Assembly (NCBI GenBank): GCA_001595385.3
Contig: LVEI03000001.1
Coordinates: 1,393,501 to 1,457,500 of the forward strand
Source of the DNA: Deltaproteobacteria bacterium GWC2_55_46
GTDB lineage: Bacteria; Desulfobacterota; GWC2-55-46
Reading direction: 5' to 3'
Length of the DNA: 64,000 bases
Part shown: one piece after another, positions 1 to 64,000 of the stretch
How the letters are laid out: each line of letters starts with the position of its first letter
Position numbering within the stretch: the first letter of the stretch is position 1
Notes under the pieces: generated by a model
Told to the model about the DNA's origin: nothing
Database searches by the model: none
Seen by the model: the letters and a program-made list of their open reading frames with translations, nothing else
Translations under genes and position numbers: made by a program

Positions 1-18
1 ATATGGACACTCTTCCAT
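1..18 (-). CDS. 5' end of an unidentified gene leaving the window
   Basis: On the minus strand an ATG at 18-16 follows a GAGGAG Shine-Dalgarno about 9 nt upstream and reads MEECPY to the window edge. An in-frame ATG at 48-46 is an alternative start. It lies about 50 nt after the stop of the receiver-domain gene and could be co-transcribed with it. Too little is present to name a product. Confidence 0.4.
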
Positions 19-71
19 TTCTCTTTTTCTCCTCGTTTTTAAAGACATCTTACCCGCCGATTGTTAAGGGA

Positions 72-470
<399 letters not shown>

Positions 471-600
471 CTTTTCTCCATCTTGGTTTTTATCGGATTA
501 TAGCCGCCGGATGTTGAGGGAATATTGCGGTCATGTTAAGTTTTCATGGACATGGCATCAGAGGGAGAACCGAGCGGGAGGGGTACTCCGAGCTTCAAAT

Positions 601-636
601 AAAAAAAGGGGGCGCGTATTACGCGTCCCCTTTTTA
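601..636. terminator. Bidirectional intrinsic terminator
   Basis: An A-run, a GC-rich stem (GGGG(G)CGCG pairing with CGCGTCCCC, loop TATTA) and a T-run make a rho-independent terminator usable on either strand. It lies just downstream of the secreted-protein gene on the minus strand. Confidence 0.75.
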
Positions 637-657
637 CGTCTTATCATATCCGCTCCG

Positions 658-1116
658 CTATCCCCCCAGGTCGCCTATGAGCGCGATATCTATGTTGGCC
701 ATGTTCCTGGGGTTGCCGTCAGGATGGTACGCGACCTCGATCTTATCCCACTTCCGTATCTCTGCCGCTGATACGGTGGCGGAATATTTCGCGTTGCCCC
801 TGTCGTCGCTCTTGAAGGAGAAGTCCGCCCTGCCGACTCCGGCCATGTTCTTACCAGCCTCCTCGCTCACGAACCAGAGCGTATATACAGAATTCGGCCT
901 GAGGCCGCTGGCCTGGATATTGATCTCCTTCTGCCCGGCCCTGGCGTCCCTTATGAGCGCCTCCCCGCTTGCCTCCCGAAATGCTGGTTCGGCTTCAAGT
1001 GTGAGCTTTTCAGTCGCGGCGATGACCTTTTTCGTGGCCGCATTTGAGACCCCTATCAACAAAGAGAAGAAAAGGAGCGCTAAAAACGCGGCGATATGAC
1101 TCTTTTCCGTTCGCAT
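658..1116 (-). CDS. Secreted protein of unknown function
   Basis: The start is placed at the ATG at 1116 because an AAAGGAGG Shine-Dalgarno lies 6 nt upstream; a longer reading frame upstream lacks one. The 152-residue product has an N-terminal signal peptide (MRTEKSH, hydrophobic run, cleavage near SNA-A) and an all-beta-looking body with an LTLEAEP start and a motif of the form GLRPNSVYTLWFVSE. That motif resembles compact extracytoplasmic beta-sandwich domains seen in anti-sigma-factor C-terminal regions and related envelope proteins, but no membrane anchor or zinc motif is present. The gene follows a cytochrome c gene by 85 nt on the same strand and precedes a terminator, so the two probably form a bicistronic unit. 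I do not recognise a specific family. Confidence 0.75.
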   Translation of the reverse strand: MRTEKSHIAAFLALLFFSLLIGVSNAATKKVIAATEKLTLEAEPAFREASGEALIRDARAGQKEINIQASGLRPNSVYTLWFVSEEAGKNMAGVGRADFSFKSDDRGNAKYSATVSAAEIRKWDKIEVAYHPDGNPRNMANIDIALIGDLGG

Positions 1117-1201
1117 TGCACTGCCTCCTTTAAAAAAGTTGTTATATTTAAATATTATCGCCTGTGGAGGCCAAGTCAAGTAGCTCAAACCAGGTCCGCT
1201 C

Positions 1202-1534
1202 TTATTTGCCCTGAAGGCTTTTAAGATAATTTGCCATCTCCTTCGCCTCTTCAGCAGAGAGCTTCTGCGGGGGCATCCCGGCCGGGTATCTATCCGCGTA
1301 TCTTCTATCTCCTCCCTGCCTGCCCTTTGTTATCGTTTTGACGATATCATCTTCTGAGGCGGACCTTACGAACTGGCTATCGACAAGGGACGGAGCTATG
1401 CCGGTGCCCTTGCCGCCAGGCCCATGGCATGGCTGGCATCTCGATTTGAAGAGCGGTTCCGCTGGAGCGGCGTTCGCGACGCTCAACGGGCCAAGAATAA
1501 ACGCAAAGAGCATAAACGGGATGATCCTCCTCAT
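1202..1534 (-). CDS. Small periplasmic c-type cytochrome
   Basis: A 110-residue protein with a signal peptide (cleavage near ANA-A, residue 22) and one heme-binding CxxCH motif, C33-Q-P-C36-H37. The probable distal ligand is M87 in YPAGMPPQ. The length and layout match class I monoheme cytochromes that shuttle electrons in the periplasm; heme would be attached by a Ccm or Ccs system outside this window. The ATG has an AAAGGAGG SD. It is the first gene of a likely pair with the secreted protein downstream. The physiological redox partner cannot be read from the sequence. Confidence 0.9.
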   Translation of the reverse strand: MRRIIPFMLFAFILGPLSVANAAPAEPLFKSRCQPCHGPGGKGTGIAPSLVDSQFVRSASEDDIVKTITKGRQGGDRRYADRYPAGMPPQKLSAEEAKEMANYLKSLQGK

Positions 1535-1652
1535 AATGCCTCCTTTGTGTTTTAAATGAGAACCGGGATCCTTAATAGGAGGATAACCGAGGACTTGAAT
1601 ATTTCAAGCGGCTCTGCGAAAATCACAAAAAACTTTCGGAGGGAGAAAAGAT

Positions 1653-1964
1653 ATGTCTGTTCTGCTCGAATTCAGCATGACCCCTATAGGCAAGGGCGAG
1701 AGCGTAAGCAAGTACGTGGCAAGGTCGCTTGAGATAATCGACAGGAGCGGGCTCCCTTACAGGCTGAACCCGATGGGCACCGTGATCGAGGGTGACTGGG
1801 ACGATTGCCTGGCGGTGGTCAAAAAATGCTTCGACAGGATGAGGAAGGACTGCGAGCGCGTATCGACGTCAATAAAGATAGACTACAGAAAAGGGAAGAA
1901 GGGGAGGATCACCTCAAAGGTCGAGTCTGTGGAAAGAAGGGTCAAGAGGGCACTTAAGAAATAG
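1653..1964 (+). CDS. MTH1187/YkoF-like thiamine-binding protein
   Basis: The 103-residue product opens with MSVLLEFSMTPIGKGESVSKYVA and contains the GTVIEGDWDD segment, both typical of the MTH1187 (DUF77) family. Members are small ferredoxin-like-fold proteins, usually tetramers, that bind thiamine or related cations in the cytoplasm; transport or salvage roles have been suggested for the family but not shown here. The C-terminus is strongly basic (RKGKKGR and RRVKRALKK), which is somewhat unusual. A GGAGGG SD precedes the ATG. It is transcribed divergently from the cytochrome gene and followed by an inverted repeat. No TPP riboswitch is visible upstream. Confidence 0.85.
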   Translation: MSVLLEFSMTPIGKGESVSKYVARSLEIIDRSGLPYRLNPMGTVIEGDWDDCLAVVKKCFDRMRKDCERVSTSIKIDYRKGKKGRITSKVESVERRVKRALKK

Positions 1965-1995
1965 ATTCAAGAAATCTCTGATGAATTCTGTTTTC

Positions 1996-2083
1996 TGTCA
2001 TTCTGAAGGGAGTAAGCGACCGAAGAATCTTGTAACTCGTTAATTGTCTACGCACAAGATTCTTCGCTTCGCTCTGAATGACA
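1996..2083. repeat. Imperfect inverted repeat between MTH1187-type gene and rimO
   Basis: The left arm (1996-2033, beginning TGTCATTCTGA and ending GAAGAATCTTGT) pairs with the right arm (2053-2083, ACAAGATTCTTCG to CTGAATGACA). The arms carry a few mismatches and flank a 19-nt loop. Elements of this kind (AAGATTCTTCGCT...GAATGACA) are known as dispersed repeats in many bacterial genomes. Here it sits between convergent genes and could also act as a transcription stop. No transposase is near. Confidence 0.75.
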
Positions 2084-2098
2084 ATCACCGCGGATCAA

Positions 2099-3442
2099 TC
2101 AGAATTTCCCAGAAGTTCCCTGATCTGCTTCGGCGTATATGTCATAATCGCCCGCCCCTGTCACAGTTGCGGAGACTATATCGCCTGGCGAGGCCTTCTC
2201 TCCCTTCAAGTAGACCGCGCCGTCCACGTCGGGCGCCTGTGCCGAGGCCCTGCCCTTGAAGGCGTAACCTTCCTCACCAGGCCCTTCGACGAGGACCAGT
2301 AATTTTTTCCCAACGAGGGCGCTGTTCTTCTCAAGGGATATCTCCCTCTGGGCCGCCATGAGCGCCTCCATCCTGCCGGCCTTCACCTTCTTGGGGACCT
2401 GCCCTTTCATCGAGTACGCCGGGGTTCCCTCCTCCCTCGAATAGACGAACGCGCCGAGACGGTCGAACCGGGCGGCCTCTACGAAGCCCAATAGCTCCTC
2501 AAAATCCTTTTCAGTCTCCCCCGGGAAGCCGGTTATCATCGAGGTGCGTAGCACCGCGTCCGGGAGCCTCGACCTGATCTTTTCTATGAGGGCCTCCACG
2601 CCAGCCCTGTCGTAGAGCCTGTTCATCGCCTTTAGTACCGGAGGGCTTATGTGCTGAAGTGGCAGGTCTATGTAGCTTAGGACCTTCTCCTCGCCCTTCA
2701 TAATGGATATGAGCTCGTCGGTTATCCTGCCTGGATAAAGGTACAGGAGCCTTATCCACTCGATCCCCTTGACCGGGACAAGGCCCTTGAGAAGCGCTTC
2801 CAGCCCCTCTCCCCTGTCCTTGCCGAAGGATGTAGTGTCCTGAGCTATGAGGTTTATCTCTTTTATGCCCTGCGCTGAGAGCGCTTCAGCCTCCCTCACC
2901 ACCGACTCTACAGACCTGCTCCTGAACGAGCCCCTGATGGAAGGGATGGAGCAGTAACTGCAATGGTTTGAGCAGCCCTCGGCCACCTTCACATAGGCGT
3001 AATAGCCCGGGGTGGAGATTATCCTCGGTGTGGTATAGTCGTGTATGAATGTTGGCAGCCCCACGAGGACCCTTTCCCTGAAGCCCTCCTGGACCGCCTC
3101 GGCTATCCTGTGGTACTCGCCCGTGCCTATGAAGCAGTCGACCTCCGGGAGGCTTTCGGCAAGCTCTTCCTTGTAGCGCTGGCTCAAGCACCCGGTTACG
3201 ATAAGACGCCTGCACCTGCCTGTTTTCTTATGCTCGGCAAGGGCGAGTATCTCGTCTATCGACTCCTCCTTGGCGTCCCCGATGAAGCCGCAGGTATTGA
3301 CGATGAGGACGTCCGCATCCCCTTCCGCCGATGTAAGCTCCATCCCGGAGCCCTTCAATATGCCTAACATCACCTCGGAATCTACAAGGTTCTTGGGGCA
3401 GCCGAGGCTTATTAAACATACTTTTTCCGCTGTCTTCCGCAT
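2099..3442 (-). CDS. rimO: Ribosomal protein S12 (uS12) methylthiotransferase
   Basis: RimO is a radical-SAM enzyme that adds a methylthio group to the conserved aspartate of ribosomal protein S12. The 447-residue product has the UPF0004 domain with C15 (GCPKNLVDSEVM), C51 and C85 for the auxiliary 4Fe-4S cluster. The radical-SAM triad C157/C161/C164 is in CSNHCSYC, and a C-terminal TRAM domain follows (about residues 375-440). The N-terminal SLGCPKN sequence favours RimO over the tRNA enzyme MiaB. It is full length. It appears to be monocistronic, with a small Cys-rich gene upstream on the same strand. Confidence 0.95.
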   Translation of the reverse strand: MRKTAEKVCLISLGCPKNLVDSEVMLGILKGSGMELTSAEGDADVLIVNTCGFIGDAKEESIDEILALAEHKKTGRCRRLIVTGCLSQRYKEELAESLPEVDCFIGTGEYHRIAEAVQEGFRERVLVGLPTFIHDYTTPRIISTPGYYAYVKVAEGCSNHCSYCSIPSIRGSFRSRSVESVVREAEALSAQGIKEINLIAQDTTSFGKDRGEGLEALLKGLVPVKGIEWIRLLYLYPGRITDELISIMKGEEKVLSYIDLPLQHISPPVLKAMNRLYDRAGVEALIEKIRSRLPDAVLRTSMITGFPGETEKDFEELLGFVEAARFDRLGAFVYSREEGTPAYSMKGQVPKKVKAGRMEALMAAQREISLEKNSALVGKKLLVLVEGPGEEGYAFKGRASAQAPDVDGAVYLKGEKASPGDIVSATVTGAGDYDIYAEADQGTSGKF

Positions 3443-3561
3443 AAGGGTCTTATTTTAACTTGAACGGCGCTGTCAGGCAAGACGAAAGCAGACCATAGGC
3501 GCAGGACCCAAAGGTCCCGCCATAGCGATGGTGAACGAGGGGAACGGGCCTGCGGGTATTA

Positions 3562-3741
3562 TTAGACCGCGGCCCTCAAAAGCTCTTTATAGCCGTCCCT
3601 CAAGGTGTGCGCAAGGAGCACCGGGCAGTGGTAATGGCCCTCTGAGTGGCAGTAGGCCTCGTAGTCAAAGAGGCTTGGGACCATGCTGCTGACCGATGCC
3701 TTGCAAACGCTCTCTGTAAGGTAGACGCAGCCGCATTCCAT
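3562..3741 (-). CDS. 59-residue Cys/His-rich small protein
   Basis: Reading the minus strand from the ATG at 3741, after an AAGGAGGAG Shine-Dalgarno, gives a 59-residue protein starting MECGCVYLTES and ending in LLRAAV. It holds five cysteines (C3, C5, C13, C31, C39) and four histidines (H32, H36, H38, H46), clustered as CxC and as CHSEGHYHC. This spacing suggests a metal or Fe-S site. The strong SD, the leader hairpin and the clean stop support a real gene. I do not recognise the family. It lies between rimO and htpX on the same strand, separated from htpX by a terminator, so it should have its own promoter. Confidence 0.65.
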   Translation of the reverse strand: MECGCVYLTESVCKASVSSMVPSLFDYEAYCHSEGHYHCPVLLAHTLRDGYKELLRAAV

Positions 3742-3762
3742 CTTTTTCTCCTCCTTATAGAA

Positions 3763-3786
3763 GCTCCCGCCTTGAAAGACGGAAGC
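3763..3786 (-). promoter_or_regulatory. Leader hairpin of the small Cys/His protein gene
   Basis: A 10-bp stem (with G-U pairs) and UUCA loop ends about 22 nt before the start codon of the small Cys/His-rich gene, just upstream of its Shine-Dalgarno. It could stabilise the mRNA or be a small regulatory structure; this is inference from pairing only. Confidence 0.35.
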
Positions 3787-3870
3787 CTTATAGTATCCAC
3801 TTCGGAGGCCGATTCACCGAACTTGAGTGGATTTTTCCGGGAGACAAGCGGATGGCTGGGCTATAGAAAA

Positions 3871-3906
3871 AAAAGCGGGTTACGGCCTTCACCGTAACCC
3901 GCTTTT
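3871..3906. terminator. Bidirectional intrinsic terminator after htpX
   Basis: A perfect inverted repeat, AAAAGCGGGTTACGG, loop CCTTCA, CCGTAACCCGCTTTT, flanked by A and T runs. It ends htpX transcription on the minus strand 43 nt after the stop codon. Confidence 0.85.
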
Positions 3907-3948
3907 CGACATTAGAGATTTGGCAGTTGCTTCAAAACTCCGGCTTTT

Positions 3949-4806
3949 TCAGTAGCCTATTCCGGGGCGCATCGACTCCAGCCTCGCTATCCTTTCCTCT
4001 ATCGGGGGGTGCGTGCTGAAGAGCTTGAAGAACGACCCGCCCGTGAGGGGGCTCACTATGAACATATGAGAGGTAGCCGGGTTTGCCTCCATGGGTATCC
4101 TCTGGGAGGCCATGTGGAGCTTTCTCAGAGCGTTCGCGAGGTAGTGCGGGTTCCCGGCGATAGTCGCCCCTCCCTGGTCGGCCTTGTACTCCCTTGATCT
4201 CGATATCGCCATCTGCACGAGCATCGCGGCTATCGGGCCGACTATCATCATTACTATGGCGGCTATGGGGCTGCTACCGCCCTCACGATCATCTGACCTT
4301 CCGCCGCCAAAGATCATCGCCCACTGGGCCATCTGGGCGAGGTAGCTTATGGCGCCGGCAAAGGTGGCGGCTATAGTGCCGACCAGTATGTCCCTGTGCT
4401 TTATATGGGCGAGCTCATGAGCCAGGACCCCTTCAAGCTCCTCCCTCGTGAGCATCTTCATGATGCCGGTCGTCACGGCCACGACCCCGTGAGCGGGGTT
4501 TCTGCCGGTCGCGAAGGCATTGGGCTGGGCCTGGTCCATTACATAGACCTTTGGCATGGGTAGCCCTGCCGCGGATGAGAGCCTTGCTACGCTGGAGTAA
4601 AGCTCAGGGGCCTCCGCCTCGGTCACAGGCTTCGCGCCGTACATCTTGAGTATTATCTTGTCGCTCCACCAGTAGCTGAAAAAGTTCAAGGCGAAAGCGA
4701 TGACCAAGGCGAATGTCATGCCGCTCTTTCCGCCTATAGTCGCGCCGACAGCCACAAGCATGAGCGTGAGCGCCAGCATCAGAACCCCGGTCTTAAGCCC
4801 GTTCAT
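3949..4806 (-). CDS. htpX: M48 zinc metalloprotease HtpX
   Basis: HtpX is an inner-membrane protease that cleaves damaged or misfolded membrane proteins on the cytoplasmic side. The 285-residue product has two N-terminal membrane spans (residues 5-45), the zinc motif H130-E131-L-A-H134, further hydrophobic segments (about 142-165 and 180-202) and the third ligand E206 in SREYKAD. Length and layout match bacterial HtpX. An AGGAGGAG SD lies 10 nt before the ATG. Its 5' leader contains a yybP-ykoY-type manganese riboswitch with a terminator switch, so expression should rise with Mn2+. That is a notable control for a protease and is described separately. Confidence 0.95.
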
Positions 4807-4860
4807 CTTTTTGTCTCCTCCTGTTTATTCCTTCTTGTGGTCTTAACGCGGCCCGAAATA

Positions 4861-4941
4861 TAAAAAAGACCTTCTACCGCGCTATGAAAAAACAATTCGA
4901 AGGCGCCACCACGGGCCGCCCCCTTTTACGCGGTAAAGGTC
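4861..4941 (-). terminator. Riboswitch expression platform: conditional terminator before htpX
   Basis: In the RNA the 3' strand of the aptamer's P1 helix (GACCUUUACCGCG, positions 4941-4929) can instead pair with CGCGGUAGAAGGUC (4881-4868). The latter is followed at once by a U-run (4867-4861). This makes an intrinsic terminator mutually exclusive with the Mn-bound aptamer, so Mn2+ binding would allow read-through into htpX. A further possible pairing, GCGGCCCG with CGGGCCGC (4919-4912 with 4855-4848), spans the same region. Confidence 0.7.
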
Positions 4942-5026
4942 TCGCTGTTAGCTGAAACGCTAACCAATGGCGCCGGGCCCTTTAAGGCCGTGCTGACGGC
5001 GGTCACTGCAGGCTACTCCCCTTTAC
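4932..5026 (-). ncRNA. Manganese-sensing yybP-ykoY riboswitch aptamer
   Basis: The leader RNA begins GUAAAGGGGAGUAGC (5026-5012), has an internal GUCAGCACGG (4997-4988) and closes with AGCGAGACCUUUACC (4946-4932). These are the hallmark conserved segments of the yybP-ykoY family, which binds Mn2+ (with Mg2+) between two loops. P1 is GUAAAGG with CCUUUAC, and an internal hairpin GUUAGC-GCUAAC is perfect. The aptamer starts within a few nucleotides of the predicted transcription start. The only gene downstream is htpX; family members are better known in front of Mn exporters and TerC-type proteins. Confidence 0.85.
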
Positions 5027-5034
5027 AGAATATA

Positions 5035-5063
5035 ACAATAACAGATGAGTATACAGCTGTCAA
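5035..5063 (-). promoter_or_regulatory. Sigma70 promoter for riboswitch-htpX
   Basis: On the minus strand TTGACA (5063-5058) and TATTGT (5040-5035) are separated by exactly 17 nt, placing the transcription start near 5028, at the first base of the aptamer. Confidence 0.75.
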
Positions 5064-5101
5064 GGGAATCCGGTTGCCAGGTCCCCATGACAGAGCACTC
5101 A

Positions 5102-5488
5102 TTATTTTGCGGCGCCTGCCTCCTTGTACCTCTGGGCCGTATCTACGGACTCGAAATAAAGGGCGGAGCCGTTCACCCCTTCCACGATAACGGCCTTTGC
5201 CTTATCTATCTCTTTGCCGGAGACCGGGTCTTTTGAATAACGGGCGCTGCGGTCTGTCTTAAGGGTAGAAACGCATCCGGCGCAGCAGCCGTAATATGTC
5301 TTGCCCTCGAACTCTACCGGTATCTGGGGCTTCGCCATTACCGTATTATTGACCATGCAGACCTCGCTGGATTTTACCTGCTTTATCTGGGCCTTCATGG
5401 TATCGGCAATGCCATTTGCATGGAGGGCAAAGACGCCAAGCATGACAATAAGGCCTATCATGATATTCCTGGTTAAACGGTTGAACAT
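5102..5488 (-). CDS. Secreted TRASH/YHS-like metal-binding protein
   Basis: The 128-residue protein has a signal peptide or N-terminal anchor (residues 8-28). The body carries C44 and a CC-x2-C cluster (C68, C69, C72) in TYYGCCAGC, followed by YSKDPVSGKEID. The pattern resembles TRASH and YHS domains, which bind soft or transition metals in metallochaperones and sensors. It would act outside the cytoplasm. It has a GGAGG SD and its own strong promoter. It lies directly upstream of the Mn-riboswitch-controlled htpX, so a link to metal stress is possible but unproven. The metal specificity cannot be read from the sequence. Confidence 0.75.
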   Translation of the reverse strand: MFNRLTRNIMIGLIVMLGVFALHANGIADTMKAQIKQVKSSEVCMVNNTVMAKPQIPVEFEGKTYYGCCAGCVSTLKTDRSARYSKDPVSGKEIDKAKAVIVEGVNGSALYFESVDTAQRYKEAGAAK

Positions 5489-5527
5489 AACGACCTCCAG
5501 CTTTTTTTAGAGCCTGTCCAAGGTTTA

Positions 5528-5556
5528 ATATTATTCTACTTAACGTAGTGTGTCAA
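5528..5556 (-). promoter_or_regulatory. Sigma70 promoter with operator-like inverted repeat
   Basis: TTGACA (5556-5551) and TAATAT (5533-5528) lie 17 nt apart upstream of the TRASH-like gene. The spacer holds an inverted repeat CTAC-N5-GTAG (5536-5548), well placed for a repressor. The regulator is not identified. Confidence 0.65.
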
Positions 5557-5589
5557 CGCTAATATTAGAATTGTTTATTTATCATGGTG

Positions 5590-6105
5590 TTACGCTTCTT
5601 TTTCAAACAGCTCACGCCGTAACGAATCCGTGAAGGCTGCGGCCTCCTCCATGCCTTCGCTATTGAGGCCCCTTGCAACCTCTTCGATCGAGCGGCCTGA
5701 AGGGGTCAGGACATACGGATCGAGCTCAAGAAGGGGGATGGCAATAAATGGGCGGGCCTCGATATCGGGGTCAGGGAGCACGAAACCGTCCCGGGCCACC
5801 TTGACGTCATCGTATGCTATAAGGTCGAGGTCTATGGCCCTTGGCGCGTACTTATCCCCGGTCCTTACGCGGCCCAGAGAGCCTTCGAGCCTTTTGAGGG
5901 CGGCCTTTAGCTCGGCGGGAGGCCTCCCGGTGGCCAGACCCGCAACACAGTTCAAAAACCTCGGCTGCCCGGGCCTCCCAACGGCCTCTGTCCAGTAGAC
6001 GGTAGAAACGGAATCCAGCCCCTCAGCCGCAAGGAGCCTTAAAGCCTCGAGGATATTCCTTTCAGGGCTGATATTCGAGCCTATGCTTATGTAGGCCCGC
6101 GCCAC
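5590..6105 (-). CDS. folK: HPPK: 2-amino-4-hydroxy-6-hydroxymethyl-dihydropteridine diphosphokinase
   Basis: FolK transfers pyrophosphate from ATP to 6-hydroxymethyl-dihydropterin, the step before dihydropteroate synthase in folate synthesis. The 171-residue product starts MARAYISIGSN, has the pterin-binding YWTEAVG...FLNCVAGL region and the catalytic PRAIDLDLIAYDD motif with Mg ligands D92 and D94. The start is a GTG that shares one base with the TAG stop of folB, implying translational coupling. It is the last gene of the pterin operon phhB-SDR-folB-folK. Confidence 0.93.
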   Translation of the reverse strand: MARAYISIGSNISPERNILEALRLLAAEGLDSVSTVYWTEAVGRPGQPRFLNCVAGLATGRPPAELKAALKRLEGSLGRVRTGDKYAPRAIDLDLIAYDDVKVARDGFVLPDPDIEARPFIAIPLLELDPYVLTPSGRSIEEVARGLNSEGMEEAAAFTDSLRRELFEKEA

Positions 6106-6467
6106 TAACGCCCCCTCGTTATCTCAACACCGACGGTCTTCGCGAACCTCAGGGCCGAGGGCTTGTCTATCCTTACCCTTACACTTTCCACCCCCGAGTG
6201 CTCGAGACATATCCTTGCCACACCTTCGGCAAGGGCCTCGATGAGGAAGAACCCGGAAGGCTCGACAAAGCCAAGGACCTTCTTCTTTATATCCTTGTAG
6301 TTGACGGCGTCCTCGATCCTGTCGGTGGCACCGGGCCGCCTGAGATCGCAGTAAAGGTCGATATCGATGATAATGTCCTGTCGTTCTCTCCGCTCGTCAT
6401 GGTTTATGCCTATTATGCAGCGCGCTGCAAGCCCCTCAATCAGGATGCGGTCCACGGCCATATTCAA
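6105..6467 (-). CDS. folB: Dihydroneopterin aldolase
   Basis: FolB cleaves 7,8-dihydroneopterin to 6-hydroxymethyl-dihydropterin and glycolaldehyde. The 120-residue product has the family features IGINHDERRERQDIIIDIDL, the AVNYKDIKKKV segment, FFLIEALAEGVA with the substrate-binding glutamate, and VRVRIDKPSAL. The start could be at 6467 or two codons later at 6461; either overlaps the 3' end of the SDR gene by about 26-32 nt. Such overlap supports co-translation within the pterin operon. Confidence 0.93.
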   Translation of the reverse strand: MNMAVDRILIEGLAARCIIGINHDERRERQDIIIDIDLYCDLRRPGATDRIEDAVNYKDIKKKVLGFVEPSGFFLIEALAEGVARICLEHSGVESVRVRIDKPSALRFAKTVGVEITRGR

Positions 6468-7188
6468 TCAGATGCCTCCCTCCGTCAACGTTTATGACCT
6501 CTCCGGCCAGAAATTCCGATTTTAATACGTATATTACAGCTTCCGCTATATCACGCGGGCCGCCGTGCCTCTTAAGTGGCACGGTCCCGACCAACCTTTC
6601 CAGATAGGCCATCTCAACGCCCGGCGGCGGGAGTATGAGCCCTGGCGCAACGCCGTTTATGACGACTTGAGGGGCGTACTCCACAGCCGCCATCTTTGTA
6701 AGCTCACTCAGCAGGTGCTTGCTCATCATATACTCGGCGTGCTTCCAGTCGTAGCCGGATGTCCTCGAGTCTATGAGGTTTACGACCTTGCCCCTTTTCA
6801 TGATGCGAGCGAAGTCCCTCATCAGCGTAAAGGGCGCCCAGGCGTTTACCCGTATATTGGCGAAAAGCCCGTCGAGCGTCATCTCCCCAACGGTAGACTC
6901 GGGGAATATGGAGGCGTTGTTCACGAGTATATCTATGCCGCCAGCCGCGATAACGGCCTTATCGAGGAGCCCCTCATACTCGTTTTTGTCGAAGTCGGCC
7001 CGTATAAGCCAGGCCGCGACACCCTTTGCGGAGACCTCGGTCTGTAGCTCTTTAGCCTCCTGCTCAGAGGCGGAGTAATGTATGCAAACGTTCGCCCCCT
7101 CTTCCGCGAGCCTGAGGGCTATTTCTCTTCCTATCCTCTTGGCCGCGCCGGTTACCAGCGCGTTCCTGCCTTTTATCTCCCAGGACAT
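6436..7188 (-). CDS. Pteridine-reductase/FolM-like SDR oxidoreductase
   Basis: A 250-residue short-chain dehydrogenase. Residues 13-20 read TGAAKRIG, the NADPH-binding form with an arginine typical of pteridine reductases (PTR1) and FolM. NNAS at 90-93 and the catalytic Y153-xxx-K157 are present, and the C-terminal VDGG is normal for the fold. Lying between phhB and folB, it most likely reduces a dihydropterin (dihydromonapterin, dihydrobiopterin or dihydrofolate) to the tetrahydro form. Activity on another ketone cannot be excluded. No folA-type dihydrofolate reductase is in the window. Confidence 0.8.
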   Translation of the reverse strand: MSWEIKGRNALVTGAAKRIGREIALRLAEEGANVCIHYSASEQEAKELQTEVSAKGVAAWLIRADFDKNEYEGLLDKAVIAAGGIDILVNNASIFPESTVGEMTLDGLFANIRVNAWAPFTLMRDFARIMKRGKVVNLIDSRTSGYDWKHAEYMMSKHLLSELTKMAAVEYAPQVVINGVAPGLILPPPGVEMAYLERLVGTVPLKRHGGPRDIAEAVIYVLKSEFLAGEVINVDGGRHLIEYGRGPHPD

Positions 7189-7206
7189 CTGTCAAGCTCC
7201 AGCCTG

Positions 7207-7533
7207 TTATTTGCTCGCCTCGATCGCGTCTATCTTCGCGGCCATTATGAAGTCGTTCCGGGTGAGGCCCCCGGCCTTGTGCGTGGTAAGCCTCAGGTCT
7301 ACCTTATTGTATGAGATGCAGATATCGGGGTGATGGTCCTGGGCTTCAGCCACAACGGCGACCTCGTTCACGAACCCTATCGCCTCACGGAACCCCTTGA
7401 AGCTCAACTCCCTTGATATCGAAGAGTCCCTTAACGCCCATTGAGGCACCTCCCTTGAAAGCTCGCCTGATTCGGACCCAGTCAGAGGCCTCTGCCCCAA
7501 CTCTATCTTGCGGCAGTTCTCATCTGTTATCAC
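7207..7533 (-). CDS. phhB: Pterin-4a-carbinolamine dehydratase
   Basis: The 108-residue product has the full signature of the PCD/DCoH family: HHPD at 67-70, ISYNKVDLRLTTH with H85, and GGLTRNDFIMAAKID with D94. The enzyme dehydrates 4a-hydroxytetrahydropterins formed by aromatic amino acid hydroxylases; in bacteria it is also tied to pterin recycling and, in some cases, molybdopterin metabolism. No phenylalanine hydroxylase is present in the window. It is the first gene of the pterin operon and shares strand with the FAD oxidoreductase just upstream (27-nt gap). Confidence 0.92.
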   Translation of the reverse strand: MITDENCRKIELGQRPLTGSESGELSREVPQWALRDSSISRELSFKGFREAIGFVNEVAVVAEAQDHHPDICISYNKVDLRLTTHKAGGLTRNDFIMAAKIDAIEASK

Positions 7534-7560
7534 GGCGTCCTCCTTTCTTTCAGGAGACCC

Positions 7561-8769
7561 TCAGGAAAGCGATATCGCCCCCAAGAGGTCTTCAGGGGTC
7601 AGCTCTCCTCCCTTTCTGATGAGCGAGCGCGCCTCGTCCACCTTCTCCCAGACGTTGCATAGCATCACGCCCCTCACCCGGCGCTCCTTAAGGTAGTAGA
7701 CGACCCCTTTCATATTCTCTTCCTGCCAGTCGGCAAAGGTATCGAGATTGGAGCTTACCTCTCCCACCGCCTCGTAGCCGAAGTCAAAGAGGTCTGAGAA
7801 GAAATACGGCATATGGTCGTAAGGTTCCTTTGCTCCGGCCATGTTCAGCCCCGCGCGCCGCCCCTGGGTGAGCGCGTTGTCCCAGTGCTCTACCCTCGTC
7901 ATTCTGTCGAGGGCCTTGTAAGGGAAGAAGGCGCAGTCGCCAGCGGCGAATACGTCCTGCTCCGACGTCCTTAAAAATTCATCGACCGTTATCCCGTCTT
8001 CTGTCTTTATCCCGGCGCTCCTCGCCAACTCCACCGCCGGCGTTATGCCGATCCCGGCGATGACCATATCCGATTCGAAGCTCCTGCCATCAACGGTCTT
8101 CAAGATGAACCTGTCGCCCTTTTTGGCGACAGACGCGGGCCTCGCATCGGGGAATAGCCTTATCCCCTTTTTTATGAAACTCGCCTCGACGGCCCTGCCG
8201 AGCGGCTCAGGGAATACCCTGTCGCATATATAGGAAGAAGGGAAGATCATCGTGACCTCCACCCCGTTGAAGCTGAGCGCGGCGGCTATTTCAGAGCCTA
8301 TGAAGCCGCCGCCAATTACGAGGGCCGAGGCGCCTGCCGCGGCCTTCTGCCTAAGGCGCCTGTAGTCGTCGATATACCTGTAATAAAATATCTCTTCCAG
8401 GTCTCCTCCAGGGATCTGAAGCGCCCTGGGAGACCCTCCGGTGGCGATGAGGAGCTTTTCGTATCCGTACACGCCCCCCGTGTCATCGATAACCGTCTTT
8501 TCATTGGCATCAAGCTTAACGGCCCGCGTGCCGAGCCTCAGGTCTACCCCGTTCTTCTCGTAATAGTCCGTGGGTTCCAGGAATATGTCTTCGAGCTTTT
8601 TTTGGCCGAACCAGAGTTTCTTTGAAAGCGGCGGCCTGTCATAGGGACGGTCGGCCTCAGCGCCAAGAAGCATCACCCGCCCGTCCATGTCGCGCTCCCT
8701 TATCCCCTTTATGGCCGATGCCCCGGCGAGCCCTCCGCCTATTATCACATACCTGTACCTGCCATCCAT
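7561..8769 (-). CDS. NAD(P)/FAD-dependent pyridine nucleotide-disulfide family oxidoreductase
   Basis: The 402-residue flavoprotein has an FAD Rossmann motif near residues 9-16 (IIGGGLAGA), RPYDRPPLSKKL, an NAD(P) motif in the middle (VIGGGFIGSEIAAAL) and the second FAD motif with GDCAFFPY. This layout matches AIF/rubredoxin-reductase/ferredoxin-reductase-type enzymes. No redox-active CxxC pair is present, so it is not a disulfide reductase. It lies 134 nt downstream of an Rrf2 regulator and upstream of phhB. The electron acceptor is unknown; a ferredoxin, rubredoxin or pterin-linked reaction are possibilities. Confidence 0.85.
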   Translation of the reverse strand: MDGRYRYVIIGGGLAGASAIKGIRERDMDGRVMLLGAEADRPYDRPPLSKKLWFGQKKLEDIFLEPTDYYEKNGVDLRLGTRAVKLDANEKTVIDDTGGVYGYEKLLIATGGSPRALQIPGGDLEEIFYYRYIDDYRRLRQKAAAGASALVIGGGFIGSEIAAALSFNGVEVTMIFPSSYICDRVFPEPLGRAVEASFIKKGIRLFPDARPASVAKKGDRFILKTVDGRSFESDMVIAGIGITPAVELARSAGIKTEDGITVDEFLRTSEQDVFAAGDCAFFPYKALDRMTRVEHWDNALTQGRRAGLNMAGAKEPYDHMPYFFSDLFDFGYEAVGEVSSNLDTFADWQEENMKGVVYYLKERRVRGVMLCNVWEKVDEARSLIRKGGELTPEDLLGAISLS

Positions 8770-8903
8770 CGACCCATCCCCCGCAAGGACTCTTTTGCCA
8801 TCCGGACAGTATACAGTCTATCATATAAAGGGATTTGCCGTGGATGCGCTATACGATGGCTTTGTTTTGGAGAAAAAAGGGTGTTCTCAGGAGAGAGGCC
8901 GGG

Positions 8904-9356
8904 CTATCTGGTTTTTTTTCTGCCCCGTGCCGAGCCCTTTGCCAGCGCCTCGCCTTCTTTCGCGAGCTGGGCGATGGTCTTGCCGTCAAGGACCTCGAAG
9001 AGTTTTTTCTGGGCCTCATGCCAGACCGGGTGCACCGGGCAGAAATCGTCCATGTGGCATTCGCCCTTCCTTACAAGGCAGATATTGAGGAAAATAGGCC
9101 CTTCTATGGCCTCGATCGCCTGCCGAAGGGTTATGGAATCGGCGGGCTTTGCCAGCATGAAGCCACCGTTGATGCCCCGTCTCGACCTCACGAGGCCGGA
9201 GCGCACCAGGTGCTGCATTATCTTGGATAGATAGCTTTTCGGTACCTCTTCGGCCTCGGCTATTTCGGTTATGAGGGATATCTTTCCCTCTGGCTGGGAG
9301 GCGAGGAAGATGATGGCCCTTACGGCGTATTCACCGTCCCTGGTAAGCTGGAGCAT
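8904..9356 (-). CDS. Rrf2-family Fe-S transcriptional regulator
   Basis: The 150-residue protein begins MLQLTRDGEYAVRAIIFLAS, the winged-helix start of the Rrf2 family (IscR, NsrR, RsrR). Three cysteines C93, C100 and C106 lie where IscR-type proteins hold an Fe-S cluster, so it probably senses Fe-S status, redox or nitric oxide. A 6-bp inverted repeat over its own -10 box suggests autorepression. The FAD oxidoreductase follows on the same strand and is a likely target through read-through. Confidence 0.9.
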   Translation of the reverse strand: MLQLTRDGEYAVRAIIFLASQPEGKISLITEIAEAEEVPKSYLSKIMQHLVRSGLVRSRRGINGGFMLAKPADSITLRQAIEAIEGPIFLNICLVRKGECHMDDFCPVHPVWHEAQKKLFEVLDGKTIAQLAKEGEALAKGSARGRKKTR

Positions 9357-9382
9357 GCTGGACCCCTTAAAAAGGACATTGA

Positions 9383-9417
9383 GGACTATCTTAGTCCGAT
9401 TTATTCCGCTTTGTCAA
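9383..9417 (-). promoter_or_regulatory. Rrf2-gene promoter with overlapping palindromic operator
   Basis: On the minus strand TTGACA (9417-9412) and TAAGAT (9393-9388) are 18 nt apart. The -10 box lies inside a perfect inverted repeat GGACTA-N3-TAGTCC (9397-9383). This arrangement fits autorepression by the adjacent Rrf2 protein. Confidence 0.65.
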
Positions 9418-9458
9418 CAGAAAAAAGGGGCATGGGGGGATGAAGCCGGGATGAGGTG

Positions 9459-10163
9459 TCAGAAGTCGCGGTTCTTCTCAGCCGCCTTCTGTAAGCCGGG
9501 TTGAGGATAGAGCGACCAGCCGTTCTCTTTCGCGCTGAAATACGTTGAACGGCCGATGATGATGTGATCATGGACCAGTATATCTACGGCGGAAGCGGCC
9601 CTCTCAAGTCCCCTGCTGACCCTGAGGTCGGCCGCCATGGGCGTGGGGCCGAGAGGCTTCTCGTGGACGAATATGACGGAGCGCGCGTTGCACCTGAAGG
9701 CCGGTTCTATGGCCGTCCTCGAAGGAATGGCGGCGCCGGATAAATTGCCTTCATGGAGCGTCTCGACGGATATGACCTCGTTCCTCGCGTTCAGATAGAC
9801 GCCGATGAACTTCTCCGCAGATCCGCCGCCGTTGTTGCGCCTTAAGTATTCCACAACGTCCCCTGGGCTGCGTATGGCCTCTGACACGTCCACCTTCTCC
9901 CGCAAGTACTCGCCGGCTGCCGTCCTGACAAGCCCTATGAAAGCGGCCGAATCGTCGTCCAGGCCGGCCCTTTTAAGCTCTTCCGAAGAGGCCTCGATGA
10001 CGCCTTTTAGCCCGCCGAGCCCGCTCGTGAGCGTTGACGCGAGCTGGCTGGCCCTCTTGCCAGGCATTACGAAGGAGAGCAGAAACTCGACCACCTCTGA
10101 CCCGGCAAAACCGTCGAGCGAGCCCTCCCCGAACCTTTCCCTTAATCTGCGGCTTTTATCCAT
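9459..10163 (-). CDS. RadC/YeeS-type JAB-domain protein with degenerate metal site
   Basis: The 234-residue protein has the N-terminal helix-hairpin-helix-like part (residues 5-90) and a C-terminal MPN/JAB domain (about 100-220) of the RadC family, including VYLNARNEV, EGNLSGAAIPSR and LVHDHIIIG. The family's HxHPSGDPTPS zinc motif is altered here to H167-E-K-P-L-G-PTP. The second histidine is a lysine, the serine is a leucine and one residue is missing. It is therefore unlikely to bind zinc as a normal JAMM protease would. The cellular role of RadC proteins is itself unsettled. No mobile element is adjacent. Confidence 0.8.
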   Translation of the reverse strand: MDKSRRLRERFGEGSLDGFAGSEVVEFLLSFVMPGKRASQLASTLTSGLGGLKGVIEASSEELKRAGLDDDSAAFIGLVRTAAGEYLREKVDVSEAIRSPGDVVEYLRRNNGGGSAEKFIGVYLNARNEVISVETLHEGNLSGAAIPSRTAIEPAFRCNARSVIFVHEKPLGPTPMAADLRVSRGLERAASAVDILVHDHIIIGRSTYFSAKENGWSLYPQPGLQKAAEKNRDF

Positions 10164-10196
10164 ACGTATCCGGTGTTTTTGAGCGCCGGGAATATT

Positions 10197-13181
10197 TTAT
10201 TTGTCGAGAGCGCTCCTGACCGAGCTCAGGAGGTCTGATATCTCGTATGGCTTTTGCAGGAAGTTGAAGCCCCTGGCCCTGATGGCCGGCCATTGGGACT
10301 CGACGTCAAGGTACCCGCTCGTCACAAGCACCTTGAAGTCCGGCCCGGCCGGGTCGATCGCCCTTAAATGGTCCACAAGCCGTATGCCGTCATTGTCCTT
10401 CAAGACCATGTCGCTGAAGACGAGATTGAAAAAGCCCTTCTCCCTTTCGAAAATACTTATCGCCTCCCTCGCTGACGAGGCCTCGTATACCTTGTAACCG
10501 TTCTTTGCCAGCACCACCGATACGCTCTTTCTAAGGAGCTTCTCGTCCTCGACCACAAGCACCCGCTCTCCTTTTCCAACTGGCTCTTCGTTCACCGGCC
10601 TTCTCTCTTCCGCCTTGCCGGCGCACTCTACAGCCGGCAGATATATCTCGAACCGGGTGCCGGCGCCGGGCTTGCTCTCCACGTCTATCCAGCCCTTCAG
10701 GTCCTTGACTATGTTATGCACTACGGCTAGCCCTAAGCCCGTGCCCATGGGCCCCTTGGTAGTGAAAAAGGGCTCGAATATCCGCTTTATGGTCTCGCTT
10801 TCCATGCCAGTGCCAGAGTCCTCAACCGTAAGCCTCGCGTATGCCCCTGCTTCGAGCGAGGCCGCCCGGAGGGATTCTCCCCCCGCGATCCCCACGTTAT
10901 CCGTCCTTATCGTAACGAGCCCGCCCCTTGGCATCGCGTCCCTTGCGTTTATGACAAGGTTCATGACTATCTGCTCGATATTGACCTTGTCGGCCCTTAT
11001 CTGCTTGATATCCCGGTCAAGCTCCGTCCTTATCCGGATATTCTCGCCGATGAGGCGCTTCAATATCCCGAGTATCTTCTCCACCTTCGTATTAAGGTTC
11101 AGCGCCGCAACGGTAGTCGGCTGTTTTCTGCTGAAGATAAGGAGCTGGCGCGTCAGGTTCTCGGCGCGCTCTGAAGCGGCATTTATCTGTTCGAGGTAAG
11201 GGGTTATCTCCCCGTCCTTACCTGCCCGCTTCATCGAAAGATCGCTATTGAGCTTTATTACGACCATCAGGTTATTGAAATCGTGGGCTATGCCGCCGGC
11301 CAGGGCCCCTATCGCCTCCATCTTCTGCGACTGTATGAGCTGGTCATGCATCTTCTCCCTCTCGCGCTCCTGGAACTTCCTCCTCGAGATGTCCCTGCCT
11401 ATGCCCCTGTAGCCCAGGAGCTCGCCGGCCTGGTTCATTATCGGCGCGCCGTTTGTCTCTAGTATGACCTCGCGTCCGTCCTTGTGGCAGTTCCTGTTCT
11501 CAAGGAGAGCGAAGGGCTTTTTAAGGGCGGCTATCCCGACGAATGTGGCGCGGACCCTTTCGGCCTCGTCGGCGGGCATAAAGTCGAATAGCGTCCTTCC
11601 GAGGGCCTCATCAGGCCTGTATCCGAGCATATCCATCACCTTCGGGCTTACGTACGTATATACGCCGGAGGCGTCCACCTCCCATACCCAGTCGCTCGTC
11701 GTCTCGACAAGGGTCCTGAAGCGCTCTTCGCTCGCCCTTAGCCTGCTGTTCATCTGCTTGAGCTCGACGGTCCTCTCCTCGACCTTTGACTCAAGCTCCC
11801 TGCCGGCCTTTCTAAGCAGCTCCTCCGCCCTATTGCGCTCCGCTATGTCGAGCCCTATGCCGACGATAAACGGCCTGCCGTCCTTGCGGAAGAGCCGTGC
11901 CCTGAAAAGGAACGGTATGAGCTCGCCGCTCTTCGTAAGGAGCGTTGCCTCCACTTCCACGCTTTCAGAGCTGAAGACCTCGGCTATCTTCTCCTTTATG
12001 AGGGGCCTTTGTGCCGGCGGAAAGAAATCCACCGGGTGCATCCTTGCTATTTCGGCTGACGTATATCCGGAGAGCGTCTCGAGGTTCCCGTTCCACCTGA
12101 CCAGCTTCGTATTATCGTCTATGACATAGAACGTGCCCGGGAGGCTCTCAATGAGCCCCTCACTCAAGCTCATCTCGTCGAGGAGCCTCTGCTCTGCCTC
12201 CTTTACGGCGGTTATGTCATTGCCTTTACAGACGACCCCCCTTATTATCCTCGTTCCCTCATGGTACTCCGGGATAAGTTGCAGCCTGAGCCAGCGGAGC
12301 TCCTGAGCCCGGGTATAGTACCTGAGCCCTGCCTCCAATCTCCTGCCGGAGAGCGCCGATGCGAGCGTCTCCTTCAATTTCACGGCGTCTTCCGGGTGGA
12401 AGATCCTCTCAAGGCTTTCGAATGAGCTTATATCCCAGGGGCCATAACCGGAGATCTCCTCAAAGGATTCGGTTATCCACTCGAGATCGAGCGCTCCTCC
12501 CGGCCTTATACTCATCCTGAATACCAGGTCAGAGGTAAGCTCTACAAGATCCCTGTAGCGGCGCTCGCTCCTCCTGAGTTCATCAAGGGCGAGCCTTCGC
12601 TCCGCGCTCTCGATAACGGCCCAGTCGCCTTCTTTCTTGATTAGGGTATGGCCGTGACTGGAGGCCACGTCCATGACCTCAGCCGCCCCGCACGCCCCAA
12701 GGGAGTAAGTGCAAAGCGCTATCATCCTGAGCTTGCCGATGGCCCCCTGAACGGCCCTCTCATAATCCGAGAAGCGTTTCCAGTCCTTCTTCTCGACCCA
12801 AAAGGTATTGCCGGTGACCCTCATCCCGTCAAAGCCATCCCTGAGGGCCGTCTCATGCATCTCGGCCCAACCCTTGAGCACCCGCTCAGGGTCGAACCCG
12901 CCGCCGGAGAGGTACCAGTCCTCGTGGCTTACAACCCTTATCTGCCCGGCCGCGAGGCGGTTATTGAAATCCGGCACATGCCTTTCGAGCGCGGCCAGGG
13001 CCGATGCGGCCTGCTCTTTGCCTGAGGCTACCCACATGCAGAGCTCGTTAGAGCGGAGCCCGGCATTGATATACGGGAGGATTATCTCCAGGAGGTCGCT
13101 CTCCGTGCTGTAGAACTGGCACAGGTGCGTACCCCAGGGGACCTCTCCTATGAGATCGATTCCCGAATTCCTGGGTCCCAT
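10197..13181 (-). CDS. MEDS-PAS-PAS-PAS hybrid histidine kinase with C-terminal receiver
   Basis: The 994-residue cytoplasmic sensor begins with a MEDS domain (about 10-190; HLCQFY, LCMWV). Three PAS domains follow (about 205-330, 340-460, 485-605). The HisKA domain has phospho-acceptor H633 in IAHDFNN. The HATPase has its N box around N741-D748, D788-S-G in the G1 box and GTGLGL near 813. The receiver (about 870-990) has D924 as acceptor and K977. No transmembrane segment is visible. MEDS domains occur in DcmR-type and methylotrophy-related sensors, so a small-molecule or redox signal is plausible. The output partner is not adjacent; the receiver-only protein at the window start is one candidate. 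Confidence 0.92.
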   Translation of the reverse strand: MGPRNSGIDLIGEVPWGTHLCQFYSTESDLLEIILPYINAGLRSNELCMWVASGKEQAASALAALERHVPDFNNRLAAGQIRVVSHEDWYLSGGGFDPERVLKGWAEMHETALRDGFDGMRVTGNTFWVEKKDWKRFSDYERAVQGAIGKLRMIALCTYSLGACGAAEVMDVASSHGHTLIKKEGDWAVIESAERRLALDELRRSERRYRDLVELTSDLVFRMSIRPGGALDLEWITESFEEISGYGPWDISSFESLERIFHPEDAVKLKETLASALSGRRLEAGLRYYTRAQELRWLRLQLIPEYHEGTRIIRGVVCKGNDITAVKEAEQRLLDEMSLSEGLIESLPGTFYVIDDNTKLVRWNGNLETLSGYTSAEIARMHPVDFFPPAQRPLIKEKIAEVFSSESVEVEATLLTKSGELIPFLFRARLFRKDGRPFIVGIGLDIAERNRAEELLRKAGRELESKVEERTVELKQMNSRLRASEERFRTLVETTSDWVWEVDASGVYTYVSPKVMDMLGYRPDEALGRTLFDFMPADEAERVRATFVGIAALKKPFALLENRNCHKDGREVILETNGAPIMNQAGELLGYRGIGRDISRRKFQEREREKMHDQLIQSQKMEAIGALAGGIAHDFNNLMVVIKLNSDLSMKRAGKDGEITPYLEQINAASERAENLTRQLLIFSRKQPTTVAALNLNTKVEKILGILKRLIGENIRIRTELDRDIKQIRADKVNIEQIVMNLVINARDAMPRGGLVTIRTDNVGIAGGESLRAASLEAGAYARLTVEDSGTGMESETIKRIFEPFFTTKGPMGTGLGLAVVHNIVKDLKGWIDVESKPGAGTRFEIYLPAVECAGKAEERRPVNEEPVGKGERVLVVEDEKLLRKSVSVVLAKNGYKVYEASSAREAISIFEREKGFFNLVFSDMVLKDNDGIRLVDHLRAIDPAGPDFKVLVTSGYLDVESQWPAIRARGFNFLQKPYEISDLLSSVRSALDK

Positions 13182-13493
13182 TACAGAGCCTCATCTGTTT
13201 TAGGGGTTAGAACCATCACAAACATAACTGATTTCAACAATTTTTTAAACAGTTTAATTTAACTGGATTTTACAAGGGTATAAGTATAGCCCGGTTTTTT
13301 GAAATTGCCAGCCTTCTTGAAATTAAAAAGCGGCATGGCGAAAGGGCATCTCGCGCCTTTCCGCCCCCTTCTCGGGCAAGCTTGACAGCCCTTAATCGCT
13401 CTGTTACCGTCTAATAAGTACTTTTCAGCCCTCTTCCTTACGCTTTTGGCAAACTGTCCGCACTTCGGTCCTTTTACCGGGTTAGTGAGAAAT
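13182..13493. other. Intergenic gap between divergent genes
   Basis: This 312-nt gap separates the hybrid kinase (minus) from the DUF5752 gene (plus). The first 80 nt are AT-rich. A TTGACA at about 13381 faces the DUF5752 gene but no convincing -10 box is at the right distance. No gene or RNA is recognised. Confidence 0.5.
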
Positions 13494-14144
13494 ATGGCGG
13501 AAGATAAGACATTCAAATTCTTCGAATGCTTCGCGCTTACCACCCTGACAGGCAGGAAGGCAGCCGACATCCTGGAGCTTGTGGAGATCATGAAGACCAT
13601 AAGCCATGAGTCGATCTTCCACCACATGCACCAGTATTTCCTAAAGCCTCACGCGGTCGAGCCGGAGTTCCCCAACGACTTCGCCGTTTGGGTCTCCGAA
13701 TCTCTCGGCGAGCCCCTTCTCGCCGAGGCCCTTGCCAACGTAAACCCCTTCGAGTTCACGAATATAGAAGACCTCCGGGCAGAGCTACTCAGGATAATAG
13801 AAGAGTACCTCACGAAGTACCCTCCGCCGAGGCCTGTCCTGCCGGGCAGGGAGTTCATGTTCAACGAGGGGATAACCATCGTCATACCAACGGGGATCGA
13901 ATCCGGGCCGCTCCTCCATGAATTCGCCGCAAAGCTCAAGGAGGTCGACTACTCCAGCATCTATTTTCATTTCTACGAGTCAAGGCTGCGGTTCGGGCGC
14001 CCTGTGGACGACTTTAGCGAGTTCCTTTCCACCTCGCTTGAACGCCCGGGCATTGCCGCCAGGATAAAATCGCTCGACCCTTACATGTACTCGACCGAAG
14101 TGCTCCGCGCAAAGATAATAGGGCTCATCGAAGAGGGGCTGTGA
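13494..14144 (+). CDS. DUF5752 family protein, TreT-associated
   Basis: The start is set at the ATG at 13494 (MAEDKTFKFFECF); an upstream in-frame ATG adds 16 residues with no family character. The 216-residue protein is an internal duplication. Residues of the form SIFHHMHQYFLK...NDFAVWVSESLGEP...LRAELLRIIEE in the first half match SIYFHFYESRLR...DDFSEFLSTSLERP...LRAKIIGLIEE in the second. DUF5752 proteins are typically found next to trehalose synthase TreT, as here, where the stop codon overlaps the treT start by 4 nt. Function is unknown; an accessory or regulatory subunit of TreT is a reasonable inference. Confidence 0.8.
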   Translation: MAEDKTFKFFECFALTTLTGRKAADILELVEIMKTISHESIFHHMHQYFLKPHAVEPEFPNDFAVWVSESLGEPLLAEALANVNPFEFTNIEDLRAELLRIIEEYLTKYPPPRPVLPGREFMFNEGITIVIPTGIESGPLLHEFAAKLKEVDYSSIYFHFYESRLRFGRPVDDFSEFLSTSLERPGIAARIKSLDPYMYSTEVLRAKIIGLIEEGL

Positions 14145-15355
14145 ACATAAGCGACTACCATGGCATAGCCGAGCCGGGCGACCTCCGCGCCATAGAGAGG
14201 ATGGCCTCCGCCCTTGCGGGCAGGAAGATGCTCCATATCAATTCTACCGCCGCCGGCGGAGGTGTAGCCGAACTCCTCATCAGGATGGTCCCCCTTTTAA
14301 GGGGGCTCGGCATTGAGGTCAGGTGGGAGGTCATGCAGGCCACCCGCCCCTTCTTCGAGGTCACGAAGGGCATACACAACTCTTTGCAAGGCAGGGGAGA
14401 GCCTCTCACGAATGAGATGTGGGAGACATACCGGGAGGTAAACAGGGAGAACGCCGCGAGGATCGACCTTGACGCCGACCTGGTGGTCATCCACGACCCG
14501 CAGCCGGCCATGTTCATCGACTTCAAAAAGCGGGGCACATGGGTATGGAGATGCCATATAGACATATCAGCCCCGGAGAAGATGACCTGGCAGTTCCTGA
14601 AGTACCTGGTCGCCAGGTATGACGGCTCCATATTTTCAGTATCGGGCTTTGCCCAGTCGCTGCCCATACACCAGTTCCTGATGCAGCCCACTATCGACCC
14701 TCTGGCCGAAAAGAACATCCACCTCGAAGACGAAGAGGTACGCTCGGTATACGCAAGGCTCGGAGTGCCGATGGACAAGCCGATACTTCTGCAGGTATCG
14801 AGGTTCGACCCGTTCAAAGACCCCATCGGAGTTATCGAATCGTACAGGCTGGCGAAAAAGTACCACGACTGCGCCCTTGTGCTCGCCGGAGGTACGGCCA
14901 CTGACGACCCTGAAGGAGAAAGGGTCCTGGCAGAGGTTCAGGAGAAGGCGGCCGGCGACCCGGACATACACATACTTCTTCTGCCTCCGTTCAGCGACCG
15001 CGAGGTGAACGCGCTTCAGAGGGGGGCCACCATAGTCCTGCAGAAATCCACGAGGGAGGGCTTCGGCCTGGTCGTCGCCGAAGCGCTATGGAAAAAAAAG
15101 CCTGTCATCGCGGGCAACGTGGGCGGCATACCGCTACAGGTCATCGAAGGGACTACAGGCTTTCTGGTCCACTCGGTTGAAGGCACGGCATACAGGATAC
15201 GCCAGCTCCTGGAAGACCCTGAACGGGCGCGCAGGATGGGCGAGGCAGGGCGCGAACACATAAGAAGGAACTTCCTCATAACGCGGAACGTCAGGAACTA
15301 CCTCGGCATCTGGACGGCCCTTGAAAGAAAGGAAGAGAAGGTCATATACGTCTGA
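14141..15355 (+). CDS. treT: Trehalose synthase TreT (GT4 glycosyltransferase)
   Basis: TreT makes trehalose from NDP-glucose and glucose in one reversible step. The 404-residue product has the TreT start region (MLHINSTAAGGGVAELL), the VIHDPQP and WRCHIDIS segments and the GT-B donor site with STREGFGLVVAEALW. The C-terminal part is a standard GT4 Rossmann domain. The start is a GTG overlapping the DUF5752 stop (GTGA), so the two are translationally coupled. No otsA/otsB or treY/treZ is present. Together with the glucan phosphorylase and pyruvate kinase downstream it gives the region a storage-sugar character. Confidence 0.9.
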   Translation: MNISDYHGIAEPGDLRAIERMASALAGRKMLHINSTAAGGGVAELLIRMVPLLRGLGIEVRWEVMQATRPFFEVTKGIHNSLQGRGEPLTNEMWETYREVNRENAARIDLDADLVVIHDPQPAMFIDFKKRGTWVWRCHIDISAPEKMTWQFLKYLVARYDGSIFSVSGFAQSLPIHQFLMQPTIDPLAEKNIHLEDEEVRSVYARLGVPMDKPILLQVSRFDPFKDPIGVIESYRLAKKYHDCALVLAGGTATDDPEGERVLAEVQEKAAGDPDIHILLLPPFSDREVNALQRGATIVLQKSTREGFGLVVAEALWKKKPVIAGNVGGIPLQVIEGTTGFLVHSVEGTAYRIRQLLEDPERARRMGEAGREHIRRNFLITRNVRNYLGIWTALERKEEKVIYV

Positions 15356-16604
15356 ACCCCCTTTCCTCCGACTCCCTTATCCTCCGGACACGCTCTGCCA
15401 TTGGAGGGTGAGAATAGTAGAACGCCGCGTAAAGCGGGTGCGGGTAAAGGTTTGACAGGTTGTCCCTGGTAAGCTTCACAAGGGCGCTGGCAACCGCCCC
15501 TGGATCGCCAGAGACCCTGAGCGCGTAATCGTCCGCCTCCCTCTCGTGCCTTCTGGAGACCCAGGCGAGAAGCGGCCCCAATGGAAAGGCCGCGACAGGG
15601 GCTAAAAAGCCGAGCATGACCGCCTGGGCATAGAATGATGCCCCCTCGAATCCGAAAGCCCTCTCCAGGAGCCCGCTACTTATCGCCGCGTAGGAGAGAT
15701 AAAGCGCGGCAAGGCTTATGGCCTCGATAAGGAGAAGCGTCTTAAGGAGGTGCCTTCCCCTCCAGTGGCCCGTCTCGTGCGCGAGGACGGAGATTATCTC
15801 CGGGCCTTCGAGCTTCTCCATTAGAGTATCGTAGAGGACTATCCTTTTTACCTTCCCTATGCCTGTGAAGTAGGCGTTCGTGTGCGCGGTCCGCCTCGAG
15901 GCGTCGATCTTCTGAACCCGCCTGACCCTTATCCCCGCCTTTTCCATCACGCTTCTTATCCCCTCTTCAAGGCCGGGGTCGTCTACCTCCTCGAACCTGT
16001 TGAAGAGCGGCTCTATTACATACGGTGATATATACATCATGAAGACCGTCGCGCCCAGGAAAAGGCACCATACCCAGAACCACCACAGCCCCGGGCTTGC
16101 CTTTACAATCCAGAGCCCGGCGGAGACGAGCAGCGCTGTCATTGCCGTAGAGATGGCGAGGGCCTTGGCAAGGTCCGCTATCCAGAGGCGCGACGTCATC
16201 TGGCTGAAGCCGTATTTTTTCTCTATCCTGAAGGTGCGGTAAAGGCCCCATGGCGCCCCGATAAGCGTCTGCGCGAACAGGATCAAGACGAAAAAGAGGA
16301 GCCCGGAGGTTACAAAGCCGGCCCCGAACGACGCCACCCACCTGTCATAAGGCTCCAACAGCAACAAGACGAATACGAGCGTGATAGCGTTGCCGGCTAT
16401 CGACTCGGCGATCGAAAACCTCGTCTGCTCGACCGTGTAATCCCTGGAGCGCTCAAGGAACGCCTGGTCGATATGCCCCTCGAAGCCTCGAGGCACATTA
16501 GCGCCTTTTTTCCTCAAGTGCCTCAGGTTCAACGCCTCGAGCGCGTACCCGAAGCCTGCGGCAGCGACAAACAGGCTTATTATTATCGCGAGCGAATATT
16601 CCAT
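15342..16604 (-). CDS. M48A Ste24-type membrane metalloprotease
   Basis: The 420-residue protein has several membrane spans in its N-terminal half (including one at residues 3-23), a zinc motif HETGH in SVLAHETGHWRGRH, and the third ligand region RRHEREADDYAL. This is the CAAX prenyl protease 1 (Ste24) family. In bacteria such proteins act as membrane quality-control proteases since prenylated CAAX substrates are generally absent. Its 3' end overlaps the convergent treT by 14 nt. It is the second M48 protease in the window after HtpX. Confidence 0.9.
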   Translation of the reverse strand: MEYSLAIIISLFVAAAGFGYALEALNLRHLRKKGANVPRGFEGHIDQAFLERSRDYTVEQTRFSIAESIAGNAITLVFVLLLLEPYDRWVASFGAGFVTSGLLFFVLILFAQTLIGAPWGLYRTFRIEKKYGFSQMTSRLWIADLAKALAISTAMTALLVSAGLWIVKASPGLWWFWVWCLFLGATVFMMYISPYVIEPLFNRFEEVDDPGLEEGIRSVMEKAGIRVRRVQKIDASRRTAHTNAYFTGIGKVKRIVLYDTLMEKLEGPEIISVLAHETGHWRGRHLLKTLLLIEAISLAALYLSYAAISSGLLERAFGFEGASFYAQAVMLGFLAPVAAFPLGPLLAWVSRRHEREADDYALRVSGDPGAVASALVKLTRDNLSNLYPHPLYAAFYYSHPPMAERVRRIRESEERGFRRI

Positions 16605-16730
16605 ATACTTATCTTACCAGCTGAATGGGGATAATTGAAGCTCAGCGGGGGATTACCGCCATCTTCAATCATCCGTTGACAGCTTGCCCGCCTTGTGCTA
16701 TGGGTATGTGGTTCCCATCGCTTTAGTAAA

Positions 16731-16872
16731 GGGTGCCTCTAAAAATTAGAAATTTTTTCTGAAGTCAAGGAAGGGCGGAAATAAAAAGCGCAGCATATAT
16801 GCGAATATGTGAGCATTTTTATTTTCGCCCTGACGCAGAGGTCAGGGAAAAGAACAATTTTTAGAGGTAGCC
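16731..16872. mobile_element. MITE-like palindromic element (142 bp)
   Basis: Terminal inverted repeats GGGTGCCTCTAAAAATT at the left and AATTTTTAGAGGTAGCC at the right match at nearly every position. The interior also folds back: AGGGCGGAAATAAAAA pairs with ATTTTTATTTTCGCCCT. The element has no coding capacity, so it is a MITE-like non-autonomous unit or a large hairpin. The rest of the 16605-16980 gap holds no gene; a short GC-rich inverted repeat (CCCCGTC-TGTC-GGGG) lies near 16908-16923. Confidence 0.7.
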
Positions 16873-16980
16873 TAAAATCACTTCCTGCGGCAAAGAACAC
16901 CTCTACTCCCCGTCTGTCGGGGAGCTTCTCGATAGGAATACAGGAGACGCCTTGCTATACGCGCAAGGCAGATTTCAAGC

Positions 16981-18051
16981 ATGGGGAAGATCTCAAAAAC
17001 CTCTTTCTTCGCCTTCCTTCTGGCATTTGCGGCCAGCCCCGCCTTCGCCGACGTGATGTGCAATTACGGCGACACACAAAGACTCGACGTATACCTTAAA
17101 AAGGGGCGCGAAGCCGAAAAGGAAGGCAAGCCGCTCAACGCGATCCTCTTCTTCCAGGCAGCTGACGAGTACTGCGGTAACAGGGACGAGGCCAGGCGCG
17201 GCATCATGCGCATAGGCGCCAGGATGGGCGCGGCTGCCGCCGCGAAAGGCAGGCTCTTCGCCAACAGGGACATCCTGACCACGGTGCCGGACGAAGATTG
17301 CCGGAGGTGGAGCCGCAACTATTACCTCGTCCCGAACCCCTATGAACCGCCTGTCCCGGGCCTTTGCACGACCAAATCGGGTGGGATGCGCGTACAGATC
17401 GAAGGCTCGGCCGGGGCGTACGACTGGTACGAGGCCACATTCAACTACCGGGAGTCCGATGCCCTGGTCTTAAAAGTCCTCCGGTCGAGCCCCCACGACT
17501 TTGGCGCCTATGAAGCGGCGCAAAGGCATTTCAAGAAAAGGCACCAGCTGAACCATGCCGGCTATACCCTTGACACAGCGCACCTGATGGAGCTCCGGAA
17601 GACCGCCTCCTCGAACGTGACCGCGATACTTTTGCAGGAACAAAAAGATCTCGCGGCCCCGAAGGAGGCAGACAGGTCCCTGTCCCAGCTCGAGGCCGCG
17701 TTGAAATGGGCCTCCTACGCCGGAGAGGAGGAGACGGCAAGGGTGATAAAGCGAGCGATAGACCGGGGTGATGACGCGCTCATGGAGAAATCCATAACCG
17801 ACCTCCATGAAGCGCTCGAGTATTATTCCTTCGCTGAAAAGATGGAAAAGGTCCGGATGGTTGAGATGAGGGCCGACGAGCTTGGGATGAACGCCTTGAG
17901 CGACAACGACCCTGGGGCCGCGCTCAACTTTTTCATGCTCTCCGGGAACAGGGGGCAGGCCGAAAAAGCAAGAGTGCTTATTGAAACGGGGCCGAAGGCG
18001 GCAACCGGAAAAAAGACAGCCGGCCCCACCCCGGCAAAGAAGAGGCCTTAA
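16981..18051 (+). CDS. Secreted helical-repeat protein of unknown function
   Basis: The 356-residue product has a signal peptide (cleavage near AFA-D, residue 24) and a mature part rich in alpha-helix, with a possible TPR-like hairpin around residues 37-75. The cysteines at about 27, 65, 107 and 128 could form disulfides in the periplasm. The C-terminal 25 residues are a basic Lys/Pro/Thr tail. I do not recognise the family. The start at 16981 is the only ATG that preserves the signal peptide, but its SD is weak. The last 74 nt overlap the 3' end of the convergent lytic transglycosylase gene. Confidence 0.7.
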   Translation: MGKISKTSFFAFLLAFAASPAFADVMCNYGDTQRLDVYLKKGREAEKEGKPLNAILFFQAADEYCGNRDEARRGIMRIGARMGAAAAAKGRLFANRDILTTVPDEDCRRWSRNYYLVPNPYEPPVPGLCTTKSGGMRVQIEGSAGAYDWYEATFNYRESDALVLKVLRSSPHDFGAYEAAQRHFKKRHQLNHAGYTLDTAHLMELRKTASSNVTAILLQEQKDLAAPKEADRSLSQLEAALKWASYAGEEETARVIKRAIDRGDDALMEKSITDLHEALEYYSFAEKMEKVRMVEMRADELGMNALSDNDPGAALNFFMLSGNRGQAEKARVLIETGPKAATGKKTAGPTPAKKRP

Positions 18052-20338
18052 AAGGGGGCGCGCTCTTCAACCTGACCTCGCCAGGCCACCGTCCCTGCGC
18101 CGTCGCCCTTCGTAAGACATCGAGCGGGTCCTCACCCGCAATCCTTAAAAACTCCGCGTAGCTTCTCAAAACCCTCTTCGTGTATGCCCTTGTCTCGCCA
18201 TAAGGGATGGATTCGACGAACTCGTCAAGCTCAGCCGGAAGGGTCCTGGCCCATCTGGCCGCCGCGTTCGGCCCCGCGTTGTACCCGGCGACGGTAAGCG
18301 CGAGGTCCCCGTTGAACCTCTCCAGCAGCCGGTCAAGATACCATGATCCGAACCTGATGCTGGTATCCGCCTCCAGAAGGCGCTCTCTGTCGAAATGAAC
18401 CCCGAGCTCCCTGGCTATGCCGCTGCCCGTGGAAGGCATTATCTGCATAAGGCCCATCGCCCCCACAGGGGAGACCGCGGCCGGGTTGAAATGGCTCTCC
18501 TCGCGCGCAACCGCCGCGACCAGGAACGGGTCCGTTGGCGCGCCTCTCTGCCTTACCCTGTCTACAAGGCTCAGCGGGAAGCCAAGATGGGCTTGCGCCA
18601 GGTCGTTTGAAAGATGGCTCCTGTAGAGCCTGTAGGCCCTGTAGAAGTCCCTCGCCTCGTATAATAGATTGGCAAGCATTATAAGGCCGGCCTTGCCGCC
18701 GGGGTTATTCCGGGCTGTCATCTCTATTTCAACCGCCGCCTCGTCCCTTAAGCCCAGGGCAAGGAGCTCCATGCCCGCCCTGTAACGCGGATCACCCGCA
18801 AAGGGGAACTCGACGGCCGCCGGATGAGGAGAAGAGACGGCACCGTCATCAACCGTAGCGGCGACATTCTCGAATCGCCCCGGACCGCTCTGGGCTCTGC
18901 CGCCATTCAACTCTTTTGACCTCGCGGCTGAAAGGAGGCAGTAGAAAGAGCCTGGGTCGATAGCGCAGACCTCCTCATATATATCCGCCGCCTCGTAGAG
19001 TCTCCCGGCCCTCTGGGCGCTCCGCCCCTTCCAGTACTTGAAGCGCGAAGCCTCCTTGCCAAAGGGCTTTGCTTCGGCATAGATCGAAAAACTCTTCATC
19101 GCCTCATCGTACCCGCCCGAGGTGTACTCGACCCATGCAATCTTCCAGAACGCCTCGTCCGAGGCGGGGCTGCCGCCGCAGTTGTCGAGCACCGCCCTGT
19201 AAGCGTTCTGAGCCCCTTCCGGGTCTGTGCCCTCCTTTTCCCTGCCGATGAGCATAAGCACCTTCGCGCGCTCTTCGCTTGAAGGGAATTTGCCTGCGAG
19301 CCTCTTTTCAGCCTTTAAGAGCCCCTCCTCCCTGCCCTGCCTGACCGACGATAACGCGAGCCAATAGAGCGCCTCAGCCTCTTTTGGGGGAGCGTTGCCG
19401 GAAAGATATTCGTTAAAAAGCTTTTCGGACCTGGCGTAGAGCTTGAGCCTGGCATTGGCGACAGCCGCCTTGAAAAGGACCTTCTCCCTGAACGCCGGCA
19501 GGTCAAGGAGGCGCTCATATTCCCGGGCCGCGCCGTCGAAGTCAGCGCCCCTTGAAAACGCCTCAGCCCTCCTGAACCTCTCCTCGTCCGTAAGGCTTGC
19601 GCCCTTAAACCCGGCGGCCTCAAGGAGACTGAGCCTCCCACGCGCCTTTATGGCAGGGGAAGAGGCAGGCCGGTGGACCGCAAGCCCTTTCAAGGGGTCG
19701 ATGGCCTTCTCAGGTTTTCCGGAATAGATATACGAATCCGCGAGCTTGAAGAGCGCCTCAGGCAAAAATGGGCTTTTGGGGAAGGTCTTTACGAATCTTT
19801 CAAGGGTCTGCCCGGCAGCCTCATAATCGGCGGCATTGAATAATGAGAGGCCGCTCAAAAATGTGGCCCTCTCGACGAGCATCGAACCGGGAAATATTGT
19901 TATAATTGATCCATACGCTGAAGCGGCCTCGTCAAAGCGCCCCTGTGAGAAAAACGCCTCTGCCTTGTAGAAGAGGAGATAGTCGCCTATATCTTCAAGG
20001 CCCTGCGCCCGCTCGATATGCCCGATGGCAGCGGGGTCCTTCTCATCTATCGCGATGAGGCCCAATAGAAAAGAGGCCCTTGCCGCCCAGACCGTCTCAG
20101 GGAAAAGCCTGTGCACCTCGCCGAGGGAGCGCTTTGCCTCTGGAAGATCGTTCGCCTCCTTCATCCGTTGCGCGAACCCGAAGAGCTTTTCAGGCTCAAA
20201 GACAACCTGTCCCTGTCCGGGAGGCTCTTTCAAGGTCTCCACGACAGAGGCTTCAGCCGGGCGGGACGAGTTAGCCTGTATGAAGGCGGCTGAGAGAAGG
20301 GCTGGTATGATTTTAATGCTTTTTTTCAACAGGGCCAT
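17978..20338 (-). CDS. Periplasmic lytic transglycosylase (Slt70-like) with TPR repeats
   Basis: The enzyme cleaves peptidoglycan glycan strands to 1,6-anhydro-muropeptides. The 786-residue product has a signal peptide, a long alpha-superhelical region of TPR-like repeats (residues 50-600) and a C-terminal SLT domain. That domain has catalytic E in AREESHFNP, GAMGLMQIMPSTG and VAGYNAGPNA. The ATG at 20338 is chosen over an in-frame TTG at 20353 because a strong promoter puts the transcript start near 20352 and a CGGAG SD lies between them. It overlaps the convergent secreted-protein gene by 74 nt, encoding a tail beyond the SLT core. Confidence 0.9.
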   Translation of the reverse strand: MALLKKSIKIIPALLSAAFIQANSSRPAEASVVETLKEPPGQGQVVFEPEKLFGFAQRMKEANDLPEAKRSLGEVHRLFPETVWAARASFLLGLIAIDEKDPAAIGHIERAQGLEDIGDYLLFYKAEAFFSQGRFDEAASAYGSIITIFPGSMLVERATFLSGLSLFNAADYEAAGQTLERFVKTFPKSPFLPEALFKLADSYIYSGKPEKAIDPLKGLAVHRPASSPAIKARGRLSLLEAAGFKGASLTDEERFRRAEAFSRGADFDGAAREYERLLDLPAFREKVLFKAAVANARLKLYARSEKLFNEYLSGNAPPKEAEALYWLALSSVRQGREEGLLKAEKRLAGKFPSSEERAKVLMLIGREKEGTDPEGAQNAYRAVLDNCGGSPASDEAFWKIAWVEYTSGGYDEAMKSFSIYAEAKPFGKEASRFKYWKGRSAQRAGRLYEAADIYEEVCAIDPGSFYCLLSAARSKELNGGRAQSGPGRFENVAATVDDGAVSSPHPAAVEFPFAGDPRYRAGMELLALGLRDEAAVEIEMTARNNPGGKAGLIMLANLLYEARDFYRAYRLYRSHLSNDLAQAHLGFPLSLVDRVRQRGAPTDPFLVAAVAREESHFNPAAVSPVGAMGLMQIMPSTGSGIARELGVHFDRERLLEADTSIRFGSWYLDRLLERFNGDLALTVAGYNAGPNAAARWARTLPAELDEFVESIPYGETRAYTKRVLRSYAEFLRIAGEDPLDVLRRATAQGRWPGEVRLKSAPPFKASSLPGWGRLSFFRLPPSAPFQ

Positions 20339-20358
20339 AAGGAACTCCGACAAGCCGC

Positions 20359-20387
20359 ATTATAACATAACCACGGCTTCCGGACAA
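20359..20387 (-). promoter_or_regulatory. Sigma70 promoter for the lytic transglycosylase
   Basis: TTGTCC (20387-20382) and TATAAT (20364-20359) on the minus strand are 17 nt apart, with a predicted start about 14 nt before the chosen ATG. Confidence 0.65.
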
Positions 20388-20443
20388 AATGTTGAAGCGC
20401 GGCCGGCACCGGAAAAAAGCTGTTATAAAACGCCTCTGTATTG

Positions 20444-20449
20444 TATAAT
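20444..20449 (+). promoter_or_regulatory. -10 box for the glucan phosphorylase gene
   Basis: A consensus TATAAT lies 52 nt before the start codon. The -35 region at 17-nt spacing (TGTTAT) is weak, so an activator or an extended -10 contact may be used. Confidence 0.4.
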
Positions 20450-20500
20450 CCGCAATAATGCCGCGAACATGGCAACATCCTAATATTTCAGGGGAAACTT

Positions 20501-22216
20501 ATGCAGCTCATTGAGGAGCTTACGGCTGAGTCCAAGATAGCCTACTTTTCAATGGAGGTGGGCTTCAGGAACGACATACCCACCTACAGCGGCGGCCTTG
20601 GCGTACTCGCCGGAGACACCATCAAATCGGCGGCTGACCTTAACCTGCCGATGGTCGCCGTGAGCCTCATATACCGTAAGGGCTACTTTAGACAAGAGCT
20701 CGACGAGTTTGGAAAGCAGACGGAGTTTCCGGAGAAATGGAACCCTGCCGAGCACATGAGGCTCCTGCCTCAGAGGATAAAGGTCACCATAGAGGGCAGG
20801 GAGGTGGCTGTCCAGGCCTGGGTCTACTTCGTAACAAGCCTGGTCACCCAATGGAAGGTGCCCATCTTCTTTCTCGACACCGACGTGCCTGAGAACAGCC
20901 CCGAGGACAGGGCCATAACAGACCAGCTCTACGGCGGGGACGACAGGTACAGGCTCAAGCAGGAGATAGTCCTCGGCATCGGGGGCGTGCTCATGCTCCG
21001 GTCCCTGGGCTTCAGGATAAAAAAGTACCACATGAACGAAGGGCACGCCGCCTTCCTGACGCTTGAGCTGCTTCAAAGGTACAAGCGCGACATAGAGGCC
21101 GTATGGGACGAAAGGGAGGTCTGGGACGTCGAGCGCGTAAAAGACCTTTGCGTCTTTACGACCCACACCCCAGTGGAGGCCGGACACGACAGGTTCTCTT
21201 ACGAGCTTGTGAAGGAGGTGCTCGGAGAGCCGATGCCGCTGGAAGTCCTCAAAGAGCTTGCCGGTAGCGGAAAGCTCAACATGACGCTCCTTGCCATGAA
21301 CCTGAGCCAGTACATGAACGGGGTCGCCAAAAAGCACAGCGAGGTGTCCAAGGTGCTTTTCCCCGGCTACAAGATACAGGCCATAACCAACGGCGTGCAC
21401 ACCTTTACCTGGGTCTCGGAGCCTTTCGCGAAACTCTACGACAAATACCTGCCCGGATGGGCGAACGAGCCAGAGCTCTTCGTCAGGATATCGAAGATAC
21501 CCGAAGAGGAGCTATGGGGCGCCCACATGGAGGCCAAGAGGAAGCTTATAGACTACGTCAACGAGACGACAGGGGCTGGAATGGACTATGAGACCCTGAC
21601 CATAGGGTTCGCCCGCAGGGCCACCGCCTACAAGAGGGCGAGCCTCCTTTTCTGGGACATCGAGCGCCTCAGGAAGATAGGGAAAAAGAAGCTTCAGATA
21701 ATATACGCGGGCAAGGCCCACCCCAACGACATGGACGGGAAGAAGAACATAGAAGAGATAATGAAGAAGGCGCGCTCCCTCAAGGGCGACATAAAGATAG
21801 TCTATCTCCAGAACTACAACATGGACCTCGCATTGAAGCTCGTCTCGGGCGTGGACGTATGGCTCAATACCCCGATGAGGCCGAGGGAGGCCTCAGGCAC
21901 AAGCGGGATGAAGGCCGCGCACAACGGCGTGCTTAACTTCAGCATCCTCGACGGCTGGTGGATAGAGGGGCATATAGAGGGATATACAGGATGGTCCATA
22001 GGACCTGCCCCGACCGAGAGCTCGCTTTCGGCCTCGACGGACGAGCTCGACGCCGAAGACCTTTACACAAAGCTCGAAAAAGAGGTCATCCCGGCCTACT
22101 ACGATAACCGGCACATATGGCTCCGCATGATGGAGAACGCAATAGGAAAGATCGCCTACTACTTCAACTCGCACAGGATGATGAGGAGGTACGTAACGGA
22201 GGCGTATATAAGGTAG
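20501..22216 (+). CDS. glgP: Alpha-glucan (glycogen-type) phosphorylase, short form
   Basis: The enzyme releases glucose-1-phosphate from alpha-1,4-glucans using pyridoxal phosphate. The 571-residue product starts with KIAYFSMEVGFRNDIPTYSGGLGVLAGDTIKSAADL, the alpha-glucan phosphorylase opening. Its PLP lysine is K471 in EASGTSGMKAAHNG, followed by NFSILDGWW. It is shorter than the 800-residue E. coli/animal type and belongs to the shorter bacterial/archaeal subfamily. A GGGGA SD lies 6 nt before the ATG. Its product would feed glycolysis; pyruvate kinase lies convergently downstream. Confidence 0.88.
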   Translation: MQLIEELTAESKIAYFSMEVGFRNDIPTYSGGLGVLAGDTIKSAADLNLPMVAVSLIYRKGYFRQELDEFGKQTEFPEKWNPAEHMRLLPQRIKVTIEGREVAVQAWVYFVTSLVTQWKVPIFFLDTDVPENSPEDRAITDQLYGGDDRYRLKQEIVLGIGGVLMLRSLGFRIKKYHMNEGHAAFLTLELLQRYKRDIEAVWDEREVWDVERVKDLCVFTTHTPVEAGHDRFSYELVKEVLGEPMPLEVLKELAGSGKLNMTLLAMNLSQYMNGVAKKHSEVSKVLFPGYKIQAITNGVHTFTWVSEPFAKLYDKYLPGWANEPELFVRISKIPEEELWGAHMEAKRKLIDYVNETTGAGMDYETLTIGFARRATAYKRASLLFWDIERLRKIGKKKLQIIYAGKAHPNDMDGKKNIEEIMKKARSLKGDIKIVYLQNYNMDLALKLVSGVDVWLNTPMRPREASGTSGMKAAHNGVLNFSILDGWWIEGHIEGYTGWSIGPAPTESSLSASTDELDAEDLYTKLEKEVIPAYYDNRHIWLRMMENAIGKIAYYFNSHRMMRRYVTEAYIR

Positions 22217-22230
22217 GCTAAACATCTTAA

Positions 22231-22333
22231 CAGGTCGCTGAAAAACTCAAATCACGTTCAGGCTGCTCAAAAAGGCCAAGATGCGACGAATTTTGAAGAC
22301 GACGCCGCAGATTGGCCTTTTTCAGCAGCCTGC
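22231..22333. repeat. REP-like element, CAGGCTGCTGAAAAA family
   Basis: The element opens CAGGTCGCTGAAAAACTC, has an internal GTTCAGGCTGCTCAAAAAGGCC and ends GGCCTTTTTCAGCAGCCTGC. The ends are inverted relative to one another. It separates the convergent glgP and pyk genes and abuts the pyk stop codon. The same opening occurs at 28851. Confidence 0.75.
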
Positions 22334-23803
22334 CTAAGGCACCCTGCCGCTCTTAAGATATACCTTGCACTCATCGCTTCCGATCCAGTCTATCTTCATC
22401 ATGTTGGTGGCGCCCCTCATGCCGACCTTCGTGCCTGAGACGATGACGACCGTATCCCCGAAATCAGCGAGGCCGTTATCCAGCAGAGCGGTCTCTCCCC
22501 TGCATATCATCTCGTCAGTATGCGCCCCGAAATCCACCTTGTAAGATGTTACGCCCCACAGGAGGGCCGCCCTCCTCTGCGTCCGCTCCTGGTTGGTGAA
22601 GGCGATTATCGGGGTAGCGGGCCGGAGCTTTGAAAGGAGCCTTGCAGTCTCACCTGTCTGGGTGAAAACGACTATGGCCTTCGGCCTGACCTCGGTTGAA
22701 GCGGCATGGGCGGCAAAGGCGACCGCCTGGGCGAAAGAGCCGAACATGCCGTCTTTTCTGCGTAAAAGGTGCTTGTGCGCCAGCGCCGCCTCTTCAGCCT
22801 CTTTTACGATCCTTACCATTATCTCGACCGATTTTACCGGATAGCTCCCGACCGCCGTCTCTCCGGAGAGCATCAACGCGTCGGTGCCGTCAAAGACCGC
22901 GTTGGCGACGTCAGAGGCCTCGGCCCTTGTGGGCCTCGGGTTGGTTATCATCGTCTCCATCATCTGTGTGGCCGTGATGACTATCTTCCCGGCCTCGTTG
23001 GCGCGCGCGGTGAGCTTTTTCTGCAATACCGGCACCTCTTCGGTGGATAGCTCCACGCCGAGGTCGCCCCTCGCTATCATTATCCCGTCAGACTCATCGA
23101 GTATGGCATCGAGGTCTTCCACCGCCTCGGCCTTCTCTATCTTTGCTATGACGGGGATATCGGCCTCCCTGGCCTTTATGATATCCTTTACCCTCGCCAC
23201 GTCCGCCGCCTTCCTGACGAAAGAAAGGGCGATGTAATCAACCCCGTTCTCTATGCCAAAGGCCAGGTCGGCCATGTCCTTCTCTGAAAGGCAGGGAGCG
23301 CTCACGTTCACTCCGGGCAGGTTCATGCCCTTGTTCTCCTTGAGCTCTCCACCGTAGACGACCCTGCAACGGATAGACTCGCCCTCCACACCGAGGACCG
23401 CCGCCTCTATGAGGCCGTCGTCCATAAGTATCCTGTTGCCGGGCGATACGTCCCTGTAAAGGTCGGAATAGGTGGTCGATATCATCGATGCATCCCCGTC
23501 CGGGTCGCGGGCTACGATAGTTATCTCCTGCCCGGCCTTGAGCTCTATGGATGGGCTGCGGAGGCGCCCCACCCTTATCTTGGGCCCCTGCAGGTCAAGG
23601 AGTATGGCTACCGGGATATTGAGTTTTTCAGAGACCTGGCGTATGGTAGAGATGACCTGGCCGTGGACAGACCTTGTCCCGTGCGAGAGGTTAAGCCGGA
23701 AGACGTCGGCCCCCGCGCGCATGAGCCCTTCGATCACCTCAGGCGGGGCCGAGGACGGGCCTATAGTAGCGATAATCTTGGTCTTTCTTTTGGGGATCGT
23801 CAT
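22334..23803 (-). CDS. pyk: Pyruvate kinase
   Basis: Pyruvate kinase converts phosphoenolpyruvate and ADP to pyruvate and ATP. The 489-residue product has TKIIATIGPSS, the RLNLSHG substrate loop, VIAKIEKAEAV with the catalytic lysine, MIARGDLGVE, TQMMETM and a C-terminal regulatory domain ending soon after GTKVGMRGATN. Length is normal. There is no clear SD: the predicted promoter places the transcript start at or next to the ATG, so the mRNA may be leaderless. Confidence 0.95.
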   Translation of the reverse strand: MTIPKRKTKIIATIGPSSAPPEVIEGLMRAGADVFRLNLSHGTRSVHGQVISTIRQVSEKLNIPVAILLDLQGPKIRVGRLRSPSIELKAGQEITIVARDPDGDASMISTTYSDLYRDVSPGNRILMDDGLIEAAVLGVEGESIRCRVVYGGELKENKGMNLPGVNVSAPCLSEKDMADLAFGIENGVDYIALSFVRKAADVARVKDIIKAREADIPVIAKIEKAEAVEDLDAILDESDGIMIARGDLGVELSTEEVPVLQKKLTARANEAGKIVITATQMMETMITNPRPTRAEASDVANAVFDGTDALMLSGETAVGSYPVKSVEIMVRIVKEAEEAALAHKHLLRRKDGMFGSFAQAVAFAAHAASTEVRPKAIVVFTQTGETARLLSKLRPATPIIAFTNQERTQRRAALLWGVTSYKVDFGAHTDEMICRGETALLDNGLADFGDTVVIVSGTKVGMRGATNMMKIDWIGSDECKVYLKSGRVP

Positions 23804-23810
23804 TCAGGGC

Positions 23811-23840
23811 ATTATCCCACTCTTTACAGACCGCAGTCAA
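23811..23840 (-). promoter_or_regulatory. Promoter for pyk, probably giving a leaderless mRNA
   Basis: TTGACT (23840-23835) and GATAAT (23816-23811) on the minus strand are 18 nt apart. The start of transcription would fall at about 23804, one base before the pyk ATG. Confidence 0.5.
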
Positions 23841-23855
23841 CAGCTTAAGGCCAGC

Positions 23856-23884
23856 TTGACAAAGCGGGCGGCAGCTATTTAAAT
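23856..23884 (+). promoter_or_regulatory. Promoter for the MBL hydrolase
   Basis: TTGACA (23856-23861) and TTAAAT (23879-23884) are exactly 17 nt apart on the plus strand. Transcription would start near 23891, 8 nt before the chosen ATG, which rules out an in-frame TTG at 23884. Confidence 0.6.
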
Positions 23885-23898
23885 TGACCGGGGGGCCA

Positions 23899-24732
23899 AT
23901 GGATTTCGGCGATATAAAGATATTCCCTGTAAGCGATGGTTCTTTCAAGGTAGATGGCGGGGGCCTCTTCGGGGTCGTGCCCAGGCCCTTGTGGGAGGGG
24001 CTAAACCCACCGGATGAAAAGAACCGGGTGCTCCTTGGGCTCAACCCCCTGCTCATCCAGACAGGAAAGAAAAATATCCTTGTCGATACCGGCATAGGCG
24101 ACAAGGCGACCGACAAGTTCAACTCCATCTATGCGGTAGACAAAAAACACACCCTTTCAGAGTCTCTTTCCGGGCTTGGGCTTACCCCCCGGGAGATTGA
24201 TATCGTCATAAACACTCATCTCCATTTTGACCACGCCGGAGGCAACACGATTAAAGATGGCGGCTCATTCAAGCCCGCCTTCCCCAGGGCGCGATATATC
24301 GTACAGCGCGGTGAATGGGAGGCTGCCACAGAGCCGAACGAGCGTACAAGGGCAAGCTACCGGGCCGAGGACTTCGTCCCTCTGAAAGATGCCGGACAGG
24401 TCGACCTTATAGAAGGGGACGGCGAGATAGCGGAAGGGGTCTCGGTCGTCCGCGCGCCTGGGCACAACAGGGACACCCAGCTCGTCAGCATCCGCTCAGG
24501 CGGCAGAACAGCCGTCTTTTTAGGGGACCTCATCCCCACCACGGCACACCTCAGGCTCCCGTTCATAGCGGCCTTTGACCTATATCCCCTGGAGACCCTC
24601 AAGGCAAAAAAAGAGATTATCGAGGAGGCCGCCCTCAACAGGTGGCTTCTCATATTCGAGCATGACCCTGAAGCGAAGATGGGTTATGTAAGATTAAAGG
24701 AAGGAAAGGTGGAGTTTGAGAGGGTGATGTAG
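23899..24732 (+). CDS. MBL-fold metallo-hydrolase
   Basis: The 277-residue protein has the metallo-beta-lactamase fold. The dinuclear zinc motif is H107-x-H109-x-D111-H112 in INTHLHFDHAGG, with APGHN and VFLGD downstream and a final EHDPEAKMG histidine. This layout resembles the AHL-lactonase/alkylsulfatase-like MBL group, but the substrate cannot be named. The ATG at 23899 is chosen because it lies downstream of a consensus promoter. It is transcribed divergently from pyk with overlapping promoters. Confidence 0.85.
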   Translation: MDFGDIKIFPVSDGSFKVDGGGLFGVVPRPLWEGLNPPDEKNRVLLGLNPLLIQTGKKNILVDTGIGDKATDKFNSIYAVDKKHTLSESLSGLGLTPREIDIVINTHLHFDHAGGNTIKDGGSFKPAFPRARYIVQRGEWEAATEPNERTRASYRAEDFVPLKDAGQVDLIEGDGEIAEGVSVVRAPGHNRDTQLVSIRSGGRTAVFLGDLIPTTAHLRLPFIAAFDLYPLETLKAKKEIIEEAALNRWLLIFEHDPEAKMGYVRLKEGKVEFERVM

Positions 24733-24798
24733 GAGCCTAAGGCTGGAGGAAGGGGGTACAAAGCGAGCTGAGCCTTATGCCCAAAAAAGCGCGGCAGC

Positions 24799-24818
24799 GC
24801 GCAAAAGGTCTTTTGCGC
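24799..24818. terminator. Hairpin between convergent genes
   Basis: GCGCAAAAG-GT-CTTTTGCGC is a perfect 9-bp inverted repeat between the MBL hydrolase and the Clp1-like gene. It lacks a long T-run, so terminator function is tentative. Confidence 0.4.
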
Positions 24819-24946
24819 AAAGATGATAAGAAAATCTCATGCTCATATTTTATAATTTCTTATGATACCGCCTCTTCCGCGCTTTTCTCGACGATTTTCA
24901 ATCGCCATCTATCCTTCTCTTTCGAACCCAAAAACCTCCAGCCATT

Positions 24947-25906
24947 TCATAATTGTACCGACGCCCTGCCTATCATGATGGAAGCAACTGGCGCGCCCTT
25001 TTTTAACGGCGACCTTACGATAAGCTTCTTCTTTTTGAGATCAGCCCCGACAATATAGCCGAGGGCCATGTCCCTCCCCAACGCGTCCCTGAAGGAGAAG
25101 AGCCTGCCGGAAAGTCCTTCCAGCTCTACCTCCCCAGTGTACCTCAAGCCAACGGAGGCGAGGCGTACTGTAAACGTCCTTCCGCCCCTGAAGTATTCCC
25201 TGAACTTGCTGGCGCGCCACTCGGTTCTACTGGCCACCGTTTTAAGGACGGCATGCTCTGAGGCTTCTACCATTATCACCCTCGGGCGCCTCTGTTTCCT
25301 GTAGGCGTCGAGTATATGGCCGAGCTCGTCTCCCTTCTCTATCCCTATCACGATATCGGGCGAGAGAATATCTATCTTATATTGCTTATAGATCCTCCCG
25401 ACCGGCTCGGTTATGAGGCCGGTCGTGTCTATCACGAGCTTTTCGCACCTCTTCAGGGCGCTGTCCATAAGGAGCCTCGCTCCCGCGATAGACGGCAGAA
25501 GGTTACCCGGCGGACTCAAGCTCCCCGTGAAATAGAGCTCCTCGGCCTTTATCCCCTCCCACCCGTTAAAACCGCCTTTGGCCACGCCCCAGGCCAGGGT
25601 CGTCGGAGGGCCAATATGCGATTGCCCCATGTCAAGGTCAAGGGCGCCGGTCCTCCATTTACGGGAAAGGAGGCCGACCGCCGCCTCGGCCATCGTGGTC
25701 TTGCCTGTATCCGCCCCGCCGATGAACATGATGCTCCGGGCACGGGCGGAAAGTATCGCGCTTACGATATCGCCACTAAGGTCCACGGAGCCCCTCTCGC
25801 GGCCATGGAACTGATTAAAGGATAGCATATAACCGCTCGCCCGGCTGGAGCGGAATATTTTTTCGATTTTTTCTTTGACATTTTTCGACCTTTTGGTAAT
25901 ATTCAA
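24947..25906 (-). CDS. Clp1/Grc3-like polynucleotide 5'-kinase homologue
   Basis: The 319-residue P-loop protein has Walker A GGADTGKT at 63-70, the Clp1/Grc3-type DLDMGQ at about 90-95 followed by GPPTT, and IDTTGLITEPVG, which matches the family's NTxGWxxGxG lid region. Clp1/Grc3 enzymes phosphorylate 5'-OH ends of RNA or DNA and are best known from eukaryotes and archaea; bacterial homologues exist but their role is little known. A C-terminal beta domain (residues 240-319) resembles the family's. The start is a TTG at 25906 with an AAAGG SD; ATG at 25828 is an alternative that keeps the whole kinase core. It is divergent from gcvT. Confidence 0.7.
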   Translation of the reverse strand: MNITKRSKNVKEKIEKIFRSSRASGYMLSFNQFHGRERGSVDLSGDIVSAILSARARSIMFIGGADTGKTTMAEAAVGLLSRKWRTGALDLDMGQSHIGPPTTLAWGVAKGGFNGWEGIKAEELYFTGSLSPPGNLLPSIAGARLLMDSALKRCEKLVIDTTGLITEPVGRIYKQYKIDILSPDIVIGIEKGDELGHILDAYRKQRRPRVIMVEASEHAVLKTVASRTEWRASKFREYFRGGRTFTVRLASVGLRYTGEVELEGLSGRLFSFRDALGRDMALGYIVGADLKKKKLIVRSPLKKGAPVASIMIGRASVQL

Positions 25907-25959
25907 AATGCCTTTAAAATTGAAGCGGATTTACAGGCTTTTTCGCCTATAAATTACCT

Positions 25960-27060
25960 GTGCCCGTGCTAAAAAGAACCCCGCTATATGACATACATAC
26001 CTCGCTCGGCGCGAGGATGGTCCCGTTCGCCGGGTGGGAGATGCCCGTCCAGTACTCCGGCGTAATAGACGAGCACGTCGCGGTGCGCTCCTCCTGCGGG
26101 CTCTTCGACGTCAGCCACATGGGCGAGATCGAGGTCTCCGGGGACGGGGCAATAGATTTCGTCCAGTTCATCATGACCAACGATATCGAGCGTATAAAAG
26201 ACGGACAGTGCCAGTATACGCTGCTGTGCAAGGAAGACGGCGGGGTGGTCGACGACACCATCGTCTACCGCTTCAACATAGACCGCTTCCTCTTTGTGGT
26301 AAACGCATCTAACGCGGAGAAGGCCTTTGGCTGGATGAAGAAGGTCCAGGCAAAGGAGCAGTTCCCTGACGTATCCATAGAAGACTTGAGCCCGCGGTAC
26401 GCCCAGCTTGCGGTACAGGGGCCGAAATCGGTCGAGGTATTAAGGCCGCTACTCGACATAGACCCTGAGGAGATAGGGCATTTTCACTTCCACATGGGCC
26501 TCCTTGGCGGCGAGATAGAGGCGGTCGTATCAAGGACCGGCTACACAGGCGAGGACGGCTTCGAGATATACCTCGACCCAACCGATGCCCCCGCGGCCTG
26601 GAAGGCCATCATGGAGACCGGCAGGGTCCACGGCATAAAACCCACCGGGCTCGGGGCAAGAGACACCCTGAGGCTTGAGATGGGCTATCCGCTTTATGGC
26701 CACGAGCTCGGCGAAAAGATAACCCCCATAGAGGCGAGCCTGGGAAAGTATGTGAAGTTCAACAAGGATTTCATCGGAAGAGAGGTCCTTGAGAAGCAGT
26801 CCAATGAGGGCGCCGAAAGGGTCCTCGTGGGCTTAAAGATGCTCGATACAGGCATACCGAGGCAGGGCTACGAGATACAAAACTCAGGGCTTTCAGTCGG
26901 CGAGGTAACAAGCGGGACGATGTCCCCGTCGCTCGAGGTCGGCGTAGCAATGGGCTTTGTCAAGACAGCGCTCAAAACGCCTGGCACCGCGATAGAAGTG
27001 ATCATAAGGGGACGGGCCGCAAGGGCAGAGGTAACCACGCTTCCGCTATACAAAAAATAA
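25960..27060 (+). CDS. gcvT: Glycine cleavage T-protein (aminomethyltransferase)
   Basis: GcvT transfers the methylene unit from aminomethyl-lipoyl GcvH to tetrahydrofolate, releasing ammonia. The 366-residue product has KRTPLYDIHTSLGARMVPFAGWEMPVQY, FDVSHMGEIEV with the folate-site aspartate region, SRTGYTGEDGFEIY and the C-terminal VTSGTMSPSL. The start appears to be GTG at 25960 (or GTG at 25966), without a strong SD. First gene of the operon gcvT-gcvH-gcvPA-gcvPB. No glycine riboswitch is visible in the 53-nt gap upstream. Confidence 0.95.
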   Translation: MPVLKRTPLYDIHTSLGARMVPFAGWEMPVQYSGVIDEHVAVRSSCGLFDVSHMGEIEVSGDGAIDFVQFIMTNDIERIKDGQCQYTLLCKEDGGVVDDTIVYRFNIDRFLFVVNASNAEKAFGWMKKVQAKEQFPDVSIEDLSPRYAQLAVQGPKSVEVLRPLLDIDPEEIGHFHFHMGLLGGEIEAVVSRTGYTGEDGFEIYLDPTDAPAAWKAIMETGRVHGIKPTGLGARDTLRLEMGYPLYGHELGEKITPIEASLGKYVKFNKDFIGREVLEKQSNEGAERVLVGLKMLDTGIPRQGYEIQNSGLSVGEVTSGTMSPSLEVGVAMGFVKTALKTPGTAIEVIIRGRAARAEVTTLPLYKK

Positions 27061-27100
27061 CGCCTTCCATTATTTAAAAGCAGGAAAGGAGAATCACACA

Positions 27101-27487
27101 ATGGAGTTCCCCAAGGACCTTAAATACACCAAGGAACACGAATGGATTAAGGTCGAAGGAAAGACCGCGACCGTCGGAATAACCGATTACGCCCAGGACT
27201 CTCTCGGCGATGTCGTCTATGTCGAGCTTCCCCAGGAAGGCGGCAGCGTAACAAAGCACGAGCCCTTCGGCGTGGTCGAGTCTGTAAAGGCCGTATCTGA
27301 CCTCTACTCGCCGGTAAGCGGCAGCGTCACAGAGGTAAACGACGCGATAATCGACAGCCCGGAGGTCATAAACGAAGACCCTTACGGCGACGCGTGGATG
27401 ATAAAGGTGGAGATATCCAGCAACAGCGACCTTGATGACCTTCTTACCGCTGACGAGTACCAGAAGTTCATCGAAGAAGAGAAGTAA
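27101..27487 (+). CDS. gcvH: Glycine cleavage H-protein
   Basis: GcvH carries the lipoyl arm that moves aminomethyl groups between the P, T and L proteins. The 128-residue product has the EHEWIKVEG opening and the lipoylated K63 in GVVESVKAVSDLYSPVSG. Its length is normal. An AAAGGAG SD precedes the ATG. gcvT ends 40 nt upstream and gcvPA begins 6 nt downstream. Confidence 0.97.
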   Translation: MEFPKDLKYTKEHEWIKVEGKTATVGITDYAQDSLGDVVYVELPQEGGSVTKHEPFGVVESVKAVSDLYSPVSGSVTEVNDAIIDSPEVINEDPYGDAWMIKVEISSNSDLDDLLTADEYQKFIEEEK

Positions 27488-27493
27488 GCCGCT

Positions 27494-28837
27494 GTGCCCT
27501 ACATACCCCACACCGAAGAGGACATCCAAAAGATACTTCAGGCGGTCGGCGCAACCAGGGTTGAGGAGATACTCTCCCAGCTGCCGGCCGCTTTGAGGCT
27601 TAAAACCCCCCTTGACCTTCCCAGGGGGCTCTCCGAGCAGGAGCTTCTCTGCCATCTCAAGGACCTTAGCGCGAAGAACACTACCGTAGAGGAATATTCG
27701 AGCTTCCTTGGCGCGGGCGCGTATAACCATTACATACCGGCGATAGTAGACAGCATTATTTCAAGGTCAGAGTTCTATACCTCTTATACGCCATACCAGC
27801 CGGAGCTGTCGCAGGGCACCCTTCAGGCTATCTTCGAGTACCAAACGCTCGTCTGCCAGCTTACGGGCATGGACGTAAGCAACGCCTCTCTTTACGACGG
27901 CGCCTCAGCCGTTGCCGAGGCGGCCCTCATGGCCCGGAGGATCACCGGCAAGGACGGGATAATATTATCGAGCTCACTGCACCCTGAGTACAGGGAGACC
28001 GTAAAGACCTACCTTGCAGGCACAGGCGACAGCCTCTCGGAAGTGATGTACTGCACCGAGACCGGAGCGACGCTCCCTGGCGCCGTAGAGGCTGCCATGG
28101 TGGACTCTACCGCCTGCGTCGTCGTCCAGCACCCGAACTTTTTCGGCTGCGTTGAGGATGTAGAGGCGCTCTCAGAGGTCGTGCACCGCAAGAAAGCCAT
28201 CCTTATAGTGGTCGTAAACGAGGCCGTCTCCCTTGGCCTCCTTAAGCCGCCCGGAGAGTCGGGCTGCGATATAGTAGTCGGAGAGAACCAGTCTTTCGGA
28301 AACCCGTTGAGCTACGGCGGCCCTTACCTGGGCTTCATGGCTACAAAAACAGAATTCGTCCGCCAGATGCCTGGACGCATCATCGGCCAGACGGTAGACA
28401 GGGACGGCAAGAGGGCGTTCTGCCTCACCTTCGCCACAAGGGAACAGCACATAAGAAGGGAGCGGGCCACCTCCAACATATGCACGAACCACGGCCTAAG
28501 CGCCCTTGCGGCCTCGGTCCACATGGTCGGGCTCGGCTCCCAGGGCCTGCAGAGGCTCGCGAGGCTTAACCTCTCAAAGGCCGAATATCTCAAGGATAAG
28601 ATCACCGGGGCAGGGGCAGAGATAGCTTTCACCTCTCCTACCTTTAACGAGTTCACGGTAAAGGTAGGCAAAGACCCTGATTCAGTATTGAACGCCCTCT
28701 TGAGAAAGAAGATAATCGGGGGGGTAGTCTTAAAGAGGTTCTACCCGTCGCTCGACCGTCATATCCTCGTGGCCGCAACCGAGATGAACTCGAAAGACGA
28801 GATGGACAGGTTCGCGCAGGTGCTTAAAGGGGCATAA
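27494..28837 (+). CDS. gcvPA: Glycine decarboxylase P-protein subunit 1
   Basis: GcvPA is the non-PLP-lysine half of the two-subunit P-protein; with GcvPB it decarboxylates glycine and loads the methylamine on GcvH. The 447-residue product has MPYIPHTEEDIQKIL, FLGAGAYNHYIPA, SLYDGASAVAEAALMA and GENQSFGNPLSYGGPYLG. It starts with GTG 6 nt after gcvH. A repeat element of about 245 nt separates it from gcvPB, although both subunits are needed in equal amounts. Confidence 0.96.
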   Translation: MPYIPHTEEDIQKILQAVGATRVEEILSQLPAALRLKTPLDLPRGLSEQELLCHLKDLSAKNTTVEEYSSFLGAGAYNHYIPAIVDSIISRSEFYTSYTPYQPELSQGTLQAIFEYQTLVCQLTGMDVSNASLYDGASAVAEAALMARRITGKDGIILSSSLHPEYRETVKTYLAGTGDSLSEVMYCTETGATLPGAVEAAMVDSTACVVVQHPNFFGCVEDVEALSEVVHRKKAILIVVVNEAVSLGLLKPPGESGCDIVVGENQSFGNPLSYGGPYLGFMATKTEFVRQMPGRIIGQTVDRDGKRAFCLTFATREQHIRRERATSNICTNHGLSALAASVHMVGLGSQGLQRLARLNLSKAEYLKDKITGAGAEIAFTSPTFNEFTVKVGKDPDSVLNALLRKKIIGGVVLKRFYPSLDRHILVAATEMNSKDEMDRFAQVLKGA

Positions 28838-28850
28838 TTTTTTCCTCTGA

Positions 28851-29095
28851 CAGGTTGCTGAAAAACACAGATTTTGTTCAGGCTGCTCTAAAAACCATAT
28901 GCGTGGCCCCCGTTAAATCAGGGAGCGAGAAGGAGGCGTACTCTTGTTGTACGCCGCTACTACGAGCGATGAAGACAGCGAAGCAGATGGACTTTTGAAG
29001 TTTCCTGCCAGCTTGCTGCGGGAAACTTGCATGTAAGGAAAATCTCAATTGTGATTCGCTCGCTAACCGCTCGCTATGCATGACCAGCAGCCTGC
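28851..29095. repeat. Composite REP-like repeat between gcvPA and gcvPB
   Basis: It opens CAGGTTGCTGAAAAACAC...GTTCAGGCTGCTC, matching the element at 22231, and ends CCAGCAGCCTGC, its inverted end. Inside are a hairpin GGCGTAC-N7-GTACGCC (28935-28955) and the tract GCAGATGGACTTTTGAAG, resembling dispersed repeats known in deltaproteobacterial genomes. No transposase is encoded. Confidence 0.7.
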
Positions 29096-29119
29096 TAATT
29101 AAAGGCAGGGATATATCCA

Positions 29120-30595
29120 ATGGAAGCTAACGGCGCAAAAGGGCTCATCCTGGAAGAGCCTGTGATATTCGAGAAGTCCTCTGCCGGCAGGGTAGGCGTA
29201 GAGCCTCCGCCAGCGGATGTACCGGAGACAGACCCGGCGAAGGTCATACCCAGGAGGCTTTTAAGGGCTGCCATCGACGGCTTCCCGGACGTCTCTGAGA
29301 TGGACGCCGTCCGCCACTACACGAGGCTTTCGCAGTGGAACTTCGGCGTGGACTCCGGCTTTTATCCGCTCGGCTCGTGCACGATGAAGTACAACCCCAA
29401 GATAAACGAGACTGCGGCGAAGCTCCCCGGCTTCTCGCTCCTCCACCCGTATCAGCCAGTCGAGATGACGCAAGGGGCGCTCGAGATAATGCACTCCCTC
29501 GAAGGCTATCTGGCCGAGATAAGCGGCATGGACGCGGTAACGCTCCAGCCTTCCGCGGGGGCGCACGGAGAGCTCTGCGGCCTTTTGACTATCGCCGCCT
29601 ACTACAGGGCCATCGGCAAGCCCCGTACCAAGATAATCATACCGGACACCGCCCACGGCACTAACCCGGCAAGCTCGCACCTCGCGGGCTTCAAGGTCGT
29701 GCCCGTCAAGACCGAAGGCAGGGGCACCCTTCCAGCCGAGGCGGTAGCGGCTGTGATGGACGAGGAGACCGCCGGTGTGATGCTCACGAACCCGAACACC
29801 ATCGGCCTCTTCGAGAAGAACATAAAAGAGATAGCCGAGATCGTCCACGCGAAAGGCGGCTTTGTATACGGCGACGGGGCGAACCTCAACGCCCTTATGG
29901 GCCTCACAAAGCTCGGCGAGATAGGGGTTGACGTGGTGCAGTTCAACCTGCACAAGACCTTCTCGACCCCGCACGGCGGAGGCGGCCCTGGAAGCGGCCC
30001 GGTCGGCGTAAGAAAGCCGCTTGAGCCATTCTTGCCTGTGCCAAGGATAAAAAAAGAGGGCGGCAGGTACAGCCTGGATTTCAACCGCCCGCAGTCTATT
30101 GGCAGGATGAAGTCGTTCTACGGTAACTTCTCGATAATGGTCCGCGCATACACCTATATAAGGAGAATGGGCGGGGAAGGGCTGAAGAGGGCGACCGAGA
30201 CCGCCATACTCAACGCCAATTACGTGAAAGAGCGGCTCAAGGGCACCTACCACCTCGCCTTTGACGAGCCCTGCATGCATGAGTGCGTATTCTCCGACAG
30301 ATTGCAGCTCGGCAACGGCGTTTCAACGATGGACATCGCAAAGAGGTTGATAGACTATGGCTATCACCCGCCGACGGTCTACTTCCCGCTCGTTGTGCCT
30401 GGCGCGATAATGGTCGAGCCTACGGAGACCGAGACGATAGAGACACTCGATAAGTTCATAGACGTTATGAAGGCCATCGCAGAAGAGGCGAAGACAGACC
30501 CGGAGCTGCTGAAGAACGCGCCGACTAAGACCAAGATAAGAAGGGTCGACGAGACAAGGGCGGCGAGGGAGCCGGTCCTGAGGTGGAAAAAATAG
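29120..30595 (+). CDS. gcvPB: Glycine decarboxylase P-protein subunit 2 (PLP subunit)
   Basis: The 491-residue subunit carries the pyridoxal phosphate lysine K279 in QFNLHKTFSTPHGGGGPG. Other landmarks are LGSCTMKYNP, LQPSAGAHGELCG and PDTAHGTNPAS. It completes the glycine cleavage P-protein with GcvPA. Start at ATG 29120 with a moderate SD (GGCAGGG). A strong terminator follows the stop. The L-protein (dihydrolipoyl dehydrogenase) is not in the window. Confidence 0.96.
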   Translation: MEANGAKGLILEEPVIFEKSSAGRVGVEPPPADVPETDPAKVIPRRLLRAAIDGFPDVSEMDAVRHYTRLSQWNFGVDSGFYPLGSCTMKYNPKINETAAKLPGFSLLHPYQPVEMTQGALEIMHSLEGYLAEISGMDAVTLQPSAGAHGELCGLLTIAAYYRAIGKPRTKIIIPDTAHGTNPASSHLAGFKVVPVKTEGRGTLPAEAVAAVMDEETAGVMLTNPNTIGLFEKNIKEIAEIVHAKGGFVYGDGANLNALMGLTKLGEIGVDVVQFNLHKTFSTPHGGGGPGSGPVGVRKPLEPFLPVPRIKKEGGRYSLDFNRPQSIGRMKSFYGNFSIMVRAYTYIRRMGGEGLKRATETAILNANYVKERLKGTYHLAFDEPCMHECVFSDRLQLGNGVSTMDIAKRLIDYGYHPPTVYFPLVVPGAIMVEPTETETIETLDKFIDVMKAIAEEAKTDPELLKNAPTKTKIRRVDETRAAREPVLRWKK

Positions 30596-30600
30596 AGGAT

Positions 30601-30627
30601 AAAAAGCCCGCTTACGCGGGCTTTTTT
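30601..30627 (+). terminator. Intrinsic terminator of the gcv operon
   Basis: AAAAAGCCCGC, loop TTAC, GCGGGCTTTTTT immediately after gcvPB. It ends about 10 nt before the start of the acyltransferase gene. Confidence 0.9.
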
Positions 30628-30636
30628 AATCACAGG

Positions 30637-31794
30637 ATGAAAGTATCTCAAGCCGATACCCTCCAGAAAAGTGAACAGTATTTCAAGAACCATCTGCCGG
30701 CGCTCGACCTGCTTCGGGCCATTTCGATCGTCATGGTCCTGCTCTTCCACTTCAGCGGTTCGTTCAGCCTCCCGAGGGAGTCGTATATAGCCAGGTTTTT
30801 TTTCTGGGGCAAGCACGGGGTCGATCTTTTTTTTGTGCTCAGCGGATTTCTTATCGGCGGACAGATAGCCGAGAGCACATTGAGAGGCGCTTTCAGCTTC
30901 AAGGTCTTTTACTTCAAGCGGTTCTGGAGGATCTTCCCCGCTTATTACTTCTCTATCCTTGTATACGCGCTGCTTGTTTATTATTTCTCAGGCGGAAACC
31001 TTTTCAATAATAGCGGCGTCATAAAAGACATCCTTATCCATATCTTTTATACCCAGAACTATTTCAACCCCTCGATGTATGGCGGCATCTACTGGACCCT
31101 TGCCGTCGAGGAACAATTTTATATCGTCATCCCTGTCCTGCTCTACCTTTTGATAAAGCGCTCTCCCGGATCTACCGTACCCGCATTCCTTCTGATCCTG
31201 CTCTCATCCATCGCCGTCACGTACTTCCTCTATGACCAGTCCGATTGGTGGTATTATTTCATGGACCACAATATCCGGGGTTTTTCCGCCCTCCTTTCCG
31301 GGGTGGCCACAGCCTTCCTCTGGATCCGCTACAGGGACAGGCTCAGGAATATCCCCTCAATTTTGCCGGCAGCCATCCTTGCGGCCTCATGCGCTATCCT
31401 CTTTGTATCTTATATCAAGGACAGCACGCTTGGCATGAGCTGGCACGAATCCTTATGGCAGTTCATCCCGACCTCGATAGGGTTTTCCGGATTGATACTT
31501 TACCTGTCTATAAAGCCGTTCTCATTCCCCCTTAAGTGGCTGATAAAGACAGTCGCCAGATTGAGCTATACGATCTATCTCTATCATGTGCTCGTAGCCG
31601 TATTATTGAGGTACGTGATCAAATCCCAGGGGATCGTCTTTAATACGGCCTCCCTGTCATCTTTCGCGGCTGTCTTTTCGGTCTATCTGATATTGGTTAT
31701 CGTACTCTGTCAGATCGCCTACTATCTTATTGAAAGACCCACGATGCGCTTCAGGGAAAATTTTTTGAGAAAAAAGAGCCTTCTTGATCCCTGA
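30637..31794 (+). CDS. Acyltransferase family 3 membrane protein (OafA/YrhL type)
   Basis: The 385-residue protein is an integral membrane O-acyltransferase, a family that acetylates or acylates sugars of O-antigen, peptidoglycan or exopolysaccharide. It has LDLLRAISIVMVLLFHFSG with the catalytic-type histidine, FFWGKHGVDLFFVLSGFLIGG and about ten membrane spans. The ATG at 30637 is chosen because the reading frame upstream runs through the gcv terminator. No good SD or promoter is seen. Base use looks somewhat more AT-rich than the neighbours. It is not linked to other sugar-modifying genes here, so its substrate is unknown. Confidence 0.82.
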   Translation: MKVSQADTLQKSEQYFKNHLPALDLLRAISIVMVLLFHFSGSFSLPRESYIARFFFWGKHGVDLFFVLSGFLIGGQIAESTLRGAFSFKVFYFKRFWRIFPAYYFSILVYALLVYYFSGGNLFNNSGVIKDILIHIFYTQNYFNPSMYGGIYWTLAVEEQFYIVIPVLLYLLIKRSPGSTVPAFLLILLSSIAVTYFLYDQSDWWYYFMDHNIRGFSALLSGVATAFLWIRYRDRLRNIPSILPAAILAASCAILFVSYIKDSTLGMSWHESLWQFIPTSIGFSGLILYLSIKPFSFPLKWLIKTVARLSYTIYLYHVLVAVLLRYVIKSQGIVFNTASLSSFAAVFSVYLILVIVLCQIAYYLIERPTMRFRENFLRKKSLLDP

Positions 31795-32445
31795 AAATTA
31801 TGATGACGGTATTGGGGTGGGTCAGGTGAGCTTTTGAGATGAAAGACCAGAAATGAAGGCAGGCGTCGGTAGGACTGCTTTCATCCAATCCGTCGGCCAT
31901 TTTTCAAGGCCCCAACCCATTCCGGGCTCTCATGGCCCTTCAAGCAACGGTCGTTTAAGGCCGAAGCCATTGGGATTCAAGGCCTTTAAGGCCTCCTTAG
32001 GTGGTTTGCACGCACCCTGCGGATGGGGGTCACGGACCCCTTCTCCAGTCCAGACAACGCCTGTCTTTCAATTAAATTATAGCAGAAAACAAAGAACTCT
32101 ACAACATTGGACCGCCTTGAAATCCGCTTATTTATAAGATACTTACAAGATTATTTAAAAAACGGTTTTTCGGGTTGGAGGGGCAGGAAAAAGGGCAAAA
32201 ATAAAGGGCGCATCTTGAGGAGAAGAGGCTTTCATACAAGTGGAAGTTCAGAAGAGCGGTTCAGGCTTCCGGCCTGGGGAGATGCTCTCGCAATCCCGGT
32301 TGGCTTGCTCACCCCGCCCTGGAAGAACCCCTAACGGTACCAACTGAAGCTCATCTCCAACAGATGCGTCCTTTATCTATTTTCATAATACTCCTATTGT
32401 AAATTCTTGTCAAATTTGATTGTCGCATGTGTCCCCCTAACGGCT
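31795..32445. other. 650-nt non-coding stretch with hairpins
   Basis: No convincing gene is found. Short open frames here lack SDs and protein-like composition. Structured spots are GGGGTC-ACG-GACCCC (32026-32040), an AGGCCTTTAAGGCCT palindrome near 31980, and a nested hairpin AGAGC...CAGGC-TTCCG-GCCTG...GCTCT (32253-32288). An unrecognised structured RNA is possible. It is not a tRNA, tmRNA, SRP or RNase P RNA as far as motifs show. Confidence 0.5.
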
Positions 32446-33312
32446 CTACTCGCCCGCCGGCCTTGTCTTCCATCTCCTGTGCACCCAGAACCACTCTTGA
32501 GGGTGCTTTCTTATCATCTCTTCGACCACTCTGGTAAACCGGGTTGTGTTCTCTATGGCATCCCGCTCCCTGTCGCCTGTATTTGAAAGGGACAATTCCT
32601 CCATTACCTCTAACACGTGGCCTCTACCCTTCCTGCATATGAAGGCCGGGACCACGGCAGCGCCGCTTGCCTGAGCGAGGTGCGCCGGGCCCTTGTTAGT
32701 GCAGGCCGGGACGCCGAAGAAGTCCACGAAAACGCCTTCAGAGGCCGCAACGTTCTGGTCGACGAGTATCGTGACTATCGCATTCGAGGCAAGGGCCTTC
32801 AAGAGCTTCCTCATCGCCCTCCGCTTGTATATCATCCTGTTGCCTGAGCTGCTCCTCGCCCACGTGACGAAGCGCTCGAAGGCGGGGTTATCTATCTTTC
32901 GGACAACGATGTCGAGGCTGTACCCCCTGTGGCCGAGGGCCGCGGCGAGAAGCTCCCAGTTGCCGAAGTGCGCGGTCAGAAGGATCACGCCCCTGCCGCG
33001 CGAGAGCGCCCTGTCGAAGTTCTCAAGGCCGCTGAACTCTACCATTTTTTCGATATCGCCGCGATCAAGCCATGGCAAACGCGTGAACTCGAAGAACATG
33101 GTCGCGAGATTCCGGAAGACCCCCCTCGCTATACGCTTCCTCTCGCCTTCAGCGCCGCCCAACGCGCGTTCCAGGTTCGAAAGAGCGACCTTGCGGTGCC
33201 TGCCAGAGAGGCGGTATGCCAACGCCCCGAAGATAGCGCCTAAGGGGCGGACCACCCGCACCGGCAGATGTCCGAGCAGGAAAGAGAGGAGCTTTAGAAG
33301 CTTAAACATCAA
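32446..33312 (-). CDS. lpxL: Lipid A lauroyl/secondary acyltransferase (LpxL/HtrB family)
   Basis: This inner-membrane enzyme adds a secondary acyl chain to Kdo-lipid A. The 288-residue protein has an N-terminal membrane anchor and the catalytic H115-x4-E120 motif in AHFGNWE, plus DQNVAASEGVFVDFFG and WFWVHRRWK. It overlaps the lpxK stop by 4 nt and is the last gene of the large envelope cluster. Family members differ in acyl chain choice, which is not readable here. Confidence 0.9.
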   Translation of the reverse strand: MMFKLLKLLSFLLGHLPVRVVRPLGAIFGALAYRLSGRHRKVALSNLERALGGAEGERKRIARGVFRNLATMFFEFTRLPWLDRGDIEKMVEFSGLENFDRALSRGRGVILLTAHFGNWELLAAALGHRGYSLDIVVRKIDNPAFERFVTWARSSSGNRMIYKRRAMRKLLKALASNAIVTILVDQNVAASEGVFVDFFGVPACTNKGPAHLAQASGAAVVPAFICRKGRGHVLEVMEELSLSNTGDRERDAIENTTRFTRVVEEMIRKHPQEWFWVHRRWKTRPAGE

Positions 33313-34367
33313 AACACCCCTCTCAAGATAGGCGCGACAGAGGAGTTGAGAAGGCCCTGGTCTATATCCACCTCGACCTTGAGAGCGAAAACCGGGAGCG
33401 TTTTTACAAGCCCCTTGAGCTTGACCGCGTCTTTTTCAGTGGTGACGATCATCTCGGCGCGCCTTTGCTCCATGCCCCTCGCGTCGGCTTCGGTATATGA
33501 ATGGTGGTCAGGAAAATCCATGCTTTCGGCTACTTGAGCCCCGAGACAGGCAAGGCTCTCCTTGAACGACTCTGGCCTGGCTATCCCGGAGACGGCTAAA
33601 ACCTTTTGCCCAAGCAAAGAGGCGAGCGGCAGCTCTTCCCCGGAGGCGATGTTGTACAGGCGCTCTGCCCTGTAGGCAAACGGGATGTAAGGGATGGAGT
33701 ACTCATGGAGCGTCTCCCAGGTCCTTCCCACAGGGGCCCCGCCCTTTATCATTGCGAAATCCGCCCTCTTAAGAGCCGATACCGGCTCGCGAAGCGTTCC
33801 TCTGGGCAGCATATACCCGTTGCCGAAGCCTTCCCTGGAGTCAAGAAGGACGATATTGATATCGCGTTCGAGCCTCAGGTGCTGGAAGGCGTCGTCAAGA
33901 AGGAGGACGTTTGGCGAAAACCTCTCCATTATAAACTCGCCCCCCCTTACCCTGTCCGGGCAGACGACGACCGGCACTCCGGGTAAGCGCGAGGCCATGA
34001 GATAGGGCTCGTCCCCGGCCTCCCTGGGCCCCATCAGGATATCAAAACCGTCCGATACTACCGAAGGGCCCCTGGCGCCGCCCTTGTACCCGCGGCTTAA
34101 GATAGCGACTCTCTTTCCGTCTTTCTTGAAAAATTCGGCAAGGAAGATGGTTACCGGGGTCTTGCCCGTGCCGCCAACGGTAAGGTTTCCGACCGAGACG
34201 ACCTTCACCGGGAGCGAGCGCGATCGAAGGAGGCCGAGCCTGTATGAGACAAGGCGCGCTCGCACGCCAAGGCCATAGAGCAACGAAAGGGGGTAGAGGA
34301 AGGCATGGGAGGCCTGGCCGATCTCCCGCGCCCTCATGCTCGCCTCCAATTTCCTGGCAATCGACAC
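33309..34367 (-). CDS. lpxK: Tetraacyldisaccharide 4'-kinase
   Basis: LpxK phosphorylates the 4' position of the lipid A disaccharide using ATP on the cytoplasmic face of the inner membrane. The 352-residue product has Walker A in GNLTVGGTGKTP (G65-T70), LSRGYKG, the DDAFQHLRLERDINIVLLDS segment and a normal overall length. It begins 3 nt after waaA and overlaps lpxL by 4 nt. Confidence 0.95.
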   Translation of the reverse strand: MSIARKLEASMRAREIGQASHAFLYPLSLLYGLGVRARLVSYRLGLLRSRSLPVKVVSVGNLTVGGTGKTPVTIFLAEFFKKDGKRVAILSRGYKGGARGPSVVSDGFDILMGPREAGDEPYLMASRLPGVPVVVCPDRVRGGEFIMERFSPNVLLLDDAFQHLRLERDINIVLLDSREGFGNGYMLPRGTLREPVSALKRADFAMIKGGAPVGRTWETLHEYSIPYIPFAYRAERLYNIASGEELPLASLLGQKVLAVSGIARPESFKESLACLGAQVAESMDFPDHHSYTEADARGMEQRRAEMIVTTEKDAVKLKGLVKTLPVFALKVEVDIDQGLLNSSVAPILRGVF

Positions 34368-34370
34368 CCC

Positions 34371-35654
34371 TTACCTCCTGAGAAGCCCTTCTATGGCTTC
34401 CGTGGTGCGTTGGGCCGCGCCCCTGTTCTCCTCGACAACACCCCTGGCGAGCGCGCCGGTCCTCTTTTTCAGGACCTCGTTGGAAAGAAGGCTCTGGAGC
34501 GCCTCAGTAAGCTCGCCCTCATCTCTAACGCGTATGCCGCCGCCTTTTTTCTCAAGGAGCTCCGCCATTCCGAGATATGTCGTAAGATGAGCGCCGTATA
34601 TGACGGGCTTGCCGAAGTACGCCGGCTCAAGGAGGTTGTGCCCGCCGACGCCCGGCAGCAGCGACCCGCCTACTATCGATATGTCGGAGAGCGAATAGAC
34701 TGTCATGAGCTCCCCTATCGAATCGAGGAGTATTATTTGAGCCCCCCCGCCCCTGGAGCGCCTCGCGTAAGGAATACCCGTCTTCCGGATAACGGACTCG
34801 ACGTCGTTAAACCTCTCCGGGTGCCTTGGGGCGATGATGAGCCTCAACCCCTTCATCCTGCCGGAAAGGGCCCTGTAGGACGAAAGGACGATCTCCTCCT
34901 CGCCAGGGTGGGTCGAACCGGCTACTATCAAAGACTCGCCGGCCCTCACGCCCAATACTTCCTTGAGGTTTTTTACAAACTGCCTGTCCATGATGGACGG
35001 CGAGAGGTCGAACTTCAGGTTGCCTGTAAGCTCGACGTTCTCAGCCGGGACCCCCACGGCAACGGCCTTTTCCATATCTTCCGCGGTCCTGGCCAGAAAG
35101 AGGCTCACGTCGCCGAAGACCTTTTTAAAAAGGAATGAGAAGGCGCGGAACCTCCCGGCCGACCTCTCCGAGATAGTGCCGTTTGCCACCACCACCGGCG
35201 CGCCGAGCTTCCGCATTGTCCTGAAGGCGTTCGGCCAGATCTCCTTCTCGACCGTAATAAAGAGCGCCGGCCTTACAAGGGCGGCTACCCGCCCTATCGA
35301 CCATGGAAGGTCAAGCGGGAAGTAAATGAGCGCGTCGATGAGCCCCTTGCCCTCCTGCGCGGCTGTCCTGTTGCCGGTGGCGGTCACGGTGGAAAAGAGT
35401 ATGCGGACGTCAGGCCGGCCGCGCTTCAAGGCCCTGAGGACCGGCAGCACGGCCTTTGTCTCGCCGACTGAAACGGCATGCACCCAGACCACCTTGCCCT
35501 TCCTCAGGTTCCTGAGCTTGCGCTTGTTGAGAAAGCCGAACCTCTCTGGTATGCCCTCCCTGTATTTTCGCGCGAAGAGCATCTTGAGGATAAAATATGG
35601 GAGGAGCAGCAGGGCTGATATGTGAAGGATGAGGTTGTAGAGGAAGTACGCCAT
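34371..35654 (-). CDS. waaA: Kdo transferase
   Basis: WaaA (KdtA) adds Kdo residues from CMP-Kdo to lipid IVA. The 427-residue GT30 enzyme has an N-terminal membrane anchor, VWVHAVSVGET with the catalytic glutamate, ANGTISERS, LTGNLKFD, AGSTHPGEEE and GGHNLLEPAYFGKPVIYG. It starts 8 nt after the restored stop of the DUF374 acyltransferase gene, consistent with one transcript. Whether it transfers one or two Kdo units is not visible. Confidence 0.95.
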   Translation of the reverse strand: MAYFLYNLILHISALLLLPYFILKMLFARKYREGIPERFGFLNKRKLRNLRKGKVVWVHAVSVGETKAVLPVLRALKRGRPDVRILFSTVTATGNRTAAQEGKGLIDALIYFPLDLPWSIGRVAALVRPALFITVEKEIWPNAFRTMRKLGAPVVVANGTISERSAGRFRAFSFLFKKVFGDVSLFLARTAEDMEKAVAVGVPAENVELTGNLKFDLSPSIMDRQFVKNLKEVLGVRAGESLIVAGSTHPGEEEIVLSSYRALSGRMKGLRLIIAPRHPERFNDVESVIRKTGIPYARRSRGGGAQIILLDSIGELMTVYSLSDISIVGGSLLPGVGGHNLLEPAYFGKPVIYGAHLTTYLGMAELLEKKGGGIRVRDEGELTEALQSLLSNEVLKKRTGALARGVVEENRGAAQRTTEAIEGLLRR

Positions 35655-35662
35655 TTACTCAG

Positions 35663-36321
35663 CTATTTTTCAAAGCGGCTGTCAGCTGTAGAGGTGGCCT
35701 CGACAAGGCTCTTTTCAAGGGCCGCCCTCGCCTCTTCCATCTCCTCGGGGCCTGCCTCAGCCCTGACATAAAGAGGCTCGCCGCAGACGAATACCCCGCG
35801 CGAGAAGGGGTACGGCATTATAAAGCCGTCCCAGCTGCCAAAGGTTTTTTTTTTGACGCCCCGAAGGAGATAGGGATGATCGGAAGGCCTGTGGCCTTGG
35901 CGGCCTGTATGGCCCCCATCTGGGCCTTCTCGCTGGGCCCTTTCGGTCCGTCAGGTGTTATGGCCAGGTCTTGTCCGTCCCGGGCAGCCTTTAAAAGCCC
36001 CTTTATACCGGCCAACCGGCCCCTGGTCGTGGAGCCGCGCACAGAGTCCATCCCGAATCCTTTGACCGTCCTGGCGATCAGCTCGCCGTCCCTGCTCTGG
36101 CTTACAAGTATGGAGATGCCGCCGCCCAGATAGCAGTAGGGCATCATGAGAAGCCTTCCGTGCCAGAAGGCGATGATGACCTTTGCGCCCCTGGCCGCAA
36201 GCTCCCGGTAGGCGCCGTAATTTACATACTCGACGCGCATCGTCGCCCGCAGGAGCCTTATTATCCCCCGCGCGACAAACGGCAGCGCCGCCACCATCAC
36301 CTTTTCACTTATCTTAGCCAT
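35663..36321 (-). pseudogene. DUF374 lysophospholipid acyltransferase, frameshifted at an A10 run
   Basis: The first 162 or so residues have the DUF374 (LPLAT-like) features: FWHGRLLMMPY with H54, SQSRDGELIARTVKGFG, STTRGR and ITPDGPKGPSE. The frame then meets a run of ten A (minus strand; 35857-35848) and stops within 13 codons at 35818. Shifting by -1 at the run restores the family's conserved end (TFGSWDGFIMPYPFSRGVFV, then CGEP) and runs to a TAG at 35663, giving about 219 residues, the usual length. So this is a recent frameshift, a sequencing error or slippage-dependent expression. Family members sit in lpx clusters and probably acylate a lipid A-type substrate. Confidence 0.8.
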
Positions 36322-36341
36322 AAGAGAGCCTAACAGGATTG

Positions 36342-36374
36342 CTTTAGCAGGCTGTTATCAACAGCCTGCTAAAG
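36342..36374. repeat. Perfect hairpin repeat (15-bp stem)
   Basis: CTTTAGCAGGCTGTT, loop ATC, AACAGCCTGCTAAAG. It lies between msbA and the DUF374 gene. The same arms recur at 57082-57115 with a different loop. A transcript-stabilising or attenuating role within the operon is possible. Confidence 0.85.
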
Positions 36375-36440
36375 ATTATCACGATAGAGCTATTTTCTCA
36401 ACGATAGTTGAAGGCCCGTGAAGACGATCCAGGCAGCCGC

Positions 36441-38201
36441 CTACCCTTCGAACTGCATCGAGTAGATGCGGGAGTACTCCCCTCCTGTTGAGAGTAGCTC
36501 ATCATGCCTTCCCATCTCTATTATTCTGCCGCCTGAGAGGACTATTATCCTGTCCGCGCTCCTGACCGTAGAGAGCCTGTGGGCGATGACAAAGGTCGTC
36601 CTTCCTGTCATGAGGTTCGATATGGCCTTCTGCACCTCAAGCTCTGATTCGGTGTCAAGGGCAGAGGTGGCCTCGTCCAGGATAAGGATGGGCGCGTTCT
36701 TGAGGATCGCCCTGGCGATGGAGAGCCTCTGCCTTTCACCGCCGGAGATCCTCACCCCGCCTTCGCCTATCACCGTATCATATCCTTGCGGGAGCCTCGC
36801 GATGAAATCATGGGCGTTGGCCGCCCTGGCGGCAGCTGTTATATCCTCGTCGCTCATCTCGATAGAGCCGTAGGCGATATTGCGTTTCACCGTGTCGTTA
36901 AAGAGGATCACCTGCTGGGAGACTATCGCGACCTGCGCCCTGAGGGACTTGAGGGAAACTTCCCTTAAGTCCCTGCCGTCTATAAGTATGGAGCCGGAAG
37001 ATACGTCGTAGAACCTGGGTATGAGGTTCACGAAGGTGGATTTTCCGGCCCCGGAGCTCCCGACGATGGCTATCACCTCGCCCTTCCTTACTGTGAGGTC
37101 TATATTGCTCAGGACCGGCTCGTCGCCGTATTTGAACCCTACGCCGCTGAACTCGATTGAATCCCGTACGCCGTTTATCGGCGCTCCGACGCTGTCGCGC
37201 TCACCGGGCCTGTCGATTAGCTCGAAAATCCTCGCCGCGGCGGCAATGCCCTGCTGAATATTGAGGTTTACGCCGTTAAGGGACTTTATCGGCTGGTAGA
37301 ACATTATGACCGAAGCGAAAAACGAGATGAAGGTCTCGGGCTTCAAGGTACCCTGGCTTATCCTGTATGCGGCGTACCAGATCGTCACCGCGAAGGCGAA
37401 TGCGCCGAGCGTTTCCATGAGCGGCGAGGATATCGCGCGGACCTTCAAGGTCTTTATCTGGTTCCGGGTGAAGCTCTCGTTCTCCTTCTGGAACCTTTCC
37501 GACTCGTAACCCTCCATGCAGAAGGCCTTGACTATCCTGACGCCCGATATGGCCTCGTGCAGGAGCGCGGTCATCGCGCCCATGGTCACCTGCCCCTGGG
37601 TCGAGACCTTCTTCATCCTGCGCCCGAGCTTCTGCATAGGGTAGACGGAAAGCGGCAGCGCGACAGAGGCGGCCATGGCGAGCTTCCAGTCGAGGCTCAC
37701 GACGACCGCGCCGAGGATGATTATGGTGAGGCTCTGCTTCAATATCTGAGTCACCGCGTCGGAGGTCGAAGTCTGTATGAGGTTTACGTCGCTGGTTATC
37801 CTCGACGTGAGGATCCCGGTGGAGGTGCTCGAGAAGTAGCCGAGCGACAGCGTCAGTATATGGGAGTAGAGCTTCTTCCTCAAGTCACGCACAATGCCCT
37901 GCCCCACGTAGGCCATGAAATACGCCTGCCCATATGAGCTAAGCCCCTTTGCCGCCGCCACGGCGATGATGGCAAGCGGTATCGCGAGCATCATCTTTTC
38001 CCTGGGGACGGTGAAAAGGTCGAAGGGGATGAGCTTTATGGTATCCGGGCCCCCGCTTGTGAAAAGGAACTTCATCACCGGGCCGATGAGATAGGCCATC
38101 GCGCCGTTTGCGAGCGCGAATGCGAACATGCACGCGAAGGCCATCAGGAAGTGGCCCTTGTACGGCGGCATGAGCTTTAATAGACGGAGGTACGTATTCA
38201 T
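36441..38201 (-). CDS. msbA: Lipid A flippase MsbA (ABC exporter)
   Basis: MsbA flips core-lipid A across the inner membrane. The 586-residue half-transporter has six membrane spans (residues 15-310) and a nucleotide-binding domain. That domain holds Walker A GSSGAGKST, signature ISGGERQRLSIARA, Walker B ILILDEATSALD and the switch histidine in IAHRLSTV. It overlaps lpxB by 4 nt. The position inside the lpx cluster supports MsbA over a general drug exporter. Confidence 0.93.
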   Translation of the reverse strand: MNTYLRLLKLMPPYKGHFLMAFACMFAFALANGAMAYLIGPVMKFLFTSGGPDTIKLIPFDLFTVPREKMMLAIPLAIIAVAAAKGLSSYGQAYFMAYVGQGIVRDLRKKLYSHILTLSLGYFSSTSTGILTSRITSDVNLIQTSTSDAVTQILKQSLTIIILGAVVVSLDWKLAMAASVALPLSVYPMQKLGRRMKKVSTQGQVTMGAMTALLHEAISGVRIVKAFCMEGYESERFQKENESFTRNQIKTLKVRAISSPLMETLGAFAFAVTIWYAAYRISQGTLKPETFISFFASVIMFYQPIKSLNGVNLNIQQGIAAAARIFELIDRPGERDSVGAPINGVRDSIEFSGVGFKYGDEPVLSNIDLTVRKGEVIAIVGSSGAGKSTFVNLIPRFYDVSSGSILIDGRDLREVSLKSLRAQVAIVSQQVILFNDTVKRNIAYGSIEMSDEDITAAARAANAHDFIARLPQGYDTVIGEGGVRISGGERQRLSIARAILKNAPILILDEATSALDTESELEVQKAISNLMTGRTTFVIAHRLSTVRSADRIIVLSGGRIIEMGRHDELLSTGGEYSRIYSMQFEG

Positions 38202-39373
38202 GTCCGGCGCACCAGGTCAGGGCTTACGTGATAGTCATGGTAATCGAGATTGGTGATAAGGTTGTATATAGACCTCGCGGCCTTGTCCGCGGCCCCGCCC
38301 CTTCCAAGGTTTTTCTTTATCTCCATATAGCCCTCGATCATCGCCTCCCGCCTGGGGCCGTCGAAGAGGGATATGACCTCGCGGGCAATATTTTCAGGGG
38401 TCGCCTCCCCCTGCAGAAGCTCAGGGACGACCTTCCTTTCCGCGACGATATTCGGCAGCCCGGCGTAGGCAAGGCCCACGAGCGCCCTGGCTATGCCATA
38501 AGAGACCGGCGACATCTTATAGACTATGACCATAGGCGTCCCGATGAGGGCTGTCTCAAGGGTAGCGGTCCCTGAGGCGACTACGGAGGCGTCTGAGGCC
38601 CTGAGCGCTTCGTACATCTTCCCACGCACCACCCTTATGTCTGCCTTGGCGCCTTTAAGGGGCCCGGCAAGGAGCCCGTCATCGATGCTTCTGGCGGCTG
38701 GGAGGAGAAAGACGGTCTTTTTCTCTTTCGAGATCATGGCCGCCGCCTGCACCATCGGCCCCAGGAGCCTTTTGACCTCTCCTGTGCGGCTGCCGGGCAG
38801 AAGAGCCACTACCGACTCTTCAGCGCCTATCCCGAAAGAAGCCCTGGCCTCTTCCTTCGTAGAATCGCATCTGGCGCTATCCGCAAGCGGATGGCCCACA
38901 TACTCGACATCGACCCCGGCCTGCCTGTAGAGGTAGTACTCAAAAGGGAAGACGACGAGCATCTTGTTGACCAGGCGCGCTATCTTCCCGAGCCTGCCCT
39001 TCCGCCATGCCCATACCTGCGGGCTTATGTAGTAGATAACTGGCACGCCGAGGCGCCTGGCCTCTTTAGCTATTCGGAGGTTGAAATCAGGAAAATCTAT
39101 GAGCACCACCGCGTCAAAATGCTCACCGGCGAGCTGGCGCTTCAATGTCCTCATGGAACTTATTATCTTCGGGAGCCTGGCCGCCACCTCCACGACCCCC
39201 ACGACCGAGACGTCGCGGGAGTCGAGGCCGACCATCCCCTCTTCCTTCATCCTCCATCCGCCCATGCCGGTAACGTTAAGGCCCGGTATGAGCTTCTTAA
39301 GGGACCTTATCAGGGCCGCTCCGTGCAGGTCTCCGGACTCTTCACCGCTTACAATAAATATGCTTTTATCCAT
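38198..39373 (-). CDS. lpxB: Lipid-A-disaccharide synthase
   Basis: LpxB joins UDP-2,3-diacylglucosamine and lipid X to form the beta-1,6 disaccharide. The 391-residue GT19 protein has FIVSGEESGDLHGA, VVLIDFPDFNLR, YYISPQVWAWRKGR, LLPGSRTGEV and ASGTATLETAL. Full length. It overlaps msbA by 4 nt; the Gfo/Idh gene is 65 nt upstream. Confidence 0.96.
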   Translation of the reverse strand: MDKSIFIVSGEESGDLHGAALIRSLKKLIPGLNVTGMGGWRMKEEGMVGLDSRDVSVVGVVEVAARLPKIISSMRTLKRQLAGEHFDAVVLIDFPDFNLRIAKEARRLGVPVIYYISPQVWAWRKGRLGKIARLVNKMLVVFPFEYYLYRQAGVDVEYVGHPLADSARCDSTKEEARASFGIGAEESVVALLPGSRTGEVKRLLGPMVQAAAMISKEKKTVFLLPAARSIDDGLLAGPLKGAKADIRVVRGKMYEALRASDASVVASGTATLETALIGTPMVIVYKMSPVSYGIARALVGLAYAGLPNIVAERKVVPELLQGEATPENIAREVISLFDGPRREAMIEGYMEIKKNLGRGGAADKAARSIYNLITNLDYHDYHVSPDLVRRT

Positions 39374-39438
39374 GCTGCTTTCATCTCGATTTAATAACGA
39401 TTAAGATACGGGGCCAGAGGCAGGCGCGGCAGCCTCTC

Positions 39439-40383
39439 TTACCGGCAGCCAGCTGAGCGCTGGACCAGCTCAGCCAGCTCAAGCGCCTTCATGCCGTCCA
39501 TGCCAGAGACCACAGGCCGGGCGCCGGTTGTGATGGAGAAGAGAAAGCTTCTCAGCTCCTCAAGAAGTGAGTCCTTCTTCTCGACGGTTATGTCATCGTC
39601 CACCTGCCGGGCGACAGGCCCCTGCCCCGCTACCGTCCTCGTCAGGGTCAAGCCCTGCGTGGCGTAGTCTATCGAGACCATGGCGTCAGGCTGGACAACG
39701 TTTATCTTTCTTACGCGCTCTTTGGAGACGCGGCTTGAGGTTATGTTCGCAACGCATCCGCTTTGAAAGGTGACCCTCGCGTTCGCGAAATCAGCCTTGC
39801 CCGCAGATACGACAGGCACCGCCATCGCCTCTACCTTCACGGGCTCTGAGCGCGCTATCGAGAGCACGAGGTCCAGGTCGTGTATCATTACGTCGAGGAT
39901 GACGTCCACGTCGGTGCTCCTGTTCGGGAAAGGGGAGGCCCGCACGGCCTCTATGTATACCGGGTCTTTTATCCTGTTCCCAAGTGCGAGCATAGCCCCG
40001 TTGAAGCGTTCGAGGTGTCCGACCTGGAGGACTGCCTTCGTCCTTTCGGCCTCATCGACAAGGGAGCGGGCCTCTTTCGACGCTGCGGTTATGGGCTTTT
40101 CCATCATCACGTGGACGCCCCTGGAGAGGAACTCCATCCCGAGCCGGTAATGGTGCTCGGTCGGCGTCACAATGCTTACGGCGTCCACCTTCCCTAAGAG
40201 CTCCTGCGGGGAGGTGAATGCCTTTGTGTTGACCTCGGCAGCGACCCCCGCCGCCCTTGCCGGGTCCGGGTCGACAACGCCTACAAGCTCTGCCTCTTCG
40301 AGCATCGCGTACTTTTGAGCGTGGAACCTGCCGAGGTATCCAACGCCTATGACCGCGACCTTAATCTTCTTCAGAGAGATCAC
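39439..40383 (-). CDS. Gfo/Idh/MocA-family dehydrogenase in the lpx cluster
   Basis: The 314-residue protein has an N-terminal NAD(P) Rossmann fold (VAVIGVGYLGRFHAQKYA), the family's EKPITAA motif with the catalytic lysine, and DVMIHDLDLVLSI. Gfo/Idh genes commonly sit between lpxA and lpxB in deltaproteobacterial genomes. GnnA, a member that oxidises UDP-GlcNAc at C3 for 2,3-diamino lipid A, also lies near lpxA. Here no GnnB-type aminotransferase is adjacent, so that pathway is not established. Its first 23 nt overlap the lpxA 3' end. Confidence 0.82.
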   Translation of the reverse strand: MISLKKIKVAVIGVGYLGRFHAQKYAMLEEAELVGVVDPDPARAAGVAAEVNTKAFTSPQELLGKVDAVSIVTPTEHHYRLGMEFLSRGVHVMMEKPITAASKEARSLVDEAERTKAVLQVGHLERFNGAMLALGNRIKDPVYIEAVRASPFPNRSTDVDVILDVMIHDLDLVLSIARSEPVKVEAMAVPVVSAGKADFANARVTFQSGCVANITSSRVSKERVRKINVVQPDAMVSIDYATQGLTLTRTVAGQGPVARQVDDDITVEKKDSLLEELRSFLFSITTGARPVVSGMDGMKALELAELVQRSAGCR

Positions 40384-41203
40384 CTTTTCTCTTCATCCTT
40401 TCGCGGGCGATCCCCCTTTTTGAGCCATGAATGAAGTCTACGAACCTCCTGGCGTGGACCGAGCCGGGAAGCTCCTTCTTTAATTCCTCCACGGCGTCGG
40501 AGGTAGAAAGAGACGACCTGAATATGATGTTGTAGGACCTCTTTATCTCGCCGAGCTCTTCCTTTGAAAAGCCCTGCCTTCTTATGCCGACAGCGTTGAG
40601 CCTGTAGACGCTGGCCCTGTTGCCTACCGCCATCACGTAAGGGGGGATGTCCTTGCTCACCGCTGAAGCGCCGCCTATTATGCAGTACGCCCCTATCCGC
40701 ACGTACTGATGGACTGCAACGAGGCCGCCCACTATGGCGTTGTTGTCGATGCGCACGTGGCCGCCGAGGGTGGCGGAGTTGGCCATGATAATATTGTCGC
40801 CGAGCTGGCAGTCATGGGCTATGTGCACGTAGTTCATGAAAAGGTTGTTGCTGCCGCACTCGGTCCTGAGCTTGTCTTTGGTGGTGGCCCGGTGGATGGT
40901 GACGAACTCCCTTATAGTGTTGTTGTCCCCGATGATCGTCTCCGTCCTCTCGCCCTTGTAGCCAAGGTCCTGGGGGGGCGCTCCTATGGAGACGAACTGG
41001 AATATAGAGTTGTTCTTGCCGATGGCCGTCCACTTGTCTATTACGACATGGGAGCCTATCTTGGTGTTCTCGCCGATCCTTACGCCCTCTCCTATTACGG
41101 TGAACGGGCCTATCTCGACCCCTGGCGCCAGCTCCGCGGTCGGGTGGACGCAGGCCGTCGGGTCTATCCTCACTTCTTTTATCCTGGCTGCGGACTTGCT
41201 CAT
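40361..41203 (-). CDS. lpxA: UDP-N-acetylglucosamine acyltransferase
   Basis: LpxA transfers a 3-hydroxyacyl chain from ACP to UDP-GlcNAc (or UDP-GlcNAc3N), the first step of lipid A synthesis. The product is a left-handed beta-helix of hexapeptide repeats with catalytic H130 in YVHIAHDC and a helical C-terminus. The start is placed at the ATG at 41203 (MSKSAARIK), giving 280 residues. An upstream in-frame start would run inside fabZ. The protein ends with about 15 charged residues beyond usual LpxA. Confidence 0.94.
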   Translation of the reverse strand: MSKSAARIKEVRIDPTACVHPTAELAPGVEIGPFTVIGEGVRIGENTKIGSHVVIDKWTAIGKNNSIFQFVSIGAPPQDLGYKGERTETIIGDNNTIREFVTIHRATTKDKLRTECGSNNLFMNYVHIAHDCQLGDNIIMANSATLGGHVRIDNNAIVGGLVAVHQYVRIGAYCIIGGASAVSKDIPPYVMAVGNRASVYRLNAVGIRRQGFSKEELGEIKRSYNIIFRSSLSTSDAVEELKKELPGSVHARRFVDFIHGSKRGIARERMKRKGDLSEED

Positions 41204-41235
41204 GATATGGGAATACCTTTCGTTATTGGATGGTG

Positions 41236-41664
41236 CTACTTCTCCATTATGGTCGCCAGAAGCTCGGCCTCGGCGACGAGGGCCCCGGCAACGAACGCCT
41301 CTCCCTTGAAGGCCCATATGGTGCCCCTGCACTTCGTGACGTTGAGGGCGAATTCTATGGTGTCCCCCGGCACGACTGGCTTTCTGAAGCGCGCCTTGTC
41401 TATGCCCATGAAGTAGACCACCTTGTTGCTCACGTCCGCGGACTTGAAGGCCAGTACGCCTCCGACCTGCGCCATCGCCTCTATTATGAGGACCCCCGGC
41501 ATTATGGGGTGGCCCGGGAAATGTCCGGTGAAGAATGGCTCGTTTATGGTGACGTTCTTAAGCCCCCTGGCCGATTTTCCCGGGTCAAGCTCCAGTATCC
41601 TGTCGATCAGAAGAAAAGGGTAGCGGTGCGGGAGGATGTTCATTATCTCCCTCGTATCTATCAT
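41236..41664 (-). CDS. fabZ: 3-hydroxyacyl-ACP dehydratase
   Basis: FabZ dehydrates 3-hydroxyacyl-ACP in fatty acid elongation and competes with LpxA/LpxD for the same substrates. The start at ATG 41664 ([17 protein letters not shown]) has an AGAGGAGG SD, favoured over an in-frame ATG 15 codons earlier. The 142-residue hot-dog-fold enzyme has H48 in GHFPGHP and E62. Placement between lpxD and lpxA is the classical order. Confidence 0.96.
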
Positions 41665-41705
41665 GGCGCCTCCTCTGGATGTCTTTTCACCGGCCTGCGT
41701 ATCGG

Positions 41706-42758
41706 TCATATATCCCCCTGTTCCTTATCGGCCTTCAATGATTTTTCGATTTCGAGAAGCCTCTTTTCCATCTCACCCAGCTCCTTCTTGAGAAGAGGGA
41801 GCTTCGAATAGATATTCTGGGCGCGGAGCCACTGTGCGTGCGGGATGGCCGGGAAGCCCGCGAAGACGCTCCTGGACGGGATATCCTGCACCACCCCTGA
41901 TTTCGCGCCTACGCCGACGTCGTCCCCTATCGTGATATGCCCGCCGATGCCGGCCTGCCCGCCGATCTGCACGCGGCTCCCCACCTTTGTGGAGCCGGCG
42001 ATCCCGGCCTGGGAGACGATGACCGTGTCCTCGCCGATGGCCACGTTGTGCGCCACCTGCACGAGGTTGTCTATCTTCGTGCCCCTTCCTACGATCGTCT
42101 CTCCAAGCGTGGCCCTGTCAATAGTAACGCACGCGCCTATCTCAACGTCGTCCTCTATCCTTACGATGCCCCTTTGCGGGACCTTGACGTACTTTTGTCT
42201 GTCGCGGGCATAACCAAAGCCGTCGCTGCCGATGACGGAGTTGCAATGTATTATGACGCCGCGCCCAACGAGAGAGCCCTCTCTTATCGCAACGCCAGAG
42301 TAGATTATGCAGTCAGGGCCGATCTTCGCGCCCCTGCCTACGTACACGCCCGGAAAAAGGACGGTGCGCGCGCCCACGCTGGCGCCTTCTTCGATCGCGC
42401 AGAACGCCTGCACCGAAACGCCTTCACCGAGGCTGGCCCCTGGATGGACCTCGGCCCTTGGGTGGACGCCGGGAGCTGGAATGGGAAGAGGCCTCAAGAC
42501 CTCGACTATCCTGGCAAAGGCGAGCTGAGGGTTCTTTACTATTATAAGGTTAAGGCTGGCGGGAGCGCCCTCTGAAACGACTACCGCGGTAGCGCGCGTA
42601 GAGGCGAGCAGGCCTGAATATTTCTTCTCGGCAACGAACGAGATGTCGCCAGGCCCGGCCTCCTCCAGGGAAGCAGCCCCGGTTATGACGGCCGCTCCGT
42701 CGCCTGCAACAATGCCGCCGACCAGCCCGGCGAGCTCTGCGATGGTCTTCCCTGGCAT
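41706..42758 (-). CDS. lpxD: UDP-3-O-acylglucosamine N-acyltransferase
   Basis: LpxD adds the N-linked 3-hydroxyacyl chain to UDP-3-O-acyl-glucosamine. The 350-residue product has an N-terminal uridine-binding domain (1-100), a hexapeptide beta-helix (about 100-290) with the catalytic histidine in [12 protein letters not shown], and a C-terminal helix. It starts 4 nt after skp. Full length. Confidence 0.96.
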
Positions 42759-42762
42759 GGCG

Positions 42763-43299
42763 TTATTTCTTACCCTTGCTGTTGAAGGCCTTTATGACCT
42801 CGTCCGTGAGGTCGTATTCCGACGGGGCGTACAGGAGCCCTCCGACGGATTTCTCGAAGACGAAGGTTACGCCTTTTTTCTTGGCGATCTCCTCCACCAC
42901 GTCACGGAGCCCCTCGATTATCTTCGCCTCTGTCTCCTGCTTTTTCTTGTTGAGGCGCTCTCCGTAGTCCATGAACTTCTTCTGGAACTCGCCTGTCCTG
43001 GCCTTGAACTCCTTTTCCTTGGCTTCCCTCGTCTCCTTGTTCCAGACACTCGCCTTCTTGTCCAGATCGTCCTTGAGCTTCTTTAAGGACTCCTGCTCCT
43101 TGTTGAGCTCTTCCTCGAGCTTCTCGGCCTCGGCCTTGATGTCCTCCTTGGCCTTCACCCCGGCATCGCACTGGTTGAGCGCCTTCTGCAGATTGGCGTA
43201 GCCTATTTTTATCTCGGCTGAAAACGCCTGGCCCGAAAGCAGAAATACGGAAACGAATATGGCGGCGGCGATTACCCTTGTCATTTTCATCATTATCAT
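42763..43299 (-). CDS. skp: Periplasmic chaperone Skp/OmpH
   Basis: Skp holds unfolded outer-membrane proteins on the way to BamA. The 178-residue protein has a signal peptide (cleavage near AFS-A), a strongly charged alpha-helical arm region (residues 50-130) and a short C-terminal part. Several ATGs lie close together (43299, 43293, 43290); spacing from the AAAGGAG SD favours 43293. It sits between bamA and lpxD as in many proteobacteria. Confidence 0.93.
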   Translation of the reverse strand: MIMMKMTRVIAAAIFVSVFLLSGQAFSAEIKIGYANLQKALNQCDAGVKAKEDIKAEAEKLEEELNKEQESLKKLKDDLDKKASVWNKETREAKEKEFKARTGEFQKKFMDYGERLNKKKQETEAKIIEGLRDVVEEIAKKKGVTFVFEKSVGGLLYAPSEYDLTDEVIKAFNSKGKK

Positions 43300-43321
43300 T
43301 TTCTCCTTTGTTATATGCGCG

Positions 43322-45991
43322 TCAGAACAGGGTCCCGATGGCGAAATCCCATTCCGAAGCGCTCTCGTCGTCCTTTGGGTTAAGGTTAAAGCCCACCTCT
43401 ATCCTGAGCGGCCCGAGCGGCGAGAACCACCTTATCCCCGTGCCGATAGAGGTCTTGAAATCGCCGAGGTCTATCCTGCCCTGGTAGGCGTTGCCCACGT
43501 CGAAGAAGACAAGCCCCCTTATGCTCTGCTCGGCAAAGAGCGGGAACAGGTACTCCGCGTTGACGGTCAGCATCGAGCTGCCGCCTATGAGGTCGCCGGT
43601 GGCCGGGTCCTTGGGGCTTACGGACCTCGTCAAGAAGCCGCGTATGCTGTTTATGCCCCCAAGGTAGTACCTCTCATAAACGGGGGCGTCATGCCCGTCG
43701 TAGCTATGCACATAGCCGATCGCGCCGTGGAGCGAGAAGACGGTGTCCCAGGCCATGGGGAAGAACCTCACAGCGTCCGCCTCGTATTTTACGAAGTAGC
43801 TCGTCCCGCCAAGCGGGCCGCCAGCGAACTCGGTTATCAGGTTCACCACCGACCCTTCAGACGGGAAGAAGGCGTCGTTCCTCGTATCCCTTCTTATCTG
43901 GAGCCTTATGCTGCTCTCGGTGCTCGCGCCTTCCTGCTCCTTTATGAGCGAAGAGGCGGTCTCTGCGACTTCGGTGATGAATACGTCCTCGAGCTTGTAG
44001 GTGATGAAGCCCCTCGTGTACCTGTTGGTTATCGGGAAGCCGAACCTCAGGTCAAAGCCCTGCTTCCTCAAATTGAAGTCGGGGTACTCCCTTTCGGTAT
44101 TGTAAAGGTCCAGTCCCGCGGATATCGGCCTGTCGAAGAGCCATGGCTCGGTTATGCCGAATATGTAGCGGGAGCTCGAGGCGCTGACCGTGCCGGAGAG
44201 ATCGAGCTTCAGTCCCGTGCCCATGAAGTTCGCCTGCGAGATGGAGGCCGTGCCTATCACCTTGTCGACCGAGCTGTAGCCCAGCCCCAGGGAGATGGAG
44301 CCGGTCGGCCTTTCCTTGACGCTCAGGCCCAGGTTCATCCTGTCGCTACCGCTGCCCCTGGTCTCGGTTATCTGGACGTCCTCGAAGTAGCCGAGCCTTT
44401 TCAGGTTACCGCGCGAGCGCTTGAGCTCTGAAGCGGAATAGAGGTCTCCCTCCCCCAGCTCGACCTCCCTCCTTATTACCTTGTCCCTGGTCCTTACGTT
44501 ACCCGTGATATCTATCTTCTCTATGTAGACAAGCTCATCCTTTTTTATCTCTATGGTGATGTCGATGGTCCTGTCTTCGGGGTTTATCTTTGTCACGGGT
44601 TTTATCTCGGCGTAGGCGTAGCCCTTGTCGCCGTAAAACCCGGTTATCGCCTCTATACCCCTGGCCAGCTCCCTCCTGCTGAAGACGCGCCCACCCTCGA
44701 GACCGAGCTTTTCAAGCAGCTCCTCCTTTGACGCGAGCAACTCGCCGCTCAAATCGAGTGCGCCCACCCGGAACTGCTCGCCCTCGGAGATGTTAAGCGT
44801 TATGTAGAACCACCGCTTTTCCTCGCTCAGCAGCACGCGGGAATCGAGCACGTCGGCGTTTATGTAGCCGTTGTCGAAGTAGTGGTTCATCAGGATGGCG
44901 ATGTCGTTCTGGTATATGAACTCGTTGAACTTGCCCGACTTGGTGAGGAAGGTGAAAAACCCGACCTCCTCGGTGTTCATGAGCCCCTTGAGCTTCCCGT
45001 CGGTGAACGCCTTGTTGCCGATGAAGGTTATTCTCTTTACCCTGACCTCCGGCCCTTCTTCTATCTTGAAGACGACGGTGGCCTCTACCCCGTCGGACTC
45101 GATGACCGGGTTGACCCTGGCGAGATAATAGCCTTCCTCCTCGTAAAGGGACTTGACCCTCTCGGCGTTCTCGGCCAGAAGAGTCCTGTCGAGGACCCTG
45201 TTCGTCTTGAGCGTTACTACCTCGGTAAGCTTTTCCTCTTTTATCTCGTTGTTCCCCCGGTACTCTATGCGCCTCAGGAAGGGCATCTCCTTCACGCTGA
45301 AGACGAGCGCCTTTCCCGCGGCGGTATCCGTCAGAGCGGCCGCGACGTCGTCGAAGTAGCCGGTCGAGTATATGCCCCTCACGTCCTCCCGGACGGTATC
45401 CGGGGAGAATGGCTCGCCCTCCTTGCTTGTAATCTTCTTCATGACCGCCTCGGTATCGACCCTCCTGTTGCCCGAGACCGTTATGCGGTCCACCGTCCCG
45501 CCCTTCTCGACAGGCCTTGCCAGCAAGGCGGCGCGCATCTCGTCGGCCATCTTGCCAGCCTTGCCCCTTATCTGGCGGACGAGCTCCGCCTCGGATGGCG
45601 AGCTTTCGTAGAAGAAGGCCTTGGCGGCCCTGTCTTTGAGGTCTAATACCCTCCAGTCCACGTTCGAGGTGGCGCCGATCCTCGTTACGGCGCCGAGCAC
45701 GGCAAAATCCGCCTTCACGCGGGCCGCGAGGCCAAAGGCGGCCTCTTCGCCGAAACGGGCGGCCTTCTCCCTGAGGACCATCTCCATGGTCTCCTCGGTC
45801 CCGACCACCTCCACGCCGCTATCCTCCAGCGACGAGGCGAGCGCCTCCATTATATTCCTCCTGACGTTCGATATGTCCGCGCCTGCGTGCATATCGAACG
45901 GGAGTATCAGTACCCTTATACCCTCAGCCATGGCCGAGACGGGAAGCAGCATGATGACGAGAGCTAACAAACAAAGACGGAACAGGGCCAA
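43322..45991 (-). CDS. bamA: Outer-membrane assembly factor BamA with extra N-terminal domain
   Basis: BamA inserts beta-barrel proteins into the outer membrane. The 889-residue protein has a signal peptide (cleavage near AMA-E), an extra 135-residue domain, five POTRA repeats (about 165-525) and a 16-strand barrel. The barrel carries the conserved IRGF motif and ends in F. The extra domain (IRVLILPFDMHAG..., ...VKADFAVLGAVTRIG) looks like the TolB N-terminal/FlgO type alpha-beta fold and is absent from standard BamA. The start is TTG at 45991, preserving the signal peptide, with GGAAGG upstream. The leader is three tandem 74-bp repeats. Confidence 0.95.
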   Translation of the reverse strand: MALFRLCLLALVIMLLPVSAMAEGIRVLILPFDMHAGADISNVRRNIMEALASSLEDSGVEVVGTEETMEMVLREKAARFGEEAAFGLAARVKADFAVLGAVTRIGATSNVDWRVLDLKDRAAKAFFYESSPSEAELVRQIRGKAGKMADEMRAALLARPVEKGGTVDRITVSGNRRVDTEAVMKKITSKEGEPFSPDTVREDVRGIYSTGYFDDVAAALTDTAAGKALVFSVKEMPFLRRIEYRGNNEIKEEKLTEVVTLKTNRVLDRTLLAENAERVKSLYEEEGYYLARVNPVIESDGVEATVVFKIEEGPEVRVKRITFIGNKAFTDGKLKGLMNTEEVGFFTFLTKSGKFNEFIYQNDIAILMNHYFDNGYINADVLDSRVLLSEEKRWFYITLNISEGEQFRVGALDLSGELLASKEELLEKLGLEGGRVFSRRELARGIEAITGFYGDKGYAYAEIKPVTKINPEDRTIDITIEIKKDELVYIEKIDITGNVRTRDKVIRREVELGEGDLYSASELKRSRGNLKRLGYFEDVQITETRGSGSDRMNLGLSVKERPTGSISLGLGYSSVDKVIGTASISQANFMGTGLKLDLSGTVSASSSRYIFGITEPWLFDRPISAGLDLYNTEREYPDFNLRKQGFDLRFGFPITNRYTRGFITYKLEDVFITEVAETASSLIKEQEGASTESSIRLQIRRDTRNDAFFPSEGSVVNLITEFAGGPLGGTSYFVKYEADAVRFFPMAWDTVFSLHGAIGYVHSYDGHDAPVYERYYLGGINSIRGFLTRSVSPKDPATGDLIGGSSMLTVNAEYLFPLFAEQSIRGLVFFDVGNAYQGRIDLGDFKTSIGTGIRWFSPLGPLRIEVGFNLNPKDDESASEWDFAIGTLF

Positions 45992-45993
45992 CT

Positions 45994-46215
45994 GCGGATA
46001 CCTTCCAGACCGGAAACGGGTCTTAAATTTGTTGGTGACGATGGTGCTTACTTAAAACTTATTCCTCGCGGATACCTTCCAGACCGGAAACGGGTCTTAA
46101 ATTTGTTGGTGACGATGATGCTTCCTTAAAACTTATTCCTCGCGGATACCTTCCAGACCGGAAACGGGTCTTAAATTTGTTGGTGACGATGGTGCTTCCT
46201 TAAAACTTATTCCTC
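45994..46215. repeat. Three tandem 74-bp repeats spanning the lolD-bamA junction
   Basis: Copies begin at 45994, 46068 and 46142 and differ at only a few positions. On the coding strand each unit starts with the last codons of lolD (GAGGAATAA) and ends just before the bamA TTG (GGAAGGTATCCGC). The true lolD end is in the copy nearest lolD. It looks like a tandem duplication of the intercistronic region, which places repeated ribosome-binding-like GGAAGG motifs upstream of bamA. Confidence 0.9.
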
Positions 46216-46881
46216 CGTGATAAAACCGTCCGCCATCTTAAGCCGCCTCCCGAGCCGTGAGGCGAGCTTTTCATTGTGCGTCACTATTACCATGGTAGTG
46301 CCCATGGTGCGGTTAAGCTCAAGGATAAGGTCGAAGACCTCCTCGCCTGTCCTGGTGTCGAGGTTGCCTGTGGGCTCGTCCGCCAGCAAGACCTCCGGCG
46401 ACTGCATGAGCGCCCTCACCACGGCGGTACGCTGCTGCTCTCCCCCGGAGAGCTCGCCCGGTTTGTGCTCCAGCCTGCCTTCAAGCCCCACCTCGACAAG
46501 GAGGCGGCGGGCCCTTTCGCGGGCGTCGTTAAAGTCGGTCCCGCCTATGAGGGAGGGGAGCATTACGTTTTCAAGCGCCGTGAACTCCGGCAGAAGGTGG
46601 TGGAACTGGAATATGAAGCCCACGGACCTGTTCCTGAAGGCGGCGAGCTTCTTATCGTCATACCTGAATACCGGCTCGCCGCTAAAATATATCTCCCCGG
46701 AGCTCGGCCTGTCGAGCGCGCCAAGGATATTGAGAAAAGTGGACTTCCCGGCGCCGGAAGCCCCAACCACCGCCAGGGTGGCCCCTTTTTCGATGGAGAC
46801 GTCTATGCCCCTTAGGACCTCGACCTTTTTGCCGCCGTCCCCATAGACCTTCTTTAGCCCTTTTGTCCTTATGAGTTCCAT
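46207..46881 (-). CDS. lolD: Lipoprotein-releasing ABC ATPase LolD
   Basis: LolD powers extraction of lipoproteins from the inner membrane. The 224-residue ATPase has Walker [10 protein letters not shown], a Q-loop, signature LSGGEQQR and Walker [13 protein letters not shown]. It lies 25 nt after lolC and directly before the tandem repeats and bamA. The family is close to MacB ATPases, but the lolC neighbour supports LolD. Confidence 0.92.
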
Positions 46882-46906
46882 TTTCCCCAGGCCGCTTAAT
46901 ACGGCC

Positions 46907-48175
46907 TTATTCGTACCTGAGCCCTTCGACGGGGTCGAACTTCGATGCCTGCCACGACGGGTACAGGGTCGCGGCGAAGCTTATTGCGATGGAGATAACG
47001 ACGATGGCTATGACCACCGTGGGCTCGACCTTCGAAGGGAACTTGTCGATGTAATATATCGAGGGCGGGAGCACCTTGAAGTGGAATACCCGCTCTATGA
47101 ACTGGACTATCCTCTCGAGGTTCATGGCCGCCGCCACCCCGACAATGGTGCCAAGGGCCGTGCCGGCTACCCCTATGATAAGCCCTTCTATCATGAATAT
47201 CTTCATTATCCCGCCTGAGGTCGCCCCCAGGCTCTTGAGTATAGCTACGTCCTTGCCCTTCTCCATCACTACCATTATGAGGGTGCTTATGATATTGAGG
47301 GCCGCCACAAGTATTATGAGCGTGAGTATGATGAACATGGCGGCCTTCTCAAGCCTCAGGGCCGAGAAGAGGTTCCTGTTCATCTCCATCCAGGTCCGAG
47401 TCCAGTAAGGCCCCTTGAGCTCCATCATTATGCTGTCCGCGACTTCCTGGGCCTTGTAGATGTCCTTTATCCTGACCTCCACCCCTGAGGCCGCGTCTCC
47501 CATCCTGAAAAAGCTCTGGGCGTTCTCAAGAGAGATGAAGGCCAGGGATGAATCGTACTCGTACATGCCGAGCTCGAATATCCCCGCCACCCTGAAGGCG
47601 GCCATCCTGGGCACCGGCCCCGCCGGGGTCATTGTCCCCATGGGGGATATCACGTTAAGGACGTCGCCTACCGAGACGCCGAGGTTGCCGGCGAGCTCTC
47701 TGCCGATGACGATACCGGCGTCCCCGGAGTTATTGGAGCCGACAAGCCTTGGCTTAAGCCCTTCAAGAGAGCCTTCCTTCATCTTTCCGGGCAGTACAGT
47801 GACCTCTCCCGTGGTCTCCATGTCCAGGCCCCGGATCACCGCGCCAACGACACCACCGGAAGAGGAGATCATCGCCTGGTTATAGGTAAAAGGGGTGGCG
47901 CCTACTACACCGGGGACCTTGCGGACATCCTCGGCAACATCCCTGTAGCCGGCCATTGGCGCGCCAAGCTCGGTTATGACCACGTTGGCGTTTATGCCGA
48001 GTATCTTCTCCCTCAGATTCTCCTCAAAGCCCGTCATGACCGAGAGGACTATGATGAGGGCGGTTACGCCGACAGTTATCCCGAGTATCGATATGAACGT
48101 TATGACCGAGATAAAGGTCTGCTTCCTCTTGGCCTTTAGGTAGCGAAGCCCTATAAAGAGTTCATAAGAAGCCAT
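46907..48175 (-). CDS. lolC: Lipoprotein-releasing permease LolC/LolE
   Basis: The 422-residue permease has an N-terminal membrane span (about 20-45), a large periplasmic domain and three C-terminal spans, typical of LolC/E. It opens with [23 protein letters not shown] and contains [20 protein letters not shown]. Only one LolC/E gene is present, suggesting a LolF-type homodimer as in many non-enteric bacteria. It is followed by lolD. Confidence 0.92.
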
Positions 48176-48229
48176 TGTCCGTCAAACCATCCCTGCCCGT
48201 GGTTCTTCCTTCCCGGGCAATTTAAAGAC

Positions 48230-49708
<1,479 letters not shown>

Positions 49709-49905
49709 TTGACCCTACCTCTGAGAAAAATATTTTAACGCCCCAAAAAAGGCATAAGTTGACACGCTTTTCCATGAAAAAAGCCTGAAAAGAGCAATGT
49801 TAAAAGTTATCTTATTTGGGGGAGTGAGTCAAGGAAAAACCGCGGATTTTCAGGGGGTTTAAGGGGTACAGAGGAGGCGCGCCGACGAAAAGGAGGTCGG
49901 GTTTT

Positions 49906-51018
49906 CTAATGACCGAGGGCCTCACCTTTTTTCTCTTGCCGCACAAGCTCCGCCACGTTTTTGTTTACGGCCTTCCCGTCCATTATGTTCGCCCCTCTGT
50001 TAAGCGGGGCGGAAACCTTAAGCGCCCCGTCTATGCCGAGGTTGGCGAGCGTCAGCACGTACGGAAGGGTGGCGTTCGTGAGGGCAAAGGTCGATGTCCG
50101 CGGCACGTTGCCCGGCATGTTGGCAACGCCATAATGTATGACACCCTCTTCGACGTAGACAGGGTCTGTGTGGGTCGTGGGCCTGATGCTCTCTACACAG
50201 CCGCCCTGGTCTACGGATACGTCCACTATGCAAGAGCCTTTTTTCATGAGAGGGAGCATCTTTCTTGTTACAAGCCTCGGCGTCCTCGCACCAGGTATAT
50301 GTACCGCGCCTATAAGGAGGTCGCATTCCCTTACACTCGCCTCGATATTGTGGGCGTTTGAGAAAAGGGTCTGTATCTTCGAGCCGAAGAGGTCGTCAAG
50401 GTGTCTGAGCCTTGCCGCGTTTGTATCGAGCATGGTCACGCGCGCGCCGAGGCCGACCGCTATCCTGGCGGCGTTCATCCCCACGACGCCGGCCCCGATT
50501 ATGAGGATATTGCCGGCCTCTACCCCGGGAACGCCGCTTAAGAGCACGCCCCTGCCGCCATGCGACTTCATGAGATAATGGGCGCCGGCCATGACAGAGA
50601 GCCTCCCGGCGACCTCGCTCATCGGGGCAAGGAGCGGCAAGGTACCGTCTTCGAGTGCGACGGTCTCGTAGGCTATCGCCGCGACCCCCTTTTTCATAAG
50701 CTCTTCGGCAAGCCTCAAGTCGGCGGCGAGATGGAAGAACGTGAATATGGCCTGACCTTGCCTCAGAAACCCGAACTCTTCGGGCCTCGGCTCTTTTACC
50801 TTTACGATGAGGGCGGCCCTTGAGTAGACCTCCCCAGGGGAGCGGAGCACCTCTGCCCCGGCCTTCAGGTATTCCTCGTCCGCAATCGAGCTCCCGTGCC
50901 CTGCTCCGGCCTCTACCAGCACCGTATGGCCGGCATCTTTCAAGGCCCGCACGCCGGAAGGCACGATGCCGACCCGGAACTCGTTGTCCTTAATCTCTTT
51001 TGGTACGCCTACGATCAT
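49906..51018 (-). CDS. ald: Alanine dehydrogenase
   Basis: Ald interconverts L-alanine with pyruvate and ammonia using NAD. The 370-residue product begins MIVGVPKEIKDNEFRVG, has KVKEPRPEEF with the pyruvate-site lysine, FTFFHLAADLRLAEEL with the catalytic histidine, and the NAD fold IIGAGVVGMNAARIA. The ATG at 51018 matches the family start; a TTG four codons upstream is less likely. No clear SD. The leader contains a partial CAGCAGG/CTGCTGAAAAA repeat. Confidence 0.94.
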   Translation of the reverse strand: MIVGVPKEIKDNEFRVGIVPSGVRALKDAGHTVLVEAGAGHGSSIADEEYLKAGAEVLRSPGEVYSRAALIVKVKEPRPEEFGFLRQGQAIFTFFHLAADLRLAEELMKKGVAAIAYETVALEDGTLPLLAPMSEVAGRLSVMAGAHYLMKSHGGRGVLLSGVPGVEAGNILIIGAGVVGMNAARIAVGLGARVTMLDTNAARLRHLDDLFGSKIQTLFSNAHNIEASVRECDLLIGAVHIPGARTPRLVTRKMLPLMKKGSCIVDVSVDQGGCVESIRPTTHTDPVYVEEGVIHYGVANMPGNVPRTSTFALTNATLPYVLTLANLGIDGALKVSAPLNRGANIMDGKAVNKNVAELVRQEKKGEALGH

Positions 51019-51096
51019 CAGATTTTTCAATTTTTCAGCAGGTTGGTTAAGCCACAGACGAGGCTATCAGTTTCGCGCGTTGCAGTCAAGTACGCC

Positions 51097-52266
51097 TCAG
51101 GCCAGTTTTTCCTTCGCGTCCCTCATGAGGGGGAGGACGGTATGGTTGAGATAATAGAGGTCCGCCTCAAGGGTCTTTATCTCGTCGTCACGGAGCGTAA
51201 AAGGAGTTATGGGGGTATCGCGAAGGAACCCGTTCCTGAATATATCGCTATTTTTCCTCACAAACCCCGCGGGGATCTCATTGGGCGCGCTCACGTTGTT
51301 CATGATAGCCCAGGCAAGGGCCCAGCTCCTTGCAACGTTGCTTAAATCGTATCCGCCGCCACCGAGGGCGACCCAGGGCAGCCTGAAGGAAAGGATGCGC
51401 TCAACCACCTTCTCAAAGCTGTTTGTCGTGAGGCTCAGGTGCGTGATTGGGTCTGTCTCGAACGAATCGACCCCGAGCTGGGTTACGATAATATCGGGCT
51501 GGTACTCTTCCATGAACGGAGGGACGGCCTCTTCGAAGACCTTGAGGAAAAGCTCGTCCCCTGTCGAAGGGGGCAGCGGCATATTGACAGAAAAGCCCCT
51601 GCCCGAGTTTATGCCTATGTCTGTCACGAACCCCGTGCCGGGGAAGAGCCACTGCCCGCTTTCATGGATGGAAATGGTAAGCACCCTGTTCGTGTCGTAG
51701 AAGGCGAACTCGACCCCGTCCCCGTGATGGGCGTCTATGTCTATGTAGGCGACCCTCTTGCCGAGGTTCACGAGGTGCTTTATAGCGACCGCCGCGTCGT
51801 TTATGTAGCAGAAGCCTGAGGCCCGCCCCGGCATGGCGTGGTGGAGGCCGCCGGAGATGTTGAAGGCGATATCGGCCTTGCCATCCGCCACAAGCTCAGC
51901 CGCCATGACAGAGGCCCCGGCGCACAGGGCCGACCACTCGTAGACGCCGTTGAAGACCGGGTTGTCGGCGTTCCCCAGGCCGTACATGCTGCCGCCCACC
52001 GGGATTATGCCGGTGTTGGCCTCTTTTAAGACCCTTACGTACTCCGGGGTATGGAACAAAAGCAGCTCTGATTCCGTGGCGGCCCTTGCCTCTATTATCC
52101 TTGACGACGGCAACACGGCAAGGCCGAGCGCATCGATAAGCTCATAGGTGAGCCGGAGCCTTGCCGGCCTCATAGGGTGGTCTATGCCGTAGTAGTAGCC
52201 GCCGAACCTGTCGGAGTAGACGAAGGCCGTCTTTGGCTTCCTGGTCTTCCTGGCAGTCTTACTCAT
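51097..52266 (-). CDS. acuC: AcuC/HDAC-family deacetylase
   Basis: The 389-residue protein is a zinc-dependent deacetylase of the class I HDAC/AcuC fold. It has GGLHHAMPGRASGFCYINDAAVAI, IDIDAHHGDGVEFAFY with zinc and catalytic residues, and GGGGYDLSNVARSW with the catalytic tyrosine. AcuC-type enzymes deacetylate proteins such as acetyl-CoA synthetase. Its start overlaps the stop of the ABC permease gene by 8 nt, so it is co-translated with an exporter; no acs or acuA gene is near. Confidence 0.9.
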   Translation of the reverse strand: MSKTARKTRKPKTAFVYSDRFGGYYYGIDHPMRPARLRLTYELIDALGLAVLPSSRIIEARAATESELLLFHTPEYVRVLKEANTGIIPVGGSMYGLGNADNPVFNGVYEWSALCAGASVMAAELVADGKADIAFNISGGLHHAMPGRASGFCYINDAAVAIKHLVNLGKRVAYIDIDAHHGDGVEFAFYDTNRVLTISIHESGQWLFPGTGFVTDIGINSGRGFSVNMPLPPSTGDELFLKVFEEAVPPFMEEYQPDIIVTQLGVDSFETDPITHLSLTTNSFEKVVERILSFRLPWVALGGGGYDLSNVARSWALAWAIMNNVSAPNEIPAGFVRKNSDIFRNGFLRDTPITPFTLRDDEIKTLEADLYYLNHTVLPLMRDAKEKLA

Positions 52267-53467
52267 ACCTCAAGGCCTCTATAGGGTCCATGAGCGACGC
52301 CTTGCGTGCGGGGTATATGCCGAAGAGCACCCCCACAAGCGCCGAGAAAAAAAAGCCGAGCCCGATGGACCACATGGTCAGGACGGTCTCCCACTGGCCG
52401 AAGCTCGAGATGAACGTGGCAATCGCCGCTCCGGCGGCTATGCCTGCCGCGCCGCCTGTTATTGTTATCACGAGCGCCTCTATGAGGAACTGCCTCATTA
52501 TGTCCTTCCTCCTCGCGCCAACGGCCATCCGTATGCCTATCTCCCTGGTGCGCTCCGTTACCGATACGAGCATTATGTTCATGACCCCGATGCCCCCGAC
52601 AAGGAGCGATACCGCGGCTATCCCGGAAAGGAGCGCCGTAAAGGTGCTGGATGTCTCCTGCATGGTCTTGAGCATCTCGGTAAAGTCCCTGATGGTGAAA
52701 TCCGATTCAGCGCCCTCCGCAATCCTGTGCCGCTGCCTCAAAAGCCGCTCAACGCCTTCTTTTACGGCCGGGATAAGGGCAGGGTCCTCGACCTGGATAT
52801 TTATGTCGTTTATATGCTCCTGATAAAAAAGCCTCCTCTTGGAAGTGGAGATCGGGATGAAGACCTGGTCGTCCGGGTCAGAGAAGGTGCTCTGCCCTTT
52901 GGCGGCCATTATCGCGATGACCTTGAAGGTCTGCCCCTGTATCTTTATCTCCTCGCCCAGGGCAGGGCTTTCCCCGAAAAGCTCATGTCTCACGGTATTG
53001 CCGATGGCGGCAACCCGCTTTACGAGCTTAATATCAGTGTCGTCGAAAAAACGCCCTTCCGCAACTTGAAAATTATTTATGTCGATATATTCGGGTGTTG
53101 TGCCGGTAAGCATGGTGGTGGCGTTCTTGTTGCCGAACTTTACCTGCCCGGAGCGCGCCACCCCCGGCGCGAGCTTTCTTATGCCCGGCACCTCCCTCTT
53201 TATTGCCTCGGCATCCCCGATGGTGAGCGTTTCGACGTTACTGGTCCTTACATGTCCGAGCATCGCCGCGCCAGGGCGCACGCGCAGGAGGTTGGTGCCG
53301 AACCTTGAGATAGACTCCATCACCTGCCGCTTCGCCCCCTCTCCGATGGAGAGCATGGCGATTATGGAGGCGACACCTATGATGATGCCAAGCATGGTAA
53401 GGGAGGTCCTCATCTTGTTGGCGAGGATGCCCCTGAAGGCCGTGCGTATTACCTGTAAAAAGAGCAT
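52259..53467 (-). CDS. MacB-type ABC permease
   Basis: The permease has an N-terminal membrane span, a periplasmic MacB_PCD domain (about 45-250) and three C-terminal spans, ending ARKASLMDPIEALRYE. The start at 53467 (MLFLQVIRTAFRGI) matches the family opening; an upstream GTG at 53515 adds 16 uncharacteristic residues. It forms a split MacB with the separate ATPase upstream and works with the MacA-like adaptor and TolC-like channel of the same operon. The substrate could be an antibiotic, siderophore or lipopeptide; the sequence does not say. Confidence 0.9.
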   Translation of the reverse strand: MLFLQVIRTAFRGILANKMRTSLTMLGIIIGVASIIAMLSIGEGAKRQVMESISRFGTNLLRVRPGAAMLGHVRTSNVETLTIGDAEAIKREVPGIRKLAPGVARSGQVKFGNKNATTMLTGTTPEYIDINNFQVAEGRFFDDTDIKLVKRVAAIGNTVRHELFGESPALGEEIKIQGQTFKVIAIMAAKGQSTFSDPDDQVFIPISTSKRRLFYQEHINDINIQVEDPALIPAVKEGVERLLRQRHRIAEGAESDFTIRDFTEMLKTMQETSSTFTALLSGIAAVSLLVGGIGVMNIMLVSVTERTREIGIRMAVGARRKDIMRQFLIEALVITITGGAAGIAAGAAIATFISSFGQWETVLTMWSIGLGFFFSALVGVLFGIYPARKASLMDPIEALRYE

Positions 53468-53591
53468 GGATGAGCCTGTTCTCTCTTTGTATGAATCAAT
53501 GAAAGCCCCCCGCACCCCCAGGGGAGAGGAGTAGGGTGCAAGCCCGGACGCTTGCGATCAAGGTCCCTTGCCGGACAGGTTCAAACAAAGG

Positions 53592-54245
53592 CTACAGCAC
53601 CTTGCCGTCCCTTATCGTGATCACCCTTTGCGCGTGTGCGGCTATCTCGTTTTCATGGGTGACCATCACGATGGTCGTCCCCTTATCGTGCAGTTCCTTG
53701 AATATCCCCATCACCTCGGCCCCGTTGCGGCTGTCGAGGTTTCCGGTAGGCTCGTCGGCGAGTATGATCTGCGGGTCCATGACTATGGCCCGCGCTATGG
53801 CGACCCGCTGCCTCTCTCCGCCGGAGAGCTCATTGGGCTTGTGGCCCATCCTTTTTTCAAGCCCCAGCTCCTTCAAGGCCCTGGAGGCGTGGGCGCCGGG
53901 CTCTGTAACACCCGCGTAGAAAAGCGGCAGCTCTACGTTTTCGAGGGCGGTGTGCCTGGAAAGGAGGTTAAAGCTCTGGAAGACGAAGCCGATGTTCCTG
54001 TTCCGCACAGCGGCCAGGCCGTCATCGTCCATCTCCTCGACCCTGATGCCGTTGAGGGCGTACTCGCCGCCAGTGGGCCTGTCAAGGCAGCCTATGATGT
54101 TCATGAGGGTGGACTTTCCGCTGCCAGAGGGGCCCATTACGGCAACGAACTCGCCCTTTGATATCCTGAGGTCAACGGAGGAGAGGGCCTCAATGTACTC
54201 GCCGCCAAGGCGGTATCTTTTGGTTATCCCGCTAAGCTCTATCAT
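53592..54245 (-). CDS. MacB-type ABC ATPase
   Basis: The 217-residue ATPase has Walker [10 protein letters not shown], signature [14 protein letters not shown], Walker [13 protein letters not shown] and the switch histidine in VTHE. It belongs to the MacB/LolD/FtsE group; its operon context (MacA-like adaptor before, MacB-like permease after) makes it the motor of a tripartite exporter. Confidence 0.92.
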
Positions 54246-54254
54246 CTTGCCCGT

Positions 54255-55403
54255 TTAAAAGAAGAGCCTTCTCTTCCCGTTCTCTTTTTTATTCTCTGAA
54301 TTTACCGGAGAGGTGACCACCTCGGCGCCTTCCGCGACCCCGCCCTTTATTTCAGTGGCAACGCCGTCGGTGTCGCCTGTCTCGGCTTCCACGAACTCGG
54401 GCTCTCCGCCTTTAACAACATATACACCGGTCTTCGCCCCTTTGGTCTTGACCGCCTCCCTCGGCACAAGGAGAGCGTCCTTCCTTACGCTCGTCACAAT
54501 GCTCACGTCCGCTGTCATGCCGGGCCTTAAAAGCGATTTTTCCCTGTCAATGACCCTTACGACGACATCGAAGACCGTGACGGTCATCTCTGTCCTGCCC
54601 TTCGGCGCTACCCGCTCTACCACGCCTGCGAACTCCTTTTCCGGAAGGGAGTCTACCTTTATAACGGTTTGCTGACCGGGCCTTATCCTCGCTATGTCCA
54701 CCTCATCTATGTTAGCCGTGACGAAGATGTTATCGAGGTTCGCCATGCTGAATATCTGAGTCCCCTCGGAGGCCGAGGAGAGGGTGGAAGATATCACCTG
54801 CCCCCTGTCCACGAACTTCTTTAATACGGTACCAGCGAAGGGCGCCTTTATCTTCGTGTCAGCAAGACGTTCTCTCGCCTCTTTCAAGGCCTCTTTTGTC
54901 TGCATGAGCTCGGCCTCGGAGAGCTTTACGTCAGACCCGGCCTTCAAAAAGCCTATCTCGGCATCATCGAGCTCCTGCCTTGATATGATGCCCTCCTCAA
55001 AAAGCCTCCTCTGCCTCTGAAGCCTTACGTCCGCGTCCTTCCGGGATATCCCGGCCTTCTCAAGCCTCGCCTCCGACATCAGGAGGGCCGCCTCGGCCTG
55101 CTTTGCCCTGGCCTCCTCTGTCTGCGGGTCGAGGCGCACTACGACGTCGCCCTTTTTAACGAGGTCGCCTTCGTTGAAAGGGAAGTCGATTATCTCTCCC
55201 CCGGCCTTGCTCTTGACGACGACCTCGACCTCCGGGTTTACAGTCCCGTTGGCCATGGCCTCCATCTTCAAGGTGCCTATGGCGACCTTCGCCGTCTTAA
55301 GCGGCTCAGTGTCCTTCTCCTTGTCTCCGCCGCTCAAGGCGAATAGAGCCGCGGCGGATATTGCCGCAACCGCGGCTATTATAGCGTACCACTTTTTAGT
55401 CAT
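54255..55403 (-). CDS. MacA-like periplasmic adaptor (membrane fusion protein)
   Basis: The 382-residue protein has one N-terminal membrane anchor (residues 6-24), a biotinyl-lipoyl-like domain (VKSKAGGEIIDFPFNEGDLVKKGDVVVRL), an alpha-helical hairpin (90-180), and beta-barrel and membrane-proximal domains. It bridges the MacB-type transporter and the TolC-like channel. The start overlaps the stop of the upstream tolC-type gene by 4 nt. Confidence 0.9.
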   Translation of the reverse strand: MTKKWYAIIAAVAAISAAALFALSGGDKEKDTEPLKTAKVAIGTLKMEAMANGTVNPEVEVVVKSKAGGEIIDFPFNEGDLVKKGDVVVRLDPQTEEARAKQAEAALLMSEARLEKAGISRKDADVRLQRQRRLFEEGIISRQELDDAEIGFLKAGSDVKLSEAELMQTKEALKEARERLADTKIKAPFAGTVLKKFVDRGQVISSTLSSASEGTQIFSMANLDNIFVTANIDEVDIARIRPGQQTVIKVDSLPEKEFAGVVERVAPKGRTEMTVTVFDVVVRVIDREKSLLRPGMTADVSIVTSVRKDALLVPREAVKTKGAKTGVYVVKGGEPEFVEAETGDTDGVATEIKGGVAEGAEVVTSPVNSENKKENGKRRLFF

Positions 55404-56917
55404 CTCACCTCTGAAGCGCTTTTGATGTTTATCCCCAGCTCCTCAAGGAGTGTGCCTTTTTCCCTGTAGAATCTAAGGAGCACCTTATTATAGTCCGAGA
55501 CCGCCGCCAGCCTCTTGAGCCGGGATTGCAGGAGGTCGTCCTGGATCCTCAGCACGTTAAAGGTAGTCGACCTGCCGGCCTCGAGCTTTTTTTCCTCTGC
55601 AGAGAGGGTCTCTTCCGCGAGCCTTACAGCCTCCCCCGCGGCTTCCAGCCTCTTTGCATCCGTCGCTATTTCCTTCAAGGCCTCGTCGAGCTTGAGTATC
55701 ATCCCCTGCTCAATGCGTTTGAGCCGTATCTTCGATTGTAACGCCTGAAGCCTTGCAGCCTCAAGCTCTCCGCGAGCGCCCCGTGAGCCAAGCGGATATC
55801 TGAAGAGGAGGCCAAGCCTCCATTCCGGGTTGTCATCAAGGTTGCTGAAGGAATCTGAAAATGAATCACCGAGTCCGTTGTAGCCGTAGCTCGCCTCGAG
55901 GTCTACCTCAGGGTAGGTCTGGTTTTCCGTGTACCTTATCTCTATGTTGTTCCTCTCAAGGACGCTCTTCGCTTCAAGGTACTCAGGCCTTGCCTCTATC
56001 GCGGAATTGACGGCTTCCCTGAGGCTGCCTCCGGCTGGCCGAAGAGTTCCATCGCCCACAGGCACGATCTCTTTTCCGCTTATGGCGTAAGCGTCTTTTG
56101 AGAGGAGCTCTTTAAGCGCCCTTTCACCGGACTGGACCGCCTTTTCCGCAACGAGCACGTCTTCCTTTCTCGACGCGGCGGCAGATTCGGCCTGCACCAG
56201 CTCAAGGCGGGATATCGCCCCTGCCTCGAGCTTTTTCCTGTTCACGTACAGGAGCACCTCCGCGAGCTTTAGAGATTCTACCCTCGCGGCAAGAGCGCTC
56301 CGCGCCTCCATGAGGGCCCACCATGCCTCCCCGTACCCTGAGACGGCGTCAAGGATGGCGCGCCCAAGCTCGTGCCCGGATATCTCTCTGTCCTTTCGCG
56401 CAAGCGTCACCTCCAGGAGGCTGGCCTCGCCGAACCCCCTCAGAAGAGGCTGCGTTATCGATACGCCGGAGAAGGACTCGTACTGGAACTCGAAGTCGTT
56501 GAAGGTATCGGCCGTCCAGCTGCTGTTCGTCTTGAGGGTATACTCCGTGCCGAAATACGTCTTCCCTGTCAGGCCCGCTTCAAGGCCGTATGACTCCGAC
56601 TCAACGGAGCTTAAGCCGCCGGCGGCGACACTTGAGCGCGCGCTCAAAGGGGTCGATCTGTCCTGCCTCGAGAAAGAGCCGAAGACCTCCATATCAAAGC
56701 CGCCGATGGCGCTTAGGACGCGAGCGTCGGCTATCCTGGGCTCTATCCTCTGCACGCTCAGGTCGAGGTTGTTCTCAAGGAGCATCTCGATCCCCTGGGA
56801 GAAGGAGAGCTCAAGGCGCTCTGCCGCTTGCGCGCCGCATGATGAGGCGAAAACGAAAACGGCCGGAAGTATGAGTGTAAGGAGCTTACGCATTAGAAGA
56901 AAACGAAAGAGGGTCAA
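55400..56917 (-). CDS. TolC-family outer-membrane channel
   Basis: The 505-residue protein has a signal peptide (cleavage near AQA-A), two internally repeated outer-membrane efflux domains (about 45-260 and 290-490) with long helical stretches, and a LSVQRIEPRIADARV-type opening. It provides the outer-membrane exit for the MacAB-like pump. It is the first gene of the operon tolC-macA-ATPase-permease-acuC; a group of hairpin repeats lies upstream. Confidence 0.9.
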   Translation of the reverse strand: MTLFRFLLMRKLLTLILPAVFVFASSCGAQAAERLELSFSQGIEMLLENNLDLSVQRIEPRIADARVLSAIGGFDMEVFGSFSRQDRSTPLSARSSVAAGGLSSVESESYGLEAGLTGKTYFGTEYTLKTNSSWTADTFNDFEFQYESFSGVSITQPLLRGFGEASLLEVTLARKDREISGHELGRAILDAVSGYGEAWWALMEARSALAARVESLKLAEVLLYVNRKKLEAGAISRLELVQAESAAASRKEDVLVAEKAVQSGERALKELLSKDAYAISGKEIVPVGDGTLRPAGGSLREAVNSAIEARPEYLEAKSVLERNNIEIRYTENQTYPEVDLEASYGYNGLGDSFSDSFSNLDDNPEWRLGLLFRYPLGSRGARGELEAARLQALQSKIRLKRIEQGMILKLDEALKEIATDAKRLEAAGEAVRLAEETLSAEEKKLEAGRSTTFNVLRIQDDLLQSRLKRLAAVSDYNKVLLRFYREKGTLLEELGINIKSASEVR

Positions 56918-56963
56918 GATGGCCCCATAATGGCCGGACAGAGATTGAACGCACTAACAGGAT

Positions 56964-56994
56964 GTTGAAAAAGTCCATCCGGGACTTTTTCAAC
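56964..56994. repeat. Perfect inverted repeat, GTTGAAAAAGTCC
   Basis: GTTGAAAAAGTCC, 5-nt loop, GGACTTTTTCAAC. It is part of the repeat cluster between metV and the tolC-type gene and resembles the GATGGACTTTTTCAAC dispersed repeats. Confidence 0.8.
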
Positions 56995-57081
56995 TACGAT
57001 TTGGCCTGAGTGAATCAGTCCAAATCTTACAGATTGCCCGGCTTTTCAAGTCTCGCAATCTGGCAATCCGTCCATGGATTG

Positions 57082-57115
57082 CTTTAGCAGGCTGTTTTTC
57101 AACAGCCTGCTAAAG
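57082..57115. repeat. Perfect hairpin repeat (copy of 36342-36374)
   Basis: CTTTAGCAGGCTGTT, loop TTTC, AACAGCCTGCTAAAG. Both arms match the element at 36342-36374. It lies just after the metV stop codon. Confidence 0.85.
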
Positions 57116-57120
57116 AGGTA

Positions 57121-57807
57121 TCAGCCCTTTTTATCTTTCCTGTCGGCTGTCCTGGCAGGCTCGCGCAAGAGCACCTTCCTCGGCCTAATCCCGACCGAGT
57201 GGTCCTTGGGCGCGGCTATCTTCCTTAAAACATCAAGGCGCCCCTGCTTCTTGAGTCTATTGTAGATGCTCACCCAGGCGCACTCTCTGTCAAGGTATAC
57301 TTCGCACATGCCGTCGGCCACGCCGCCGCACGGGCCGTTCAGGAGCCCCTTGGGACATTCGGTATGCGGGCATATGGCGCCGGTCTCCGCAAGGACGCAC
57401 TCGCCGCAAAGGGCGCATCCCTCGAAGAACCTGCCGAAGCGCTCGACGGTTGCGAGAAAGGTCGAATCGAGGGCCGGGAGCACAGGCTGGGTCTCGTCGG
57501 CCACGTCAGCGATCGTCCTTACGCCAGCGCCGCAGGCGAGCACAAGGACGGCTTCCGCCTTTTTCGCGGCCTCGTCCTCCCTGTACGTCTTGAGCACCAG
57601 CTGCCTGTAGCATGTCTCCGCTGGAATAGAGCTTCCGAGGACCTTAAAGCCCCTCTCCTCGAGGGCACGGGTCATCTCCGTAACCTCTTTTTTACCGCCT
57701 GTGGCGCACTGCTCGGCGCATGAGTCACAGCCAAAGAGGTAAACGCTCTTCTTTCCATTTAAAGAGGCGGCTACAGCCTCTATGTCCTTCTTTTTAGTGA
57801 TTATCAT
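57121..57807 (-). CDS. metV: Methylene-THF reductase partner MetV (MTHFR_C, Cys-rich)
   Basis: The 228-residue protein matches the Cys-rich MTHFR_C family. It has C27/C30/C34 in CDSCAEQC, C131/C134/C137 in CALCGEC, and the hallmark CPKGLLNGPCGG. In acetogens and related bacteria it pairs with MetF in methylene-tetrahydrofolate reduction and binds zinc and/or Fe-S. Here it is followed downstream by tolC-like and preceded by folD, 30 nt away; no metF is in the window. C1 metabolism links it to folD and to the glycine cleavage genes. Confidence 0.85.
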   Translation of the reverse strand: MIITKKKDIEAVAASLNGKKSVYLFGCDSCAEQCATGGKKEVTEMTRALEERGFKVLGSSIPAETCYRQLVLKTYREDEAAKKAEAVLVLACGAGVRTIADVADETQPVLPALDSTFLATVERFGRFFEGCALCGECVLAETGAICPHTECPKGLLNGPCGGVADGMCEVYLDRECAWVSIYNRLKKQGRLDVLRKIAAPKDHSVGIRPRKVLLREPARTADRKDKKG

Positions 57808-57837
57808 TTTTAGGATATGAGCGGGCTTAAAGGCCTG

Positions 57838-58698
57838 TCAGGCGCGTTTCGCCGCTTCAACGGTGTTTTTAAGGAGCATGGCTATGGTCATGGGCCCCAC
57901 GCCGCCTGGCACGGGGGTTATGAAGGCCGCGTGTTCGGAAGCACCCTCAAAGTCCACGTCGCCCACCAGCCTCCCTTCGCTCGTGCGGTTTATGCCCACG
58001 TCTATCACTATAGCGCCCTTTTTTATCCAGTCTCCCTTTACGAACTCGGCCCTGCCGACGGCGGCCACAACGACGTCAGCAGCCCTTACCCTCTCGGGCA
58101 GCCCCTTTGTCTTTGAATGGCAGACGGTCACGGTCGCGTTCCTCTTGAGGAGCATCATCGCCATGGGTTTGCCCACTATGTTGCTCCTGCCAACGACAAC
58201 GGCCTCCTTGCCGGAGAGGTCTACCCCGGTAGAGTCTATGAGCCTCATCACGCCAAAGGGCGTGCAGGGCTGAAGTACCGGGTTTCCTATCATGAGGCGG
58301 CCCATATTATAAGGGTGGAAGCCGTCCACGTCCTTCATGGGGGATATCTCTTCGAGTATCGCCTCTTCGTCGATATGCTTTGGCAACGGGAGCTGGACAA
58401 GTATGCCGTGGACCTCTTTCGAGGCGTTAAGTTCACGTATGAGATCAAGTAGTTCCGCCTGTGTCGTGCTCTCAGGGAGCTTGTGATGGGTGGACCTTAT
58501 GCCCACCTCTTCGCAGGCCTTGATCTTGTTCCTGACATATACGACAGATGCCGGGTTCTCTCCGACCAGGACGACCGTAAGCCCGGGGGTTGTGCCGGTC
58601 TTTTCCTTCAGTCTCTGTATCTCGGTCTTTAGCTCGCCCCTTACCTGGGCGGCTATCTCCTTGCCGTCGATTATCTTCGCGCTCTTCACGTTTTCCAT
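57838..58698 (-). CDS. folD: Methylene-THF dehydrogenase/cyclohydrolase
   Basis: FolD interconverts 5,10-methylene-, methenyl- and 10-formyl-tetrahydrofolate. The 286-residue product has [25 protein letters not shown] with the catalytic lysine, [20 protein letters not shown] and [17 protein letters not shown] in the NADP site, ending with the [13 protein letters not shown] motif. It is transcribed with metV. Confidence 0.96.
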
Positions 58699-58820
58699 AG
58701 GATTTCAGGTGGTTTTTTAAGGAAGTATACTTTAACAGGGCCGGTTTTGCAAAGCATATTTGGGGAAAAGGGTCATATACCCGGCGCCTGTCCGTTCCGG
58801 GGATGTTTTGTTCCAAACAC

Positions 58821-58851
58821 TTGACAGGATGTAACGGCAATGCTTTATTAT
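58821..58851 (+). promoter_or_regulatory. Promoter for the small coiled-coil gene
   Basis: TTGACA (58821-58826) is followed by TTTATT at 17 nt or TATTAT (58846-58851) at 19 nt, 66-96 nt before the ATG. Confidence 0.5.
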
Positions 58852-58916
58852 CAGAGGCGGAAGGTTTTGAATTCGTTTTTCTTTTTCTATCTGGTGTACA
58901 AGGGAAAGGAGGGATA

Positions 58917-59228
58917 ATGGGTTTTTGGGACCGTATGAACGACGAGCTTAAACGGGCCATGGAAGAGAGCTGGTCCGCGGTAAAAGAGAGCGCCAGGATC
59001 GGCAAGCTGCGCCTGCGCGTACACAACCTCCATAAGGACGCGGAGAGGCGCTTCAAGGAAATAGGCGGGATAGTCTATGAATCGGCCAAGCTCCCCTGGG
59101 AAAACCCCCTCCAGAAGCCTGAGGTACAGAAGGCCATAGAGGAGATAAAGAAGATAGAGGCGGAAACTGAGGCCATCGAGGATGAGATAAAGAAACTAAA
59201 GCACAAAGAGGCCTCTGAAAAGAAGTAA
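58917..59228 (+). CDS. Small helical (coiled-coil) cytoplasmic protein
   Basis: The ATG at 58917 has a perfect AAAGGAGG SD and gives a 103-residue, highly charged, mostly alpha-helical protein (MGFWDRMNDELKRA...). The last 35 residues are a Glu/Lys coiled coil. It has no signal peptide or cysteine. I do not recognise a function; it lies upstream of a Kef-type antiporter on the same strand (68-nt gap). Confidence 0.75.
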   Translation: MGFWDRMNDELKRAMEESWSAVKESARIGKLRLRVHNLHKDAERRFKEIGGIVYESAKLPWENPLQKPEVQKAIEEIKKIEAETEAIEDEIKKLKHKEASEKK

Positions 59229-59296
59229 CTCGCCCGGACAGTCCTTCAATAAGCATTTTTTTAAATGGACTTATTTCATGCCTGTAAAGAGCTGAG

Positions 59297-61288
59297 ATGG
59301 AGAACATACCCCTTCTAAGGGACATAGTCATACTGATGGCGGTCTCGGTGCCGCTAAGCATGCTCCTCACCAGGTTCGGGCTGCCTACCGTGGTCGGCTT
59401 TCTTCTGACCGGCGTAATAATCGGCCCTTACGGCTTCGCGCTTGTCAGGGACACGCACACCGTAGAGCTCCTTGCCCAGATAGGCGTAGTCCTCCTTCTT
59501 TTCACCATCGGATTAGAGTTCTCGATAGCAAAGCTCCTCAACATAAGGCGCGAAGGCATAATGGGCGGCGGCTTCCAGGTGGGGCTCACCGTCATATTGG
59601 TCATGGCGATATCCCTTATCCTCGGCCAGAATTTATCCGTGGCCCTGCTCCTGGGCTTTATCATCTCCCTTTCGTCAACCGCGATAGTCCTGAAATTATT
59701 GGCAGACAAGGGAGAGGTCAACACCCCGCAGGGGAACTTCTCGGTGGGCGTGCTCCTATTCCAGGACCTTGCAGTGGTCCTGATGGTCATGGTGCTCCAG
59801 TCGATAGGGATAGACGACGGGGCCTCTCCCTTCGATATCACAAAGAAACTGGGTCTTTCCTTCGCGGCCTTCGCGATAATAGTCGCCGCGGTAGTCTGGT
59901 TCATTCCAAGGCTCTTTGACCAGGTCGTGAAGCTCAGGAACAGGGAGGTATTCATCCTCACCATCGTCCTTGTCTGCCTCGGCACCGCCTGGTTTACCTC
60001 CCTTTTCGGACTCTCCCTTGCCCTCGGGGCCTTCATCGCCGGATTGGCCATCTCAGAGTCCGAGTACTCCAACCAGATAGTCGCCGAGGTCATCCCGTTC
60101 AGGGATACCTTCTCAAGCCTCTTTTTCATGTCCATCGGCATGCTCCTCGACCTGAGCTATTTCTACGGACAGATAGGGTGGGTTGCGCTGCTGGTAGTGG
60201 CGATAATAGCCGTCAAGGCCCTTATAGTAGTCGGGGTGGGGCAGATCATGAAGTACCCCCTGAGGCTTTCGGTCATCGTCGGCTTGAACCTCGCCCAGAT
60301 AGGCGAGTTCTCCTTCATCCTCATGAATATGGGGCAGGATTATAACCTTTTAAACCACGGGCTCTACCAGTCGCTCCTGGCGGCCTCTATAATAAGCATG
60401 GCGCTTACGCCGTTCATCTACCAGAGGTCGGCGGGGCTGGCGTATGATATCGGCAGGCGCATCGGCAAGGGCGGGGGGCGCGAGGGGCAAACCAAAAGCC
60501 ACATGTCCAACCATGTGATAATCATCGGCTACGGCCTGAATGGGCGAAACCTCGCCAGGGTCTTGAAGGAAACCGGCATACACCATGTGATAATGGAGAT
60601 GAACATGGAGAGGGTGAAGGCGGCCAAGGCAGAGGGGCACGCCGCCTATTTCGGAGACGCGAGCCACCCTGAGGTCTTCAAAAGGCTCGGCGTTGACAAG
60701 GCCAAGATGGTCGTTACCGCCATATCAGACCCCATAAGCACGAGGGTCATCGTGAAGACCGCGCGCGAGATGAACCCGGCTGTATCGGTGCTTGTGCGTA
60801 CGAGATATATAAAAGAGGTAGAAGAGCTGTACAGGCTCGGCGCCAACCAGGTGATACCGGAGGAGTTCGAGACGTCGGTAGAGATATTCGCGAGGGTCCT
60901 GAAGGACTACAGGATACCCACGAACATCATACAGAACCAGATAGACCTCATCAGGGAGGAGGGCTACGCGATGCTTCGAAACCCGTCCCTTATGAGCGAC
61001 AAGCTCTCGCGCCTTTCCGCTATCCTTGAGAAGACCGTGATGGACACCTATTATGTGGACGCGGCCTGCTCGGTAGCCGGTCTTACCATAAAGGAGCTCG
61101 ATCTACGGAAGAGCACCGGGGCCTCCATCATCGCAATATCCCGCGGCGCCGGGGCAAATACCAACCCTGCGCCGGATTTCAGGATAGAGGCTGGCGACAT
61201 CCTCGTCATACTCGGTAGCCACGCCCAGCTCGCCGGGGCCTTCAAGATGCTAAAAGACAGGTGCCCGCTGCCGGAAGGAAGGGACTGA
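59297..61288 (+). CDS. CPA2 monovalent cation/proton antiporter with TrkA-N/C domains
   Basis: The 663-residue protein has about 12 membrane spans (residues 5-385) of the KefB/KefC/YbaL type, including FLLTGVIIGPYGFALV and GIVLLLFTIGLEFS-like (GVVLLLFTIGLEFS). A cytoplasmic RCK/TrkA-N domain (GYGLNGRNLARVL, NAD-binding) and a TrkA-C domain follow. It would exchange K+ or Na+ for H+ under nucleotide control. The glutathione-binding residues of KefC are not evident, so it is a general CPA2 member. Confidence 0.9.
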   Translation: MENIPLLRDIVILMAVSVPLSMLLTRFGLPTVVGFLLTGVIIGPYGFALVRDTHTVELLAQIGVVLLLFTIGLEFSIAKLLNIRREGIMGGGFQVGLTVILVMAISLILGQNLSVALLLGFIISLSSTAIVLKLLADKGEVNTPQGNFSVGVLLFQDLAVVLMVMVLQSIGIDDGASPFDITKKLGLSFAAFAIIVAAVVWFIPRLFDQVVKLRNREVFILTIVLVCLGTAWFTSLFGLSLALGAFIAGLAISESEYSNQIVAEVIPFRDTFSSLFFMSIGMLLDLSYFYGQIGWVALLVVAIIAVKALIVVGVGQIMKYPLRLSVIVGLNLAQIGEFSFILMNMGQDYNLLNHGLYQSLLAASIISMALTPFIYQRSAGLAYDIGRRIGKGGGREGQTKSHMSNHVIIIGYGLNGRNLARVLKETGIHHVIMEMNMERVKAAKAEGHAAYFGDASHPEVFKRLGVDKAKMVVTAISDPISTRVIVKTAREMNPAVSVLVRTRYIKEVEELYRLGANQVIPEEFETSVEIFARVLKDYRIPTNIIQNQIDLIREEGYAMLRNPSLMSDKLSRLSAILEKTVMDTYYVDAACSVAGLTIKELDLRKSTGASIIAISRGAGANTNPAPDFRIEAGDILVILGSHAQLAGAFKMLKDRCPLPEGRD

Positions 61289-61317
61289 GCCGGTTCATGT
61301 GTTGGCTCAAGCCAGAT

Positions 61318-61353
61318 AAAAAAAACCCCCTCCAACACTGGAGGGGGTTTTTT
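61318..61353. terminator. Strong bidirectional terminator
   Basis: An A-run, CCCCCTCCA, loop ACAC, TGGAGGGGG and a T-run between the convergent antiporter and zinc-ribbon genes. Confidence 0.92.
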
Positions 61354-61374
61354 AATCTCATCTGATAATCTCTA

Positions 61375-61668
61375 TTATCTCTCGTTGGGGAGTTTATATC
61401 CCGCGCCAGCGAACTGGATATTAGCCGGGTCGTCGCACCTCGGGGGAGAAACCGCGTGCACCCCGCCGCACTTGGGGCATTTTCCAACGAAGGTCTTCAA
61501 CACGAAGGCCTCTCCGCAGCCCTGGCACTTGGCATTAAGCCCGCCGTCCGGGATAGGCGCGTTCCTCACTCCGCCGCCGTGGGCGTTATAGACGAACTCC
61601 ACAAGCTCCAACCCTTCTGAAAACGGTCCGCCACCGGCAGGCCCGCAGCTTCCGCAACCTTCACCCAT
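61375..61668 (-). CDS. Zinc-ribbon protein
   Basis: The 97-residue protein has CGSC at the N-terminus and a zinc ribbon formed by CQGC and CPKC near residues 48-67. It is followed by CDDPANIQFAGAGYKLPNER. FmdB-like and rubrerythrin-type ribbons have comparable knuckles, but the family is not certain. An AGGAGG SD precedes the ATG. Possible roles include nucleic acid or protein binding. Confidence 0.75.
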   Translation of the reverse strand: MGEGCGSCGPAGGGPFSEGLELVEFVYNAHGGGVRNAPIPDGGLNAKCQGCGEAFVLKTFVGKCPKCGGVHAVSPPRCDDPANIQFAGAGYKLPNER

Positions 61669-61775
61669 AAAACCTCCTGAAAAAAGCTAAAGAATTTCTA
61701 TAAGGATACTATATCGCGCGGAAATCTTCAATTAAAATCATGCCCGCGCGAGCTGCCATTCACCCATTATCATTA

Positions 61776-61819
61776 TTACATATAGTCTCTGTAATTATAC
61801 CCTTTAAAAATCTTATACT
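61776..61819 (+). promoter_or_regulatory. Putative controller-protein promoter of the RM cassette
   Basis: A -10 box TATACT (61814-61819) lies 8 nt before the C-protein ATG and no SD is present, suggesting a leaderless transcript. The TATAGTCTCTGTAATTATA region just upstream is AT-rich and partly symmetrical, as C-protein operators are. The -35 box is poor, which fits an activated promoter. Confidence 0.4.
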
Positions 61820-61827
61820 CCTGAGAC

Positions 61828-62058
61828 ATGGGAAAAAAGCAACCAGCCGATGAGAGATGTATTGCCCTTGGTCAGACCATAAAGAGACTAAGGGAGCAGA
61901 AGGGGCACACGCAAGAAGCCCTTGCTGAGAAGGCTGATATACACACCAGCTACATCGGCCAGATAGAACGGGGCATACGGTATCCGTCGCTTAAAATTCT
62001 TTTCAAGATAGCAGATGCCCTCAATTCAAAAATTTCAGACCTTTTTAAAGGGATTTAG
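61828..62058 (+). CDS. XRE-family HTH regulator, probable RM controller (C) protein
   Basis: The 76-residue protein is a single Cro/C1-type helix-turn-helix domain (GQTIKRLREQKGHTQEALAEKA...). Its size and position before a methylase and nuclease match C proteins that time restriction after methylation. It starts 8 nt after a -10 box with no SD. It ends 8 nt before the methylase. Confidence 0.82.
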   Translation: MGKKQPADERCIALGQTIKRLREQKGHTQEALAEKADIHTSYIGQIERGIRYPSLKILFKIADALNSKISDLFKGI

Positions 62059-62066
62059 AAGAACAG

Positions 62067-62999
62067 ATGTCCAAAAGCAGAGCAACTAAAAAGAGTACGC
62101 CCAAAAGGGCAAAAAATGAAGTCGTTTATGTAACTCCAGAAGGCAGTATAGAGCTTTTCAATTTTGAAGAGACAAGTGCCTATGGGGAAAAGCCCTATTC
62201 CGTATATTTCAACGATGATAAGCATCATGTAAGGCTTTTGCAGGGCAATTGTATCGAGGTGCTTAATCGCGCTCGTGAAAACAGTGTTGATATGATCTTT
62301 GCCGACCCACCATATTTTCTGTCGAACGGTGGAATTACCTGCCACGCAGGAAAAATGGTTTCGGTAAATAAGGGCAAATGGGATCAGTCTAAGGGAATAA
62401 AGGAGAACCACCAGTTTAACCTTGAATGGCTCGCGGCCTGCCAGCGCGTTCTAAAGCCGAATGGTACTATTTGGGTTTCTGGAACAACGCACATCATCTA
62501 TTCCATCGGCTTCGCGATGCAGGAGCTTGGCTTCAAGATCCTGAACGATATTGTCTGGTATAAAAGGAATGCGCCGCCTAACCTGTCCTGTCGATATTTT
62601 ACTCACTCAACGGAAATCGTCTTGTGGGCCGTCAAAAATGCCAAAGGGAAGCATTGCTTCAATTATCAGTTAATGAAGAAGATTAATGTCGGCAAGCAAA
62701 TGCGGAATGTCTGGGAAATATCCGCACCGCTTGCGGCAGAAAAGAAATTTGGCAAACACCCGACCCAAAAGCCGACTGATTTATTAAAAAGAATCATTCT
62801 TGCTTCCACACTGGAAGGCGACCTTGTACTTGATCCTTTTTGCGGAAGCTCGACCACTGGAGTCGCGTCAGCTTTATTGAATAGAAAATATGTTGGCATT
62901 GACCTCGAGGAAGAATACTTAAGTCTTTCAAAAAAACGCCTTGAGCAAGCTATCAGAGGACAAAATCTAACATTCTGTTGCGGGGACGAGGCATTATGA
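62067..62999 (+). CDS. Type II DNA methyltransferase (N6-adenine or N4-cytosine, beta class)
   Basis: The 310-residue enzyme has motif IV DPPYFLSN near residue 77 before motif I FCGSSTTG near residue 260, the beta-class order. The stretch from DPPYFLSNGG to VNKGKWDQS resembles the DpnA group. GKHPTQKP is also present. It would methylate the host site to protect it from the nuclease that follows. The recognition sequence cannot be read. Base use is clearly more AT-rich than the chromosomal genes around it. Confidence 0.9.
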   Translation: MSKSRATKKSTPKRAKNEVVYVTPEGSIELFNFEETSAYGEKPYSVYFNDDKHHVRLLQGNCIEVLNRARENSVDMIFADPPYFLSNGGITCHAGKMVSVNKGKWDQSKGIKENHQFNLEWLAACQRVLKPNGTIWVSGTTHIIYSIGFAMQELGFKILNDIVWYKRNAPPNLSCRYFTHSTEIVLWAVKNAKGKHCFNYQLMKKINVGKQMRNVWEISAPLAAEKKFGKHPTQKPTDLLKRIILASTLEGDLVLDPFCGSSTTGVASALLNRKYVGIDLEEEYLSLSKKRLEQAIRGQNLTFCCGDEAL

Positions 63000-63544
63000 A
63001 GACCGGCGGCACAGGCGGATGCAACACAATTACAGGCTTATGTTTTGAGAAGAAAGTTGATTTTCAAGAGCTTCTGAAGGCGATTCCCGGATATGCGTTG
63101 AAAAAAGTACCACATAAGGCCGGCTTGGGAGTGTTTTTTGAGAATAATCTCGTCGCAAGGTGTTTCAGGAAACATGATTTTTATAAATTCCTGACTGGAG
63201 AGGGCATAAATTGGAAGCATATGCTCTCAAAGCAATTATTGCCAGATGATGCCCTTCTCGTAATTGTACGAGAAACCTTGTTCATTATTGAAGTCAAATA
63301 TCAACAGGTTGCAGGCTCAGTTGACGAAAAATTGCAAACGTGCGATTTTAAACGCAAACAATATTTAAAATTGGTTGCCCCACTCGGCCTAAAAGTTGAA
63401 TATGTTTATGTGCTGTGTGATTGGTTTAAAAAACCAGCGTATAAGGATGTGTTGGCGTATATCCATAGCGTCAATTGCCATTACAAATTCAATGAACTCC
63501 CTTTGTCATGGTTAGGACTACCGACAACACCAACTCTTTCCTAA
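62996..63544 (+). CDS. Type II restriction endonuclease (PD-(D/E)xK type)
   Basis: The 182-residue protein overlaps the methylase stop by 4 nt (ATGA). It opens MKTGGTGGCNTITGLCFE, a glycine-rich start seen in several restriction enzymes. It has DDALLVIVRETLFIIEVKYQQ, in which D and E-V-K form a PD-(D/E)xK-type site. Its place directly after a methylase and C protein supports a restriction nuclease. The ATG at 62996 is chosen over a TTG at 62978. Target unknown. Confidence 0.8.
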   Translation: MKTGGTGGCNTITGLCFEKKVDFQELLKAIPGYALKKVPHKAGLGVFFENNLVARCFRKHDFYKFLTGEGINWKHMLSKQLLPDDALLVIVRETLFIIEVKYQQVAGSVDEKLQTCDFKRKQYLKLVAPLGLKVEYVYVLCDWFKKPAYKDVLAYIHSVNCHYKFNELPLSWLGLPTTPTLS

Positions 63545-63548
63545 CCCG

Positions 63549-64000
63549 TTAAACCTTCTCGTACGGATCCCAAAGCTTTTTAAACTCATCGAGGGCAAAC
63601 CTGTCGGTCATGCCCGCGATGTAATCGCAGATGACCCTTTCCTTGCCGATCCTCTCTATCTCCATGCAGGTCTTTGGCGGCAGGAGCTTGGGCTCCCTCA
63701 TATAGACCATAAAGAGGTTACGGAGGATCCTCCGTGCCTTGTCGGCCATCCGTATGACCCTGTGGTGGGTATAGAGGTTCGCCTTGAGGAACCTCTTAAG
63801 CTCCCTGTTCTTCGCCTCCATGCCGAGGCTAAAGCGGGCGATCGTCTTCCTCGCGCGCACGTCTTCGAGCGAACCTATCCCTTCTTCCTCTATCGTCCTC
63901 GTGATGCTCTCCACCAGGTCTGTTACCTGCGCGTTTATTATCTTTATGATCGTCTGAGAGGTGAGCACCTTGAAGGGTTCCTTCGGGAACTGCCTTTTCA
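63549..64000 (-). CDS. dgt: dGTP triphosphohydrolase, C-terminal part (runs off the window)
   Basis: The open frame continues to the window edge without a stop (reading ...KRQFPKEPFKVLTSQTIIKIIN). The visible 150 residues match the C-terminal region of the HD-domain dGTPase family, with INAQVTDLVESI, ARFSLGMEAKNRELKRFLKANLY and the ending YIAGMTDRFALDEFKKLWDPYEKV. The HD catalytic motifs lie outside the window. The RM cassette sits convergently against its 3' end. Confidence 0.85.
   Translation of the reverse strand, partial: KRQFPKEPFKVLTSQTIIKIINAQVTDLVESITRTIEEEGIGSLEDVRARKTIARFSLGMEAKNRELKRFLKANLYTHHRVIRMADKARRILRNLFMVYMREPKLLPPKTCMEIERIGKERVICDYIAGMTDRFALDEFKKLWDPYEKV

Follow-up and report, generated by a model that had tools for sequence, protein, structure and literature searches.

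An alx-type yybP-ykoY leader that probably places the membrane protease gene htpX under manganese control

The htpX locus described here raises the question of why a membrane protease gene should lie behind a leader resembling a manganese riboswitch. We consider it about 85% probable that the leader is an alx-type yybP-ykoY (Mn2+) riboswitch that acts on htpX as a transcriptional ON switch, with HtpX most likely serving the clean-up of membrane proteins under Mn excess.

Anatomy of the htpX leader

In the window (the whole 64-kb stretch of DNA that was analysed), htpX lies on the minus strand (3949–4806) and encodes a 285-aa membrane metalloprotease of peptidase family M48 (Pfam PF01435, 136.4 bits), in which the HEXXH motif is intact as HELAH. 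The gene is preceded by the Shine–Dalgarno sequence AGGAGGA (4816–4822, minus strand, by reading of the sequence) and, at 5063–4862 of the same strand, by a promoter, a yybP-ykoY aptamer, and a terminator into which the 3' strand of the aptamer helix P1 also pairs, in this order. The promoter is sigma-70-like (5035–5063, minus strand; TTGACA-N17-TATTGT, 10 of 12 hexamer positions), with a TG ahead of the second hexamer, and the leaders of relatives read TTGAC(A/T) and TAATAT at the same position. Downstream of it come the boxes AAAGGGGAGUAGC and GCGAGACCUUU, then a long hairpin with a U6 tract behind it. A search for the core pattern GGGGAGTAGC-N50-80-AGACCTTT matched a single site in the window and none in 100 shuffles, and the fold of the leader has a z-score of −2.18, with an equally low value in 1 of 200 shuffles. 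Pattern search and folding thus confirmed the paired boxes, promoter, and P1-reusing terminator that a first-pass annotation had read ahead of htpX. Its description of the upstream protein as TRASH-like held less well, with a weak likeness of 18 bits against a Pfam cut-off of 27. This protein (5102–5488, minus strand) is a secreted, cysteine-containing product of 128 aa that is weakly TRASH/YHS-like, below the Pfam cut-offs, and is conserved ahead of the htpX leader within the genus at about 60% identity (L106, L107, L108, L110).

The aptamer spans 4932–5027 of the minus strand and, folded alone (5027–4932, −34.7 kcal/mol), adopts the predicted arrangement of P1, P1.2, P3, L3, and P4. Folding places the 5' strand of P1, GUAAAGG, at 5020–5026; the 5' side of L1, GGAGUA, and the P1.2 strand GC follow at 5012–5019, are nearly invariant in the family alignment, and also appear in the fold. 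Through P1, the L1 box GGGGAGUAG pairs with G(C)RAGACC. The P3 arm (4965–5008), comprising an outer helix, P3.1, L3, and P3.2, and the P4 hairpin GUUAGC/GCUAAC (4947–4964) are backed by covariation, as is the multi-arm P1/P3/P4 junction as a whole. The 3' strand of P1, CCUUUAC (4933–4939), is common to the aptamer and the terminator in the predicted folds.

The intrinsic terminator, GACCUUUACCGCG / CGCGGUAGAAGGUC plus U6, was located by folding at 4862–4941 of the minus strand (strands 4941–4929 and 4881–4868, U6 at 4867–4862). Since it takes up the P1 3' strand 4939–4933 in the whole-leader fold, aptamer and terminator are mutually exclusive. The terminated form is the whole-leader minimum (−67.4 kcal/mol); forcing the aptamer gives −56.0 kcal/mol, and this gap of 11.4 kcal/mol indicates a switch that is OFF by default. 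Of 119 related elements, 93 possess a terminator platform, compared with 6.5% of shuffled controls, so that the proposed competition between P1 and the terminator is borne out both by folding and in relatives. Control of htpX by the leader, also proposed in the annotation, is supported likewise, and the pairing recurs in relatives. Given the riboswitch class and this anatomy, Mn2+ is likely to be the ligand here and to turn htpX on by antitermination, a reading for which homology gives good support. At low Mn2+, the P1 3' strand would be captured by the terminator and transcription would end before htpX; at high cytosolic Mn2+, the ion would bridge L1 and L3 and keep P1 closed, thereby blocking the terminator and allowing htpX to be transcribed.

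Class membership and the metal site

The covariance search with Rfam RF00080 that had been proposed as a check formally failed: at the gathering score there were 0 matches in the window, and at a relaxed threshold the element scored 14.9 bits (E = 0.046) against a cut-off of 45. It was the best RF00080 match of the whole genome. The miss is uninformative and is no valid exclusion because two E. coli K-12 elements for which Mn-switch validation is cited (PMC9603457) also fall short, mntP at 41.6 bits, below the cut-off, and alx with no RF00080 match at E up to 1. For this reason we rejected the gathering scan as the deciding test.

We instead used R1, a covariance model from 13 related leaders. 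For one training sequence, L049, 9 loop bases were deleted manually; in its natural form L049 scores 89.8 bits. R1 matches the window element at 76.1 bits (E 8.9e-19) and finds E. coli K-12 alx at 40.4 bits (E 5e-10) and mntP at 23.2 bits. In an alignment of 94 distinct sequences, fitted to the R1 model, 25 of 31 pairs show double-sided changes and 96.1% of cells are paired, a level reached by 0 of 500 shuffles; sliding the partner by one column lowers pairing to 38–47%. A MAFFT alignment of 13 sequences agrees, with 97.3% paired and 12 pairs showing double changes. Taken together, the R1 score, the covariation, and the matches to both E. coli switches bear out the assignment to the yybP-ykoY class, and, judged from sequence and covariation, this is an unexceptional aptamer of the alx type. 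With its current cut-off, RF00080 overlooks a large subfamily of that type, the validated E. coli switches among them, and Rfam-based annotation therefore undercounts Mn riboswitches.

In solved structures, Mn is coordinated by L1 and L3 phosphates together with N7 of an invariable adenosine, which is the third residue of L3 in both L. lactis (UCAAUUC, A41) and X. oryzae (ACAUACU, A48) (PMC6754395; PMC9190785). The window element has a 7-nt L3 bulge in P3, UCAGCAC (4990–4996, minus strand), whose third residue, A4994, is the candidate Mn ligand; this position was set by the helix register, a structure-independent assignment. Across the family, L3 reads UCARYAC; 95 of 96 sequences have C at position 2 and A at position 3, and GDT1-linked relatives have an L3 of the ACAUACU type. 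With the conserved adenosine in UCARYAC as in validated and solved switches, the L1/L3 core fits Mn2+ as the candidate ligand. An earlier attempt to align L3 by sequence with the Rfam consensus (GUCAACA) was dropped, as the covariation-supported register places UCARYAC on the 7-nt bulge. The absence of P2 was rejected as a novelty, given that E. coli alx and the RF00080-positive L171 likewise lack it. In two genomes, the aptamer's P4 loop contains a MITE-like inverted-repeat insert about 110 nt long, while the core is intact (L040, ~2242–2450; L050, ~2228–2430).

Distribution and downstream genes

As the annotation had proposed, we surveyed htpX leaders in related genomes. The element is kept upstream of htpX in 4 of 5 same-genus genomes, in three genomes of a sister genus of the same family, and in many Nitrospirota. 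R1 matched 39 of the 395 genomes scanned in the window's phylum and 55 of 296 in the phylum reached via a Nitrospirota locus. The Pseudomonadota served as a useful specificity control: 10 of 299 genomes matched, mainly at TerC-family genes, and none of these matches had htpX behind it. Across the window's phylum and Nitrospirota, 118 matches were assigned; the closest downstream gene identified was HtpX in 37, a share that may be raised by the 8 htpX leaders among the 13 used for R1, followed by P-type ATPase (22), a zinc-ribbon TFIIB-like protein (17), GDT1 (16), and TerC (9). TerC, GDT1, and P-type ATPase genes behind the relatives' aptamers agree with the habit of yybP-ykoY elements of preceding Mn homeostasis genes. 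At least 36 of the sampled genomes, from two phyla, have the riboswitch–HtpX pairing; L220 was excluded from the pairings, its match spanning 25 residues.

Behind some aptamers htpX has such company: GDT1 comes directly after it in L188 and L176, terC follows directly in L174 and after one small gene in L178, a zinc-ribbon gene and then an ATPase follow in L165, and a second aptamer with an ATPase follows in L251 and L248. At least two aptamer architectures, with and without P2, serve htpX in separate parts of the HtpX tree, where the label requires 8 changes compared with 22.9 when shuffled, at least four of them being forced by supported branches.

The zinc-ribbon protein (PF13453, TFIIB-like), often followed by a P-type ATPase, is the first gene behind the aptamer in L151, L204, L206, L212, L223, L231, and others, and in some cases another gene, e.g., carbonic anhydrase, lies between. 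Carbonic anhydrase is directly behind the aptamer in L213, L216, L217, L224, L225, and L263, as are UPF0182 in L197, L211, and L257, band-7/SPFH in L237 and L240, and UPF0114 in L218; several of these unusual partners are membrane-related. The htpX leaders L072–L078 are long and aptamer-free, have a GGCCUUUAUUUCG...CGGGAUAAGGCUUUUUU terminator immediately before htpX, and perhaps contain another regulatory RNA.

TerC, GDT1, and MntP were not found in the window genome, which counts against a Mn switch at htpX, and R1 detected no aptamer at its two P-type ATPases. Thus, htpX appears to be the sole gene under a yybP-ykoY switch in this genome. A second Mn riboswitch at the ATPases was considered and dropped, R1 having found none; one ATPase leader (L280, G000:C1 ~1831310–1831350) has a similar GACCTTT...AAAGGTCTTTTTT terminator without an aptamer and is possibly a decayed or different switch.

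Alternatives, purpose, and known systems

The aptamer might be a yybP-ykoY variant for another divalent metal, with htpX, the ATPase, and TerC forming the response to that metal. Sherlock and Breaker raised the suspicion that other divalent ions are the ligands of some yybP variants (PMC7266159), and carbonic anhydrase, UPF0182, UPF0114, and band-7 are not classic Mn genes. We nevertheless regard this as unlikely, because L1 and L3 agree with those of the validated Mn switches of E. coli alx (L3 UCAUUAC) and L. lactis (UCAAUUC), and because the standard targets of Mn riboswitches include GDT1, TerC, and P-type ATPases. Still less probable is a switch driven mainly by alkaline pH, to which E. 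coli alx responds as well, with HtpX acting in envelope stress: pH and Mn act together on E. coli alx, and an intrinsic terminator overlaps P1 here, whereas we know of no such terminator in the alx leader as usually described. The window aptamer is indeed alx-like, and an alx riboswitch reporter answers pH 8.5 as well as Mn (PMC9603457). That a plain terminator hairpin or chance fold with a fortuitous box match would explain the locus is exceedingly improbable; the missing Rfam gathering match speaks for it, and it is refuted by the covariation and opposed by the R1 E-value of 8.9e-19 and the same htpX pairing in 36 genomes.

Returning to the Mn2+ ON switch, HtpX would belong to the Mn regulon beside Mn exporters and would most likely clear membrane proteins that become damaged, mismetalated, or trapped in the Sec translocon when Mn is in excess. 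By analogy, we infer that the purpose is membrane-protein or Sec quality control under these conditions. The interpretation in the first-pass annotation, that Mn2+ induces HtpX and that Mn excess damages membrane proteins, is partly supported overall; such damage is plausible. The shared regulation of htpX with terC, GDT1, and ATPase genes is in keeping with a response that combines export with membrane clean-up, and the recurrent htpX pairing, sometimes in the same operon as Mn pumps, suggests that bacteria with it answer excess Mn by membrane-protein clean-up plus metal pumping. A broader reading, which we hold tentatively and at somewhat less than even odds, is that the Mn riboswitch regulon of Nitrospirota and the window's phylum serves membrane proteostasis, chiefly through htpX, along with band-7/SPFH, zinc-ribbon, UPF0182, UPF0114, and carbonic anhydrase genes beside Mn exporters; Mn excess would then be a membrane-protein/Sec stress, which the window organism would meet with HtpX and no riboswitch-linked exporter.

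Riboswitch control of htpX was not found in the literature covered by a partial search, and a notice in Dambach 2015 or Price 2015 is possible; the novelty seems to lie in the target htpX, the aptamer itself being ordinary. In two phyla, a membrane protease would thereby join the regulon of a widespread metal riboswitch, and Mn toxicity would be tied to the quality control of membrane proteins, a connection known elsewhere from work on B. subtilis TerC, FtsH, and HtpX. The clear prediction is that htpX is induced by Mn2+.

Among known systems, the E. coli alx switch shares with the window element the L1 boxes, a closely similar L3 (UCAUUAC), the lack of P2, and a match to R1, whereas its target is a TerC membrane protein and not a protease. 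The L. lactis yoaB and X. oryzae yybP-ykoY elements resemble it in the L1/L3 core, in the competition between P1 and a terminator, and as ON switches, and the L3 of L. lactis, like that of alx, resembles the family UCARYAC; unlike the window element, their crystal structures have a four-way junction with P2, and their targets are Mn transporters. As far as the accessible part of its description goes, the S. pneumoniae mgtA switch (Mn2+/Ca2+ ATPase) differs from the window's in target gene class, while P-type ATPase targets also occur in the window subfamily (L117, L149). In B. subtilis, htpX itself is without reported riboswitch control, unlike in the window. HtpX and FtsH nevertheless co-purify there with the TerC proteins MeeF/MeeY, and FtsH becomes essential without MeeF/MeeY, which has been read as a sign of jammed translocons (PMC10550928); as among the window's relatives, HtpX is thus linked, here physically, to a riboswitch-controlled TerC protein.
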